NCBI GenBank assembly: GCA_027459625.1
Contig: DAIDHP010000025.1
Span: 1-56,558, forward strand
Source: Chthonomonadales bacterium
GTDB taxonomy: Bacteria; Armatimonadota; Chthonomonadetes; Chthonomonadales; CAJBBX01
Direction: 5' to 3'
DNA length: 56,558 nt
Of this stretch, positions 1 through 56,558 are shown in pieces (positions within the stretch are counted from its first letter, which is position 1; each line of letters begins with the position of its first letter). The position numbers and the translations under genes were made by a program. A model generated the notes under the pieces. The model made no database searches. It had not been told where the DNA came from and worked only from the letters and a program-made list of their open reading frames with translations.

Positions 1-51
1 CATATTACGGTGTGTGAAGCGAAGCAGACTAAGAAAGCGAATCGTCAAAAC

Positions 52-108
52 TCAAAAAATACTCAGCGTTTCTCCGCTCCTCAGCGTACTCCGCGTTGAG
101 CCGTTATA
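52..108 (-). repeat. Partial copy of the dispersed inverted-repeat element (copy D)
   Basis: Read on the minus strand this carries the same arm (AACGGCTCAACGCGGAG, then a GCGGAGAAACGC stretch) that begins the intergenic elements near 23.4, 24.6 and 26.2 kb. Only one arm is recognisable; the rest may be diverged or lie beyond the window edge. It ends about 9 bp before the start codon of the first gene, so that gene's leader is made largely of repeat. Confidence 0.6.
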
Positions 109-117
109 AAGAAAAAA

Positions 118-1365
118 ATGAACAACGACATAGCCATTTCGGTACGGAACTTATCCAAAGCCTACAACATCGCGCATAACGCCGAGAAGCACACCATGCT
201 CTCGGAGGCGATCATGCAAACTCTTCGCCACCCCCTGCGCCGACAGGAGAAAGAGACCTTCTGGGCGCTGAAGGACATCAACTTCGACATCAAAAAGGGC
301 GACGTGGTGGGCATCATCGGCAGGAACGGCGCCGGCAAATCCACCCTCCTGAAGGTGCTCTCCCGCATCACGGAGCCCACCACCGGCGAGATACGCCTCT
401 ACGGCAGGGTGGGCAGCCTGCTCGAAGTGGGCACCGGCTTCCATCCGGAGCTGACAGGCAGGGAGAACATCTATCTGAACGGCGCGATTCTGGGCATGCG
501 GCGCAGAGAGATAGACCGCCATTTCGATGAGATCGTGGATTTCGCCGGGGTGGAGAAGTTCCTGGACACACCCGTGAAGCGCTACTCCAGCGGGATGTAC
601 GTGCGTTTGGCGTTCGCCGTGGCGGCGCACCTGAACCCGGAGATACTGATCGTGGACGAGGTGCTCTCCGTGGGCGACGCGGAGTTCCAGAAGAAATGCC
701 TTGGAAAGATGGGCGAAGTTGCGAAAGCAGGAAGAACGGTTTTATTGGTAAGTCATAATATGGCTGCGGTTAGACAATTATGTAAATACAGCATACTAAT
801 CGTAAATGGTTCAATTGAAGCATATGACAATTCCTTTGACGTTGTGAATACATATTTTAATACACACATTAATAACACAAACGGCAAATTAGTATGGAAT
901 GATATTGATATAGCTCCTGAATCTGATGTTCTTAAATTAATATCAATAGAAATTAAAGATTTAAATGGAAATATTAGCAATCAACGCCCAATTGATGAAC
1001 AGACCTTAATAGAATTAAAATATTTATATTATGAAGATGTTAACAATGCACGAATTGTAATTGAAATTATCTCATTTGATGGTACCATAATATTTCAAAC
1101 TGGTCCAGAAGATATTCATGTAAATGATTTTATAATTAAAAAGGGTATTTATAAATCAACTTGTTTAATACCTGCAAATTTTCTGAATACAGGAGACTAT
1201 TATCTAAATGTTGTTGCGCACATCCCCAATAAACGATTTATTTTAAATGGTAATATAAGAATGAAATTTAATATTTTACAAAGCATAGATATAGGTGGTT
1301 ATGGAAAAAGGCCCGGATGGATTAGACCAATTCTAAATTGGAATGTAAAACAGATACAAGAATAA
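118..1365 (+). CDS. Wzt-type ABC transporter ATP-binding protein for polysaccharide export
   Basis: This is the cytoplasmic ATPase that would energise export of a finished, lipid-linked surface polysaccharide through a Wzm-type permease. The permease is not in the window and would be expected just upstream. Visible motifs are Walker A GRNGAGKS (residues 68-75), the ABC signature YSSGM (156-160), Walker B ILIVDE (176-181) and the switch histidine H213. Residues from about 250 to 415 form a separate C-terminal domain of the Wzt type, which in known systems recognises the glycan terminus. The first ~600 bp are GC-rich and the rest is abruptly AT-rich, the change falling near 718-745 just before the H-loop, so the recognition domain looks exchanged. 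The 415 aa length is normal for the family. Confidence 0.9.
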   Translation: MNNDIAISVRNLSKAYNIAHNAEKHTMLSEAIMQTLRHPLRRQEKETFWALKDINFDIKKGDVVGIIGRNGAGKSTLLKVLSRITEPTTGEIRLYGRVGSLLEVGTGFHPELTGRENIYLNGAILGMRRREIDRHFDEIVDFAGVEKFLDTPVKRYSSGMYVRLAFAVAAHLNPEILIVDEVLSVGDAEFQKKCLGKMGEVAKAGRTVLLVSHNMAAVRQLCKYSILIVNGSIEAYDNSFDVVNTYFNTHINNTNGKLVWNDIDIAPESDVLKLISIEIKDLNGNISNQRPIDEQTLIELKYLYYEDVNNARIVIEIISFDGTIIFQTGPEDIHVNDFIIKKGIYKSTCLIPANFLNTGDYYLNVVAHIPNKRFILNGNIRMKFNILQSIDIGGYGKRPGWIRPILNWNVKQIQE

Positions 1366-1370
1366 AAAAA

Positions 1371-2231
1371 ATGAAAACATATGAAGATGCGGTCTTATGG
1401 ATGAGAAGTCAGGAAAGATACAGTAAAGATGTATTACTAAATTATTTTGATGAAGATATTAATTTAGCGGTTATAAGGTTTGAGGCAAGTGAGGAATTCA
1501 TTTCTGTAAAAAGACATTTAGGTTTAAATAAAAATAAGGCTAAATTAAAAATACTCGATATGGGCTCCGGGCATGGAATTGCATCATATGCTTTCTCCAA
1601 ATTAGGGCATGATGTTATTAGCGTCGATCCATCTAGGAGTAACGTCTCAGGATTAGGCGCAGTTAATAAAATCAAGAATGATATTCATCTACCGATATAC
1701 CCGATTCAAGCTTATGCGGAATCATTACCATTAAAAGATAATTATTTTGATATTGTATATGCGAGGCAATGCCTGCATCACTTCAAAAACTTGAATAAAG
1801 GCGTAAATGAATGTCACAGAGTATTGCGAGAAAATGGATTGTTTTTCGCAACTAGAGAGCATGTGATATCAGATAACAACCAATTAAAATTATTTTTAGA
1901 TAATCATATATTTCACCAAATACATAAAGGAGAAATGGCTTATACTGAAGGTGAATATAAAGACGCACTCATAAATAATGGATTTAAAATTATTAAACAT
2001 TTAAAATCTTATGATGATGTTATAAATTATTATCCAAAAACAACTGAAGACATCCATAAAATAATATATTTCAAATTTACAATGGGCCGTATTTACAAAA
2101 TATCCACCTTGTTTAAAATATGGAATATATGTAAATATTTATCAAAGTTTACATGTAATGGGAAAAATTCACTTTCTAATAGGGACAATAATCCTGGAAG
2201 AATGAATTCATTCCTTGCAATTCATGAATAG
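1371..2231 (+). CDS. SAM-dependent methyltransferase (class I, Methyltransf_11 type)
   Basis: A 286-residue protein with the class I SAM-binding motif ILDMGSGHG (61-69), an acidic SVDPS strand end and a YARQCLHHF post-motif region. It probably methylates a sugar or a glycan end in the polysaccharide encoded here. In Wzt-dependent pathways a terminal methyl group can act as the export signal, and this gene follows the Wzt-like gene after 5 bp, so that role is attractive but inferred. The ATG at 1371 is chosen because it follows the upstream stop codon directly; an upstream in-frame start at 1338 would overlap the Wzt gene. The whole gene is AT-rich, like the 3' half of its neighbour. Confidence 0.8.
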   Translation: MKTYEDAVLWMRSQERYSKDVLLNYFDEDINLAVIRFEASEEFISVKRHLGLNKNKAKLKILDMGSGHGIASYAFSKLGHDVISVDPSRSNVSGLGAVNKIKNDIHLPIYPIQAYAESLPLKDNYFDIVYARQCLHHFKNLNKGVNECHRVLRENGLFFATREHVISDNNQLKLFLDNHIFHQIHKGEMAYTEGEYKDALINNGFKIIKHLKSYDDVINYYPKTTEDIHKIIYFKFTMGRIYKISTLFKIWNICKYLSKFTCNGKNSLSNRDNNPGRMNSFLAIHE

Positions 2232-2323
2232 TATGGATAAATAATAAATGTACTTATAATTCACGACTTTTTTATATTAGTTGATAATTGATTAAAAACC
2301 ATAATATGATAAGGTTATAAATA

Positions 2324-3226
2324 ATGATTATTCATAGTAGAGTTCCAGTTAGGATTGATTTCGCAGGAGCGTGGACGGATGTAAAAATCTTTGCCGACGG
2401 AGCCGGAGGGGCAGTGGTAAACGCTGCAATTGACAAATATGTCGAGGGAAGATTGGAGATACGTGAGAACAATAAATCTCTTAAGGATAACTTGGAGGGT
2501 ATTAATGTTTCGTATCATAGTCAGCTACCTGCGGGTTCGGGTCTCGGAACATCCTCAGCATTGAATGTTTGCTGGCTTAGTCTTGTACAGTCACAAATTC
2601 ATCCATCAGCGGAATATAGGGAGCAAGTCGCGGAGCTTGCGTTCAATCTAGAAGAAATGCTTGGCATTTTGGGAGGTAAGCAGGATCAGTATGCTTCCGC
2701 GCTGGGGGGGATTAACTATTTAGAATTCGGCACAAACGTTAAGGTAGAGCCTCTAAACTTGACAACATGTATGATTGATGCCATGGAATGTTCTTTAACG
2801 CTATGTTATACTGGTAAATCGCGGCTTTCGAGTAGTATACATGAGAATGTTTGGAGTGCGTTCCGGCAAGGAAATCCCGCTACAGTTAACGCACTTTATT
2901 CCTTACGTGCAGGAGCAATGCAGATGCGTTTAGCATTACTCGACGATAAAATTGAGGAGTTCGGTAAATTGATCGGAGATAGTTGGACCCATCAAAAAGC
3001 GCTTGACACATCAGTTACGAATAATCAAATTGAAGAGTTATTCAAAATAGCAAAATTGGCGGGCGCTAAATATGGAAAGGCATGTGGCGCGGGCGGTGGG
3101 GGATGTTTGCTTTTCTTCAGCGACCCTGATAGGAAAGTATTTGTCGAACGCGCCTTGAAATCCTCTGGAGTTCGTGTCATTCCATTTAGTTTCGAGAACA
3201 CCGGGCTAAGTTTATCTGTGGAATAA
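2324..3226 (+). CDS. GHMP-family sugar kinase (heptose-7-phosphate kinase / fucokinase-like)
   Basis: A 300-residue small-molecule kinase. The N-terminus SRVPVRIDFAGAWTDV matches the sugar-binding start of HddA and fucokinase-like GHMP kinases, PAGSGLGTSSAL (69-80) is the phosphate-binding loop, and GKACGAGGGGCLLFF near residues 248-262 is the C-terminal GHMP glycine motif. It probably phosphorylates a sugar that becomes a nucleotide-activated precursor for the polysaccharide. The usual partners for ADP/GDP-heptose (isomerase, phosphatase, nucleotidyltransferase) are not in this window, so the substrate stays open. Composition is intermediate, less AT-rich than the flanking genes. Confidence 0.82.
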   Translation: MIIHSRVPVRIDFAGAWTDVKIFADGAGGAVVNAAIDKYVEGRLEIRENNKSLKDNLEGINVSYHSQLPAGSGLGTSSALNVCWLSLVQSQIHPSAEYREQVAELAFNLEEMLGILGGKQDQYASALGGINYLEFGTNVKVEPLNLTTCMIDAMECSLTLCYTGKSRLSSSIHENVWSAFRQGNPATVNALYSLRAGAMQMRLALLDDKIEEFGKLIGDSWTHQKALDTSVTNNQIEELFKIAKLAGAKYGKACGAGGGGCLLFFSDPDRKVFVERALKSSGVRVIPFSFENTGLSLSVE

Positions 3227-3335
3227 TATCTTTGTTTTCAAAGTAGGTAGATATATAATAATAAATATCAGTATGACATATAAAACAAATATGAAATTAT
3301 ATGATTAAGATATTGATTAATGCGAAATATAAGAG

Positions 3336-4445
3336 ATGAAAATATTATTTGATGGTTATATTTACAACGTTCAAAAAGAAGGTGGAATATCGCGTTATTT
3401 TACCAACATTATAGAACGACTACCTGATGATTGCCAACCAACTGTCCTTGTTAAGAAACAAAATGATCGTAATTACCCAAAACATCAGAATATAAATATA
3501 ATAGATTCTATGCCGTATCGTCATGGGCCATACCGATTATCTAATAAAGTAAATAGAATTTTAAGAAGAAATGAGATATCAGGCAAAGCTTATGATATTG
3601 CACATCCCACTTATTATGAACTTAGCATTGAAACACCTATCTCGAATTACAGTTGCCCTGTCGTCGTGACTGTTTACGATTTAATACATGAGATATATCC
3701 TAAATGGCTTGACCAACATGGTTATCATGCACAGCACGTTAGCGATGCATTACAGCGTGCGGACGCAATTATATGCATATCGAATGCAACTCGTCTTGAA
3801 CTGATTAAATATTATCCATTTGTAGAGAAAAAATGCAATGTAATACACCTTGCAGGTACATTATCTCTACCGTCCAAAATAGATCACAATCAAATAAGCG
3901 ATCCCTATATCTTGTATGTTGGAGGACGAGCATCTTATAAAAATTTCGCTCGCTTATTGAAAGCTTATTCTTATGTAAAGGAACAATGGAAGGATTTAAA
4001 ACTTTATATTGTTGGCCCTCAATTTAACGATACTGAATATGGTTATCTTGATTCTGAGGCAGTTAGTGATAGTATAATTCATATGGGAAATGTAAATGAT
4101 AATACACTAGCTTCGCTTTATTATTCCGCGACAGCTTTCGTATATCCTTCATTATATGAAGGATTTGGCATCCCTCCTTTGGAAGCGATGTCTTGCGGGG
4201 GTTTAGTACTTGCATCTAATACTTCAAGCATTCCAGAAGTTGTTGGAGAAGCTGCAATACTCTTTGATCCGAAATCAATTGATAATATGGTTGAAACAAT
4301 ACTTTCGTTAAAAGATATGTCGGATGCAACAAGAGCGCATTACATTCAAAAAGGCAAAGAAAGGGCTTTAATGTTTTCCTGGGAACGGACTGCTGAACAC
4401 ACATTGGATATATATCGCCAGATTGCATCTTGTGGAACGAGATAA
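3336..4445 (+). CDS. Glycosyltransferase family 4 (GT-B, mannosyltransferase-like)
   Basis: A 369-residue GT-B enzyme. The N-terminus MKILFDGYIYNVQKEGGISRY has the acceptor-domain GGISRY loop. The C-terminal half has YVGGRASYKNFARLLKAY and the donor-binding motif PSLYEGFGIPPLEAMSCGG, including the EX7E-type glutamates, typical of GT4 enzymes that use GDP-mannose or a related donor. It would act at the cytoplasmic face of the inner membrane on the undecaprenyl-linked glycan. The sugar cannot be read from sequence. The gene is uniformly AT-rich and appears intact. Confidence 0.85.
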   Translation: MKILFDGYIYNVQKEGGISRYFTNIIERLPDDCQPTVLVKKQNDRNYPKHQNINIIDSMPYRHGPYRLSNKVNRILRRNEISGKAYDIAHPTYYELSIETPISNYSCPVVVTVYDLIHEIYPKWLDQHGYHAQHVSDALQRADAIICISNATRLELIKYYPFVEKKCNVIHLAGTLSLPSKIDHNQISDPYILYVGGRASYKNFARLLKAYSYVKEQWKDLKLYIVGPQFNDTEYGYLDSEAVSDSIIHMGNVNDNTLASLYYSATAFVYPSLYEGFGIPPLEAMSCGGLVLASNTSSIPEVVGEAAILFDPKSIDNMVETILSLKDMSDATRAHYIQKGKERALMFSWERTAEHTLDIYRQIASCGTR

Positions 4446-4809
4446 CATAATTACAAACTGCGTACAAACCCATATAGACCCTTATCAATATTCGGATAGG
4501 ATTATTCTTTACGCCCTACACCTGCGTTATCTGTATCTGGAAATCATTATTTTTGTAGATCGCAGACTCAACTAACGGAGTATTAAGATTATACGAACGA
4601 AAGTATAAAAATAGACTGTCAAGAGGCAAGCGGAAAAAATATTGTGCATAAAAGTTATCAATATGGACGTAATCTATACAAATGATGGATAATACATATA
4701 GAAAGCTATTCACGCGCTACAAATCTATTAATTCTGTAATGAGATCGCTAGTAATCTTTCTCATATATCGTAGATCTTGCATAGCACTAATTATAGTTGC
4801 ATCTATACT
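4446..4809 (+). other. AT-rich intergenic stretch, no gene seen
   Basis: About 360 bp of AT-rich sequence between an intact GT4 gene and a truncated GT2. No reading frame here has a recognisable domain, codon pattern or ribosome-binding site. It may be remnant sequence from an earlier cluster gene. Confidence 0.5.
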
Positions 4810-5036
4810 ATGAATACATCTATGAACGACACCCTAAAATCAGCATCGTCACCCCCTCCTACAACCAAGCGGAGTATCTGGAGAAGACCATCCTCTCCGT
4901 CCTCAACCAACGCTACCCCAACTTGGAATACACCATCGTGGATGGAGACAGCACGGACGGGAGCGTGGATATCATCATCCGGAAATATGAGGATAGGCCA
5001 GCATGGTGGGTGGGTAAGAGGGATGGGGGGCACGGC
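4810..5036 (+). pseudogene. Glycosyltransferase family 2, N-terminal fragment (frameshifted and truncated)
   Basis: Encodes only the first ~70 residues of a GT2 (GT-A) enzyme: [18 protein letters not shown], then an [14 protein letters not shown] nucleotide-binding segment. The ATGs at 4810 and 4822 start in a different frame (MNTSMNDT). One missing C in the ACCCT run near 4834-4838 would restore the [12 protein letters not shown] reading seen in related starts. Homology stops at about 5030-5036, in the KRDGG motif, exactly where the REP-like repeat nest begins. The intact GT2 at 6298 has a closely similar N-terminus. The piece is GC-rich in an AT-rich setting. It is non-functional as read. 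Confidence 0.85.
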
Positions 5037-5415
5037 ACTAAAGTGACCGTGCGACGAAAACGAAACCCACTATGGAGGGTTGTGGGTGGTTCAATCCCCG
5101 AAGGGGATTTTGTGTGAAATAGCACGGGATTTTAATCCCGTGCGGCGTATGGATATAGGGGATGTTCGGCATCGCATGGAAATATCAACGCATGCCGGTA
5201 AGACGCACGGCAATAAATTGACCGTGCTAGGTTATACGAAACCCTCTATGGAGGGTTGTGGATGCTTTCAATCCCCGAAGGGGATTTTGTAATGATAGCT
5301 CGGGATTTTAATCCCGTGCCCGTGCAACGAAAAAGAAACCCTCTATGGAGGGTTGTGGATGCATCAATCCCCGGAGGGGATTTTGTGTGGAATAGCACGG
5401 AATTTGAATCCCGTG
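5027..5415 (+). repeat. REP-like palindrome nest, left of the transposase
   Basis: Three tandem, diverged copies of a ~100 bp unit lie at about 5027-5143, 5202-5319 and 5320-5415. Each complete unit holds four short hairpins in order: GCACGG...CCGTGC, CCCTCTATGGAGGG, AATCCCC...GGGGATT, and CACGGGAT...ATCCCGTG. A linker of about 60 bp (5144-5201) separates the first two units. Partner copies follow the transposase gene, as expected for REP elements mobilised by a RAYT. Confidence 0.8.
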
Positions 5416-5492
5416 AATTTGAATCCCATGAATATGAATATCGTGGATTTTTATCCGGTGAATATGGAATGAATTCCAATGTGGAGGTCGAG

Positions 5493-5909
5493 ATGCCATC
5501 CTCAAAATCATGCGTTTATATACATTATGTTTGGGCGACACATTTGAGATATCCATACATGAACGAAGAGATTCGGTTGCATATTTATGAATCAATCGCC
5601 CATTCGTGCAATGATATGGAATGCCATTTGGTCGAAATTGGAGGAACGGAGGATCATGTTCACGTTCTCGTTAGAATCAATCCTACCGCCACCATCGCAA
5701 ATCTGGCCAAACGCATGAAAGGTGCGTCATCCCATCTCATTACGCACGCTTTGCATCCAAATTCCAATTTCAAATGGCAGGAATCCTATGCGGCGTTTAG
5801 CGTGGATTATCATCATCACGAGGAGTTGATATCATATATTAAAAACCAACGCCAGCACCATGTTGCGAGAAATTTCCGCTCGGAATGGGAATACGAGGAT
5901 GATGAATGA
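5493..5909 (+). CDS. IS200/RAYT-like Y1 (HUH) transposase
   Basis: A 138-residue Y1-type transposase that cuts and rejoins single-stranded DNA at hairpins. It has the HUH motif DHVHVLV (His55, His57) and a candidate nucleophile Tyr115 in SYIKNQ, followed by the QHH element. The start at 5493 has a GGAGG ribosome-binding site 5-10 bases upstream; an upstream in-frame extension is repeat-derived and unlikely to be coding. The gene is flanked on both sides by REP-like palindromes rather than single IS ends, which suits a REP-associated tyrosine transposase more than a simple IS200. The frame is intact, so it may still be active. Confidence 0.85.
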   Translation: MPSSKSCVYIHYVWATHLRYPYMNEEIRLHIYESIAHSCNDMECHLVEIGGTEDHVHVLVRINPTATIANLAKRMKGASSHLITHALHPNSNFKWQESYAAFSVDYHHHEELISYIKNQRQHHVARNFRSEWEYEDDE

Positions 5910-5911
5910 TG

Positions 5912-6236
5912 GGGCGCACGGCACTAAAGTGACCGTGCTAGGTTATACGAAACCCTCTGTGGAGGGTTGTGGATGCATCAATCCCCGGAGAGGGATTTTG
6001 TGATCGTAGCACGGGATTTGAATCCCGTGGGTATTAATCCCTAGTGGCGTATGGGTATTGGGGATGTTCGGCATCGCATGGAAATATCAACGCACGCCGA
6101 TAAGACGCACGGCAATAAATTGACCGTGCTAGGTTATATGAAACCCTCTATCAAGGGTTGTGGATACGTCAATCCCCGGAGGGGATTTTGTGGTCGCAGC
6201 AAGAGATTTTAATCCCGTGTTCAGGGATATTGACAA
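5912..6236 (+). repeat. REP-like palindrome nest, right of the transposase
   Basis: Two further copies of the four-hairpin unit (about 5912-6029 and 6103-6219), the last with a degraded final palindrome. The stretch 6030-6190 closely repeats 5135-5290, including the GGGGATGTTCGGCATCGCAT linker, giving a ~155 bp direct repeat flanking the transposase gene. Confidence 0.8.
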
Positions 6237-6297
6237 TGGATTAAAATACCGTGCCATGAAACCCTTGCACATTGGATATTGGCATGGCAAATAAAAT

Positions 6298-7248
6298 ATG
6301 GATCAAACAATGAGCGAATACCCAAAAATCAGCATCGTCACTCCATCATACAATCAGGCGGAATATCTGGAGGAGACAATTCAATCCGTTCTCAGCCAGC
6401 GTTATCCCAACCTCGAATATATCATCGTGGATGGGGGCAGCACGGACGGAAGCGTGGATATCATCCGCAAATACGAAAACCGGCTGGCGTGGTGGTGTAG
6501 CGAAAAGGACGACGGGCAACCTAACGCAATAAATAAAGGATTCAGCAGATCTACAGGAGATATCATTGCTTTTATAAATAGCGATGATCTTTATTTACCG
6601 GGTGCATTTAAATCTGTTATCGATGGATTTAAGAATAATAGTGTCAATAAATGGGTTGTTGGATCGACAATAATTTTTGGGGTTGGTTATGAAACTAAAA
6701 TATGGAGCCCAATATATCCTTTAAATGATGCCATATGGTTAAGAAAAAATATATTACCGCAGCAATCTGTTTTTATGCGTAGAGAGGTCTATGACAAATT
6801 CGGGACCTTTGATGAAAGATTTCATTATTGTTTTGACTATGAATATTGGCTACGTTTAATATCGAGCGGGTTAAAGTATAACATATTAAATACTCCTTTA
6901 GCCGCATTTCGAATGCATAGACTCAGTAAAACTATATCTCAAACAAATGAATTTTATAATAACGATGTAATTATCAAAAATATATATAAAAATATATTTC
7001 CTAAAAACCTACTTATAAAATATGAAATAGATCGTAAAGTATCATTGGCATATAATGAATCGATCAATTATGATTTTAAAAATGCGAAAGCACATTGGAG
7101 TGAAATATTACATCAGGCTCCGTTTAATATGATTAATATTCATATATTATTTTATTATACAATGACTATTATTCCACATAAAATAGGCAGAATCATAATT
7201 AAATATGTAAATTATTGTCGAAATAATAAAAATAATATTAACTTATAA
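6298..7248 (+). CDS. Glycosyltransferase family 2 (mosaic gene)
   Basis: A 316-residue GT-A enzyme. The N-terminal nucleotide-sugar fold reads [32 protein letters not shown], then the DXD-type FINSDD near residue 95, and a conserved FDYEYWLRL near 180. It would transfer one sugar to the growing lipid-linked glycan in the cytoplasm. The first ~230 bp are GC-rich; from about 6530, right after the EKDDGQPNAINKG motif, the gene becomes very AT-rich. The broken GT2 at 4810 ends at the equivalent codon, so this position looks like a recombination joint. The start at 6298 is the first in-frame ATG; 6310 is an alternative. Confidence 0.87.
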   Translation: MDQTMSEYPKISIVTPSYNQAEYLEETIQSVLSQRYPNLEYIIVDGGSTDGSVDIIRKYENRLAWWCSEKDDGQPNAINKGFSRSTGDIIAFINSDDLYLPGAFKSVIDGFKNNSVNKWVVGSTIIFGVGYETKIWSPIYPLNDAIWLRKNILPQQSVFMRREVYDKFGTFDERFHYCFDYEYWLRLISSGLKYNILNTPLAAFRMHRLSKTISQTNEFYNNDVIIKNIYKNIFPKNLLIKYEIDRKVSLAYNESINYDFKNAKAHWSEILHQAPFNMINIHILFYYTMTIIPHKIGRIIIKYVNYCRNNKNNINL

Positions 7249-7290
7249 ACATTTACAACAATTAGTATGATGAATAGATGAGGTCGTATT

Positions 7291-8613
7291 ATGAAAAAAG
7301 TGAATAATGATGTTGAACATAAATTCAATATTATGCAAATATCTCAAGCGGATAAAGGAGGAGGCGCTGAAAAATGTGCGTTTTCTTTGCATAATGAATA
7401 TATAAAACAAGGTTATAAATCGTATTTAGTTGTTGGAGAAAAAAAAACCAATGTTAAAAATATAATATCTTTAAGAAATAAAAATATCAATATAAAAATC
7501 AAAAATTACACTTCAAAATTATTACATATTATAAATAAAAAATTCAATCCAGATACAAACTCACGTTACAATTTTGATTCAACAACATATCGCAAATCAA
7601 ATTTAATCTTAAAAATATCTTCAGTCCATCCTTCAATAATTCATTGTCATAATTTGCATGGCAGATATTTTGATATAGAATCAATTCCGGAATTGAGTAA
7701 GAAAGTCCCAATGATATTAAATTTACATGATGAATGGACGATTACTGGACATTGTGCTTATCCGTGCACATGTGATCAATGGAAAAATGGGTGCGGCCAA
7801 TGTCCTGATTTAAATTTATATCCTCCTATAGATATTGATATAACAGATGTTGAAAATAGAAGAAAAAAAAATATATATCATAACAGCAGATTATACATTA
7901 CCCTTCCATCAAAATGGTTATTATCGTGCATAAATGAATCGATATTAGAATATGTAATGTATTCATTAATTCCATATGGCATTGATCTAAAGATGTATCA
8001 GCAAGGAGATAAGCTACAAGCAAGAAGAATGTTGAATTTACCTTCAGATTGTAACATAATATTGTTCAGTGCGCACAGTATATATAAAAATAAACGATCA
8101 ATGGAAAATGCCGTAATGGAATATATATCATCTAGCAATCAATATTGTATGGGAATTTGCTTGGGTGTCAAACAAGACGATATAATATTTCCTAATGGGC
8201 GAATAAAATATATTGGTAAAATAAACGACGAAATATTAATGTCAAGATATTATAAGGCTACTGATATATATCTTCACATAGCGATTGCTGATAATTTACC
8301 TTTTTCTATAATTGAAGCCATGGCATCAGGCGCAGCAGTTATAGCATCATCAACAGGCGGTATTCCTGAATTAATTGATAATGATATAAATGGAATTCTA
8401 ATTCCTCATAATGATTACCATTATGCTACTTATGCTATTTCAAATCTATTAACGAATCCACAAAAATTAATTGAATTAGGTAAAAACGCCGAATATTACG
8501 CATTGCTAAATCATGATATGAATATATATACTAATAAAATGCTTAATTATTATTCTGATGTTATAAATGATTGGCAACAATGGAATAAGACTTTACAAAC
8601 TAGCGTCATATAA
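7291..8613 (+). CDS. Glycosyltransferase family 4 (WcaC-like)
   Basis: A 440-residue GT-B glycosyltransferase. The start KFNIMQISQADKGGGAEKCA has the acceptor-site GGAE loop. The segment HCHNLHGRYFDIESIP followed by LHDEWTITGHCAYPC resembles colanic-acid-type GT4 enzymes, with a cysteine cluster CTCDQWKNGCGQC at about 168-181. The donor motif is SIIEAMASGAAVIAS. A GAGGT ribosome-binding site precedes the ATG at 7291. The gene is among the most AT-rich in the window and appears intact. Donor and acceptor are not predictable. Confidence 0.85.
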   Translation: MKKVNNDVEHKFNIMQISQADKGGGAEKCAFSLHNEYIKQGYKSYLVVGEKKTNVKNIISLRNKNINIKIKNYTSKLLHIINKKFNPDTNSRYNFDSTTYRKSNLILKISSVHPSIIHCHNLHGRYFDIESIPELSKKVPMILNLHDEWTITGHCAYPCTCDQWKNGCGQCPDLNLYPPIDIDITDVENRRKKNIYHNSRLYITLPSKWLLSCINESILEYVMYSLIPYGIDLKMYQQGDKLQARRMLNLPSDCNIILFSAHSIYKNKRSMENAVMEYISSSNQYCMGICLGVKQDDIIFPNGRIKYIGKINDEILMSRYYKATDIYLHIAIADNLPFSIIEAMASGAAVIASSTGGIPELIDNDINGILIPHNDYHYATYAISNLLTNPQKLIELGKNAEYYALLNHDMNIYTNKMLNYYSDVINDWQQWNKTLQTSVI

Positions 8614-8700
8614 ATGCTCATAAGATGATACATATATATTCAATTAACATATAATAGAATTCTGTAAATTTTAAAGTTATTTACTATAATAGGAATATAA

Positions 8701-10017
8701 ATGATTATATTATTAAGCCTTGTAATAATAGGATATTTAACTTGGCGGAATCCGATATTTGGCATATTATTCTATTTTCTGGCCAATACAGGGGTTTCAG
8801 GATTTTTAAAAATGTACCATATTTCTGATAATCTTATGATATTGAAAATAGATAATCCAAGTTTAATTCTTTTCTTCGCATTATATCTTATATTAATTAG
8901 ACATCGTGAAAATAATTATTCACGATGGCGATATAATTTAATATCATTGCTTTTATCATTAATCTCTATATCTTTTGCGATTAATTTTATATATAATGCG
9001 AGATATCTAAATAGTAATTACGGTTCAATTCTAAATATATTCTGGTGGTTTCCACTATATATAGGATATATCAGGTTGCCATATAACAAAAGAGATCAAA
9101 TTGAATCAGCTATTGTTTTTTCCGCAATTATTACTGGTTTGCTATCAATATACATTGTTTTGTTTCATAATTTATATTTACTTAATTTATTAGGTACTTT
9201 AACCTCTCCCGAAGAGGGAACTTCTAATTTAATCGCTAGTAGAATTATAGTTAATGGTGTTTGGAGTGTTATTCCAACCGCATACTGGTTTTGTTTGAGT
9301 AAAGCTTTTGATACACACGATAAATATAACATATATACGTTTGGCCTCTTCGTAATGGCATTTGCAACTATATTAACTGTAACACGTAATACAACCGCGA
9401 CCATGATAGGAGGAACGCTATTTACTTATATTTTAGTTTTAGTATATTCTTCGGCGTATAATAGAATGCGTGTTATAATTACAATATTTGTTTTATTTTT
9501 ATTGTGTGTATTATTATTGGTATTTAATCCTTCTAATTTAATAGGACCATGGTTATATCGTATCAATGGTAAGAATGGGGAATTATTCCATTCGTCAGAT
9601 ATGAGGATTATCCGAGATGATTGGATGTTAAGAAGACTTATGAGATCAAATGCAATCTTTCATGGAATGAACAATCCGGATTCAGGATGGGAAGAAACCA
9701 GGGCGAGCGCAGATGGGTTTATCATGATGTGGTGGGAAGATGGATTAATGTGTTCGATTGCGCTTTTACTGGTTCGAATAATAGTCACATATAAATTAAT
9801 TAGATTACTATTTAAATCTGGAAATACAACGAGGCAAAATATCGGTGCAATATCTTCCAAAATATCATATATAATTAGTCTTAATGTATATATGTTCAGC
9901 GGTTTTATGTATACTCCAATTTCCATTGTTTTGTTAGTTATTTCTCTTGCTTGGTGTACAACTGATAATAAAAAATATTTAATGCATAATAATTATATAT
10001 TAGATAAGAGTAATTAA
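8701..10017 (+). CDS. O-antigen polymerase/ligase-like membrane protein (Wzy/WaaL type)
   Basis: A 438-residue polytopic protein with about ten hydrophobic segments and a large soluble loop at roughly residues 290-340 (RINGKNGELFHSSDMRII...MNNPDSGWEETRASADG). That layout of many helices plus one long periplasmic loop is characteristic of the O-antigen ligase / Wzy family. It would polymerise or transfer repeat units on the periplasmic side. Its presence beside a Wzt-type ATPase is slightly odd because Wzt pathways do not need Wzy, so a ligase role or a hybrid locus is possible. The gene is AT-rich and intact. Confidence 0.75.
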   Translation: MIILLSLVIIGYLTWRNPIFGILFYFLANTGVSGFLKMYHISDNLMILKIDNPSLILFFALYLILIRHRENNYSRWRYNLISLLLSLISISFAINFIYNARYLNSNYGSILNIFWWFPLYIGYIRLPYNKRDQIESAIVFSAIITGLLSIYIVLFHNLYLLNLLGTLTSPEEGTSNLIASRIIVNGVWSVIPTAYWFCLSKAFDTHDKYNIYTFGLFVMAFATILTVTRNTTATMIGGTLFTYILVLVYSSAYNRMRVIITIFVLFLLCVLLLVFNPSNLIGPWLYRINGKNGELFHSSDMRIIRDDWMLRRLMRSNAIFHGMNNPDSGWEETRASADGFIMMWWEDGLMCSIALLLVRIIVTYKLIRLLFKSGNTTRQNIGAISSKISYIISLNVYMFSGFMYTPISIVLLVISLAWCTTDNKKYLMHNNYILDKSN

Positions 10018-10129
10018 TATATTAATTATAACTAAAATCACTCATTGTTAAATTGGCCTTGTAAATATCATTCAAATTTATGTCGTCTATACGTTTATTG
10101 GACAGCCCCATTATTTCATACATAGGTAT

Positions 10130-11290
10130 GATCCATATGGACAGGAGACGGACAAATGTTGAAAAAATGTAATCGTCGCACGTTCAATCCGAAATTAAAA
10201 GCTCGAGTGTCTTTGGAGCTTATTTAAGGTGAGTCTACCATCGACGAACTTTGAGGAAGATACGAGGTTTCCACGTAGTTGCTTGGCCAGTAGAGTCACA
10301 CCATGCTTGAAAGGAGTTCTCTTCTTTTAGAATCGAACAGGATGGAGAAAGCGGTGAATCGATGCATATCGCCGACCCGATTCGTACTCTGGGGTAAATC
10401 TCTCTGGAGAATGAGATACTTTAAAAGGGGTTGTCTCTCTGCCATCGAAAGAAAGATGACGTTTTCTTAGACTTGAGAGCGAATTGCGGCCGGAATGGTT
10501 CCTGTAGCTTACATGCAGGCTGCACGGCGTCCCTCGAAGCGGTGTTTACTGAAATACGAACTCACGTGTAGAGTCCTTCTTCCGCGAAGAGATAGTGTAC
10601 GCTGCCGCCGAATGGCATCGATTAAGACGCGTTCGCATATGTTGTCAGTTGCGACACGGGACGCTTTTGGACGGTCGCTCCGTGCCGGGGATACGGCTTA
10701 GTTGCGTCATGCATGGGACCGGTCTTTGCGCCAAGGCTTACCTGTGAAGAATTAGGACGACCGACAGCGCCCACGAATTCGTTCGTTATAAAAATCTGGT
10801 TTTTGGCTTGTCCATCACGCGACCAGATCTTGATTGGGTTGCGGACATCACCCATGTCTCTCTCAGGGAAAGTTTTGTATTTCTCGCCGTGATCTTGGAT
10901 GTTTTCACTGATGTCGTTCGCGGATGGGCGTTGTCAAGGTGAAACAACACGGCTCTCGCCTAGAGTGCCCTGGAGATGGCTCTTGCAAAAGGGAAGCCTG
11001 TGAACCATCATTACGATCAGGGAGTGCAATACGCATAAATTGTTAAACGGGGAGACTTTAGGGATGCGGCGTGGAGATATCCATGGTTTGAATAAGGCGT
11101 CCCGAGGAAAATGGATACGCCAAGCGGCTGATGAAAACCAAAAAGAAGGAGCACGTGTCCCTAACGGAGTAAGGGAGCATGGCGGACGCAAGAGACCGGA
11201 TATTGAACTTCATAGAGGATGTCTATCAATGATGGAGACTTCACTCGTTCCTTGGCTATCCGACACCGGAAGATTACGATGAAACATTGA
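10130..11290 (+). mobile_element. Decayed IS3-family insertion sequence (orfA and orfB relics)
   Basis: No open frame survives, but translated pieces follow IS3 order. First comes an orfA start MLKKCNRRTFNPKLKARVS near 10156, then a GESTIDEL segment after an in-frame stop. In orfB, DLDWVADITHVSLRESFVFL with LDVFTDVVRGWA lies at about 10826-10935, which is the first Asp region of the DDE integrase core. ALEMALAKGKPVNHHYDQGVQYA follows at 10971-11036, the second Asp block. The last relic reads IEDVYQ...LHSFLGYPTPEDYDETL up to about 11290. Many stops and frameshifts separate the pieces, so the insertion is old. It is less AT-rich than the glycan genes on either side. No clean terminal inverted repeats were found by eye. 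Confidence 0.8.
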
Positions 11291-11466
11291 CCAAGGAACA
11301 TATAAATAAATACAACTGAATAACTGTCCATAAAAATGAACGTAGTTCAATATTATGATTAATAATTAAAACAAATAATTGATAAGCAATATAACATTAT
11401 CCATTGAGTCATTTAACATTAATATGCGTAAGAGATTTTAATAATTAATAAATGGAGTAATTATGA

Positions 11467-12720
11467 ATGCTTAGTGTTTTAATATTTTCGCCACGAATTG
11501 TGGGACATCGCCAGATATATTGTGTGGTTGTTGCAAATTGGTTTTATATGAACGGTTATGATATATATTTGGCTTTGGGTCGTTCCGATGACGGAGCTAT
11601 CGCGGTCGACACCCCATTGATAGGTAAATTTGTTAGGAAATCAAATGCAATGTTTATCGACCTGGGCCTTGTAACAGATACGCACAGAATTCAGGGTGAA
11701 TTGGAATCAAAACTGATTTCATTAGAAAAGGATATTATGCCTGATTGGACCTTCCTTCCCACCGGCGATGAGTGCCGGGTATCCTTGAAGAGGCTGGGGA
11801 AATGCATAACACCGAAAGGTGTAAAGAGGGCGGCGATCTTTATACGGACTATCCACATATACCCTAGGGATCTTTCCGATATGTCTTGGAAATCGCGGTT
11901 GCGCTCCTGCCACTGGAGATGGCAAGAGCGAAGAGAGGAATACCGCTATTTTAACGAATACGCGTTCAATTCTCTTGGGCTGGATATTATTTTCTCCACC
12001 AACCCAGATTTTATTGCACAACAGCGCGATAATCGGTATTTCCATTTACCCGAGATATACCGCGCATGGGGTTTCGAGGAGAGAGAGACATCGCCCCATA
12101 TTGAAGAGCTATTCGAACGCTATTCGCAGTTTTTAAGACGGCATCCAGGCAAGGAGGTGATCCTCTACTTCGGAATATGGCAGCAAAGAAGGCGCTATGA
12201 GGATTTACTCAGGCTTGCTTTGCTGGAACCCGATACTCTGTTCGTCGGATGCGGGCGTTCGATTCCCGGGGATGATTACCACATTCAGTCCGCCCCGTTG
12301 CGCCGCGAGTTGGAACGGCAAGGAAGAATCTTCGAGGTGGAACTGCCCTTTATTCCCGAAAACTCTTTTTTCGATATGCTTTTCGAATTCTGCAATTTTA
12401 TCGCGCTCCCCTATCTGCACTGGTACGGTTTAAGCGGTAGCATGATACAAGCATGCGCTTATGGAAAACCGGTTCTGGTACCGAATACGGGGTACATGGC
12501 TTCGATGGTGCGACAGCATCACATTGGGATAACGTACAGACATCGGGATTTCGAGGACTTCCGCATGAAATTCACACTCATGAGGTCCTCTTGGAATAAT
12601 TATCAAACATCCGCCGCGGAATTCGGAAAACAATTTGATATATCTTATTTGCACAAAGCGCTGGACAGTGCATTTAAGTTAGAGAATAATGCAAATTTAA
12701 AGCTGGACAGCAAAAAATGA
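11467..12720 (+). CDS. Glycosyltransferase-like protein (probable GT-B)
   Basis: A 417-residue protein, probably a glycosyltransferase. It begins MLSVLIFSPRIVGHRQIY, a plausible first beta strand and acceptor loop. The C-terminal half has EVILYFGIWQQRRRYEDLLRLAL and an ALPYLHWYGLSGSMIQACAYGKPVLVP stretch, which matches the position and shape of the GT4 donor motif (SGSMIQACAYGKPV in place of EGFGLVPLEAMACGKPV). The usual first EX7E glutamate is not obvious, so activity may be unusual. A second ATG four bases upstream is closed at once by a stop. The gene is more GC-rich than its neighbours, and its last codon overlaps the next gene start (ATGA). Confidence 0.65.
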   Translation: MLSVLIFSPRIVGHRQIYCVVVANWFYMNGYDIYLALGRSDDGAIAVDTPLIGKFVRKSNAMFIDLGLVTDTHRIQGELESKLISLEKDIMPDWTFLPTGDECRVSLKRLGKCITPKGVKRAAIFIRTIHIYPRDLSDMSWKSRLRSCHWRWQERREEYRYFNEYAFNSLGLDIIFSTNPDFIAQQRDNRYFHLPEIYRAWGFEERETSPHIEELFERYSQFLRRHPGKEVILYFGIWQQRRRYEDLLRLALLEPDTLFVGCGRSIPGDDYHIQSAPLRRELERQGRIFEVELPFIPENSFFDMLFEFCNFIALPYLHWYGLSGSMIQACAYGKPVLVPNTGYMASMVRQHHIGITYRHRDFEDFRMKFTLMRSSWNNYQTSAAEFGKQFDISYLHKALDSAFKLENNANLKLDSKK

Positions 12721-13446
12721 ACCCGCCGAAAATACTTTCAATCTGGCATAATCCGTCTCATCATCAGATGCCCTTGGCGGAGGAGCTCCGCAAAATATTA
12801 GGTGATAACTTCCGCATGGCGTTTCTTGATCGACCCTTGCAATATCGTCTAACGATGGGCTGGTCGAATGATTCCATGGAAAAATGTTCATGTCCTTGTG
12901 GATGCTTGCTCCAAATTAAAACAAAGAGGTATCAATTTCGAAACAAAGATAGTGGGAGATAAACCAGAAAGATTACATTTGTAAGAATTAGTTGAATCCA
13001 ATCAACTAGAAAAACATATTACATTTGCGGAATCAATGCCTACTTCCGAAGTAAGAATATTGATGAACTCTTCGGATGTATATGTTCTCCCTAGCACGAG
13101 CGATGAGGGATGGGGGGTGGTACTGAACGAAGCGATGTCCGAGGGATGCGCGGTGATCGGGAGCACGGGCGCTGGTGCCTCCAGAATACTGATCAAGGAA
13201 GGTGAAACCGGCCTCCTCTTCCCCACCGGTAATGCGAATGCGCTTGCGGATCGCTTGGAGTATCTCGCACGAAATCCCGATAAGAGAGACGAAATGGGAC
13301 GGAACGCTGCGAAATACATCAGGGAGGTATGGAGCCCTAAAACCGGCGCGGAGAGGTTGGTGGCTCTGGTGAACGGTCTGCTGGGAAGAAGTGCCATGCC
13401 GGAATACGAGGATGGGCCGTGCAGCAGGGCGAAAATATGGATATAG
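12717..13446 (+). pseudogene. Glycosyltransferase family 4 with its middle deleted
   Basis: The first ~53 codons (MNPPKILSIWHNPSHHQMPL to MGWSND) match the start of the intact GT4 at 13506. The sequence then jumps at about 12876-12886, into another frame, to VHVLVDACSKLKQRGINF, a segment that belongs roughly 170 residues further on. An in-frame TAA at 12982-12984 interrupts it again before AESMPTSEVRILMNSSDVYV and the GC-rich donor domain EGWGVVLNEAMSEGCAV up to PEYEDGPCSRAKIWI. The start overlaps the upstream stop codon. The result cannot make an enzyme. Confidence 0.88.
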
Positions 13447-13505
13447 CAAAAACATGATACTGGGCAAAATATTCTAAATATCAGAAAGGAAATTAATATA
13501 TTTAA

Positions 13506-14747
13506 TTGATTCAGTTACTTATTATACATAAACACCCATCCCATCATCAGATGACTTTAGCGAATTCAATGCATGATTTATTAGGTAATAACTTTCGCAT
13601 GGCATTTCTCGATCCATGGCAACAAGATCGCATGGCGATGGGTTGGCCAAAATTGGGGGAGCACGAGCCTTGGGTTATAAGAACATGGGAAGGAAATATG
13701 GAAAATAATGAATTAGCAAAGTGGAATATGGAGGCTGATGCTGTTATCTATCCAGGATATGCGACATGGGAACCTGCAAACAAATTGTTAAATATGCGCT
13801 TGAATCATAAGAAATTGTGTCTACCAACTTCTGAAAGAATGTTTAAACCATCAACTGATTTGTTCAAAATATCGGGAGTAACTACCCAGGATGAAAATTT
13901 AAAATTGCCTCGTTGTGTATTACGAAGGTTTAGACTCTTGAAATGCGCAATAAAAGTAAATAAATCCAATTGCCATTATCTTGCACAAGGCACTTACGCA
14001 GCCTATGATCAATCAAAGATCGGGATGTTAAAGGATCGATGCTGGACTTGGGGATTTTTTATACCATTGCCTAATACTGAGAGAGAAAAAAAATTCACCC
14101 AAACTCTTCACATACTTTGTGCAGGGCGATTGCTTGATCTTAAAAAAATAGATACCATCATATACGCTTGTAGTTTAATCGATAAGCGCAATATTAGGTT
14201 CGAACTTAATGTAATCGGTAACGGACCGCAAGAAAATAATCTAAAGGAACTCGCACATAATCAAGGAATTTCAAATAAGTGTTTTTTTCACGATTTCATT
14301 CCTATGGAATCCGTGCGTTCAAAAATGCGAGAAACGGATGTTTTCATATTGGCAAGCACGGCGGATGAAGGCTGGGGGGCTGTTCTAAACGAGGCGATGT
14401 CCGAGGGGTGCGCGGTGATCTGCAGCACGGGTGCCGGAGCTTCCAGAATACTGATAAAGGATAGTGTAACCGGACTCCTCTTCCCCACCGGGGACTCTGA
14501 AGCATTGGCTGAGAGGCTGGAGTTTTTGGCGAAGAATCGCGATAAGAGAGAGGAGATGGGGCGGAACGCTGCGCAATACATGCGGGAGGTCTGGAGTCCG
14601 GCGGTGGGTGCGGAGAGGCTGGTGGCTCTGATTAATGGTTTGCTGGGAAGGGCTCCCATGCCGGAGTACGAGGATGGGCCATGCAGCAAAGCCAAAATAT
14701 TCAAAGATCAGATATGTGATAGGATGTATGTAACTCATGATTTGTAA
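13506..14747 (+). CDS. Glycosyltransferase family 4 (mosaic gene)
   Basis: A 413-residue GT-B enzyme starting with TTG; an AAGGAA element lies about 13 bases upstream, further than ideal, so the original start may have been lost. N-terminal HKHPSHHQMTLANSMHDLLG is shared with the broken paralogue at 12717. The donor domain has ILCAGRLLDLKKIDTIIYA and STADEGWGAVLNEAMSEGCAV. Composition is AT-rich up to about 14355 and GC-rich after it. The same switch occurs at the homologous codon in the broken paralogue (about 13100). The conserved tail PMPEYEDGPCSKAKIF is shared between the two copies. Confidence 0.82.
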   Translation: MIQLLIIHKHPSHHQMTLANSMHDLLGNNFRMAFLDPWQQDRMAMGWPKLGEHEPWVIRTWEGNMENNELAKWNMEADAVIYPGYATWEPANKLLNMRLNHKKLCLPTSERMFKPSTDLFKISGVTTQDENLKLPRCVLRRFRLLKCAIKVNKSNCHYLAQGTYAAYDQSKIGMLKDRCWTWGFFIPLPNTEREKKFTQTLHILCAGRLLDLKKIDTIIYACSLIDKRNIRFELNVIGNGPQENNLKELAHNQGISNKCFFHDFIPMESVRSKMRETDVFILASTADEGWGAVLNEAMSEGCAVICSTGAGASRILIKDSVTGLLFPTGDSEALAERLEFLAKNRDKREEMGRNAAQYMREVWSPAVGAERLVALINGLLGRAPMPEYEDGPCSKAKIFKDQICDRMYVTHDL

Positions 14748-14873
14748 CATACATAGAGTTAATCAAATTATTGCGTTTCTATGTTTTTGTTGGATTCTTT
14801 AATATTTAAAATTCAGTAATATGCAAAATATAAGAAATATGAATGATATTATATTTTATTTCATAAGCAGAAT

Positions 14874-15059
14874 TTGAGAATATTGAAGAATAACACCACA
14901 AGGGCGATGGTCGAAGGCTTGGAGCGGGCACTTGACATGCGCGTTGCTGCGCGAGAAAGAATGCGCTATGATTGCACGCAGCTTGCGCGGAATGCATTTG
15001 ATAACAGGGTGTGGAGCGAGTCATTGTCGGGTTTTGCAAAATCCATTATTAAGTATTAA
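14874..15059 (+). pseudogene. Orphan C-terminal tail of a glycosyltransferase
   Basis: A 61-codon frame reading AMVEGLERALDMRVAARERMRYDCTQLARNAFDNRVWSES. This has the shape of the last helices of a GT4 enzyme (ERAL, followed by the ARERMR...AR.AFDNRVW segment). It has no catalytic part and no convincing start, and it is GC-rich between AT-rich flanks. It is most likely a leftover gene end. Confidence 0.55.
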
Positions 15060-15147
15060 TATGGTTTGTCAAAGATAACGCATTAGACAAGATCTATGAA
15101 CAATTATATTATTCCTATCGGATAATATAATTCCAAAGGTAATCAAA

Positions 15148-15671
15148 GTGAGAAATATCATAGATATATGGCGAGATTATCGTTTTAAACGACAGTTAAA
15201 GTTCCAAATTGATTAGGGTTTGCAGATTTCAGATGATTGCAGACTTTTTAGTTCCCCCTTATGCTTTGGATCCGAACCTTGGCTGATAAGCGTTGGCAGC
15301 CATGTTACAATATCAAGTGATGTCATGTTTATTACTCATGACGGAAGAACCTATGTTTATCGTTATTTACCGGAATATGGTGGCTATGAAAGATTTGGGA
15401 GAATCACTATTCACGATAACTGTTTCGTGGCGCAAGAGCAATCATTCTTCCTGAAGTGAGCATAGGTCTGAATTCCGTTGTAGGGGCTGGATCGATCGTT
15501 ACGAAAGATGTACCCCCAAATACTGTGGTGGCTGGGGTACCTGCCAGGGTAATAACAACCGTGGACGATTATGCTGAACGATGTTTTGCGAAAATGAAAA
15601 AGTATGACATGGTTGAATTCCACAGGGATAAAAAGGCTGAGCTGCTTCGGATATTTCCTTATCCCTGGTAA
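15148..15671 (+). pseudogene. Hexapeptide-repeat acetyltransferase, broken by a frameshift
   Basis: The protein is a left-handed beta-helix (hexapeptide) O-acetyltransferase of the maltose/galactoside acetyltransferase type. SEPWLISVGSHVTISSDVMF and ITHDGRTYVYRY are in one frame. [20 protein letters not shown] and the closing [20 protein letters not shown] are in another. A single missing G at the GTGGCGCAAGA stretch (about 15427-15432) explains the shift, since GTGGGCGCAAGA would join [14 protein letters not shown] at 15214 also closes the likely N-terminal extension that starts with GTG 15148. It probably once acetylated a sugar of the polysaccharide. Confidence 0.82.
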
Positions 15672-15874
15672 GAATAATACATCCATATACTATTTTCCTT
15701 CTTTTTTTGCACGCAATGGCTGCATGCAGCATATAATGAACGTTAAGCGAATTCTGTTATGGAAGACGGATGACCGGTGACAGATTTCCGCAAATCGGGG
15801 ACGCAAATGAATTAATTTATATCAGAAAAGATAATTATGAATAGAAAATTATAAATGATTATAGGAATATTCAC

Positions 15875-16459
15875 TTGATATCATTCCGTCAGTTAACTTT
15901 TCTCTGGTATTCCGATCTGTATCGTTACGAAGGCCGGGGGGGGGGGCGAATATTTATAAAAACGCTGCTTTTTACCCCGGGGTATCGATACACTTTCCTG
16001 ATGCGATTAAAGACCTATTTGAAAACTGCAAAACCAAAAATATTGTTTCGCATTCCCTCTCTCATTTGTGGAATGTTTTTACGGTGATATATGTACGGAT
16101 ATGGAATATCCATCCCGCCTGAGACGAAAATAGGAAGTGGTTTTTATATCTGCCATTTTGGCGGTATTGTAGTGAATGAACAAAGCGTAATAGGCAAAAA
16201 CTGCAATATCAGTCATGGAGTTACGATCGGACAGACCAACAGAGGAACCAAAAAAGGTACCCCTGTGATCGGGGATAATGTATATATAGGTCCAGGGGCG
16301 CTTATCATAGGCGGAATATCTATAGGCAATAACGTCTGCATTGGCGGCAATGCCGTGGTCACCAAAGATATTCCGGATAATTCCGTTGTGGTGGGGAATC
16401 CAGGCAGAATCATATCGCAAAACGGGTCGGAAGGATACGTGAACCGGACGGATTATTGA
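15875..16459 (+). pseudogene. Serine-acetyltransferase-like enzyme interrupted by an in-frame TGA
   Basis: The N-terminal half (ISFRQLTFLWYSDLYRYEGR...SLICGMFLR) and the C-terminal hexapeptide half (YGYGISIPPETKIGSGFYIC to NPGRIISQ) are in the same frame, separated only by TGA at 16085-16087. This is the layout of the short CysE-like enzymes common in polysaccharide clusters, which acetylate sugars. An eleven-G run at 15936-15946 lies in the N-terminal half and could slip. The downstream half has an ATG at 16091 and could be made alone, but it would lack the N-terminal helices. A nonsense mutation is more likely than recoding. Confidence 0.75.
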
Positions 16460-16472
16460 AAGACGAAGGGCC

Positions 16473-16557
16473 GGAGACCGAGGACGGGGAAAAGCGGAGG
16501 CGGTACGGTTTTTCCGGTCACCCATTCTCGGTTCCCCGTCTTCCGTCCCCAGTCTCC
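16473..16557. repeat. Imperfect long inverted repeat
   Basis: Arms GGAGACCGAGGACGGGGAA (16473-16491) and its imperfect complement at 16532-16557 surround a ~40 bp centre. The sequence lies in the gap between the broken acetyltransferase and the next GT4 gene and could form a long hairpin in RNA. There is no clear U-run after it, so a terminator role is uncertain. Confidence 0.5.
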
Positions 16558-16586
16558 CGTTATCATTATAAAGGATTTCAATAGTT

Positions 16587-17681
16587 ATGCGGCTTACATT
16601 CATAATCGGTACACTGGGTCCTGGTGGCGCGGAGCGGGTCATGACCAACATGGCCAATTACTGGTCGAAAAAAGGCTGGGAAGTCACTTTTCTTCTCCTG
16701 GACCAGAACGCCGGAAAGCCTGCGTATCCCCTTCATGAAAATGTGGATGTAAGATATCTGCGAATTGTATCCTCATTCGGCAATATATTTCAGCTTCCAT
16801 TACGTCTCCTCAGGAGACTGAGGAGATTGAGAGAGAATATTCTTAAAACCGAGCCGGATGCTGTCATCTCCTTTCTTGATGAAAATAATATCCTCGCTCT
16901 CCTGGCATCTCGCGGAATGGGAATCCCTGTCATTGTTTCGGAGCGAAGCGACCCGCATCACAGCCCGCTTAAGGCCTCTTGGAATCTTCTAAGAAGGATC
17001 ACATACCCCATGGCTTCCCGCGTGACGGCGCAAACATCACACGCATTGGAGTATTTTCCACCTGGCATACGGAACAAGGGAGTGGTGATCCCCAACCCGG
17101 TAATTCTATATGAAAATAGCGGAGAAGATTGCCAGCAGGGAAAGGCGGATAAATCCGTCAAAACAATCATCGCCATGGGGCGGCTTGTGGAACTAAAGGG
17201 GTATGACAAGCTGATAAAAGTATTTTCCACAATTGCACATTCCTATCCGGAATGGAATCTAAGAATATATGGGGAGGGTGAGTTAAGGGGCGAGCTGGAG
17301 CGGCTGATTTCAGATCTTGGGTTATTGGAAAGAATACAGCTTCCGGGGAGAACGAACAAACCCAACTGCGTGATGCGCGCCGCCGATCTGTTTGTCCTCT
17401 CCTCCCGCTACGAGGGGTTTCCCAATGTACTTTGCGAGGCGATGGCGTGCGGACTACCCGGCATCAGCTTCGATTGCGAAAGCGGTCCGCGGGACATCAT
17501 CCGGGATGGCGTGGATGGCGTTCTGGTTCCCCCCGGGGACATAATAGCTCTGTCCGAGGCGATGGCGAGACTGATGGGGGATGGGGAGGAGCGCAAACGA
17601 CTCGCTGCGCGCGCTCCGGAGGTGCTGGAGAGGTTCGAGGAGGAGAAGGTTATGGGGATGTGGGAGGAGCTGATTACGTGA
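16587..17681 (+). CDS. Glycosyltransferase family 4 (GalNAc/HexNAc transferase-like)
   Basis: A 364-residue GT-B enzyme beginning MRLTFIIGTLGPGGAERVMT, the acceptor-side GGAERV loop typical of PglH/PglJ-like and related polysaccharide GT4 enzymes. MGRLVELKGYDKLIKVF and SSRYEGFPNVLCEAMACGLP supply the donor site with both EX7E glutamates. It would extend an undecaprenyl-linked glycan. It is fairly GC-rich, unlike most of the island, and overlaps the next gene by 4 bp (GTGA), so the two are translationally coupled. It closely resembles its downstream neighbour and the pair probably arose by duplication or paired acquisition. Confidence 0.87.
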   Translation: MRLTFIIGTLGPGGAERVMTNMANYWSKKGWEVTFLLLDQNAGKPAYPLHENVDVRYLRIVSSFGNIFQLPLRLLRRLRRLRENILKTEPDAVISFLDENNILALLASRGMGIPVIVSERSDPHHSPLKASWNLLRRITYPMASRVTAQTSHALEYFPPGIRNKGVVIPNPVILYENSGEDCQQGKADKSVKTIIAMGRLVELKGYDKLIKVFSTIAHSYPEWNLRIYGEGELRGELERLISDLGLLERIQLPGRTNKPNCVMRAADLFVLSSRYEGFPNVLCEAMACGLPGISFDCESGPRDIIRDGVDGVLVPPGDIIALSEAMARLMGDGEERKRLAARAPEVLERFEEEKVMGMWEELIT

Positions 17682-18808
17682 ATAAAGAAGTGAATAAAAA
17701 ACTCAGATTGGTTTTTGTAATCGGCTCCCTTGGAAGTGGTGGTGCTGAACGTGTATTATCTATCTTGGCAAATCATTGGGCAGTCTCTGGATGGAATATT
17801 TGCATCATCACTTATGAAGATAAAATAGAGGATTTCTATGATCTTGAAAATAATATCAATCGAATTCATTTGAATTTCTCAACAACTCGAAATATATTAT
17901 CAAAAATCCTCAGATTTATATATGAAACAATTGCATTGCGAAAAGCCATTATAAAATCTAATTCCGGAATTATTATCTCGTTTATAACTTATGCAAATAT
18001 GCGAACATTATGCACCACACGTTTTTTGAACATTCCCGTTATCGTATCAGAGCATTGGGATCCTAATGTCAGACCTATTGGACTTATTCGAAAATGGATA
18101 TGCAATTATCTTTATCCCAAAGCGAAATTTGTTATCACACTTAGCGAAACAGCCAAAAAATATTTTTCTAAGGAGATACAAGCGAAAACACAAGTAATTC
18201 CGAACCCTGTTCTGCTCCCACCAGCCAGCCAAAATTTAGAAAATAAATGTTATACTTCGTTAAAGAAATCATATAAAATCATCTCTCTTGGCCGCTTAAT
18301 TCCAATCAAGGGTTTTGATAGATTAATTATGGCTTTTTCGAAAATTGCCGCGAGCTTTCCCGATTGGTCTCTTGAAATATGGGGTGAAGGGTCTACACGA
18401 AATGATTTGGAACAGATGATAACTCATTTACATTTGGATGGGCGAGTTAAATTACCTGGATTAACAAAAGTACCCTATTGTGAGCTAGTACGATCTGATT
18501 TATTTGTTATGAGTTCACATACAGAAGGATTTCCCATGGCTTTATGCGAAGCAATGGCATGCGGACTTCCAGTAATCAGTTTTGATTGCCCCAGCGGACC
18601 ACGGGAGATTGTACGAGATGGCATGGATGGAATCCTAGTTCCAAATGATGATATAGATGCTCTTGCAAAAACCATAGCATATTTAATAGATAATCCGGAA
18701 GTCCGCGATCAATTGGCGCATAATGCTCGTGATGTAGTGATAAGGTTTGGAATAGAAAAAGTTGCAGCTCAATGGGAGGCCTTAATTGACAAAGCATTGA
18801 GTAAATAA
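17678..18808 (+). CDS. Glycosyltransferase family 4, paralogue of the upstream gene
   Basis: A 376-residue GT-B enzyme. The GTG start at 17678 overlaps the upstream stop codon; the frame stays open further upstream, but only inside the preceding gene. LRLVFVIGSLGSGGAERVLS is the N-terminal fold, LGRLIPIKGFDRLIMAF opens the donor domain, and TEGFPMALCEAMACGLPVIS gives the EX7E motif. It shares the tail VISFDCPSGPREIVRDGMDG with its neighbour, but its composition is much more AT-rich, so the two have had different histories. It should add the sugar before or after the one added by the upstream enzyme. Confidence 0.87.
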   Translation: MNKEVNKKLRLVFVIGSLGSGGAERVLSILANHWAVSGWNICIITYEDKIEDFYDLENNINRIHLNFSTTRNILSKILRFIYETIALRKAIIKSNSGIIISFITYANMRTLCTTRFLNIPVIVSEHWDPNVRPIGLIRKWICNYLYPKAKFVITLSETAKKYFSKEIQAKTQVIPNPVLLPPASQNLENKCYTSLKKSYKIISLGRLIPIKGFDRLIMAFSKIAASFPDWSLEIWGEGSTRNDLEQMITHLHLDGRVKLPGLTKVPYCELVRSDLFVMSSHTEGFPMALCEAMACGLPVISFDCPSGPREIVRDGMDGILVPNDDIDALAKTIAYLIDNPEVRDQLAHNARDVVIRFGIEKVAAQWEALIDKALSK

Positions 18809-18895
18809 AGGAAAATTATTGTATTTAAATTAATGCCATTCATAATAAATTGATATTACCAAATACAGACCCAACCACCAGAGAGGATGAACTTT

Positions 18896-19900
18896 ATGGA
18901 TAAACCAATACGCGTTTTAATGGTAACCAGTGAATGGGTACTATCAGGGGAACCGTATAAACATTCCTTTCTCGGAAGGCAATATCAATTTCTCAAACGC
19001 GAAGGTATAGAGATTGACATTTACTATTTTAAAGCGCGCAAAAAATTATTTAACTATCTCTGGATATGGGTTCGTTTACACCTGAAATTGCTATTCAGCT
19101 CAAATAAACATGATATTATCCATGCCCAATTTGGACAGAGTGGGGTCGTCGCAATGCCAACAAAATTACCTCTTATCGTTACTTTGCGCGGCTGTGATAT
19201 ACTTGGAGAACGTGATAAAGATGGTAATATTATATTAAAAGGTCGAATATTGCAAAGACTTATTCAATGGATGACCAGAAGAGCAGATGCGGTTATCATT
19301 GTGTCAGGACATATGCGTAATTATTTACCTTCAACAATAATACCACATATTATTCCATCCGGATTGGATTTTGAATCTTTGCCCATAATTCCTCAAAATA
19401 AAGCACGTAAGCAACTTGGATTATCCCTGAACGAGAAATATGTTCTCTTTGCGGCAAACCCAGATGAACATAGAAAGCGCTATAATTTAGCAAACGAAGC
19501 TGTTAGAATATTAAATGAGCGAATGACCGCAAAATTAATCGTTTGCTGGAAAGAACCACATGATATGATACCAGTTTATATGAATGCATGTGATGTTTAT
19601 ATCATGACATCTCGCCAGGAGGGTTCTCCTAATGTAGTTAAAGAGGCGCTTGCATGCAATTTGCCTATTGTATCCGTACCTGTTGGGGATGTGCATGAAA
19701 GATTAGATAATGTGGAAGGATGTGAAGTGTGCCCTGATGACAATCCAATACATTTGGCTGATGCACTTGAACGTGTATTACGCCGTGGTGGTCGCATAAA
19801 TGGGCGTGAATCGGTTGCAAACCTAGACGAAAATATATTGGTGCAGAAAGTTATCGCCATTTATAAAGATGCTATCGCGAATCATAATAAGCATAGATGA
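18896..19900 (+). CDS. Glycosyltransferase family 4
   Basis: A 334-residue GT-B enzyme: IRVLMVTSEWVLSGEPYKHS, IHAQFGQSGVVAMP, then a short donor domain ending TSRQEGSPNVVKEALACNLP with the EX7E pair. The ATG at 18896 is preferred over 18887 because the AGAGGA ribosome-binding site lies about 8 bases before it but touches the earlier ATG. Within GT4 it resembles short enzymes with a compact acceptor domain. AT-rich and intact. Linkage cannot be predicted. Confidence 0.83.
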   Translation: MDKPIRVLMVTSEWVLSGEPYKHSFLGRQYQFLKREGIEIDIYYFKARKKLFNYLWIWVRLHLKLLFSSNKHDIIHAQFGQSGVVAMPTKLPLIVTLRGCDILGERDKDGNIILKGRILQRLIQWMTRRADAVIIVSGHMRNYLPSTIIPHIIPSGLDFESLPIIPQNKARKQLGLSLNEKYVLFAANPDEHRKRYNLANEAVRILNERMTAKLIVCWKEPHDMIPVYMNACDVYIMTSRQEGSPNVVKEALACNLPIVSVPVGDVHERLDNVEGCEVCPDDNPIHLADALERVLRRGGRINGRESVANLDENILVQKVIAIYKDAIANHNKHR

Positions 19901-20111
19901 AAATGTGAGAAAGCGTTAGGAAATCAGGCTAATGGGTCAGTAGGACAGTAAAGCATTAGTGCATTAGAGCGTTAGAGTGTTGGGGTTCGGTCTCCCATCC
20001 TCCATCGTCTTTCTTTGCAACTTTGTAGTAAATGTAGTTTAGCATCCGGGCTTTAGTTGCTTAAACACCGACACCGATCCAGATATATCAATATCATAAG
20101 AAAGATTGAAT
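19901..20111 (+). other. Intergenic stretch with short AGCGTTAG/GCATTAG repeats
   Basis: About 210 bp without a gene. The first half repeats variants of AGCGTTAG, AGCATTAG and GCATTAGAGCGTTAG, a low-complexity array of 8-10 bp words. The rest is unremarkable. Confidence 0.5.
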
Positions 20112-21119
20112 ATGCCGCCAATATCCATCATCATTCCCTGCTTAAATGAGCAAGCGCATATTGAAAAATGCATCAGCGACGTATTGGAGTTTACATGCGA
20201 TGATGCTTTTGAAGTAATCATCGCGGATGGAATGTCCACAGATGGAACCCGGGATATTATCAATAGAATTTGCCTGCTATATCCTCGTATTCGAATGATT
20301 GACAATCCAGGAAAAATCCAGGCATCAGGGCTGAATTCCGCAATCATGCAGGCGAAAGGAGATATCATCCTCCGGATAGATGCTCATACCCAATATCCGC
20401 CAAACTATCTGAATACATGTTTGGAAGTTCTTTGTGCGACAAATGCGGACTGTGTTGGAGGCCCTGCATTAACCTCTTCAACTAATTATTTTCAGAAAGC
20501 AAATGCAGCCGCATATCATTCGAAGTTCGCAGTTGGAGGCAGTTCCATTCATCAGTCGGATTTTGAAGGCTATACGGATCATGTGGTGTATGGATGCTAT
20601 CGTAAGTCAAAATTACTGGAAATTGGATTATACGACGAAGAAATGGTGAGAGACGAAGATGCGGAGTTAAACTATCGTCTTGTGAAGTCAGGCGGGAGGA
20701 TCTGGCAATCTCCGGATATAAAGTCTTGGTATTTCCCTCGATCCACTCCCAAAGGACTATTTATGCAATACTGGCAGTATGGGTATTGGAAAGTTCGGTT
20801 AATCCAAAAATGCCATCTCTTTTCTTTCCGTCACCCGATTCCCGCGATATTTGCAGGCTTAATGATAGTGATGATCTTATTATCCCCTTTTTCTATCCAT
20901 GCTCTTTGTACTCTCTTCATTTTTGCCTCTTTATACGGTGTTGTTTCGGTTTGCGCATCACTAATAACAGCATCAAAAAATAGTTGGTCTCTTCTTCCAG
21001 TGCTTCCTCTGGTTTTTGGCTGCTACCATTTCGGTTACGGGCTTGGTTTTCTTGCCGGAGTGTGGGATTTTGTAATATTGAGAAAGCAAAAGGGTAGATA
21101 CACTCGTGTGACCAGATAA
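20112..21119 (+). CDS. Membrane-anchored glycosyltransferase family 2 (ExoA-like)
   Basis: A 335-residue GT-A enzyme. ISIIIPCLNEQAHIEKCI, IIADGMSTDGTRDII, the metal-binding RIDAH (DXD position, about residue 94) and the base-containing VRDEDAELNYRLVKSGG region are all present. The C-terminus has three or so hydrophobic helices (about 245-320) that would tether it to the inner membrane. This is the arrangement of ExoA-type succinoglycan transferases. The TTG at 20106 is a possible longer start but ATG 20112 gives the usual N-terminus. Moderate GC content. Confidence 0.85.
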   Translation: MPPISIIIPCLNEQAHIEKCISDVLEFTCDDAFEVIIADGMSTDGTRDIINRICLLYPRIRMIDNPGKIQASGLNSAIMQAKGDIILRIDAHTQYPPNYLNTCLEVLCATNADCVGGPALTSSTNYFQKANAAAYHSKFAVGGSSIHQSDFEGYTDHVVYGCYRKSKLLEIGLYDEEMVRDEDAELNYRLVKSGGRIWQSPDIKSWYFPRSTPKGLFMQYWQYGYWKVRLIQKCHLFSFRHPIPAIFAGLMIVMILLSPFSIHALCTLFIFASLYGVVSVCASLITASKNSWSLLPVLPLVFGCYHFGYGLGFLAGVWDFVILRKQKGRYTRVTR

Positions 21120-21266
21120 TAATTAACGACAATACGATACACTGAGTAGCATAATGGCAATTTTTATCTCAAATATAAGTAGACAGTAATAAGTTAAACT
21201 CTGGTGGGGCCATCTGTACTCCCCTATCACGAAAGTATATTTATGTATACAATAAGGAGACCAATT

Positions 21267-22337
21267 ATGAGTATAAGAAAAATGCATATATACACCGGTG
21301 CTTATGATTACTGGTATGACAATTATCAGGCTTATTATTTAGCCGGCTTAATAGATGAATTAAATAAGCAAAGGATAGATTATAATATCAATTACATCAA
21401 TTCACCCCAAAAATTGCTCAGCTTTATTAGAAAAATCCGCTATTCTGTAAAAATAAATAAAATATCAATGAATATAATTTCCAACTATTTAGATAAAATG
21501 TTTTTTAAATTAAAAAATGATTACAATACTCCATCAGGAATGTTTGATGGTTTAACTGGACAATATATTATTGAATTAGATAACGGAAGTGAAAAAAAAA
21601 TATGCATAGATTCAAGAGATGGCGGGTGGGTCGGAAATGAAACTCTTTTGAATTGGAGTGATATATATTTTAAATCAAATTATCATATCATAAATCAATA
21701 TGATAATAAAGTTAAACCAATTATTAATGGTAATCCTAGAATATTAAATTTTATTCCAGATTTAATAAATATGCGTTCTACTGAAAAAATATATGATGTA
21801 TTTTGCTTCATAAGGGTTTGGGAAGAAAACCGTGAGCACGTGATAAAATTTATTGAATCGATTTCGCATATAAACTGTTCCAAATATGTATGTGCTTATT
21901 TAGTTGGAAATAATTTATCAGATATTAAACAGAGATTAAAATATGCTAATATAGCATATACAACAAAAAGCATGAATCTTAAGAAATTATGGTATTTATC
22001 ATCACATTCAAGAATAAATATAATTCGATTAGGTGTACATAAATGTGTTCCATGGAGAATGATGGATATGCTATCCATGGCTAATTGCGTTGCATTAGAC
22101 AAAAAACCGTATACTGTTTGGCCAACACCGCTCAATAGTAATACAAATTATATCAATTTAGATATATCCGACACATCAGAATATCAGTACGATGCCCTAC
22201 CTTATATCATCAATCACGCTTTATCTAATAGTAATTACATAAAAGACATTCAAAATAACAACGCCTTATATTTTGATCAGCACTGTTCTCCAAATAAAGT
22301 CGGAGAATATATATTAAACACAATATTAGATTCATAA
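21267..22337 (+). CDS. Uncharacterised cluster protein, possibly a GT-B glycosyltransferase
   Basis: A 356-residue soluble protein that I do not recognise with certainty. It starts IRKMHIYTGAYDYWYDNYQA, has a central ILNFIPDLINMRSTEKIYDVFCFIRVWEENREH that resembles the start of a GT-B donor domain, and ends with WRMMDMLSMANCVALDKKP, where donor-site residues of GT-B enzymes usually lie. No EX7E motif is visible. ATG 21267 has an AAGGAG ribosome-binding site at 21254-21259; the frame is open upstream but those starts have no such site. Very AT-rich, as expected for an imported cluster gene. Function is inferred only from context. Confidence 0.6.
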   Translation: MSIRKMHIYTGAYDYWYDNYQAYYLAGLIDELNKQRIDYNINYINSPQKLLSFIRKIRYSVKINKISMNIISNYLDKMFFKLKNDYNTPSGMFDGLTGQYIIELDNGSEKKICIDSRDGGWVGNETLLNWSDIYFKSNYHIINQYDNKVKPIINGNPRILNFIPDLINMRSTEKIYDVFCFIRVWEENREHVIKFIESISHINCSKYVCAYLVGNNLSDIKQRLKYANIAYTTKSMNLKKLWYLSSHSRINIIRLGVHKCVPWRMMDMLSMANCVALDKKPYTVWPTPLNSNTNYINLDISDTSEYQYDALPYIINHALSNSNYIKDIQNNNALYFDQHCSPNKVGEYILNTILDS

Positions 22338-22436
22338 CTATTTAATCATTTAACTTATTGTAATATAGTTAAAGTTTTAATAATATAAAAATATGCTTAA
22401 ATATTAATGAATATGCTCATATAGCTAATACAACCA

Positions 22437-23363
22437 ATGGAATGGCACAAAGGAAAGCGCTTCGCATTCACCATCGTGGACGACACGGACGAATCGACAT
22501 ATGAAAACGTCTCGCAAATCTACGCGCATTTGCGGGATTGCGGCGTGCTCACAACCAAAACGGTATGGCCCTGCGCTCCGACCTCCTCGCCATTGACCGG
22601 CGGTGAAACCCTGGAAGATATGCGGTATCGAGAATGGGTATTGAAATTACAGGAGGAGGGCTTCGAGATCGCCTTCCACGGCGCCACAGATCACTCCTCC
22701 ACACGCGAGAACACTCTGCGCGCCCTGGCTCGCTTTCTCGATATTTTCGGGTGTTATCCGAAGCTTTACGCCACGCACAGCAGGCAGGCGGAGGGGATGT
22801 ACTGGGGGGAGCGGAGATTATCCGGGGCAAGGCGCGGGATTTACCGAACTCTTCAGCGCCTCCGCGGAGCGAACACTCTGTTTTACGGGGATGATCCCGG
22901 CAGCGAGTATTTCTGGGGGGATATCTGCAGGGAGAGGATCACCTACGTGCGCAATTTCACCTTCCCCGAGGCGAATACGCTTTCCCGCGATCCGGCGGCG
23001 CCCTATCACGACCCGTGCAAGCCGTATGTGAATTTCTGGTTCAGCGCCGGCATCGGTCGGGATTATGGTTCGCTCTGTGAACTGATATCGGAGCGCAGCC
23101 AGGATCGCCTTATGGAGGAGGGCGGACTGTGTATTGTGTATGCGCACCTCGGCAGACAGCCCGACGATGGCGGCGCGGCCGTGGCGGAGTTCAAGCGGCT
23201 GATATCGAGGCTCTCGAAACTGCCCGGGTGGTTTGCGCCGGCTTCGGAGATACTGGATCATCTGCGAGCACAACCGGGATGGAAACCGGATATCGAACCT
23301 CAGGTCCTGCGGCGGATGGAGTGGCGCTGGCTGCTGGGGAAGATAAGGGTCGGGGCGGATTAG
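22437..23363 (+). CDS. Polysaccharide-deacetylase-like protein (NodB fold family)
   Basis: A 308-residue protein. The opening GKRFAFTIVDDTDESTYENV places a DDTD motif where NodB-type deacetylases have the catalytic TFDD. FEIAFHGATDHSSTRENT gives the histidine pair expected for motif 2 (H.....H), and LYATHSRQAEGMYWGERR follows. These residues suggest a metal-dependent carbohydrate esterase that removes acetyl groups from a glycan. There is no signal peptide, so it may act in the cytoplasm. It is GC-rich, and the island's AT-rich part ends here. The dispersed inverted-repeat element begins directly after its stop codon. Confidence 0.72.
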   Translation: MEWHKGKRFAFTIVDDTDESTYENVSQIYAHLRDCGVLTTKTVWPCAPTSSPLTGGETLEDMRYREWVLKLQEEGFEIAFHGATDHSSTRENTLRALARFLDIFGCYPKLYATHSRQAEGMYWGERRLSGARRGIYRTLQRLRGANTLFYGDDPGSEYFWGDICRERITYVRNFTFPEANTLSRDPAAPYHDPCKPYVNFWFSAGIGRDYGSLCELISERSQDRLMEEGGLCIVYAHLGRQPDDGGAAVAEFKRLISRLSKLPGWFAPASEILDHLRAQPGWKPDIEPQVLRRMEWRWLLGKIRVGAD

Positions 23364-23605
23364 GGAGAACGGCGGATAAAGACGCACCGCGGAGAACGCG
23401 GAGAACGGCGGATAACTGCTCACCGCAGAGAACGCGGAGAACGCGGAGAACGGCGATTTTGGGATTTGGATTATTAGGAAGTGTAAGGATAATCAAACGG
23501 TTAGGGTTATCATAATCGTCTTAAAGACTATCCAGGTGAAACTCCAGAACTCTCTGCGTGCTCTGCGATCTCTGCGGTGCGCCTTTATCCGCCGTTGACA
23601 CCAGT
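23364..23605 (-). repeat. Inverted-repeat element, copy A (minus orientation)
   Basis: Arms rich in AACGCGGAGAACGCGGAG and GGCGGATAA words surround a unique core. On the minus strand the core reads ATAACCCTAACCGTTTGATT, nearly the same as the core of copy C. The left arm is expanded by extra copies of its short words. It starts directly after the stop codon of the deacetylase-like gene. Confidence 0.8.
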
Positions 23606-23662
23606 CATTTATCCAAAAAAAATATCAAGCCGGCAGCATTAAATCCGAAAAACCGGCATTTT

Positions 23663-23678
23663 TGGCATGCATCATGCA
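23663..23678 (+). promoter_or_regulatory. Sigma-54-like promoter of the first PEP-CTERM gene
   Basis: TGGCATG, four bases, then ATGCA: GG and GC are exactly ten bases apart, as sigma-54 (RpoN) requires. The match to TGGCACR-N4-TTGCW has two mismatches. It lies about 60 bp before the ATG. PEP-CTERM genes in known exosortase systems are often under sigma-54 control, which supports the call. Confidence 0.6.
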
Positions 23679-23738
23679 GTTATAGAAAATAAACCCTATA
23701 ATCGTTTCAAGTTGGTAATTTTCAAAAGGAGAGAAACA

Positions 23739-24446
23739 ATGACCTCGAATAAACCATTCCGCGTCTTAGCAGCGTTCGCGGTCGTATTGTTGATATTAAG
23801 CCTTGGGGGGGTGCAAGCTCTCGGGCAGAGTTACAGCAGTTACAACACGTTGTTTTCCGGATTCACCGTTACTCAAACAACGAATTCGTCGGAACAGCCG
23901 ACTTTCGGCTTCAGTTCGAATTCAAATCAGGTGACCATCAATGGCGCCTCCTACACTCTGAACGACATTAGCTCCTTTGCGTTATTGTATTCCGCCGCGC
24001 CAACAACAAAGCCAGTTCAGATACCAACTTCGTATATTGGAAATTACGAAGCAGATAGTTCAACCACATGGCAATCGTTTTCTACTGTCTACAAAGTCGA
24101 CAAACAACAAGTGTTTGGCTGGGCATCTCCAAATTCCGGCACTTTACAACCAGGGGACATAGAGCCGTCAAATACTGGTTTCTCCACCGGGCAGGTTTTT
24201 AGCTTTGCTTCGTCTCCTCTACCTTCAGGATATAATTATGGTTTCGATATATCCTTGAAAGGTACTCCTGGTGCTGCGAGTCCTTTTGGTGGTTCTTTTG
24301 ATACTTCAGGGAATTCAACCGGAAGGGTGACACTTACACAGCCCGTGCCCGAACCGCCCTTCCTCCAGTTGGGTGTTCTTCTGGCGTGCGCAGGGCTGAT
24401 GGGGTTATGGAGGATTCGCCTCGCTCGCGTTGCAGCGTGTGTTTGA
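23739..24446 (+). CDS. Secreted PEP-CTERM sorting-domain protein
   Basis: A 235-residue exported protein. It begins with a signal peptide (FRVLAAFAVVLLILSLGGV, cleavage probably after QALGQ). The C-terminal 33 residues form a PEP-CTERM signal: VPEPP, a hydrophobic helix, then the basic WRIRLAR. Exosortase is known to process such signals and release or anchor the protein in the exopolysaccharide matrix. No exosortase gene is in the window. The middle is Ser/Thr/Gly-rich without a known domain. The ATG has an AAAAGGAGAG ribosome-binding site, so it is preferred over the upstream frame extension. Confidence 0.87.
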   Translation: MTSNKPFRVLAAFAVVLLILSLGGVQALGQSYSSYNTLFSGFTVTQTTNSSEQPTFGFSSNSNQVTINGASYTLNDISSFALLYSAAPTTKPVQIPTSYIGNYEADSSTTWQSFSTVYKVDKQQVFGWASPNSGTLQPGDIEPSNTGFSTGQVFSFASSPLPSGYNYGFDISLKGTPGAASPFGGSFDTSGNSTGRVTLTQPVPEPPFLQLGVLLACAGLMGLWRIRLARVAACV

Positions 24447-24550
24447 GCATAGATCATTTTTCGCCAGAATAAACGGGGGGCTGGGGAAGGCGTCTGAACC
24501 CTCGCCCCCGTTTCCTCGTAAAGTTTTTTCTGCACAGCGTTATAATGACT

Positions 24551-24775
24551 GTTAACGGCTCCATGCGGAGCACGGCGGATAACGGCTCAACGCGGAGCAC
24601 GCAGAGGTGCGGAGAAACACAGAGAGATTTAGAGTTTTACTTGGACAGTCTTTTGATGGATTATTATAACTTTCAGCGTTTGACATTCCTGGAGCTTCTC
24701 TGAAAGCCAAATTACAATATCGCCGTTCTCCGCGCCTCCGCGCACTTTGCGTTGCGTCTTTTTCTGCTTTTTGTG
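24551..24775 (+). repeat. Inverted-repeat element, copy B
   Basis: The left arm (AACGGCTCCATGCGGAGCAC, then AACGCGGAGCACGCAGAGG) and right arm (GCCGTTCTCCGCGCCTCCGC) surround a core with TTATAACTTTCAGCGTTTGA, the diverged equivalent of the copy A and C core. It lies ~100 bp after the first PEP-CTERM gene. Its right end (GCTTTTTGTGGTTGGCG) joins directly to the ~120 bp tandem repeats. Confidence 0.8.
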
Positions 24776-25165
24776 GTTGGCGAAAGTCACCCGGTCACTT
24801 CGTTCCCGGCTCGGATTAATGTTTCCCCAATCCTGTCCATCCTTAAAATCCCTTAATCGTGTTCCGAATCCAAGCCCTGAATCCCGCCACCGGTGTCGAT
24901 AGCCGAAACATACCCGGTCACTTCGTTCCCGGTTAGGATTAATGTTTCCCAATCCTGTCCATCCTTAAAATCCCTTAATCGTGTTCTGATCCCAAACCCT
25001 TAATTCCGCTGCCGGTGTAGATATCCGAAGGTTACCCGGTCACTTCGTTCCCGGTTAGGATAGGCCCCATCCTGACCATCCTTATATCCTTTCATCGTGT
25101 TCAGACCCTCCCCATCCTGTCCATCCTTAAAAATCCTTTCATCGTGATCCAAACCCAAAACCCGG
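24776..25165 (+). repeat. ~120 bp tandem repeats, three copies
   Basis: Each unit carries CCGGTCACTTCGTTCCCGG, then a CCATCCTGTCCATCCTTAAA-type segment, a CATCGTGTTC stretch and a variable joint with CCGGTGTAGATA. The marker word occurs at 24790, 24913 and 25035, giving 122-123 bp spacing. The last unit is partial. Confidence 0.85.
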
Positions 25166-25216
25166 TATCCGCAAACGTACCGGATTTAGGGGGAAACGGT
25201 GCAATAAGGCAATTGT

Positions 25217-25232
25217 TGGTATGGGTTTTGTA
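25217..25232 (+). promoter_or_regulatory. Weak sigma-54-like site upstream of the second PEP-CTERM gene
   Basis: TGGTATG, four bases, TTGTA. The GG is in place but the -12 GC reads GT, so this is a weaker match than the site at 23663. It would give a leader of about 150 bases. Confidence 0.3.
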
Positions 25233-25389
25233 CTAATAGAAATCAGGAGAGATTGCATTCCCGCCTGAATTTTCCGTCTGCAAGCGAATGTCGCGCGCTC
25301 GGATGCAGGTAAAAGAGTTCGAAACGCCAAGCGGAGTTCAAGCACGGAGATGCAAGCCATCTATCAAATAACCTTGCAAGGAGAAGTGG

Positions 25390-26157
25390 ATGTTAAAAAA
25401 AGCTTTAATGTTCGGGGTGTTGTTTGCGCTCGCGCTCGTCGCGGTTCATCCTTCCGACGCTGCGACGGTTGATGTCACCTCCGCCCTTGGGTTGCACAAC
25501 ACCGGCGAATCCGCAACCATCAATGGGACTGCGATGGACGCCAATTACACGTATGGTTACACAGCGGGGGATACTGTCGTCGGTGGGGTCGCGCCGACGA
25601 GTCTGAGCGATTTCGCGATGTCGGGCAGCCCCTACATCACTAACGCGGGGCAATTCCCCATCAGCACGCATAACTGGTATCCGGATAGCTCGAACGGATC
25701 TTCGAACTGGATTTCGCCTCAGTCCGGTTATGACAATAGTCAGACGAGCCCGGCGGGGTATTACGCGTATGTCACCACGCTAACTCTTCCAAACGCCGCG
25801 CCGGCGGGGCTTACCTTCAGCTTTAGCGGTGATTGGGCGACGGATAATCTAGGCGAGGGGATTTGGTTGAACGGAACCATGATACCCGGCAGCGGAATGG
25901 GGACAGGCAACCTGAATTCGGCGAATTTCCAGCAGTTGCACGGTTTTTCGTTCGACACTCCGCTGAACTACGGTCAGAATACGCTCGCTTTCATCGTGTA
26001 TAACACCCCGTACAACGGCGCGAACCCAACCGGTCTGAGGGTCGCGAACTTGGATGTCACGACCACGCAGCCGGTTCCGGAGCCTGGCGTGATGCAACTC
26101 CTCGGCACCTTGTTCTGTTCCGGGGGCGCGTTCGCGTTGCGACGTCGCAGAGCGTAG
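25390..26157 (+). CDS. Secreted PEP-CTERM sorting-domain protein
   Basis: A 255-residue exported protein. The signal peptide is KKALMFGVLFALALVAVHPSDA. The mature part is Ser/Thr/Asn/Gly-rich and ends VPEPGVMQLLGTLFCSGGAF plus ALRRRRA, a textbook PEP-CTERM signal (residues 229-255). The central WATDNLGEGIWLNGTMIPGSG resembles the carbohydrate-binding beta-sandwich segments seen in other PEP-CTERM proteins, but no named domain can be assigned. An AAGGAG ribosome-binding site lies 6-11 bases before the ATG. It is flanked on both sides by the repeat blocks. Exosortase substrate status is inferred from the tail. Confidence 0.87.
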   Translation: MLKKALMFGVLFALALVAVHPSDAATVDVTSALGLHNTGESATINGTAMDANYTYGYTAGDTVVGGVAPTSLSDFAMSGSPYITNAGQFPISTHNWYPDSSNGSSNWISPQSGYDNSQTSPAGYYAYVTTLTLPNAAPAGLTFSFSGDWATDNLGEGIWLNGTMIPGSGMGTGNLNSANFQQLHGFSFDTPLNYGQNTLAFIVYNTPYNGANPTGLRVANLDVTTTQPVPEPGVMQLLGTLFCSGGAFALRRRRA

Positions 26158-26370
26158 AACGGCGTATAACGGCGCAACGCAGAGTACGCAGAGGCGCGGA
26201 GAACCGCAGAGAATTTTAGAGTGTGACTGGGTGGTTTTTAAGTCGATGATGATAACCCTAAGCGTTTGATTATCCTTAGACTTCTCATAAAATCAAATTC
26301 TAAAATCGTCTTTCTCCGCCGTTCCCCGCGCCTTCTGCGTTGCGCCTTAGAATGCTTTTTGGCTGGCGGT
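26158..26370 (+). repeat. Inverted-repeat element, copy C
   Basis: The left arm AACGGCGTATAACGGCGCAA begins at the base next to the stop codon of the second PEP-CTERM gene. The core ATAACCCTAAGCGTTTGATT matches copy A. The right arm (TTTCTCCGCCGTTCCCCGCG) runs into GGCTGGCGG and the tandem repeats. Confidence 0.82.
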
Positions 26371-27000
26371 ACATACCCGGTCACTTCGTTCCCGGCTAGG
26401 ATAGGGGTTTCCCATCCTGCCCATCCATAAAATCCCTTCATCGTGTTCAGACCCTCCACATCCTGCCCATCCTTAAAATCCTTTCATCGTGTTCAAAACC
26501 CAGCCCTTAATTCCGCAACCGGTTTCGATAGCCTAAGGTCACCCGGTCACTTCGTTCCCGGCTCAGCTTTGCGCCTTAATGCTTTTTTGTGGTTGGCGGA
26601 AGATACCCGGTCACTTCGTTCCCGGGCGGATAGGGGTTTCCCATCCTGCCCATCCATAAAATCCCTTCATCGTGTTCAAAACCCAAACCATGAATCCCGC
26701 CACCAGTGTCGATAGGCGAAAGTCACCCGGTCACTTCGTTCCCGGTTCGGATAGGGATACCCCATCCTGTTCATCCATAAAATCCCTTCATCGTGTTCCG
26801 AAACCCAGCCCTGAATCCCGCTGCCGTGTAGATAGCCGAAACATACCCGGTCACTTCGTTCCCGGCTAGGATAGGAATTTCCCATCCTGTTCATCCTTAA
26901 AATCCTTTCATCGTGTTCCGAAACCAAAACCTGAATCCGCCACCGTGTCGATAGCCGAAAGTCACCCGGTCACTTCGTTCCCGGTTCGAATAGGGATTTG
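26371..27000 (+). repeat. ~120 bp tandem repeats, six copies
   Basis: The marker word CCGGTCACTTCGTTCCCGG occurs at 26376, 26542, 26606, 26726, 26846 and 26965. Spacing is 119-120 bp in the last part. A short insertion at about 26562-26600 repeats the right end of the inverted-repeat element, showing that the two repeat families move or expand together. No gene is seen here. Confidence 0.85.
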
Positions 27001-27064
27001 GGTTACCGAAAAGCGATAGCCATGGGAAAATTCCCAAGCGGAACCAGAAACCGAAAGTTTTATA

Positions 27065-27093
27065 TTGACATCCCGCGTGAGTTCAGTTATACT
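27065..27093 (+). promoter_or_regulatory. Sigma-70-type promoter of the repeat-protein operon
   Basis: TTGACA, a 17-base spacer and TATACT: a near-consensus housekeeping promoter about 75 bp before the ATG at 27169. Transcription would start near 27100. It should drive both paralogous secreted-protein genes. Confidence 0.8.
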
Positions 27094-27168
27094 GTAATTC
27101 GTGTATTGTGCGTTATAACCGATAATTACGCATAGGTTTTGTTCAGGCATGCCTTTGGAGGAAAATCC

Positions 27169-28326
27169 ATGCAGAAGCCAATTTTTGCCGCGCTTAGTAT
27201 TCTGGCGTTAGGAACCTATCTTTTCGCCACACCGTCCGCCCGCGCAGACCTTCCGCCCGAAAGAGAGTTGCTGGGGGTGCGCATGTGGAGACCGGCCAGC
27301 TCCGTTTTCGCCAAGTTCGGCGCACCATCACGACAGATCAGCTCTTCCAGCTCCTCATCCAGCATGGCCATGGGCGGGATGCCCGGCATGATGGGGTCCG
27401 GAGGGGGATCCAATCCATATTCCATGATGGGTTCCAGCGGATATCCCGGTGGTCCCGGCGGCGCCAAGGGCGCCGGTGGAATCGCAAGCACCTTGAACGG
27501 CACCGGATCAACCTTGGACACCCCGGAAGAGGTGTTGCACGCCTTGGTTCTTCTCAGTCAAAACAAGAACGTTTCGCCTATCCAGACAATGGGCGGCGGC
27601 GGAATGCCTGGCTTCATGCCCGGATCGCCGATGAAGTCCATGGGCATGATGGGCTCCTCCCCTTACAGCGGGATGGGCTCTTCTCCCTACGGCGGTTCCG
27701 GTCCGTCCTCTCCTTACAGCGGGATGGGATCCTCGCCATACGGCGGTTCCGGTCCATCCTCTCCTTACGGCGGGATGGGCTCTTCGCCCTACGGCGGTTC
27801 CGGTCCGTCCTCGCCATACGGTGGTTCCGGTCCGTCCTCTCCCTACAGCGGCATGGGATCCTCGCCATACAGCGGGATGGGCGGCTCCGGCGGCATGCCC
27901 GGCATGATGGGAGGAATGGGCGGACAGCAGGTTACCGATCTGACCCCGGGGCAGACTCGCTGGTTCTACGACGGCTCTCCGGAGAAGGTGTTCACCTTCA
28001 ACAAGGACGGCAGGGTGATTGAGATCGGCGTGTTCGCAAAGACTGGCATTATCGCGGGCGTGAACGTGAAGAAGGACGAGCTTTTATTGATGAAGATCGC
28101 CTTGACGGGGAAAATGTCGGATACGCTGACATCCCGTCATATTGCGCTTGGTTCCACCATGGCGGCGGTCTACAAGGCGTATGGATGGGCTGCGCACGTC
28201 GTCACATCCGGCGATGTGGTGCTGTTGGATTATCGCGACACCGCTCACGTGGCGTTCAAATGCGATTATTTCGGCAAAAAGGTTGGATATCGAGTGACTG
28301 GAATCGTTGTATCCCTGTCCGAATAG
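27169..28326 (+). CDS. Secreted protein with Gly/Ser/Tyr/Met-rich tandem repeats (paralogue 1)
   Basis: A 385-residue exported protein of unknown function. The signal peptide is FAALSILALGTYLFATPSARA. A short N-terminal motif, ERELLGVRMWRPASSVFAKF, is followed by a long low-complexity region in which units such as GMGSSPYGGSGPSSPY recur. The last ~120 residues (WFYDGSPEKVFTFNKDGRVI onward) form a folded domain. The LLG...V..KFG.P motif recalls the repeat unit of BamE/SmpA-like envelope proteins, and RHIALGSTMAAVYKAYG in the C-terminus looks like a second such unit. That resemblance is weak. GGAGG lies 9-14 bases before the ATG. Confidence 0.8.
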   Translation: MQKPIFAALSILALGTYLFATPSARADLPPERELLGVRMWRPASSVFAKFGAPSRQISSSSSSSSMAMGGMPGMMGSGGGSNPYSMMGSSGYPGGPGGAKGAGGIASTLNGTGSTLDTPEEVLHALVLLSQNKNVSPIQTMGGGGMPGFMPGSPMKSMGMMGSSPYSGMGSSPYGGSGPSSPYSGMGSSPYGGSGPSSPYGGMGSSPYGGSGPSSPYGGSGPSSPYSGMGSSPYSGMGGSGGMPGMMGGMGGQQVTDLTPGQTRWFYDGSPEKVFTFNKDGRVIEIGVFAKTGIIAGVNVKKDELLLMKIALTGKMSDTLTSRHIALGSTMAAVYKAYGWAAHVVTSGDVVLLDYRDTAHVAFKCDYFGKKVGYRVTGIVVSLSE

Positions 28327-28360
28327 GGCGTGATGCGCCGATCCATTTTTGGAGACAAGC

Positions 28361-29569
28361 ATGAAATCATCTATCCGAATCGCTACGATCCTATCCGCCG
28401 CCGCTTTTTTGACGTGCGGATTTTCGGCATACGCCCAAAACTTTCCTCGTGAGCGTTCGTTACTGGGCATACCGATGGGCGCAAACTCGTTGGAGGTGCT
28501 CGCCAAATTCGGGCAGCCCAACCGTGTGGAGAGCGCGGACACACAGGAGTATTTGGGCGGAGGAACCACCATGGGCTCTTCCCGCATGGGATCCATGATG
28601 GGCGCCCCATATGGAATGAGTGGCGCATCCTCGCCTTACGGAATGACAGGCACGGGCGGCTCCCCTTATAGCGGAATGCCTGGAACACCCGGAATGCCCG
28701 GAATGCCCGGAATGATGGGTGGTCCAGGGGGCCCCGGCGGTCCGATGGGGGCTCAGGGACCGCAAACTCCGGAATCGATTATCCTTCGTCCTCCCTACTC
28801 CACTGGCGGAGGCGGAATGGGACGCATGGGCGGCATGCCCGGTATGCCCGGAATGATGGGCGGTCCTGGCGGCTATCCTGAAGGCGGTCCATCGGCGGGC
28901 GGTCCTCCCTCCTATATGAAAGCCGGCGGCGGCGGCTCCCCTTACAGCGGCATGGGGTCCTCTCCTTATAGTGGGATGGGGTCTTCCCCGTATAGCGGTA
29001 TGGGCTCCTCGCCATACGGCGGTTCCGGTCCGTCCTCTCCTTACAGTGGCATGGGCGGCATGCCCGGAATGCCAGGTGGAATGCCCTCCTATGGCGGACC
29101 GCAGATGGGAGGCAAAGGCGCGGGGGGCACAAACTCTCAAAATTTGAAGCAACAATATCAACTTGATATCCTCCAGGCGAAGGCGCTCGTGCTGAACTCC
29201 CCTCCGGTTGATTTGGACCAGGGCGAGGTGAAATGGATATACACGAAGGGCACCAACGAGATAGTGTTTCTGTTCGATCACGCCGGTGAGGTGATCCAAA
29301 TCCAAAGCCTTGGATATTCGAACGGCGGAGTTACCTCCGCAGGCGTGCATCTTGGGTCCACGCAGAAACAGATCATGGACGATTACGGGTTCACCGACAA
29401 GATATACAACACCACCTCCACTGACGCCTACGGCAAGACCGTGAACGTGATGACATTGGACTACAGCAAAACCTCCAACTGTGCGTTCGATCTCATTGAT
29501 CGTCACGACGGCAAAGGTTACCGTGTGGTTCGCATCACAGTGGCGTTGATGAATCAGGAAGACCTGTAA
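28361..29569 (+). CDS. Secreted protein with Gly/Ser/Tyr/Met-rich tandem repeats (paralogue 2)
   Basis: A 402-residue paralogue of the preceding gene, 34 bp downstream and probably cotranscribed. The signal peptide (IRIATILSAAAFLTCGFSAYA) is followed by RERSLLGIPMGANSLEVLAK, equivalent to the first gene's LLG motif. The low-complexity middle mixes PGMPGMMGGPGG and SPYSGMGSSPYG units. The C-terminal domain (VKWIYTKGTNEIVFLFDHAG to YRVVRITVAL) contains AGVHLGSTQKQIMDDYG, a second LLG-like unit. The two proteins share architecture but the repeats have diverged. Function is unknown; a structural envelope or matrix role is possible. Confidence 0.8.
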   Translation: MKSSIRIATILSAAAFLTCGFSAYAQNFPRERSLLGIPMGANSLEVLAKFGQPNRVESADTQEYLGGGTTMGSSRMGSMMGAPYGMSGASSPYGMTGTGGSPYSGMPGTPGMPGMPGMMGGPGGPGGPMGAQGPQTPESIILRPPYSTGGGGMGRMGGMPGMPGMMGGPGGYPEGGPSAGGPPSYMKAGGGGSPYSGMGSSPYSGMGSSPYSGMGSSPYGGSGPSSPYSGMGGMPGMPGGMPSYGGPQMGGKGAGGTNSQNLKQQYQLDILQAKALVLNSPPVDLDQGEVKWIYTKGTNEIVFLFDHAGEVIQIQSLGYSNGGVTSAGVHLGSTQKQIMDDYGFTDKIYNTTSTDAYGKTVNVMTLDYSKTSNCAFDLIDRHDGKGYRVVRITVALMNQEDL

Positions 29570-29589
29570 ACACTGTCATTTAATTTCAA

Positions 29590-29632
29590 GGCAAAGGATT
29601 TCGGTAGCCATTCCGTATCCTTTGCCTTTTTT
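29590..29632 (+). terminator. Rho-independent terminator
   Basis: A perfect 10-bp stem GGCAAAGGAT/ATCCTTTGCC (29590-29599 and 29617-29626) with a 17-base loop, followed by six T. It ends the repeat-protein operon just before dnaG, whose ATG follows at once. Confidence 0.88.
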
Positions 29633-29633
29633 A

Positions 29634-31562
29634 ATGAGGCGAAAATTGGCAAACAAGGAAGAGATAAAGGACAGAAGCGATATCGTGGAGGTGATTGGAT
29701 CGTTCATCCAATTGCGCAAACGCGGCAGGAACTGGATTGGTCTTTGTCCCTTTCATCAGGAAAAAACTCCCTCCTTCAACGTGGATCCGGTCACCCGCAG
29801 CTTCAAATGCTTTGGGTGCGGGGTTTCCGGCGACGTCTTCACCTTCGTCGAGAAGTTCGAGAATATGAGTTTTATCGAGGCTGCGGAGCTTCTGGCGCGA
29901 AGATGCGGGCTGGAGTTGGACCGGGTCAACGGGGCGCAAAAAACCGAGCAGAAAAGCGAGCGGGAGTTATTACTGGAGATGAACAGCGTTGCGGCGGCAT
30001 GGTTCGCCGCTGCGTTGAAGAAATCCGAGTTCGCGCAAGAGTATCTGAAAAACAGGGCGGTCGCGCCGGAAACGATGGCAAGCTTTCAGTTAGGATACGC
30101 TCCGGATTCCTGGGATTCTCTTTCGACCTATCTATCGAGCAAGCGCATGGATAGAAGGATCGCCATGTCGGCGGGTTTAATAAAAGCCCGTGATTCCGAG
30201 CAATATTATGACGTCTTTCGCAGCCGGATCATCTTTCCCATTCATGACGAACAGAATCGCATTGTGGGTTTCGGAGGCAGGGCGTTCGGAGACGAACAAC
30301 CCAAATACCTGAACACCGGCGAGACTCCCGTTTTTGTCAAGAGCCGGTTGCTATACGGCTTGCCGTTCGCTCGCAGAAAAATCTCCTCCGCAGGATACGC
30401 TCTCCTGATGGAGGGGTACATGGATGTCATTGCGGCGCATCAGTCCGGATTCACCCATGCGTTGGCAACACTTGGCACCTCTCTCACCGAGGAGCATGCA
30501 AAGAAACTCGCGCGTCTCACCGGCACGATCATTCTCGTTTACGACGCGGACAACGCAGGAATCAAGGCCACTCTGCGCTCATCGGAGATTTTGGAGAAGG
30601 CAGGGCTAACGGTGAAGGTGGTGCGGTTGCCCGCCGGGGATGATCCGGATTCCCTTCTGAAACGAGGGGAGGTTGCATCCTTCCAACGCTCCATTGATCA
30701 GGCGATCGGCAGAGTGGAGTTCCAACTGGATAGAATCATCGAATTGGCGGATCAGAGCACGGAATCCGGTCGCGCGAGGATGTTGCGGCAGATCATCGCC
30801 ATTCTCGCATCCGTGCCAACTCGCGCTGAGAGGGACGTGTATATTGAAAGGGTGTGGAGGTATCATCCCCTAAGCTCCAGCGGACCGAGCGTCGCCAAAG
30901 AGCATCTGCATCGCGATGCGGAGGCTTTCAATGGGCGCAAAGTGGCGGCGAAGAGCCAACCCTCCGCTCCGCCGACATCGACCGGCGCCGGTTACGGCAA
31001 TCGTCCCTCCTTTCCCAATCGATACAACGACAGGTACCGACGCGACACCGCATCCCCCCCGCAATCTTACGAGATTCCAAACGCCAACACCGGCTTGGGT
31101 GGTTTGACCGCCGAACAAAAAGCCGAGCGAGGAGTACTAGGGGGTATGATAAACATTGAGACCCGCCAATCCCTTCTTGCCATGATTTCCAAGGATATTT
31201 TCATCAGTGAACCGATTCGCACTCTGTATACGCTAATCACCGAGGATGAGAGATACGCCAAATCGGAGGAGGCGGATTGGATCATCATGATGGAGCGCGA
31301 AGAAAATTTAGAAAATTTTGATTCCATCCGTAATATCTTGCAGGAATTTCATGTTTCGATGTCTAATGAACCAATAACAGCGGAGTATGTATCCGACTGC
31401 ATACAAACATTGCGAAAATACCGGGTTTTGCAGCTTAAGGCTGAACTGGCTCGTTTTCTGCAGCAAAAAGAGATGTGGACCGAAGAGGACAACGAGAAGG
31501 CGATGCATTTTCAACGCCTGATCAGGGAGTTGAAGGGTTCCGGCGAATCCCCAACGCAATAA
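29634..31562 (+). CDS. dnaG: DNA primase DnaG
   Basis: A 642-residue primase that makes RNA primers at the replication fork. The N-terminal zinc-binding domain has CPFH...CFGC (C-X2-H and C-X2-C). The RNA-polymerase/TOPRIM core carries EGYMDVIAAHQSG, ATLGTSLTEEHAKKLAR and the acidic YDADNAG. A Ser/Pro/Tyr-rich linker (about residues 440-490) leads to a C-terminal helical domain that would bind the replicative helicase. The ATG at 29634 lies right after the upstream terminator; TTG 29622 would sit inside it. Length is normal. It precedes rpoD, a common bacterial arrangement. Confidence 0.96.
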   Translation: MRRKLANKEEIKDRSDIVEVIGSFIQLRKRGRNWIGLCPFHQEKTPSFNVDPVTRSFKCFGCGVSGDVFTFVEKFENMSFIEAAELLARRCGLELDRVNGAQKTEQKSERELLLEMNSVAAAWFAAALKKSEFAQEYLKNRAVAPETMASFQLGYAPDSWDSLSTYLSSKRMDRRIAMSAGLIKARDSEQYYDVFRSRIIFPIHDEQNRIVGFGGRAFGDEQPKYLNTGETPVFVKSRLLYGLPFARRKISSAGYALLMEGYMDVIAAHQSGFTHALATLGTSLTEEHAKKLARLTGTIILVYDADNAGIKATLRSSEILEKAGLTVKVVRLPAGDDPDSLLKRGEVASFQRSIDQAIGRVEFQLDRIIELADQSTESGRARMLRQIIAILASVPTRAERDVYIERVWRYHPLSSSGPSVAKEHLHRDAEAFNGRKVAAKSQPSAPPTSTGAGYGNRPSFPNRYNDRYRRDTASPPQSYEIPNANTGLGGLTAEQKAERGVLGGMINIETRQSLLAMISKDIFISEPIRTLYTLITEDERYAKSEEADWIIMMEREENLENFDSIRNILQEFHVSMSNEPITAEYVSDCIQTLRKYRVLQLKAELARFLQQKEMWTEEDNEKAMHFQRLIRELKGSGESPTQ

Positions 31563-31642
31563 CGTTTTCTCGTCGTGATCAGGAGATGAAAGGGCGAGGC
31601 GAATATCCAATGCGAGAAAATAAATGTTCACCGCAGGGCGTA

Positions 31643-31671
31643 TTGCACAAACCCGATCTTAAAGTTATGTT
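31643..31671 (+). promoter_or_regulatory. Possible sigma-70 promoter of rpoD
   Basis: TTGCAC, 17 bases, TATGTT, about 140 bp before rpoD. It is a moderate match in a gap of ~250 bp that has no gene. Readthrough from dnaG is also possible. Confidence 0.4.
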
Positions 31672-31809
31672 ATTATAAAGATGTAATTGCAGAAATTCAT
31701 TTGACGAGACGGACATCGAATACCATACGCTCAAAGAAACGTCAAAAAGCGAATGATGCAAATGGTTCGAATGATTTGATGCGATAAGCATCCGGCTGGA
31801 GGAAATGCA

Positions 31810-32955
31810 ATGAATGGAGCTGCTGTCAATCAACCCCATGAGAATGGAAATCTGAATCGATTGCTGGCGCACGGCAAGGCGCAGGGATATCTCACGTTCG
31901 ATGAGATCAGCGATACCGTGGGTGATGAGTATTTTGATTCGGACAAAATAGACGATCTCCTAATCACGCTGGATGAACAAGGCGTGGAGGTGCTGGGAAG
32001 CGCAAGGGATGTAAGTCTCATGGATAATGAGGCAATTCGTCAACGTGGGGTTCACGCGCTTAACAACTCCATTATCTACGACGAGGATCTCTTATCTCTT
32101 GACGGGATACCCATTGAGGATTCCGTGCGGATGTGGCTGAATGAGGTTGGAAAGACGCCTTTGCTTACGCTCGAGCAGGAGATTGCTCTGGCGCGGATTA
32201 TCGAGAATGAGAAGGAGGATCCCGTCGCCGCTCGCCAAGCACGTGAGACTCTGACGCAATCCAACCTTCGCCTCGTGGTTTCCATTGCGAAACGATATAG
32301 CGGGCGGGGCATGGCGTTTCCCGACCTCATTCAGGAGGGGAATATCGGGCTGCTCCGCGCCGTGGAGAAATTCAATCATCACAAGGGATACCGCTTTAGC
32401 ACCTACGCCACATGGTGGATACGCCAATCGATTACACGCGCCATCGCTGATCAAGGCCGCACCATTCGAATTCCCGTGCACATGGTGGAGACCATCACAC
32501 GCTTTATCAAGGCGAAGGGGATGTTGATACAGAAATTGGGTCGCGATCCTTCGATAGACGAACTCGCCGCAGTTCTGGAGATGCCGGCGGAGCGCGTCTC
32601 CGAGATCATACGCATCGTGCCGGAACCGCTGTCCTTGGAAACGCCCATAGGCGAGGAGGAGGATAGCCATCTTTCTGATTTCCTTGAGGATCATGAAGCC
32701 GTTTCGCCCACGGACGCGACATCGCATCTCATTCTAAAGGAAAAAATAGAGGAGGCTCTCAGCTTGTTGACTTCAAGAGAGCGCGACGTGCTTATCCTTC
32801 GCTTCGGATTGGAGGATGGCTGCTCGCGCACTCTGGAGGAGGTGGGACGCTACTTCCGCGTGTCCAGGGAAAGGATACGACAGATTGAATCGAAGGCCTT
32901 GAAGAAACTTCGGAGCCCTAATCGAAGCCGCAAACTAATGGACTATTTGGATTAA
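31810..32955 (+). CDS. rpoD: Primary RNA polymerase sigma factor RpoD
   Basis: A 381-residue sigma-70 factor. A short region 1.1-like start ([18 protein letters not shown]) is followed by region 1.2 ([20 protein letters not shown]). Region 2 carries the core-binding and -10-binding helices ([20 protein letters not shown] and [20 protein letters not shown]). Region 3 includes [14 protein letters not shown]. Region 4 ends in the -35-binding helix ([20 protein letters not shown]). It lacks the large non-conserved insert of enterobacterial RpoD, as in many phyla. A GGAGG ribosome-binding site precedes the ATG. Confidence 0.95.
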
Positions 32956-33063
32956 TAAAAAAAAGAAATACCGCGAAACTTCAGCGATTGGTAATCATAG
33001 GATGCACTATTAGCCAATCTCCTGAATTTCGCAATTACCGTGATGTACTCATTCCGCTTGAGG

Positions 33064-33096
33064 GTGCGGTTTGAACGTTCAACCGTTCAACCGCAC
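33064..33096. terminator. Bidirectional terminator between rpoD and thrC
   Basis: GTGCGGTTTGAACG pairs with CGTTCAACCGCAC (one bulge). A CTATTTTATT tract follows on the plus side. It sits between convergent genes and can serve both. Confidence 0.75.
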
Positions 33097-33102
33097 TCTA
33101 TT

Positions 33103-34161
33103 TTATTGCATGTTCAGCGCTTGAAGAACGGATTCTATATTGGCTGATACAACCTTCGGTTGCGCACTTGATTGATTGACGGCGGTTTGCGGATCTTTTA
33201 ACCCATGCCCTGTCAGCGTGACAGTGACTACGGACGGTTTGCTGAAATATCCGCTTTCCCCTAACAGCTTCAGCCCGGCGATTGGCGCCACGGACGCCGG
33301 TTCCGCGAACACTCCCTCCAAACGGGTGACCATTCGGTACGCTTCCAAAATCTGCTCATCCGTCACCTTGTCGATGATGCCGCCCGATTCGTCTCTCGCC
33401 GCCAACGCGGATTGCCAACTGGCGGGATTGCCGATGCGGATGGCCGTTGCGATGGTTTCGGGATGCTTTATCGGATGACCCTCCACTATCGGGGCCGCTC
33501 CGGCGGCTTGAAAGCCCAGCATTTTCGGAAGGGCGGAGCATTTTCCCTTCTTGTGATATTCCTTAAATCCCATCCAGTACGCCGTGATGTTCCCCGCGTT
33601 GCCAACGGGCAATGCGTGAAAATGCGGTGCGCCGCCCAAATCATCAACGATCTCAAAGGATGCGGTTTTTTGCCCTTGGATGCGGTAGGGGTTCAGTGAA
33701 TTGACCAATGCGATTGGATATCTGGATGTAATGTCACGGACAAGTTTCAGGGCTTCATCGAAATTCCCCTCAACGGCCAGAACCTTCGCTCCGTGAACCA
33801 GAGCCTGCGCGAGTTTTCCAAGAGCGATTTTGCCGCCGGGGATGAGCACATGGCACTCTAGCCCTGCGCGGGCGGAATAAGCCGCGGCTGAGGCGGAAGT
33901 GTTGCCGGTTGAGGCGCACATCACGGTTTTCACCCCTTCCTCCATCGCCTTGCTGATCGCCATGCACATGCCTCGATCCTTGAAAGAGCCCGTGGGGTTC
34001 AAGCCTTCGTATTTCAGATACAGATCGATTTTGGGCGATATCCACGCCGCCAGCCTGGGTGCTCGAATAAGTGGGGTGTTCCCTTCATGAATGGAGATGA
34101 CGGGAGTTTTATCGGTAACGGGAAGATATTCGCGGTAACGATCTATTAAACCTTTGTACAA
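33103..34161 (-). CDS. thrC: Threonine synthase
   Basis: A 352-residue PLP enzyme that converts O-phosphohomoserine to threonine. The PLP lysine lies in [11 protein letters not shown] (about residue 61). [11 protein letters not shown] is the N-terminal phosphate-binding stretch, and [19 protein letters not shown] and [15 protein letters not shown] bind the cofactor. This is the shorter, bacterial-type ThrC. The start is TTG at 34161 with an AGGAGG site 8 bases upstream; the nearby ATG is out of frame. It is the last gene of the prfB operon. Confidence 0.93.
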
Positions 34162-34180
34162 TCATAACCTCCTGCAAATA

Positions 34181-34202
34181 CGCCCCCTCAGTTGAGGGGG
34201 CG
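34181..34202 (-). promoter_or_regulatory. Strong hairpin just before the thrC ribosome-binding site
   Basis: A perfect 9-bp stem, CGCCCCCTC/GAGGGGGCG, with a 4-base loop, a few bases upstream of AGGAGG. No U-run follows. It may protect a processed mRNA end or slow readthrough from the upstream gene. Confidence 0.45.
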
Positions 34203-34250
34203 AAATTAAGACGGATTCAGTTTACCCGTTTTCCGATTTGACTTCGATGG

Positions 34251-35213
34251 TTAATTGGGACTCTCCTGGTAAGTCAGCGCCTCCAAGACATTCCCGACGA
34301 TAGCCAAGGATTTGGGGCTGCACTTGTCCGGAGTGTCCGCCAAGGTGTGCCATGGTGCGTAGTCGAAATCGATCACATCAATGGTGGGAATGCCGGCCTG
34401 AATTAGCGGAAGATGGTCATCCTCGATATTGTATTTCACGGAGTCGAAGAAATACTTGGAATATCCCATCTCCTTGGCGAGGTTGAATACCTTGTCATCC
34501 ACTTGAGGTGCGTATTTTTGGGAGTTGTACTCCTTGTAGATATCCAGGTTCTTGTCGCCAATCATATCTATCAGAACCCCGTACTCGGGATCGTAACCCT
34601 TATGGTGTGCGGCGAAGTAGCGGGAGCCGAGGAAGACGCCTTGATTCATCTCGAAGTTGCCGTAATCCTCGCCATCGATAAGGAGGAGAATCACGCCCAC
34701 TTTCGGACGGTTGATATGAAAGTCTCTCGCCATCTCTAGAAGCACCGCTGTTCCGGAGGCGCCGTCATTGGCTCCGGGGATCGGCATCTTCCGTTTTGCG
34801 GGGTCGATCTCCTCGTCGGCGGTGGGGCGGGTGTCCCAGTGAGTGCAAAAAAGTATGCTCTTCTTCGCTTTGGGATTGAACACGCCGATGATGTTGGTTA
34901 GCGGCATGCCGCGATAGGTGAAATCCTGAGTTTTGACAACATCCGCGTATTTTTTCATCTCAGCCAGGAGGAAGTCTCTTGTTTTGATGTGTGCAGGAGA
35001 ACCCACCGGACGGGGGCCGAAGTCGCACTGTTCAACCAAGAGTTTCATTGCTCGATCCCCGTCAAAATGGGGATTGGGGATTGTCACCTCGGAGGCGCTC
35101 GCTTGGTTTAGCGAAAATCTTTTTGAAGGTTGCGCCTGACATCCCGCCAGAGCGAAGATGCTAATAAACGTCAAAAGCACAAAATAAAGGCTCTTGCATC
35201 CCCTTTCAGGCAT
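34251..35213 (-). CDS. M28-family zinc peptidase lipoprotein (glutaminyl-cyclase-like)
   Basis: A 320-residue exported lipoprotein. SLYFVLLTFISIFALAGC is a type II signal with lipobox LAGC. The catalytic domain has the M28 zinc ligands: HWDTRP (His), GANDGASGTAV (bridging Asp) and LIDGEDYG (Glu/Asp), with DIDVIDFDYAPWHTLADT-type C-terminal sequence that supplies the last His. The order and the short spacing match bacterial glutaminyl cyclases as well as aminopeptidases, and these are hard to separate by eye. The start at 35213 is chosen so that the signal peptide is of normal length; an upstream TTG (35252) overlaps the previous gene. Confidence 0.82.
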   Translation of the reverse strand: MPERGCKSLYFVLLTFISIFALAGCQAQPSKRFSLNQASASEVTIPNPHFDGDRAMKLLVEQCDFGPRPVGSPAHIKTRDFLLAEMKKYADVVKTQDFTYRGMPLTNIIGVFNPKAKKSILFCTHWDTRPTADEEIDPAKRKMPIPGANDGASGTAVLLEMARDFHINRPKVGVILLLIDGEDYGNFEMNQGVFLGSRYFAAHHKGYDPEYGVLIDMIGDKNLDIYKEYNSQKYAPQVDDKVFNLAKEMGYSKYFFDSVKYNIEDDHLPLIQAGIPTIDVIDFDYAPWHTLADTPDKCSPKSLAIVGNVLEALTYQESPN

Positions 35214-35235
35214 GCAAAGAGATCGGCTGTCAGCC

Positions 35236-35964
35236 CTATTTTTGGAATACAATTTTGTTATCGCCTTTGCCGGATATTATGGGATGCGATGCGAGATAAT
35301 CCGCGATCGCACTGGATACCGCTATGTTGGTGTCGTGATCTATGTTGGATTTACTCCAGACCTTGAAGTATGCAAGAGCCCCGTTCGCCAAAGGGGAGGG
35401 CATCGCCACCATGTAGGTTTTGGAGTTATCCATAGGCATACCCGCGATTTTCACGGAGGTGACGCGATTATCCGTGCCACCTTTGGGATTGACTGTCATT
35501 GTCAATCCGGAAACCTGGAGGAATGCGCTGTTTTTTTGCGGAGTTAGCGACAGGCTTCGTTCCAAAGCCTGTTTAATCTGCGTCCCCGTCAACTTGACAA
35601 TCACCACAGTGTCGTCAGGATACATCAGGCAGTTGGAGAAATCGGATGCGTTGGCGGCACCCTTCGGTATCGTCGTCTCCTTGAAAGCGGAAGCAGGCAT
35701 GAAGGCGATATCCGTTTTCCCCGCAGCACGAATGGCGTCCACTATCACATCCGCGAGATTGCTCTCCTCCGTGCGGACGTTTAACGTGGACAAATCGTTT
35801 TCAACTGTAATTCCCGTTGGCTTGGGAGGAGGCGTGCCGGCAGAGACCCGGCACAGTAACAACAGAGCCATTGTCAGAAGCAATGCCAAAAGCAATCGCG
35901 ACGCCAACATCGCATGCTCGTGATGATAAGTTTCCGTTTTCTGAATGGACTGACTGCGATGCAT
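35236..35964 (-). CDS. Exported stand-alone 5'-nucleotidase C-terminal domain protein
   Basis: A 242-residue protein. A hydrophobic signal segment (MLASRLLLALLLTMALLLL) follows a charged, unusually long N-region. The rest matches the C-terminal substrate-binding domain of the 5'-nucleotidase family: NLADVIVDAIRAAGKTDIAF, the GTQIKQALERSL helix and FLQVSGLTMTVNPKGG. The metallophosphatase domain that normally precedes it is missing, so the protein alone should not hydrolyse nucleotides. The ATG at 35964 has a GAGGTG site. It starts 10 bp after prfB and is followed closely by the M28 gene. Confidence 0.8.
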   Translation of the reverse strand: MHRSQSIQKTETYHHEHAMLASRLLLALLLTMALLLLCRVSAGTPPPKPTGITVENDLSTLNVRTEESNLADVIVDAIRAAGKTDIAFMPASAFKETTIPKGAANASDFSNCLMYPDDTVVIVKLTGTQIKQALERSLSLTPQKNSAFLQVSGLTMTVNPKGGTDNRVTSVKIAGMPMDNSKTYMVAMPSPLANGALAYFKVWSKSNIDHDTNIAVSSAIADYLASHPIISGKGDNKIVFQK

Positions 35965-35974
35965 TTTTTGCACC

Positions 35975-37088
35975 TCAATTCTTTCTCCCCTCCCATTTCA
36001 GATAGGCTGCAAGGAAGGGATCTATGGCACCATCCATGACTCGTATGACATCCCCGGTTTCGTAACCGGTGCGATGATCCTTTATCATCGTATAAGGTTG
36101 AAATACGTAGGATCGAATCTGGTTGCCCCATTCGATCGATTGCTGTTCCCCTCGCAACTCCGCCATTTTCGCTTCATTCTCCCGTCTCTCACGTTCCAAT
36201 AGTCTGGCTTGAAGCACCTTCAGCGCCATGGCGCGATTCTTATGTTGCGATCTTTCATTCTGGCATGAGACCACAATGCCTGTAGGAATGTGTGTAATTC
36301 GAACAGCGGAATCCGTTTTGTTCACATGTTGCCCGCCCGCGCCGCTTGATCGATAAGTGTCAATCCTTAAATCGTCCGGATTTATCTCGATCTCTCCATC
36401 ATCCTTCACGTCGGGGATGACATCCACCGATGCGAAGGAGGTGTGCCGTCGCTTGTTGGCGTCGAATGGCGATATCCTTACAAGGCGATGGACTCCGCTT
36501 TCGCCTTTGAGATATCCATATGCGTTTGGACCGCTCACAACGAATGTGACGCTCTTGAGACCCGCCACATCGCCCTGGAGTTCATCCGCGATCTCCACAT
36601 CGTAATTTCGCTCCTGCGCCCATCGCAGATACATTCTCAGCAGCATCTGCGCCCAATCGCACGATTCCGTGCCACCCGCTCCGGAGTTTATCTCCACAAT
36701 GGCGTTCGCGTTATCGTTCAGCCCCGAGAGCAGGGTGTCCAACTCGAATTTTTCAATGTCCTTGATCAGTCTTTCCGTGTCGCCTGATAACTCTGCGATC
36801 AATTCAGGGTCTTGCTCCTCGGAGACCAGTTCAACCATTTCCAGCAGATCCTTCGATCGTTTATCCAAGGCGAGGATCGGTTCCAACTGATCCTTCATTT
36901 GCGAGAGGGATTGTAGAACTTTCTGCGCATTTTCCGGATCATCCCAAAGATCCGGCGCGGAAACCACCACCTCCATCTCCGCTATGCGACGTTGCCTCCC
37001 GGCTGCGTCAAAGATGGTCTCCGAGCGCAATCACGCGTTCTCGCATCTCAACTCCGGCGCGTCGGATTTCCTCGATGGATAATATCAC
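35975..37088 (-). CDS. prfB: Peptide chain release factor 2 (programmed +1 frameshift)
   Basis: The 370-residue factor that ends translation at UGA and UAA. The GTG at 37088 (AAGGAG 8 bases upstream) starts a 26-codon frame, MILSIEEIRRAGVEMRERVI onward, that ends CTT TGA C at 37013-37007. A +1 slip continues in the main frame from GAC at 37009 (DAAGRQRRIAEME). The GGQ peptidyl-hydrolysis motif (SSGAGGQHVNKTDSAV) and the stop-codon-reading SPF (RISPFDANKRR) are present. The frameshift is the known autoregulation by RF2 levels. The next gene follows 10 bp downstream. Confidence 0.96.
37007..37013 (-). promoter_or_regulatory. prfB programmed frameshift site CTTTGAC
   Basis: The seven-base slip site CTT TGA C in codons 26-27 of prfB. 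At low RF2 the ribosome pauses on TGA and slips to the +1 frame. The bases upstream (GGAGACCAT) may act as the internal Shine-Dalgarno-like stimulator. Confidence 0.93.
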
Positions 37089-37146
37089 TAATTAAACTCC
37101 TTCAAATATGTAAAGCGTCTTTCGTTTTTAATAATCGACTCATGTT

Positions 37147-37175
37147 AGTATACATTGACCCCAGCTTATCGTCAA
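37147..37175 (-). promoter_or_regulatory. Sigma-70-type promoter of the prfB operon
   Basis: On the minus strand TTGACG, a 17-base spacer and TATACT. Transcription would begin about 50 bases before the prfB GTG. The rest of the 37089-37393 gap shows no gene. Confidence 0.75.
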
Positions 37176-37393
37176 GCGGGTATCCGAAGGTTTATCGGCG
37201 AATGAAATAGCTCGACAATTTACGTTGCGTTTGTCGCTTAAAGCAACGTCTGAAACCAAATTGCACATCCACCTCTACAATTATGGTTTTTTACGAAACG
37301 AACCCAAGCCTTTCATGCCGGAAATGCACGATTCATAAGGTGCACGCTTTTTTAGACGTATCGACATGGGGAAATGTTACGGGAATTTAAAAC

Positions 37394-38365
37394 TCAAAAA
37401 TCACCTTGCCCATACAGGCGGGGATTTACGCAGGAACGAAGTTTGCGCTGCCAAAAGAGGAAGAAAATCAGTGCGGCGCCCTCCGCTATGAGGGAGTCCG
37501 GCACGAAGGTGTGGGTAGCGAGGCGTAGTGTGAGAGCCATGAGGGCGGATTGCATGTATGCGCCGCATCCGAAAACGAGAAGGGGGCGCGGGGTGAGCCA
37601 TCGGTGACTTTTCAGTGACCAAACGAAACCAGATATCATCAGAGCGTATGCTATCGGAAAATCGGGAAACGGAAGTTTGCGGGCGGCGATAGCGGATAAA
37701 AGGATATACGCAGGAAGGATGCACCAACCGATAAGGAACGGAGCAATGGGAATGGATTGCGGCTCCAACTCTTCGCCGGTGGTTTGAAACCTTGTCGCGA
37801 TTGCAACGCATAATGCTATCAATCCGAGTAGAACGATCAACTGAAGCGGCGAACCATGCATGCGAAACCCGCTTAGAAAAATCGCAAAGCATATGAATGC
37901 TGAGGACGATAAAAGCAGGAGTATGGTTTTCCGATTTAACCATAATCGTGCGCTCTCCGCAGGGAAGAGATGATGGGTGATCGTGATCGGTAGGAGAACG
38001 GAGAAACCAGCGTGCCATAGACAGATGGTCATCGTCCAGGTCCAGTTGACGCCTAGCCACATTCCGTATGCGTCGAAGGCGGGGTTTGGGACATTCCTCG
38101 ACATAAGGAGCGTTTTTGCGAGGAAACCCTCGTTGATAACGCCAAATCCCAGACCCAGCCAGAATATCCCGCCCGCGCTCAAGCGATGACGCATCGCGTA
38201 TTCGCGGATGATAAGGACGGGAATTCCATATGCGAGCGAGAGAAACAGAAAGGTTGGAGGAAAGAGAAATTGGCGTAATGGGGTGTTGCCTGATAGGACC
38301 TCCGGCAACACGGCGGAACATACCATGAGAAAAAGTATGGGGCGGATATTCGCATATCTTTTCAT
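37394..38365 (-). CDS. Polytopic membrane protein of unknown function
   Basis: A 323-residue protein with about nine hydrophobic helices and no soluble domain. Segments include FLFPPTFLFLSLAYGIPVLI, IFWLGLGFGVINEGFLAKTL and ILLLLSSSAFICFAIFLSGF. I do not recognise the family. The helix containing GFGVINEGFLAKT has conserved-looking polar residues (Asn-Glu) that could line a pocket. It is divergent from the methyltransferase gene and separated from prfB by about 300 bp, so it is probably a single-gene unit. Confidence 0.75.
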   Translation of the reverse strand: MKRYANIRPILFLMVCSAVLPEVLSGNTPLRQFLFPPTFLFLSLAYGIPVLIIREYAMRHRLSAGGIFWLGLGFGVINEGFLAKTLLMSRNVPNPAFDAYGMWLGVNWTWTMTICLWHAGFSVLLPITITHHLFPAESARLWLNRKTILLLLSSSAFICFAIFLSGFRMHGSPLQLIVLLGLIALCVAIATRFQTTGEELEPQSIPIAPFLIGWCILPAYILLSAIAARKLPFPDFPIAYALMISGFVWSLKSHRWLTPRPLLVFGCGAYMQSALMALTLRLATHTFVPDSLIAEGAALIFFLFWQRKLRSCVNPRLYGQGDF

Positions 38366-38465
38366 GGTGTATTATACAGCGATATATTCGATAAATACAT
38401 TACGCGAATACATAGCGAACGCGCCCAAACTGCGACCTCTTATCCTAAGCAAAGGAGGAGTTCCT

Positions 38466-38522
38466 GTGAAAAATCGCACCGTGAATGCGTATAATAACGC
38501 AACTGGACGGACAATGATTTAG
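38466..38522 (+). CDS. Possible 18-codon leader peptide
   Basis: GTG at 38466 follows a perfect AAAGGAGGAG ribosome-binding site by five bases and opens an 18-codon frame (MKNRTVNAYNNATGRTMI). A hairpin with a T-run (38536-38570) follows and the methyltransferase gene comes next. The arrangement looks like a leader peptide with an attenuator, but the codons are not biased to one amino acid. The frame may be chance. Confidence 0.35.
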   Translation: MKNRTVNAYNNATGRTMI

Positions 38523-38535
38523 GGCGTTTGCATGA

Positions 38536-38571
38536 TTCACCATCCGTGGAAACCGCCATGGGTGATTTTTT
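38536..38571 (+). terminator. Possible terminator/attenuator hairpin
   Basis: TCACC pairs with GGTGA around an inner TGG/CCA stem, followed by six T. The stem is imperfect. It lies between the possible leader peptide and the methyltransferase gene. Confidence 0.4.
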
Positions 38572-38647
38572 GATCTTAATGCCGCTTTTGAATGTTGCAA
38601 ATCTCCTTATTAAACGATATAAATGTTGAAAGGAAAAATGAATCCAC

Positions 38648-39271
38648 ATGCCACATGAAAGATTTGAAAAAGGAGCTCAGAACTGGGATGAAAATCAGGG
38701 ACGAGTTATGATGGCTAAAAACATCGCATCCGCCATATGCAAGATGGTGCCGATATCTCCGGAGTGGGAGGCGCTTGATTACGGATGCGGCACAGGGCTG
38801 GTGACGTTGTCGATAGAGCCCGAGGTGAGGAGAATCACCGGCATGGACAGCTCCCCGGCCATGCTCGGTAAGATTCGGGAGAAAGTCAGGGAACTGGGTC
38901 TGAATAATGTGGACACTGTCCTTGCGGATTTGGAGAAGGATGAAACGCCGAAGATGCAGGTGGATCTTATTACCAGCTCCATGACCTTGCATCATATAGC
39001 TGACATACCCTCATTATTGAAAAAGCTGCATGCGATGCTTAGGCCGGGAGGATATATAGCCCTCGCCGACTTGGATACCGAGGACGGAACGTTCCATGCG
39101 GATAACAGCGGCGTACAGCATTTCGGATTGGATAGGGAGTGGCTTAAAGCGGAGATGGCGAAAGCCGGCTTTAAGGATTGCGGGGACGCTACAGCGTATG
39201 TGGCTGAGCGGGACACCCCGAACGGCAGGAAGAACTTCCCCGTGTTTTTGGTGTGGGGGAGGAAGGGATAA
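38648..39271 (+). CDS. Class I SAM-dependent methyltransferase
   Basis: A 207-residue methyltransferase with a complete small Rossmann fold. ALDYGCGTGLVTLSI binds SAM, ITGMDSSPAMLGKI holds the acidic strand end, and ITSSMTLHHIADIPSLLKKL and MLRPGGYIALADLDTEDG follow. It ends FPVFLVWGRKG and lacks an extra substrate domain. The type is common for small-molecule or ubiquinone-like substrates, but none can be named. Start context is weak; ATG 38648 gives the usual N-terminus (HERFEKGAQNWDEN). It stands alone between unrelated genes. Confidence 0.85.
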   Translation: MPHERFEKGAQNWDENQGRVMMAKNIASAICKMVPISPEWEALDYGCGTGLVTLSIEPEVRRITGMDSSPAMLGKIREKVRELGLNNVDTVLADLEKDETPKMQVDLITSSMTLHHIADIPSLLKKLHAMLRPGGYIALADLDTEDGTFHADNSGVQHFGLDREWLKAEMAKAGFKDCGDATAYVAERDTPNGRKNFPVFLVWGRKG

Positions 39272-39280
39272 TATTTCAGG

Positions 39281-39361
39281 TAATTGCAAAATTCATTCTT
39301 TAGGTTGTAGATCATGACTATGATACGTGAAACGATGAGCTTTTTTATAATTTTGCAATTA
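39281..39361. repeat. 81-bp sequence bounded by a 13-bp perfect inverted repeat
   Basis: TAATTGCAAAATT (39281-39293) and AATTTTGCAATTA (39349-39361) flank a ~55 bp centre. A related ATTGCAAAATTCA word occurs near 42018 with GAATTTTGCC nearby. It may be a small palindromic mobile element or a terminator-like hairpin. Confidence 0.5.
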
Positions 39362-40384
39362 TCTCATAGGAAAATGGGTTAGCGTCGTGATGAATTTAAG
39401 GTTCTTCGCTGTCTCCTGTGGGTAATGAATGGATGAGTAAGCGGCGACATGGAATAAGACGGCGTTTATTATGGTTCCGCTCCGTATTCCCATTGGGATG
39501 AATCCCGAGGTGCGATATCCCAAATGGCTTGAAAGCCATCCCCTAACCTCGAAGGGGTTGAATATGAATAGCTCGGTTCGCCCGCAACACATCCTCCTTC
39601 GGGCTTTGCAAGCGTATCGGCACACACCATTGGCCGTCTTTTTCGGGATGGAATGAGTTCAATGCAGAGACACCCGCCTATTGTATGCCCACACAAAGCA
39701 GCGAGGAACCATTTCTTTCTTCGGGAATCTTTGCCGATTAACGGCTTTCCGTGTAATGCCTTTGTTTCTTATCCGTTCGCGTAGACATAAGGGCAAAGCA
39801 TAAGGATATGAAACACTCGAAGGTCAAAAAGTGGTAGACGCATGGTTGAGCAAACGGAAAGGAAAAACCACCATTATGACCTATAAAACAAATTCAGCAG
39901 CATCCAGTGCTTTTAAAAGACTGTTGCCAGAGGATATGATGGCGCGATTAATCACTGACGACGTTTTAGTCGGCTTGAGGCTTGGCACCTATTGATTAAC
40001 ACAACTGCGATGTTGGAGCAATAACGCCTTATAGCTGCAAATAGTTGTAAATGGACGCAATCCTGAAAGTGGCAAGGCTACGTTTTCAAGTATAACATGT
40101 TCGTTACCTGAATGGTGAAAATCATCACCCCCTTGACCGAGGTTCGTCAAGTTGGCTTTTATCCGTTCGCCTTGGAAAAGGGAGTTCGTTCCGAGCATGC
40201 CTTCAAGTTCTTTCTTGCGGAGTTATCCTTCACCCATGTCGATAATTAAAATGTCCTCTTATCACATAGTACCTATGCAGGTTTGAGATTTCCTTGCACT
40301 AGGTTTTTCTTCTCGCTGCAGAATTGAACTGCGTGCTGGAAGCTGGATGTTATACCTTTTAAACCATGATGGTCAAAGAGCGAT
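39362..40384. other. Gene-poor gap with short palindromes and a possible gene remnant
   Basis: About 1 kb with no convincing gene. Near 39520-39600 there are short palindromes (GGCTTGAAAGCC; CCCCTAACCTCGAAGGGG) of the same general style as the REP nest at 5 kb. A 64-codon open stretch at 39804-39995 (reading TLEGQKVVDAWLSKRKGKTT and SSAFKRLLPEDMMARLI, ending at TGA) looks protein-like but has no start, and may be the tail of a lost gene. Confidence 0.4.
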
Positions 40385-41263
40385 TCATCCCAATCCGTAT
40401 ACTTGCCTAGGCGCAAGGAGGTTTGGAAAGCGGTCCAATAATGCCTGACGAGTTCGGAAACACAGTTGGCATGCGTCCACATATTCATCCTCATGCGGAA
40501 CATTGTATTCAGTCGCGAGTTCCGCAGGGCCTCCCTTCACCAAAGGACCGGTTATCGGGTGCGAGGCGCTTTCGTAGTCCTTAACCAATTCGGATAACGG
40601 CGTATCCCAGATGTTCCCCATACACACCCCCTGGCATATATGCGCATTGCCATATGCGTCTATATGCAATCGGCTTGGTTCGCTTAGATTTTCATACGGG
40701 CACGTAGTGAACGTTTTCCAATGACGCATAGGCAATCCCTTTACCAGCTTGTCCGCGGCTCTACCGCGAAACATCACCCCGCCGCCAATTGGCGCATCCT
40801 TCTCTGCCGATGCGATTGGAGGTTCGGTGCGGAGGATGCCGCATTCTATTCCCATTTTTCTTGCGGCGTTCCTAGCATTTTGAGCGGGTGAGGGTTTGTT
40901 ATTGGAATGGAGGGGGTCGTCGCTTATGGCGATGTTGGATAATTTCAGTTCTTTCAAGGGTGCGAGCCACAAGGCTGCATCCTCCTCCGTGACGGCGAAA
41001 AAGGCGTTTGTTACGATACCCACTTCGTACCCCTCAGCATTCGCCATGCGCACGCCCTCCAAGAGAAGCGGATGGAACATCGTTGGTTCTCCGCCTTCGA
41101 AACAGACACTCCTTATGGTTTCGATTTTATGCATCTCATCCATGGCTGTGCGTAATTGCTTTACTGTCATGGTTCCCTTTGCATACGGGCCGCCGTACAC
41201 GAAGCAGTGATCACACTCATAGGGGCATTTGTAAGTCAGCAGAAAATGGATTCCGGTCAGCAT
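40385..41263 (-). CDS. Radical SAM protein with SPASM-like C-terminal cysteines
   Basis: A 292-residue radical SAM enzyme. The 4Fe-4S motif CPYECDHC (Cys13, Cys17, Cys20) begins the barrel, CFEGGEPTMFHPLL is the GGE SAM-binding motif, and a VGIVTNAFFAV strand follows. The C-terminal half has more cysteines (TTCPYEN, AHICQGVCMG, VDACQLCF), suggesting an auxiliary cluster of the SPASM/twitch type used on peptides or cofactors. No small precursor peptide is obvious beside it. The substrate is unknown. GGAGG precedes the ATG. It is not clearly linked to either neighbour. Confidence 0.87.
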   Translation of the reverse strand: MLTGIHFLLTYKCPYECDHCFVYGGPYAKGTMTVKQLRTAMDEMHKIETIRSVCFEGGEPTMFHPLLLEGVRMANAEGYEVGIVTNAFFAVTEEDAALWLAPLKELKLSNIAISDDPLHSNNKPSPAQNARNAARKMGIECGILRTEPPIASAEKDAPIGGGVMFRGRAADKLVKGLPMRHWKTFTTCPYENLSEPSRLHIDAYGNAHICQGVCMGNIWDTPLSELVKDYESASHPITGPLVKGGPAELATEYNVPHEDEYVDACQLCFRTRQALLDRFPNLLAPRQVYGLG

Positions 41264-41467
41264 AACTTTCCTCCGTTATGGATTAAACCTTTTTAAGGGG
41301 TATGCTCCAAACATATACACTCATTGATTTATGAGATACATCTCACCACTAAGTTGAGACATGGCATATCGGGCGATGGCATAATTCCACATGCACGCAT
41401 TTTCACAAACGAGGGACGTATGTTATCACCCAATTTCCCGCGATTGTATTTCTCTCAGCCAATACAA

Positions 41468-41605
41468 TATATTAGCTATGGTGATACTGTCAAGCAATAG
41501 GATTGAGTTCCTTGCCTTGGCGGCTTCAAACTCCACGTCTGCAGCGGGCGAGTTCGATGAGGCTTGGTGCGGAGAAATGTTCCGAGAGAATGACCAGGTA
41601 GCAAA
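41468..41605 (-). repeat. Second copy of the deacetylase gene tail, inside the vapC relic
   Basis: About 130 bp closely repeat 42108-42236, which holds the last ~26 codons and the flank of the deacetylase-like gene. Translated on the minus strand it reads LVILSEHFSAPSLIELAR, against WVIFPENFTAPSIVELAR in the intact gene. The downstream non-coding flank (TGCTTGACAGTATCAC) is conserved too. Confidence 0.85.
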
Positions 41606-41748
41606 CACCGTTTTGTTTTCCATTCGGCATTCACAACTGCGCACAAACATATTTCCTCGGGATTTTTGGATTCAAGGTTTTTCCTAAGAGTGGTGGATGT
41701 CCCATTCAAATATTGAATGCAAGCATTTGTGTCCAACAGATATCTCAT
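41606..41748 (-). pseudogene. VapC-like PIN-domain toxin, truncated
   Basis: The first ~44 codons, MRYLLDTNACIQYLNGTSTT to CAVVNAEW, are a normal PIN-domain ribonuclease start with the first catalytic Asp (Asp6). After NAEW the sequence is foreign: it runs into the duplicated 3' end of a deacetylase-like gene. The other acidic residues of the active site are missing, so the toxin should be inactive. The start overlaps the stop codon of the antitoxin-like gene (ATGA), the usual layout of vapBC pairs. Confidence 0.8.
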
Positions 41749-41954
41749 CTTATATCATTTCGCACGTCGAATGAGCCTTGGGCGCCTCGGTGGATAGGAT
41801 CATCCCTCATACAACCGTATGTTTGGTCGATAAAGCTGATCCAATCCTTGTCTGAAATCTGTTTTTCATACGATTTGATGATTTGATAGAGGATATCCAT
41901 ATATTCACCAGGCAACTTTTCAATTTCTGATATAAGCAGTTCTTTTGTAATCAT
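41745..41954 (-). CDS. Small antitoxin-like protein (DUF2281/VapB type)
   Basis: A 69-residue protein, MITKELLISEIEKLPGEYMD onward, helical at its N-terminus as in DUF2281-type antitoxins (a LEKLP...EVLDFV-like pattern). The ATG at 41954 has a GGAGG site; the longer frame to 41984 lacks one. It is translationally coupled to the truncated VapC, which it would have neutralised by binding, and it may repress the pair's promoter. With the toxin broken it is probably a relic. Confidence 0.65.
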   Translation of the reverse strand: MITKELLISEIEKLPGEYMDILYQIIKSYEKQISDKDWISFIDQTYGCMRDDPIHRGAQGSFDVRNDIR

Positions 41955-42111
41955 CCATTGACCTCCCCGCATATTTTGTCTCACCTTTAAGAAAGCTATT
42001 ATATATCAGGTCCTGCTATTGCAAAATTCACTATTCCGTCGTTTATTCAAGCGTGGGACATGCCATCCAAGCGAATTTTTTGAATTTTGCCATGACCTCT
42101 GAATACAATAT

Positions 42112-42236
42112 ATTACATAAAGTGATACTGTCAAGCAATAGGATTGAGTTTCCTTACCTTGGCGGCTTCAAACTCCACGTCTGCAGGCGGGCGAGTTCGA
42201 CGATGCTCGGGGCGGTAAAGTTTTCCGGGAAGATGA
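42112..42236 (-). repeat. Original copy of the duplicated deacetylase gene tail
   Basis: The partner of 41468-41605 in the same orientation, about 640 bp away. It covers the final codons of the deacetylase-like gene and about 45 bp beyond its stop. Confidence 0.85.
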
Positions 42237-43608
42237 CCCAGTCCCACACCCCTGCGTCCGTCACATGACGCTCCAACTGCAACGTCGCCTCCCTGGGACG
42301 TATCAGCCCTTCTGTTGAAACACTTTCCGTCGGCGCGAATGTGTTACCCCCGCGGCTCAAACTTTTTAGCACGGCGCTCATTGCGAGTAGAAATTCCTCC
42401 GGTGTCCAGCTCTCATCACCCGCGCGGACCGAGTTCGGCAGCCTCCACTCCGACTCCATGAAGACACAGGCTTCCTCGCAGGCGGCGAGGAATTCTCCGA
42501 TAGAACAGGGGACGGGCTGGCTTGCGGATCGCTCAATTGCTCCGTAAATGGGGTGCGTGATTCTGACTTCGAAATTCGAAACAGACTCAACGCTGAAACG
42601 ATTACACTCTTTGCCATACCGGTACGCGGTCTTTAGGAGTGAGATGATAAGATAAAACACCTCCGCAGGCGTAAGGTATCCTTTGTCGCATTTGATATAG
42701 GTGATATCAGGGCGGATGGCGTCGGCTAGGGCGAGGATATCTTCGACGCGATAACTACGGTCAAGCGTAGGATCACGGTATATCTCATGCGCCTCCTTCG
42801 CCGTGACGCACCTCACATTCGGCTTTGAGGCGATGTGCTCCACATAATTCGACAGGAGGGCCAACTCCTTTTCCATCACTACGCGAGGCTTCACGCGGGG
42901 GGGAACCCATCGACTCCGATCCGGGTTGGCGCCCTTGGCGAAATTCACCGCGTCCCAAAACTCGTAAGTGGCGAATTCGCATGGATGATAGCAAATGCTA
43001 ATCTCCCCGCCGCCCGCATCCATCAGCCTCCCGCGGATGGCGTCGAACTCCTCTTTAGCCTCGCTCAGCCCTCGCTCGCCTAGGTGATGTTCGAACCTGG
43101 TGGAGTTGCTTTTGAGATTAAGGATATTCATAACGCCGCAATACCAAAACGGTTCATCGTTCAGGCATATGTGTCTCGCGTAATCGAGATAGACGGGAAG
43201 ACCCCAGGATTGCAACACCGGGTAGACATGCGGGGCCCAGGAGGAACCGGGCTGGCCGTAACAGGAGACCCTTTTGAAAGTATCGAGCAGTTCCTCGAAC
43301 CCCGCCCTCTCTCTTCTTTCAAACTCTTTCGCTCCCTGATGCCAGTCGAGGTCCTTGAGATATTCCGCCGGAGTGGGATGAACGCTGTGAAAATCGGTAT
43401 GGTAGCCGATATCCTGGTGCCGCAACGCGTTGATGATGTCCCGGCGGTCGCGTCGCTTCAGCGCCCGCAGCTTCTCCCCCACAATCTTGAACGTGCCCTT
43501 CACTCGATGGGCTTCGAAAATATTCAGGATTCCTTTGAGGGCTTCGTCGCTTTCGGGGGTGATGTAATCCTCCACATCGAACCAGAAAAACACATTGATA
43601 TCAACCAT
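42154..43608 (-). CDS. Polysaccharide-deacetylase-like protein
   Basis: A 484-residue protein. The N-terminal ~250 residues resemble a NodB-fold deacetylase: DINVFFWFDVEDYITPESDE has the catalytic FDVED, DIGYHTDFHSVHPTPAEYL carries the metal-binding histidines (H.DFH), and a CYHPCEF stretch supplies a later histidine. The C-terminal ~230 residues are not recognised. There is no signal peptide. The ATG at 43608 (VDINVFFWFD) is chosen over the longer frame because that is where the fold begins. The substrate is probably a glycan. Its last codons are duplicated in the vapC relic. Confidence 0.75.
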   Translation of the reverse strand: MVDINVFFWFDVEDYITPESDEALKGILNIFEAHRVKGTFKIVGEKLRALKRRDRRDIINALRHQDIGYHTDFHSVHPTPAEYLKDLDWHQGAKEFERRERAGFEELLDTFKRVSCYGQPGSSWAPHVYPVLQSWGLPVYLDYARHICLNDEPFWYCGVMNILNLKSNSTRFEHHLGERGLSEAKEEFDAIRGRLMDAGGGEISICYHPCEFATYEFWDAVNFAKGANPDRSRWVPPRVKPRVVMEKELALLSNYVEHIASKPNVRCVTAKEAHEIYRDPTLDRSYRVEDILALADAIRPDITYIKCDKGYLTPAEVFYLIISLLKTAYRYGKECNRFSVESVSNFEVRITHPIYGAIERSASQPVPCSIGEFLAACEEACVFMESEWRLPNSVRAGDESWTPEEFLLAMSAVLKSLSRGGNTFAPTESVSTEGLIRPREATLQLERHVTDAGVWDWVIFPENFTAPSIVELARLQTWSLKPPR

Positions 43609-43738
43609 GGCAGTACCCTTTCGTGGGAAGAAAGCTGACTTGGAAGCGAACCGGATATGCGTTCTCGTCTTCATTTTAGCATGGATGAGGAGTAATGGCA
43701 TCGATGACAGGAATAAAAGGATGGAGAAAAGAAAGGGG

Positions 43739-43788
43739 GCATGGATCGGGAGGGGGGATTGAACTCCTAGGTTTTCACCGATCCATGC
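43739..43788. repeat. Inverted repeat between the deacetylase and ABC exporter genes
   Basis: A perfect 11-bp inverted repeat, GCATGGATCGG and CCGATCCATGC, with a 28-base centre. It lies downstream of the ABC exporter operon and could fold as a terminator-like hairpin in either direction, though no T-run follows. Confidence 0.55.
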
Positions 43789-43852
43789 GGGGAGTATTAC
43801 AGAGATATTTAAGGAAACGGAAGCGGGTCATTGAACCCGCCCTTTCCATGAC

Positions 43853-45607
43853 CTACCCCAGCAATTCCGCGAGCGCTTCGTCCTGGGCGCTCTTAAACTG
43901 CTCGTTATACAAGTTTTGGTAAACCCCCTCTCGCGCCACAAGCTCCGCATGCGTGCCGATATCCACGATCCTCCCTTTGTCCATCACCACGATGCGATCC
44001 GCATTCATGATGGTGGCGAGGCGGTGGGCGATGACGAAGTTGGTGCGCCCCTTCATCAGTTTTTCCAGCGCCGCCTGCACGTTCGCCTCCGTCTTGGAGT
44101 CCAGCGCGGAGGTGGCGTCATCCAAAATGAGAATGCGCGGATTGGTCAGGGTGGCGCGGGCGATCGCCATACGCTGCTTTTGTCCAACGGAAAGCTTGAT
44201 GCCCTCTTCTCCGATTTTCGTGTCGTATCCATCCGGCAAAGTCATGATGAAGTCATGCAGATCGGCGTTCTTCGCGGCTTGAATGATCTGTTCCCGGGTG
44301 GCGTCATTGCGTCCGTAACGGATGTTCTCGGCAAGCGACACCGAGAAAAGCAGCGATTCCTGGCTTACATATCCAATTTGCCGCCTGACCGATTCCAATC
44401 GAATTTGACGGATATCCACTCCGTCTATCAGGATCGCCCCCTCCGTGGCGTCGTAGAACCGTGCAATGAGGTTAACGAGAGTTGTCTTGCCCGCTCCGCT
44501 CGGTCCCACAATGGCGATCACCTCGCCCGGTTGGACATCGAGGTTAATATCGATAAGCGCTTGATTATCACGTGAATAACCAAAGGATACATGACGAAAA
44601 GTGACGGATCCCTTTAGGTTCGACATGGATTTGGCGTTGGGAGCGTCGGTGATTTCCGGACGTGTGTCAAGAACCTCGAATACGCGATCCATGGACGCCC
44701 CGGCCCACTGCGCCTGAACGTTGAAATCCACAAGCCGTAAAGCCGGGTCATAAAGGTAGCCGATATATCCTGTGAAGGCGACCAGTTCTCCGACCTTCAA
44801 CGTGTGTACCCCCACCAGTTTGGCTCCGATCCAGTAAACCAATCCGGTGCCCACCGCGCGAATGATGGTGGCGGTGGCGGCTAGGATACGGTTGAGCGTT
44901 GCCTGAGTCATCTGCAAATCGTAATTGAGCCGAATCGTTTTGATGAACTGCTCGGTTTCGAAATTCTCGCGCACGAAGGCTTTCACCACGGTGATGCCCG
45001 ATATCTTCTCCTGAAGGGTTCCGATCAAGGCGTCCCAGCTTTTCCTAATCTCCACGGAAAGAGGACGGATTTTTTTAAGGAACAGCTTGTAGTTGAAAAC
45101 ATAGATCGGGACCACGGCCATGGCGATGAGGGCGAGCTTGACGTTCATCAGGAAGATAACCGGGATTACGAGGACGAGGGTTAGCATATCCGTGATGAGG
45201 GTGACGAACCCGCCGGTAATCATGTATTGGATTACATTGATATCATCCACGGCGCGCGCCATGATCTTACCCGTCTGACGCTGATCGTAATAACTTAACG
45301 ATAACCGGTTCAGATGACGGTAGGAGTGAAACCGCAGATCGAAGACCACTCTTTGACCAAGCCATCCGATGAGATAGTTGAGTGAAAAGGAGACGATCCC
45401 TCTGAACAGGTAAATGCCTATGATAATCCAAAATATCCAGTTGAGGGTGTGCCACATATGGTGCGGGAGCACCCTGTCGATAACGAACTGGATGATCCTT
45501 GGCAGAGGCAGGGCGGTGAGGGTGACCATGAACATCAGGAACACCGCAAGGAAGACTCGATATCGATAAGGCCTCAGGTAGCCCAACAAGCGTCGGAAGT
45601 TGCTCAT
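43853..45607 (-). CDS. ABC exporter half-transporter (subunit with non-standard ATP-site residues)
   Basis: A 584-residue half-transporter with six membrane helices (about residues 15-300) and a C-terminal ATPase. Walker A is GPSGAGKTT. The signature reads LSVGQ instead of LSGGQ, and Walker B ends ILILDDATSALD, with Asp where the catalytic Glu normally stands. Such substitutions are typical of one member of heterodimeric exporters (TM287/288 and BmrCD type). The gene overlaps the upstream ABC gene by 4 bp. Substrate is unknown: a lipid, drug or peptide is possible. The family acts at the inner membrane. Confidence 0.9.
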   Translation of the reverse strand: MSNFRRLLGYLRPYRYRVFLAVFLMFMVTLTALPLPRIIQFVIDRVLPHHMWHTLNWIFWIIIGIYLFRGIVSFSLNYLIGWLGQRVVFDLRFHSYRHLNRLSLSYYDQRQTGKIMARAVDDINVIQYMITGGFVTLITDMLTLVLVIPVIFLMNVKLALIAMAVVPIYVFNYKLFLKKIRPLSVEIRKSWDALIGTLQEKISGITVVKAFVRENFETEQFIKTIRLNYDLQMTQATLNRILAATATIIRAVGTGLVYWIGAKLVGVHTLKVGELVAFTGYIGYLYDPALRLVDFNVQAQWAGASMDRVFEVLDTRPEITDAPNAKSMSNLKGSVTFRHVSFGYSRDNQALIDINLDVQPGEVIAIVGPSGAGKTTLVNLIARFYDATEGAILIDGVDIRQIRLESVRRQIGYVSQESLLFSVSLAENIRYGRNDATREQIIQAAKNADLHDFIMTLPDGYDTKIGEEGIKLSVGQKQRMAIARATLTNPRILILDDATSALDSKTEANVQAALEKLMKGRTNFVIAHRLATIMNADRIVVMDKGRIVDIGTHAELVAREGVYQNLYNEQFKSAQDEALAELLG

Positions 45608-47364
45608 AGCTTCACCCCCTCCGCCTCGCGGGATTCCAGCGCCACCTTGAACTGCTGATTGTAAAGACTTGCGTATATGCCTCCCTGCTGGAGCAGCTCT
45701 ATGTGGCTGCCAGCTTCGCGTATAACCCCTTTCTCCATAACGACTATGAGGTCCGACGCCACGATGGTGGACAATCGGTGCGCCACCACAAAGCTGGTGC
45801 GGCCTTTCATCAGATGGTCCAGAGCCTCCTGGATGAGGGATTCCGTTTCGGAATCGAGCGAGGATGTCGCTTCGTCCAAAACGAGGATGCGCGGATCGGA
45901 GAGGATCGCGCGGGCGATGGCTATCCTCTGCTTCTCGCCGCCGGACAGCTTTATGCCGGACTCGCCGATCAGGGTGTCGTAACCCTTCGGGAGCGCTTCG
46001 ATGACATGGGCGATATTCGCCGCCCTTGCCGCCTCCTCCACCTCCTCGTTGGTGGCGTCCAGCTTGCCGTAACGGATGTTCTCTCGTATCGAAGTGTTGA
46101 AGAGGATCGTCTCCTGGATCACAACGCCGACCTGCTTTCTGAGAGAGTCGATGGTCACATCCCGCAGGTCGTATCCATCCACGAGTATGGCGCCATCGGT
46201 TACGTCGTAGTGCCGAGAGAGGAGGTTAATCATGGTTGTCTTGCCGGATCCGGATTGCCCCACGAAGGCGACCATCATGCCCGGCTTGATGTCGAGGTTG
46301 ATGTCCTTCAGCACCGGCTGGCCGGGTTCGTATTCGAACCAAACGTGCTTGTATTCCACATGCCCTTTGATATCCGGCATCACTTTGGCTTCGGGTTTAT
46401 TTTGAATGTTAGGCTCGGTGTCCAGCGTGCCGAAGATGCGGTTCAACGCGGCGTTGGTGCGGGCGAACTGGTCGTTTAACTGAATGAGGCGCAGGATCGG
46501 TCCGTACATATAGCCTGTGATAAAGGATATGAACGCCACTAGATTACCCGGAGAGAGACGATTCATCATCTCCTCCCGTCCGCCGTACCATATGATGAGC
46601 GCCACGCCGCAGCCGCTTCCGATGAACTCCGCAATGGTCCATAATCGGGTTCCCAGCATGGAGAGGTCCACATTCAGATCCAACAGGTTGCGAGTCTGCC
46701 CTACGAACTGGCGGACCTCCGTGCGCTCCTTGGCATAGGATTTTACGACCATCGCGCCCGCCAGCTTCTCCTGCAGGTCGCCGAGCATGACGTCCCGTTC
46801 CTCTCGAACATCATCCGCCGCCTTCTTGATATGGCCAATGTGCAGTAAATAGTTCGCCACGTAAAACGGGGAGACGGAGAGAGCCACGAGAGCCAGCTTC
46901 CAATCCTTGATAAAGACAATAACGAGGACGCCGATAAGCGTGGCGGAATCCTGCATCAGCCGAACGAAACTGCCGCTGATCAACTGATCGAGAGTGGCTA
47001 CGTCGTTGGTGATATTGGACATCATCTTGCCAATCTGGTTCTTCTCGAAGTAGCCTAGGGAGAGTGTCTGCATGTGGCTGTAAAGCCTGCGGCGCATCTC
47101 CATCTTGAACTGCTGTCCAAGGTAGGTCACGGCGAAGGTCAGCGCATAACCCACTAGGCCCGTACCGGCGGCGATGCCCACCAAGGCGAGGAAGACCAGA
47201 AAGAGGTTAATGGAATGGTGTTTAAAGAGGCTGTCGATAAGATGAGCGACAATAAGCGGTCCCGGCAATCCCAATCCAGCCGTGATGACTGTGAGGATTG
47301 CGATGAGGACCATAATCTTCCAATATGCTTTTAATTCATGAACCAGTCTTATAAAATTTCGCAT
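45604..47364 (-). CDS. ABC exporter half-transporter (subunit with canonical ATP-site residues)
   Basis: A 586-residue half-transporter of the same architecture. Walker A is GQSGSGKTT, the signature is LSGGE, and Walker B ILVLDEATSSLD keeps the catalytic Glu. The start overlaps nothing; the end overlaps the next gene (ATGA), so the two are made in equal amounts and probably form a heterodimer. The transmembrane part begins VHELKAYWKIMVLIAILTVI. Nothing here identifies the cargo; nearby genes are mixed. Confidence 0.9.
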   Translation of the reverse strand: MRNFIRLVHELKAYWKIMVLIAILTVITAGLGLPGPLIVAHLIDSLFKHHSINLFLVFLALVGIAAGTGLVGYALTFAVTYLGQQFKMEMRRRLYSHMQTLSLGYFEKNQIGKMMSNITNDVATLDQLISGSFVRLMQDSATLIGVLVIVFIKDWKLALVALSVSPFYVANYLLHIGHIKKAADDVREERDVMLGDLQEKLAGAMVVKSYAKERTEVRQFVGQTRNLLDLNVDLSMLGTRLWTIAEFIGSGCGVALIIWYGGREEMMNRLSPGNLVAFISFITGYMYGPILRLIQLNDQFARTNAALNRIFGTLDTEPNIQNKPEAKVMPDIKGHVEYKHVWFEYEPGQPVLKDINLDIKPGMMVAFVGQSGSGKTTMINLLSRHYDVTDGAILVDGYDLRDVTIDSLRKQVGVVIQETILFNTSIRENIRYGKLDATNEEVEEAARAANIAHVIEALPKGYDTLIGESGIKLSGGEKQRIAIARAILSDPRILVLDEATSSLDSETESLIQEALDHLMKGRTSFVVAHRLSTIVASDLIVVMEKGVIREAGSHIELLQQGGIYASLYNQQFKVALESREAEGVKL

Positions 47365-47981
47365 GAGGTGAAACCTTTTTGCGCGTGAATGCAGGCGGAA
47401 CCTGTTCGGGAAGCGTCCGGGCCGGGAGAGAGCTTTCCTCTTCGAATTCCGCCTAGCGTTGAGTCATCTCTCCCGAGAGTGCCAACCACTTACGAATATG
47501 TGCAAGCCAATCGTTACAAACGATCCCTGTTTTCATGGCGATCTCCTTACTCCTCAAAGGGAGGGCTGTCCGTCTAATAGGCTCTCCGAGAATCGGCGGA
47601 AAGCGGGTGTTGAATCACAAAGCCCTTGCACCTGCAAGTGTCGCTTCGCAGGGGCAAAGGCCTTTCCAAATCTTTCCAAATGGGAGAGTGCGGACAATTG
47701 TCAAATCCGTCAAAATGGCGTCGTTTCATATACATACGCATTTCAAATCTAATTATACCCCCAAAAACGAGAAAATAGAAAAAACAGCTTGCAAGGATGT
47801 TGAATGACTTTCATTTTTCGCGCGGGGTGGCGAACGTGGGCTCCCCGCAAGTGAGTATCGGACGGGCGAGCAGGAAAATGGAGGGTTTTGCGAAAATAAT
47901 GAAGGAATTTTCCGTTTTTTGAGGGAAGAAAAGAGTATAACATAGAAGATCGCTTACTAAAAGAAAGTGTTCGGCACACCT
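47365..47981. other. Intergenic region between the ABC exporter and cas3
   Basis: About 600 bp without a gene. GCCCTTGCACCTGC and GCAGGGGCAAAGGC (47622-47635 and 47648-47661) form an imperfect 14-bp hairpin that would lie in the leader of the minus-strand exporter mRNA. Convincing promoters were not identified. The last 200 bp before cas3 probably hold the cas promoter. Confidence 0.5.
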
Positions 47982-50363
47982 ATGGAGCATAACACACAGT
48001 CGGAATTTATCGCTCATACGCGAAGAAAAGACAATACTACTCAGAGCATCATTGATCATCTCGAATGTGTTGCATCAAAGGCTTCATCATACACGGCGAA
48101 AATCGGAATGCCTCTTTTCGGCGAGTTGATTGGCTTATGCCATGACCTAGGAAAATACTCATCTGAGTTTCAGGATTATATTAGGAATGGCGGTGAGAGA
48201 GGCTCCGTAGATCATTCCACCACGGGAGCTCAATTTATTTGGTCATTGACGCCAAATTGTGACGATCATTTATCCGTATTGGTCAAGGAGTTTTTAGCGT
48301 TAATTATTGCCTCACATCACAGTGGATTGATTGATTGTATATCACCGGATGGGCTGGATAAATTCACCGAGAGATTAGGAAAATCGATTGCCCGAACGTC
48401 ACTATTAGATGAAGAGTCATTTGTAAGAAACAAAATTCGTGAATTGATATCATCTCAGGAATTCAATAAAGAAACAGATAAACTGTTTGAGTTGATTAAG
48501 TCGGATATCAATCAACCTATTTTCCGGGCGGGATTACTGGTGAAGTTTCTTTTTAGCGCATTAATAGATGCTGACCGCACAGATACCTCCAACTTCACCG
48601 ATGCATCCCTTTCGGAATATCGCGGAGGTTATTCGGAATGGGGATTGCTGATTGATAGGCTCGAAAATCATCTGTCCCAATTGCCTGTGAGGAATAAGGT
48701 GGATGAGATTCGACACAGGATATCCAATGAGTGCGCAACCGCATCGGAAAGAGAAAGAGGATTGTATCAGTTGACTGTTCCAACCGGGGGAGGAAAGACA
48801 TTGGGCGCCATGCGCTTTGCCCTTAGACATGCAAAGAAGTGGGGCATGGATCGCATTATATACATAGCCCCTTATATCTCCATAGTTGGGCAGAATTTCG
48901 ACGCGGTAAGTTCCATACTTCAGGCGTCATCTGACGATCCATTGATACTGGAGCATCACTCAAATCTATTGCTTGAAAAGGATACGGAATGGAACAGGAT
49001 TCTTTCGGAAAACTGGGATGTGCAAGTTATTTTCACAACTGCAGTTCAATTTCTGGAAACTCTATTTGGAGGGGGTACCAAATCCGTTCGACGAATGCAT
49101 CAACTTGCCAACTCCGTCATCATTCTTGACGAGGTGCAGTCAATCCCAATAAGGGTCATTCACATGTTCAATAACGCGATCAATTTTTTGACGGAGGTTT
49201 GTGGTTCTACGGTTGTATTTTGCACCGCAACCCAGCCATTGTTTGACAAAGTCAACAAAGAAAAAGGCGCCGCTAGATTTTCGCCAGACTCAAGTATTAT
49301 AGACGATGTGAAGGGCCTGTTTGAGGAACTGAAGCGCGTTAAAATAATCGATTGTAGAAAAATCGGCGGATGGACGGATGAAGAGATAACAGATCTCACC
49401 AATAGAGAGATGGCATCCACTGGAAGTTGTTTAGTCATAGTCAATACGAAAAAGGAGGCGAAGGAAATTTATCTACGTTGCCGTTCGAACGCCGATAATG
49501 TATTTTATCTAAGTACAAATATGTGTGCGGAACATAGAAATGATTGTTTAAACGAGATTAAAAAACTGCTTACTTCCGATATACCTGTAATTTGTATAAG
49601 CACCCAGCTAATAGAAGCTGGGGTAGATGTGGATTTCGGGACTGTGATTAGATCAATGGCAGGGATGGATTCCATCGTTCAAGCCGCCGGACGCTGTAAT
49701 CGTGGTGGACTAAGGGAAAACGGTAACACCTATATTGTGAACCCGTTGAATGAAAACTTAAGGAGTTTGCAGGAAATTAAGGAAGCCAAAGAGAGCGCTG
49801 AACGCATTTTGGAAGAAACATCAAAGGGATTGGATAAGGATTTGCTCAATCCTGATATAATGGCGCGTTACTATCATTATCACTTTTTTGAGAAGGCTAG
49901 TGTAATGGATTATCCTGTTCAAGCTGGCAATAAAATTGATAGAAACGATTCATTGCTATCATTGCTATCGAATAATAATAATTCTGTGGAGGCATATAAA
50001 AGGCAGAATAAAATAAAACCTAATATTCCTTTGCGTCAATCATTTAAGACAGTCGGAGAATTATTCAGGGTTATTAAAAACGATACTACTGCAGTCATTG
50101 TACCCTATGGAGATAAAGGAAGAGATATCATTAATAATTTATTAATTACTACTGATGTTAAAAATCAAAAAAATTTATTAAGGAGTGCTCAGCGTTACAC
50201 TGTCACATTATTTCAAAATGATTTTGATAGACTGAAAATGAGTGGTGTCTTGCATGAGGTGTGGACTGAGTCTGAATTATATTGGCTTGATGTTTCGCAC
50301 TATGACGATGATATTGGTTTTATTATTTCTGGCAAAAATGATATGGATATTTTAATAGGATAA
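47982..50363 (+). CDS. cas3: CRISPR-associated nuclease-helicase Cas3 (type I-C)
   Basis: A 793-residue protein that is recruited by Cascade to degrade target DNA. The N-terminal HD nuclease domain has CHDLGKYSSEFQDYI (His54, Asp55), followed by the second histidine cluster ASHHSG near 110-114. The helicase has Walker A VPTGGGKT (266-273), the DEVQ box in ILDEVQSIP, the SSTQL-like ISTQLIEAGVD and motif VI QAAGRCNRGG. The ATG at 47982 is preferred; a GTG at 47967 would add five residues. Cas5c follows after 12 bp. It is the first gene of the cas operon. Confidence 0.95.
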   Translation: MEHNTQSEFIAHTRRKDNTTQSIIDHLECVASKASSYTAKIGMPLFGELIGLCHDLGKYSSEFQDYIRNGGERGSVDHSTTGAQFIWSLTPNCDDHLSVLVKEFLALIIASHHSGLIDCISPDGLDKFTERLGKSIARTSLLDEESFVRNKIRELISSQEFNKETDKLFELIKSDINQPIFRAGLLVKFLFSALIDADRTDTSNFTDASLSEYRGGYSEWGLLIDRLENHLSQLPVRNKVDEIRHRISNECATASERERGLYQLTVPTGGGKTLGAMRFALRHAKKWGMDRIIYIAPYISIVGQNFDAVSSILQASSDDPLILEHHSNLLLEKDTEWNRILSENWDVQVIFTTAVQFLETLFGGGTKSVRRMHQLANSVIILDEVQSIPIRVIHMFNNAINFLTEVCGSTVVFCTATQPLFDKVNKEKGAARFSPDSSIIDDVKGLFEELKRVKIIDCRKIGGWTDEEITDLTNREMASTGSCLVIVNTKKEAKEIYLRCRSNADNVFYLSTNMCAEHRNDCLNEIKKLLTSDIPVICISTQLIEAGVDVDFGTVIRSMAGMDSIVQAAGRCNRGGLRENGNTYIVNPLNENLRSLQEIKEAKESAERILEETSKGLDKDLLNPDIMARYYHYHFFEKASVMDYPVQAGNKIDRNDSLLSLLSNNNNSVEAYKRQNKIKPNIPLRQSFKTVGELFRVIKNDTTAVIVPYGDKGRDIINNLLITTDVKNQKNLLRSAQRYTVTLFQNDFDRLKMSGVLHEVWTESELYWLDVSHYDDDIGFIISGKNDMDILIG

Positions 50364-50375
50364 GAGGAGACAACT

Positions 50376-51062
50376 ATGTTAAATGAGATAGAATTCAAGG
50401 TATACGGACGTTACGCATTATTTACTGATCCTATAACAAAAATCGGAGGAGAGAAGTGCTCATATCACATCCCTACATACGAGGCAATTAAAGGAATAAC
50501 CAAATCAATTTACTGGAAGCCTAGTTTTATTTGGCATATAGACAAGATTAGAATAATGAAGCGTATTCGTATGGAATCAAAGAGTGCTAAGCCCTTAAAG
50601 TACGTTGGTGGCAATGATCTTTCTATATACACCTACCTATCCGATGTGGAGTATCAGGTTCTCGCGCATTTTGAATGGAATGCGTTTCGAGCAGATTTGG
50701 CAGATGATCGGAATGATATCAAACATCTTTCGGTTGCAGAGAGAATGATTGAGAAAGGAGGACGCCAAGATATTTTTTTAGGTACAAGAGAATGTCAGGG
50801 ATATGTTGAACCCTGCAAATTTGGTGATAAGCAAGGATTCTATGATGATTATGGCGATTTGTCATTTGGATTAATGTTTCATGGTTTTAGTTATCCTGAT
50901 GAGATTGGAGTGAATGAATTGCACAGACGATTATGGAGACCTATTATGCATAATGGTATAATTGAATTCCCGAACCCAAATGATTCCTCAGTCTTGCGAA
51001 GCAAAGTCAGAGATATGGATCCACACCCGCCAAGTTCCATGAAGTTGGAGGATATATCATGA
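50376..51062 (+). CDS. cas5c: Cas5c, crRNA-processing Cascade subunit
   Basis: A 228-residue Cas5d/Cas5c protein. In type I-C systems this subunit replaces Cas6: it cuts the precursor crRNA at the base of the repeat hairpin and stays on the 5' handle. The N-terminal EIEFKVYGRYALFTDPITKI is the RRM strand, and SYHIPTYEAIKGITKSIYWKP is the family's conserved helix. GAGGAGA precedes the ATG. No separate cas6 is present. The stop overlaps the cas8c start. Confidence 0.93.
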   Translation: MLNEIEFKVYGRYALFTDPITKIGGEKCSYHIPTYEAIKGITKSIYWKPSFIWHIDKIRIMKRIRMESKSAKPLKYVGGNDLSIYTYLSDVEYQVLAHFEWNAFRADLADDRNDIKHLSVAERMIEKGGRQDIFLGTRECQGYVEPCKFGDKQGFYDDYGDLSFGLMFHGFSYPDEIGVNELHRRLWRPIMHNGIIEFPNPNDSSVLRSKVRDMDPHPPSSMKLEDIS

Positions 51063-53002
51063 GCTGGATGCAAAAATTGTGGCAAACATATGATAATAAT
51101 GTTGATTCTGTAAGGAATGATAATGAAAATATTCCTTTGACTCCACTTTATCACAGTATTCGAGATATGCAATTGAATATTTTAATTGACATGAACGGAC
51201 ATTTTATAAGAGCTCATTTATTTAACCCCAAAATAAAGGCTGTAATACCCGTTACGGAGGATTCAGACAGCAGATCCAGTAACTGTTGCCCGCATCCCTT
51301 GTTTGACAGCTTTCAATATGTTGCCGGAGATTTAAGCAATTTCGGAGTGAATAATGATAATGATTATTCCGCATATTGCAAACAACTTGAAAAATGGTGT
51401 GCCTCAAATTATTCTGACTCTAAAATTGAGGCAGTGTATAAGTATATATTATCAAAATCTATAATAGCTGATTTAAGGGACACAGGTCTTTTAGCTGTCG
51501 ATTCAAACGGGAAATTAATCACAAATTGGAATAATACAATGGGCGAGAAGCCTGAGATATTCAAGCTCACCCCTAAGGATCCAACGACAAAGAATTATCT
51601 ACAGCATAAGCTTACAGCTGGGTTCTCCGTAGAGATACTTGGTGATCCACAATCAAAACTATGGGAGGACAAGTCTATACGGAATAAATGGATAAAGTAT
51701 TGCATTAATATGCAATCTATGGAAAAGGGTACATGCTATGTTTCCGGTGAGAAAACCATTCTAGCGGATAAGCATCCAAAGTATATTAGAAGGGCTGGCG
51801 ACAACGCTAAACTTATTTCATCTTTGGATTCAGGGGGTACCTGTTATCATGGACGATTCACCAATGCGAACGAGGCGACAGGGATAGGGATTGAGACCAC
51901 TCAAAAAGTTCATAATGCGTTAAAATGGTTGATAGCGCGTCAAGGTAGATCCTACGGAGATTTCACTGTAGTTTCATGGGCGGTTACCGGAGAGGATGTG
52001 CCGGATCCGTGCGCCGATGTTTTGGATTTGGCGGGTGTCAAGAACGTCAAGGAAACATATACCGCTCAGGAGATTGGAATTCAGTTGAGCGAAAAAATCG
52101 CGGGGTATAAGCATATTATCGGTGACACTACGGACGTGGTTGTAATGGGACTTGAATCCATTACATCGGGAAGATTGTCAGTAGTGTTTTACGATGGACT
52201 TACGGGCTCCGAATTACTGCAAAAAGTTGAGGACTGGCATACGAAGTGCGGTTGGATGCAACGTATCGGGAAAGTGGAGTTTGTCGGCGCTCCGTCCCCT
52301 TCGATTGTTGCAAACATGGCTTACGGCAAAGATGGAAAGGAGGGGTTCAAGGCGGACAATAAAATTCGAGCCATGGTGGTAAAGCGACTTCTTCCGTGTA
52401 TTGTTGACGGGGCGCCAATTCCAAATGATTTGGTTAAGGCTTGTGTCGAACGTGCGACACGCAACAAGGGGATTCCGGACTATGTTTGGGAAACATCCCT
52501 TGGAGTTGCATGTGCATTATACAAATATCAAAATATGGATCGAGGGTATCAAATGGGACTAGAAAAGGATAGGATGACCAGGGATTACTTATATGGCAGG
52601 TTGCTGGCCTTGGCAGATGATCTTGAAGGTGCGGCTATTTACTCAAAGGAAAAGAAAAAGAGAGAGAGGGATACCACCGCTGAAAGACTGCTGCAAAGAT
52701 TTTCCCAGAAACCATATTCCACATGGCTCATAATAGCTGTTTCACTTTCTCCATACAAAACCAAATTGCGCTCGGACAAGGGAGGTGTTTTAAACAATAT
52801 TGAATCGGGGATGGACGAAGTGATGAGTATGTTTAATAGCGAGGATTTTATCTCGGATAAACCTCTCTCCGGTGAATTCCTACTGGGATTTCATTGCCAG
52901 CGAAATAATCTAAGAAATCGATGGAAAACTCAATCACCGAATAATGGGAATGAAAGCGATAGCGATACGGAAAAAATAAATAAAGAAGGGGAAACAGAGT
53001 AA
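51059..53002 (+). CDS. cas8c: Cas8c (Csd1), large Cascade subunit
   Basis: A 647-residue Csd1-family protein that recognises the PAM and starts DNA unwinding. The N-terminus MSWMQKLWQTYDNN and the following SIRDMQLNILIDMNGHF are typical. Also visible are the TCYVSGEKTILADKHPKYIR block (with the family's cysteine) and the FHNANEATGIG-like FTNANEATGIG stretch. Its start overlaps cas5c (ATGA) and its stop overlaps cas7 (TAATG). The last ~140 codons are likely also translated separately as Cas11c. The C-terminal 25 residues are highly charged. Confidence 0.93.
   Translation: MSWMQKLWQTYDNNVDSVRNDNENIPLTPLYHSIRDMQLNILIDMNGHFIRAHLFNPKIKAVIPVTEDSDSRSSNCCPHPLFDSFQYVAGDLSNFGVNNDNDYSAYCKQLEKWCASNYSDSKIEAVYKYILSKSIIADLRDTGLLAVDSNGKLITNWNNTMGEKPEIFKLTPKDPTTKNYLQHKLTAGFSVEILGDPQSKLWEDKSIRNKWIKYCINMQSMEKGTCYVSGEKTILADKHPKYIRRAGDNAKLISSLDSGGTCYHGRFTNANEATGIGIETTQKVHNALKWLIARQGRSYGDFTVVSWAVTGEDVPDPCADVLDLAGVKNVKETYTAQEIGIQLSEKIAGYKHIIGDTTDVVVMGLESITSGRLSVVFYDGLTGSELLQKVEDWHTKCGWMQRIGKVEFVGAPSPSIVANMAYGKDGKEGFKADNKIRAMVVKRLLPCIVDGAPIPNDLVKACVERATRNKGIPDYVWETSLGVACALYKYQNMDRGYQMGLEKDRMTRDYLYGRLLALADDLEGAAIYSKEKKKRERDTTAERLLQRFSQKPYSTWLIIAVSLSPYKTKLRSDKGGVLNNIESGMDEVMSMFNSEDFISDKPLSGEFLLGFHCQRNNLRNRWKTQSPNNGNESDSDTEKINKEGETE
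52574..53002 (+). CDS. cas11c: Probable Cas11c small subunit from an internal start in cas8c
   Basis: In type I-C systems the Cascade small subunit is known to be made from an internal ribosome-binding site near the 3' end of cas8c. Here an in-frame ATG at 52574 (MTRDYLYGRLLALADDLEGA) follows AAAGGAT by a few bases and would give a 142-residue, largely helical product, close to the expected size. Other nearby ATGs (52533 and 52551 region) lack a comparable site. The start is inferred. Confidence 0.6.
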   Translation: MTRDYLYGRLLALADDLEGAAIYSKEKKKRERDTTAERLLQRFSQKPYSTWLIIAVSLSPYKTKLRSDKGGVLNNIESGMDEVMSMFNSEDFISDKPLSGEFLLGFHCQRNNLRNRWKTQSPNNGNESDSDTEKINKEGETE

Positions 53003-53844
53003 TGTCTTTAACTAACAAGAAGGACTTTGCAGTCATAATACGTGTAAAAAACGCCAATCCAAACGGAGATCCGTTAAGCGAAAACAGACCAAGGATAACT
53101 GCGGATGGATACGGCGAAATGACCGACGTGTGTCTGAAACGCAAAATCCGTAACAGATTGATGGACCGTGGAATTGATATTTTTGTTCAATCAGATGATA
53201 ACAATATTGACGGTTTTGCCTCTCTGAGAGAAAGATTTGAAAAATCATTGACAGCGGAACAGAGAAAGAACGGGGAAGCGGCTTGCGAAAAGTGGTTCGA
53301 TGTGCGAGCTTTCGGACAGGTGTTCGCTATACCGGGGGCACGTTCAGGAGAAGGCGTCTCCATCGGTATTCGTGGTCCTGTGTCGATTCAATCCGCATTC
53401 AGTATTAAACCAGTAAGTATCACCAGCGTTCAGATTACAAAAAGCGTAAGTGGCGAATCCGGTGCGAAAAAGGGTTCTGATACGATGGGTATGAAACATA
53501 GAATCGACAGCGGCATATATGTCTTTTTTGGCAGTATGAATCCTCAACTCGCAGTTAAGACCGGGTTTAGTGACGATGACGCCAAAGTGATTAAGGAGAT
53601 ATTGCCTAGTCTATTTGAGAATGACGCCTCCTCCGCCAGACCCGAAGGAAGCATGGAGGTTCTGAATGTTGTTTGGTGGGAGCATAATTGCCCGAGCGGT
53701 CAGGCCTCATCAGCGAAAGTGCATAACAGCTTGCGTTTGGAGGAAACCGAGGATTTTAATCCAGTTCTATCTTTTGATCCTGCAAAAGGACCCGATGACG
53801 CTGATATAAATTGGCCAAGACCGGTAGTATTGAATGGAATTTGA
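53002..53844 (+). CDS. cas7: Cas7 (Csd2), Cascade backbone subunit
   Basis: A 280-residue Cas7-family protein; several copies coat the spacer part of the crRNA. KDFAVIIRVKNANPNGDPLS is the conserved N-terminal strand with the NGDP loop, and FDVRAFGQVFAI, the GIRGPVSIQSAFS thumb-like segment and MGMKHRIDSGIYVFFGSMNP follow the Csd2/Csh2 pattern. It overlaps cas8c by one base and cas4 by 11 bases. Confidence 0.94.
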   Translation: MSLTNKKDFAVIIRVKNANPNGDPLSENRPRITADGYGEMTDVCLKRKIRNRLMDRGIDIFVQSDDNNIDGFASLRERFEKSLTAEQRKNGEAACEKWFDVRAFGQVFAIPGARSGEGVSIGIRGPVSIQSAFSIKPVSITSVQITKSVSGESGAKKGSDTMGMKHRIDSGIYVFFGSMNPQLAVKTGFSDDDAKVIKEILPSLFENDASSARPEGSMEVLNVVWWEHNCPSGQASSAKVHNSLRLEETEDFNPVLSFDPAKGPDDADINWPRPVVLNGI

Positions 53845-54499
53845 AAATATCCCAGAATTGCATAATGATGACCAGATGGTTATGATTTCCGCCATCGAGC
53901 ATTATAGTTACTGTCCCAGGCAATGCGCCCTTATTCATGTAGCCCAAATTTTCGAGGAGAATGAATTCACCTTGAAAGGGCGGTATCAGCACGAAAGAGT
54001 TGATACAAGCGATTGGGAGGTATTGCCCGGGGCGAGGATTGAACGCGCTCTTCCTCTGTGGTCCGACGATCTAGGATTAATCGGGAAAGCGGATGTGGTT
54101 GAATTTCGAGAAGATGGTTCCATCTATCCTGTTGAATACAAACATGGGCCTAGGAAGAAAAACAATCATGATGATCTCCAGTTATGCGCCCAGGCGGCGT
54201 GTTTGGAGGAGATGTTCCATACACCGATAATATCAGGCGCGATATATCATATCTCTTCTCATAGAAGAAGAGAGGTGGTATTTACGGAGCAGTTACGCGA
54301 GTTAATGCGAAGCGCAATCTTAGCCATTCGAGAGATGATATTGAATGGGATTATTCCACCTCCGGTGAATGATATCAGGTGTCGTAATTGCTCGCTATTC
54401 GAAGTTTGCATGCCTGAAGTTATAATCGAAGCGAGGTACGACTGGCATTTGCGGGATTTGTATCGGCTTGGTTCCAATTCGGCGGAGGATGAAGGATGA
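53834..54499 (+). CDS. cas4: Cas4, Fe-S exonuclease for spacer processing
   Basis: A 221-residue RecB-like nuclease that trims prespacers and helps choose those with a PAM. The first cysteine lies in EHYSYCPRQCALIH and three more in RCRNCSLFEVC near the C-terminus, together binding a 4Fe-4S cluster. GKADVVEFREDGSIYPVEYK carries the catalytic Asp, Glu and Lys of the PD-(D/E)XK core. The gene overlaps cas7 and cas1, so expression is coupled. Confidence 0.94.
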   Translation: MEFENIPELHNDDQMVMISAIEHYSYCPRQCALIHVAQIFEENEFTLKGRYQHERVDTSDWEVLPGARIERALPLWSDDLGLIGKADVVEFREDGSIYPVEYKHGPRKKNNHDDLQLCAQAACLEEMFHTPIISGAIYHISSHRRREVVFTEQLRELMRSAILAIREMILNGIIPPPVNDIRCRNCSLFEVCMPEVIIEARYDWHLRDLYRLGSNSAEDEG

Positions 54500-55530
54500 G
54501 CAGAGAACTGTTAAACACGCTTTACATCATGACCCAAGGCGCCTACGCAAGTCTGGAAGGAGATACGGTGCTGGTGAAGGCAAATGGGGTCAAACTATTG
54601 CAAGCCCCTCTCCTGCACCTTGGCGGGATCGTTCTGTTCGGCGGCTCAAGCATCTCTCCGCCTCTCATGGAACGTTGCGCGGAGGACGGAAGAGATGTGG
54701 TTTTTTTGGATTTCGCCGGACGATTCAGAGCCAGAGTGGTTGGACCGGTCTCCGGGAACGTATTGTTGCGAAAAGCGCAATACGAACATAGCATATCACC
54801 GGAGAAGGCTCTTTCCATAGCGCGAAACATCGTGGCGGGAAAGATTAAGAACTCACGGGGGGTTCTTCAAAGATCGGCGAGGGATTCTCCCAGTACGGAA
54901 TCATCTGAAAGATTGCGGGAGCAATCGGAAATGTTAGCGGGATTGTTGCAGGCGCTGCCGGAATGCGGAACGTTGGATGAAGTGCGAGGAGTGGAGGGTA
55001 TCGCCGCGTCATCCTATTTCAACGTTTTCGCGGAGATGATAACCGTTGAGAAATCCGATTTCGCTTTTCACCTTCGAACGCGCAGACCTCCAAGGGACAG
55101 AGTAAACGCTCTGCTCTCGTTCCTTTACTCCATGCTTACAAATGATTGCGTGGGTGCGGCGGAGGGGGTGGGTCTTGATCCGCAATTCGGATTTCTTCAC
55201 GCCATTCGCCCTGGACGCCCCGCCCTGGCTTTGGACCTGATGGAGGAGTTCCGAGCATGCGTGGCGGATCGTCTGGCTTTGTCCCTGATAAATCGGCGTC
55301 AGATAAAACCTGAGCATTTCGACGAGCGTCCCGGGGGAAGCGTGTTGTTGAACGATTCCGGAAGGAAAATCGTCATCACGGCTTATCAGAAGAGGAAACA
55401 GGAGGAGACATTGCATCCGTTCCTCAAGGAGAAGATTCCAATGGGGCTGGTTCCTCATCTGCAGGCGAGGCTTCTGGCGAGATGTCTTAGAGGAGACACC
55501 CCTCATTATTTGCCATATATTGCCCGATGA
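54496..55530 (+). CDS. cas1: Cas1 integrase
   Basis: A 344-residue integrase that, with Cas2, inserts new spacers next to the leader. The N-terminal beta domain begins RELLNTLYIMTQGAYASLEG. The C-terminal helical domain supplies the metal-binding residues: Glu in RGVEGIAASSYF, His in GFLHAIRPGRPA and the acidic LDLMEEFRACVADR. The type I-C Cas1 subfamily is suggested by the neighbouring genes. Its start overlaps cas4 (ATGA). Confidence 0.95.
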   Translation: MSRELLNTLYIMTQGAYASLEGDTVLVKANGVKLLQAPLLHLGGIVLFGGSSISPPLMERCAEDGRDVVFLDFAGRFRARVVGPVSGNVLLRKAQYEHSISPEKALSIARNIVAGKIKNSRGVLQRSARDSPSTESSERLREQSEMLAGLLQALPECGTLDEVRGVEGIAASSYFNVFAEMITVEKSDFAFHLRTRRPPRDRVNALLSFLYSMLTNDCVGAAEGVGLDPQFGFLHAIRPGRPALALDLMEEFRACVADRLALSLINRRQIKPEHFDERPGGSVLLNDSGRKIVITAYQKRKQEETLHPFLKEKIPMGLVPHLQARLLARCLRGDTPHYLPYIAR

Positions 55531-55595
55531 GAAATGAAAATCCATCGGAGCCATGCCGATATCCGCATTGTTTTCGATATGCAGCGAGGCTAGGA

Positions 55596-55886
55596 ATGAA
55601 CATATTGGTTACTTACGATGTGAAAACGGAGACACCGGAGGGCAGGAAACGACTCAGACGCGTGGCGAAGACGTGCCTGGGTTACGGGCAGCGAGTGCAA
55701 TGGTCCGTATTTGAATGCAGTTTGGACCCATCCAACCTCGAGCGTTTTAAGATGAAACTTTTGAAAATCATCTCGATGGACGAGGATAGCCTTCGGATAT
55801 ACAAGCTTCACGGGGATCGTGAGAACGCGGTGGAGGCGTGGGGGTTGGATAGATATCACGATTTCAGCGACACCCTGATATTATGA
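55596..55886 (+). CDS. cas2: Cas2, structural partner of Cas1
   Basis: A 96-residue ferredoxin-fold protein. MNILVTYDVKTETPEGRKRL is the conserved start with Asp8, and GQRVQWSVFECSLDPSNLER and LRIYKLHG follow. The ATG at 55596 is preceded by TAGGA; the frame is open up to 55527 but that extension is not Cas2-like. It dimerises between two Cas1 dimers. The CRISPR leader begins after its stop. Confidence 0.94.
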   Translation: MNILVTYDVKTETPEGRKRLRRVAKTCLGYGQRVQWSVFECSLDPSNLERFKMKLLKIISMDEDSLRIYKLHGDRENAVEAWGLDRYHDFSDTLIL

Positions 55887-56056
55887 GACTTTGCGCGAAC
55901 CTGAAGCGACGACTTTTCACGAGGGGGATTCTCGCAGGCGTTTGAGCTTGAACACCGCGTTGAAACGAGCGAGACTTCAGGATAAATGAGGAGAGTTTGG
56001 CGTCATGCCTCCGAATTTCAAGCGTGAAACGGGCCTGAAAAAGCGCGAATGACGCG
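55887..56056 (+). promoter_or_regulatory. CRISPR leader
   Basis: 170 bp between cas2 and the first repeat. A possible promoter, TTGAAA with 16 bases to ATAAAT (55960-55987), would transcribe the array. New spacers should be added at its right end. Confidence 0.6.
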
Positions 56057-56558
56057 GTTGCACCGGCGAGTGATCGCCGGTGAGGATTGAAACCTTGATC
56101 AGCTCCATGCAAATATCGTAGGGCGTCCAGGGGTTGCACCGGCGAGTGATCGCCGGTGAGGATTGAAACGAGTTTGAGTTTGTGCCATGTTGTGTCCTCC
56201 TTACGTTGCACCGGCGAGTGATCGCCGGTGAGGATTGAAACTCATTATTGATCAGAGTCGATAGGGATGCAAACTGTTGCACCGGCGAGTGATCGCCGGT
56301 GAGGATTGAAACCTCGATCACTCTCATCTGCGCGGCGGTCAGGGTCATGTTGCACCGGCGAGTGATCGCCGGTGAGGATTGAAACCTGATGACGAGCTGG
56401 CTTTGATATCCGAGCCTGCGTTGCACCGGCGAGTGATCGCCGGTGAGGATTGAAACCTGAGCCTGTCGTTGACCAATCCCGAATGGATCCCATGTTGCAC
56501 CGGCGAGTGATCGCCGGTGAGGATTGAAACGCCAGAGGTGCGGGGGGAGGGGGTTCGC
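56057..56558 (+). CRISPR. Type I-C CRISPR array, seven repeats visible, cut by the window edge
   Basis: Seven identical 37-bp repeats start at 56057, 56133, 56205, 56276, 56349, 56420 and 56494. Each begins GTTGCACC, folds as CACCGGCGA/TCGCCGGTG around a GTGA loop, and ends AGGATTGAAAC, the tail common to type I repeats. The six complete spacers are 39, 35, 34, 36, 34 and 37 bp. A seventh begins at 56531 and runs off the end, so the real array is longer. All repeats are identical, consistent with the leader-proximal end of a live array. Confidence 0.98.

Follow-up and report, generated by a model that had tools for sequence, protein, structure and literature searches.

We found that three inverted-repeat sequences in a 56,558-nucleotide stretch of DNA (the window) have arms of a type that, in many other bacteria, flanks a nuclease gene. 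The best explanation, to which we assign a probability of about 0.6, is that these copies (A, B and C) are old and belong, as non-coding, MITE-like members, to a class of elements that is very widespread in bacteria. The full form of this class is an arm-flanked GxxExxY gene, and its members would enter behind stop codons. No GxxExxY gene occurs in A, B, C or anywhere in the window; because none lies inside them, the three copies are non-coding relatives, not full members, of the GxxExxY element.

Copies A, B and C in the window

The copies, their core motifs and one further arm lie at the following positions.

23368..23597, minus strand: copy A, a non-coding palindrome whose core runs opposite to those of B and C
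23487..23510, minus strand: conserved core motif of copy A, ATAACCCTAACCGTTTGATTATCC
24553..24765, plus strand: copy B, the most diverged copy, starting at about 24553
26158..26347, plus strand: copy C, directly after the TAG (26155-26157) of the PEP-CTERM ORF 25390-26157
26252..26275, plus strand: conserved core motif of copy C, ATAACCCTAAGCGTTTGATTATCC
61..110 (approximate), minus strand: a further copy, seen as a single right-hand arm next to the contig start, with an ORF following at 118

The original prediction described three inverted-repeat copies of about 220 bp with shared arms and a shared core, and our alignments agreed with this. Each of the three copies is a long, imperfect palindrome of ~190-235 bp, and all have a core in common; A aligned with C at 82% over 93 nt in opposite orientation and with B at 72% over 118 nt, A being inverted relative to both. 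A core pattern (ATAACCCTAANCGTTTGATTATCC, at most three mismatches) had two matches, in A and C, against an expectation of 0, and the core of B was more diverged than those of A and C. The arms are degenerate direct repeats of the 8-9-mer CGCAGAGNA, with 9 matches in the window versus 0.6 in shuffles. These are the very 'AACGCGGAG-type junk repeats' that the first reading had set aside, and they turned out to be the key to the nature of the element. All three copies are short, end in inverted repeats and lack coding capacity (no ORF beyond 72 amino acids), as MITEs do. Their RNA folding z-scores relative to shuffles were −9.0 for A, −5.6 for C and −2.9 for B, and no Rfam family matched them. 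The core, which had been expected to align beyond these copies if the element was real, was found nowhere else in the 4.5-Mb assembly; it is confined to A, B and C within 3 kb, and a search of the genome contig collection with a core 25-mer gave no match. Only the arms recur elsewhere.

The placement of the copies next to stop codons also held. C follows its stop codon with a gap of 0, A starts 4 nt past the TAG (23361-23363) of ORF 22437-23363, and B lies farther off, 106 nt past the TGA at 24444-24446 (ORF end 24446). We saw no copy behind the two relatives that we examined of the gene preceding A. The partial fourth copy reported before the first gene is the single arm at 61-110, which is of the subtype present on contig C41 and probably looks partial since the contig starts there. 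Contig C41 carries arm-type elements with other cores, one of which ends at a gene's stop codon. Since both C25 and C41 start in or near an arm-type element, we infer that copies were probably lost in assembly.

Tandem arrays of ~120 bp units (CCCGGTCACTTCGTTCCCGG and CATCCTGTCCATCCTTAAAATCC) occupy 24787-25170, after B, and 26370-27000, after C, and units like them come after an element on contig C41. When reversed, the AGGAT repeats of these arrays look similar to the arms that flank one GxxExxY gene (L399). Farther along, ORF 27139-28326 contains a repetitive coding stretch (27628-27911) of TCTTCGCCCTACGGCGG-type units.

Arms across bacteria and the nuclease genes between them

We scanned GTDB genomes, a sample that was not random, with an arm pattern of 24-25 specified bases and obtained at least 115 stretches. 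The matches listed came from records titled Planctomycetota, Verrucomicrobia, Calothrix, Nostoc, Chloroflexi, Acidobacteria, Nitrospirae, Gemmatimonadota, Saprospiraceae, several Proteobacteria and others; 57 of 85 arm matches among them had an inverted partner within 450 nt, and the cores between paired arms were unrelated from element to element. Within the window's phylum, the arm was present in 9 of 291 genomes. One of its genomes, G046, had 67 matches versus 2 for a control pattern, and its arms matched their own partners better than the arms of other elements (0 of 2000 permutations). In a search of plasmids, phages and E. coli, the pattern was found in four cyanobacterial plasmids only, and IMG/VR contigs held 22 stretches.

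Some elements appeared to have entered others. In Nostoc calcicola (L321-L340), a short MITE bounded by the terminal repeats TTAGACCTCTTGCA..TGCAAGAGGTCTAA has a CGCAGAG arm in its interior, an apparent capture of one element by another. At three loci of G046 (L016, L026 and L030), CGCAGAG arms enclose CACGAAG-type and CGCAGATG-type arms in nested layers, as if by mutual entry.

The gene found between such arms encodes GxxExxY (TIGR04256/PF13366), a PD-(D/E)XK nuclease of ~125 amino acids (Pfam PDDEXK_3, E value = 4e-42). Its active-site residues D72, E82, K84, Q96 and Y100 were invariant in 12 sequences; the AlphaFold model was of moderate confidence (pLDDT 72.5), and a PDB sequence search gave no match. 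GxxExxY ORFs were enclosed by paired arms in Deefgea (L311), Dolichospermum (L117) and G046 (C390), and in arm pairs shorter than 600 bp, including the latter two, they were the only ORFs of at least 100 amino acids that we found. In G046 and Deefgea, the coding and non-coding forms have the CGCAGAG subtype in common. In the full coding element, which measures 430-780 bp, two inverted arms composed of degenerate direct repeats of 8-10 bp enclose one GxxExxY gene.

We collected GxxExxY genes by HMM and scored the inverted repeats around them with a cut-off of 30. Flanking repeats reached this score at 39 of 50 GxxExxY genes versus 2 of 34 other genes at the same loci, a clear inverted repeat being missing at the other 11. 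In the phylum set, score was the sole criterion for the first 30 genes, and some later ones were picked with arms in view; this set gave 22/28 versus 0/20 control genes. Most of the flanking repeats were built of CACAGAG, CGCAGAG, CACGAAG, CGCAAAG, CGCCAAG or CACTGATG units, and a few were of other kinds. A GxxExxY gene was present in 41 of 47 genomes picked for the CGCAGAG arm and in 68 of the 291 genomes of the window's phylum, including 7 of the 9 arm-bearing ones. The gene was rare in viral contigs (1) and plasmids (4); three of these five cases had a clear repeat score, and two had arms by eye. The genome of the window has one such gene.

C3:264478-264819, minus strand: GxxExxY gene between repeated ~85 bp CACGAAG-type palindromes

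Coding and non-coding forms thus occur together in this genome. The CACGAAG arms of the gene differ in subtype from those of A, B and C, however, and the three copies are most plausibly relics of, or produced by, a lineage other than that of the genome's own GxxExxY element.

Arm similarity tracked protein similarity across GxxExxY genes (Mantel r = 0.40, 0 of 5000 permutations, with host phylogeny left out of the statistic). Proteins of the 'IVDAAY' kind had arms starting with CTCAC (8 versus 2), and those of the 'IIGAAIEVH' kind had arms starting with ACCRC (14 versus 0; subfamily versus arm end, P value = 6e-5). Because these classes were drawn after looking and 21 of 45 cases fell into neither, we give more weight to the Mantel test.

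This covariation bears on whether arms and nuclease travel as one unit. They could instead be separate passengers, the arms being moved by another enzyme, such as a Y1/RAYT-like or DDE transposase, and GxxExxY being cargo. Y1 transposases are indeed common in the phylum (191/291 genomes) and one lies in the window, and the Nostoc MITE with an arm inside it has terminal repeats of its own. However, the Y1 gene of the window is flanked by unrelated palindromes, no ORF of comparable length other than GxxExxY was found in the short arm pairs, and the arms vary together with the GxxExxY subfamily; we consider separate passage unlikely. A RAYT as the mover of the arm elements was likewise not supported, given the unrelated repeats beside the window's Y1 gene. 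On both sides of that gene (5490-5909, RAYT/IS200-like; flanks 5028-6220) lie copies of another repeat family, made of CACGGGATTTTAATCCCGTG palindromes and GGAGGGTTGTGGATGC..CAATCCCCGAAGGGGATTTTG, and the whole looks like a REPtron/TIRtron.

Placement behind stop codons and age of the copies

Measuring the distance of the elements from stop codons had been proposed as a check, and class-wide inverted pairs were not placed at random. Of 57 usable paired elements, 46% lay within 25 nt of a neighboring stop codon, compared with 12% of random intergenic positions within the same loci (P value = 5e-10), and the median distances were 35 nt and 133 nt, respectively. Genes were defined here as long ORFs with a codon-position score, short genes were missed, and 20 of the 75 elements in the sample were spanned by an ORF. 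The gaps in G046 were typically 5-13 nt. Coding elements lay within 25 nt of the neighbor's stop codon in 25 of 35 cases, mostly at 1-9 nt, a figure that alone is weaker than the non-coding one because operon genes are also closely spaced; the nuclease gene mostly had the orientation of the preceding gene. For instance, a coding element sits between fabD and fabG in a Sphingomonas replicon, 7 nt past the fabD stop, and another starts 1 nt past the radA stop in a Bacteroides replicon.

The original prediction offered two readings of this placement, insertion into terminators or use as mRNA 3' ends. The precise placement recurs in G046, in other phyla and in coding relatives. Insertion is the better reading, but the sites are directly behind stop codons and not in terminators. 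Insertion into terminator loops, judged by extended flank palindromes, was rejected, with the 99% level exceeded at just 3 of 52 loci. The T-rich outer end of the arms (TTTYAC before CGCAGAG) was alike on ends facing gene 3' ends and gene 5' ends, and it therefore belongs to the element or its site and is not a host U-tract; a T-run serving as host terminator was rejected on the same ground.

The copies in Deefgea are old. All nine tested sites were filled in two species whose flanks were ~83-98% identical, and no empty site was found among them; at one site, the second species had a longer, partly different core. A target-site duplication gave no signal in G046, and a set of 80 loci showed a slight excess, driven in part by one 30-nt repeat. 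We infer that the elements are mobile and that the nuclease acts on their arms.

Retention at all nine Deefgea sites would also be expected if the palindromes were functional 3' ends, selected as terminators or mRNA-stabilizing hairpins and, being symmetric, acting in both directions. Strong RNA hairpins directly after stop codons and arms matched within each element fit this as well. Nevertheless, a GC-rich stem followed by a U-tract, the mark of an intrinsic terminator, was not found: no U-tract follows A, and only the right arm of B directly precedes TCTTTTT. Terminator-like sites in the region were no commoner than in shuffles (6 versus 6.4), so that the second reading of the original prediction is weakly supported. 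Moreover, the same arms flank a nuclease gene, B lies ~100 nt from its stop codon, and the arms are patchy in the phylum (9/291), all of which makes selected 3' ends an improbable account of the copies. Improbable to a greater degree still is a purely local duplication of A, B and C within the 3-kb region, of no wider meaning: the shared core is limited to 3 kb and the same kind of array follows B and C, but the proteins before B and C are alike just at the PEP-CTERM end, A is inverted beside an unrelated gene, and the arm class crosses phyla.

Proposed mechanism and relation to known systems

If A, B and C do belong to the GxxExxY class, the nuclease may recognize its own arms, or the cruciform formed by them, and help copy the element to positions immediately after stop codons. 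Entry there would do little harm, and the host operon could drive expression of the nuclease gene. Arm-only copies would have been moved in trans or would be remnants. The inserted hairpin would become part of the transcript's 3' end and might incidentally affect mRNA stability or termination. It counts against this role that a nuclease acting alone, with no transposase, would be an unusual mover.

On a wider scale, these observations could equally well reflect an unnamed minimal class of mobile elements in many phyla, with one PD-(D/E)XK nuclease gene between inverted tandem 8-10-mer arms, which inserts directly after stop codons with no known transposase and from which arm-only palindromes like A, B and C remain, or have a narrower meaning. 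The class is apparently undescribed so far: literature searches that excluded most subscription journals and all preprints yielded no relevant occurrence of the arm strings and only passing mentions of GxxExxY. If it exists, the CACAGAG, CACGAAG, CGCAGAG and CACAGATG repeats dispersed in many environmental genomes would derive from it. We found no published explanation in the literature searched for these purine-rich 8-10-mer repeats across many phyla, and their link to the nuclease family points to a likely origin. GxxExxY proteins, so far little more than a motif name, would gain a likely role, and one can now test directly whether a nuclease on its own is able to spread an element, and why this would happen after stop codons.

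Among PD-(D/E)XK nucleases, the GxxExxY model had weak similarity to Cas4 (4ic1) and Hjc (1gef), with Z scores of 6.7-7.2, below the level that identifies relatives (8). Unlike these, GxxExxY lies between inverted arms, and we saw no CRISPR or recombination context. Homing endonuclease genes consist of one free-standing small nuclease as the sole gene, and in this they resemble the coding elements. However, a homing endonuclease targets one homologous site, whereas the elements described here occupy many unrelated sites behind stop codons, have inverted arms and occur in non-coding forms.

Bacterial MITEs beside genes (YPAL/RU-2, ERIC, NEMIS and RUP) are short, non-coding, intergenic inverted repeats that can form RNA hairpins (PMC2229807, PMC3733652), and elements of the A/B/C type share these properties. 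Each of those families is restricted to one taxon or a few, whereas the arms described here are found across phyla around unrelated cores and have a coding relative with a PD-(D/E)XK nuclease. REP/RAYT and TIRtron/TIRYT systems resemble the elements in two respects: their palindromes lie mostly downstream of genes, and inverted repeats flank a small gene of the nuclease type (PMC3733652). In contrast to REP sequences, which are palindromes of 20-40 bp tagged GTAG or CGTC, A, B and C measure ~190-235 bp with untagged ends, and the elements as a whole are ~60-240 bp, also without either tag. The enzyme of those systems is a Y1 HUH tyrosine transposase encoded between the repeats; the Y1 gene of the window is flanked by other repeats, and the protein encoded between the arms is a PD-(D/E)XK nuclease.
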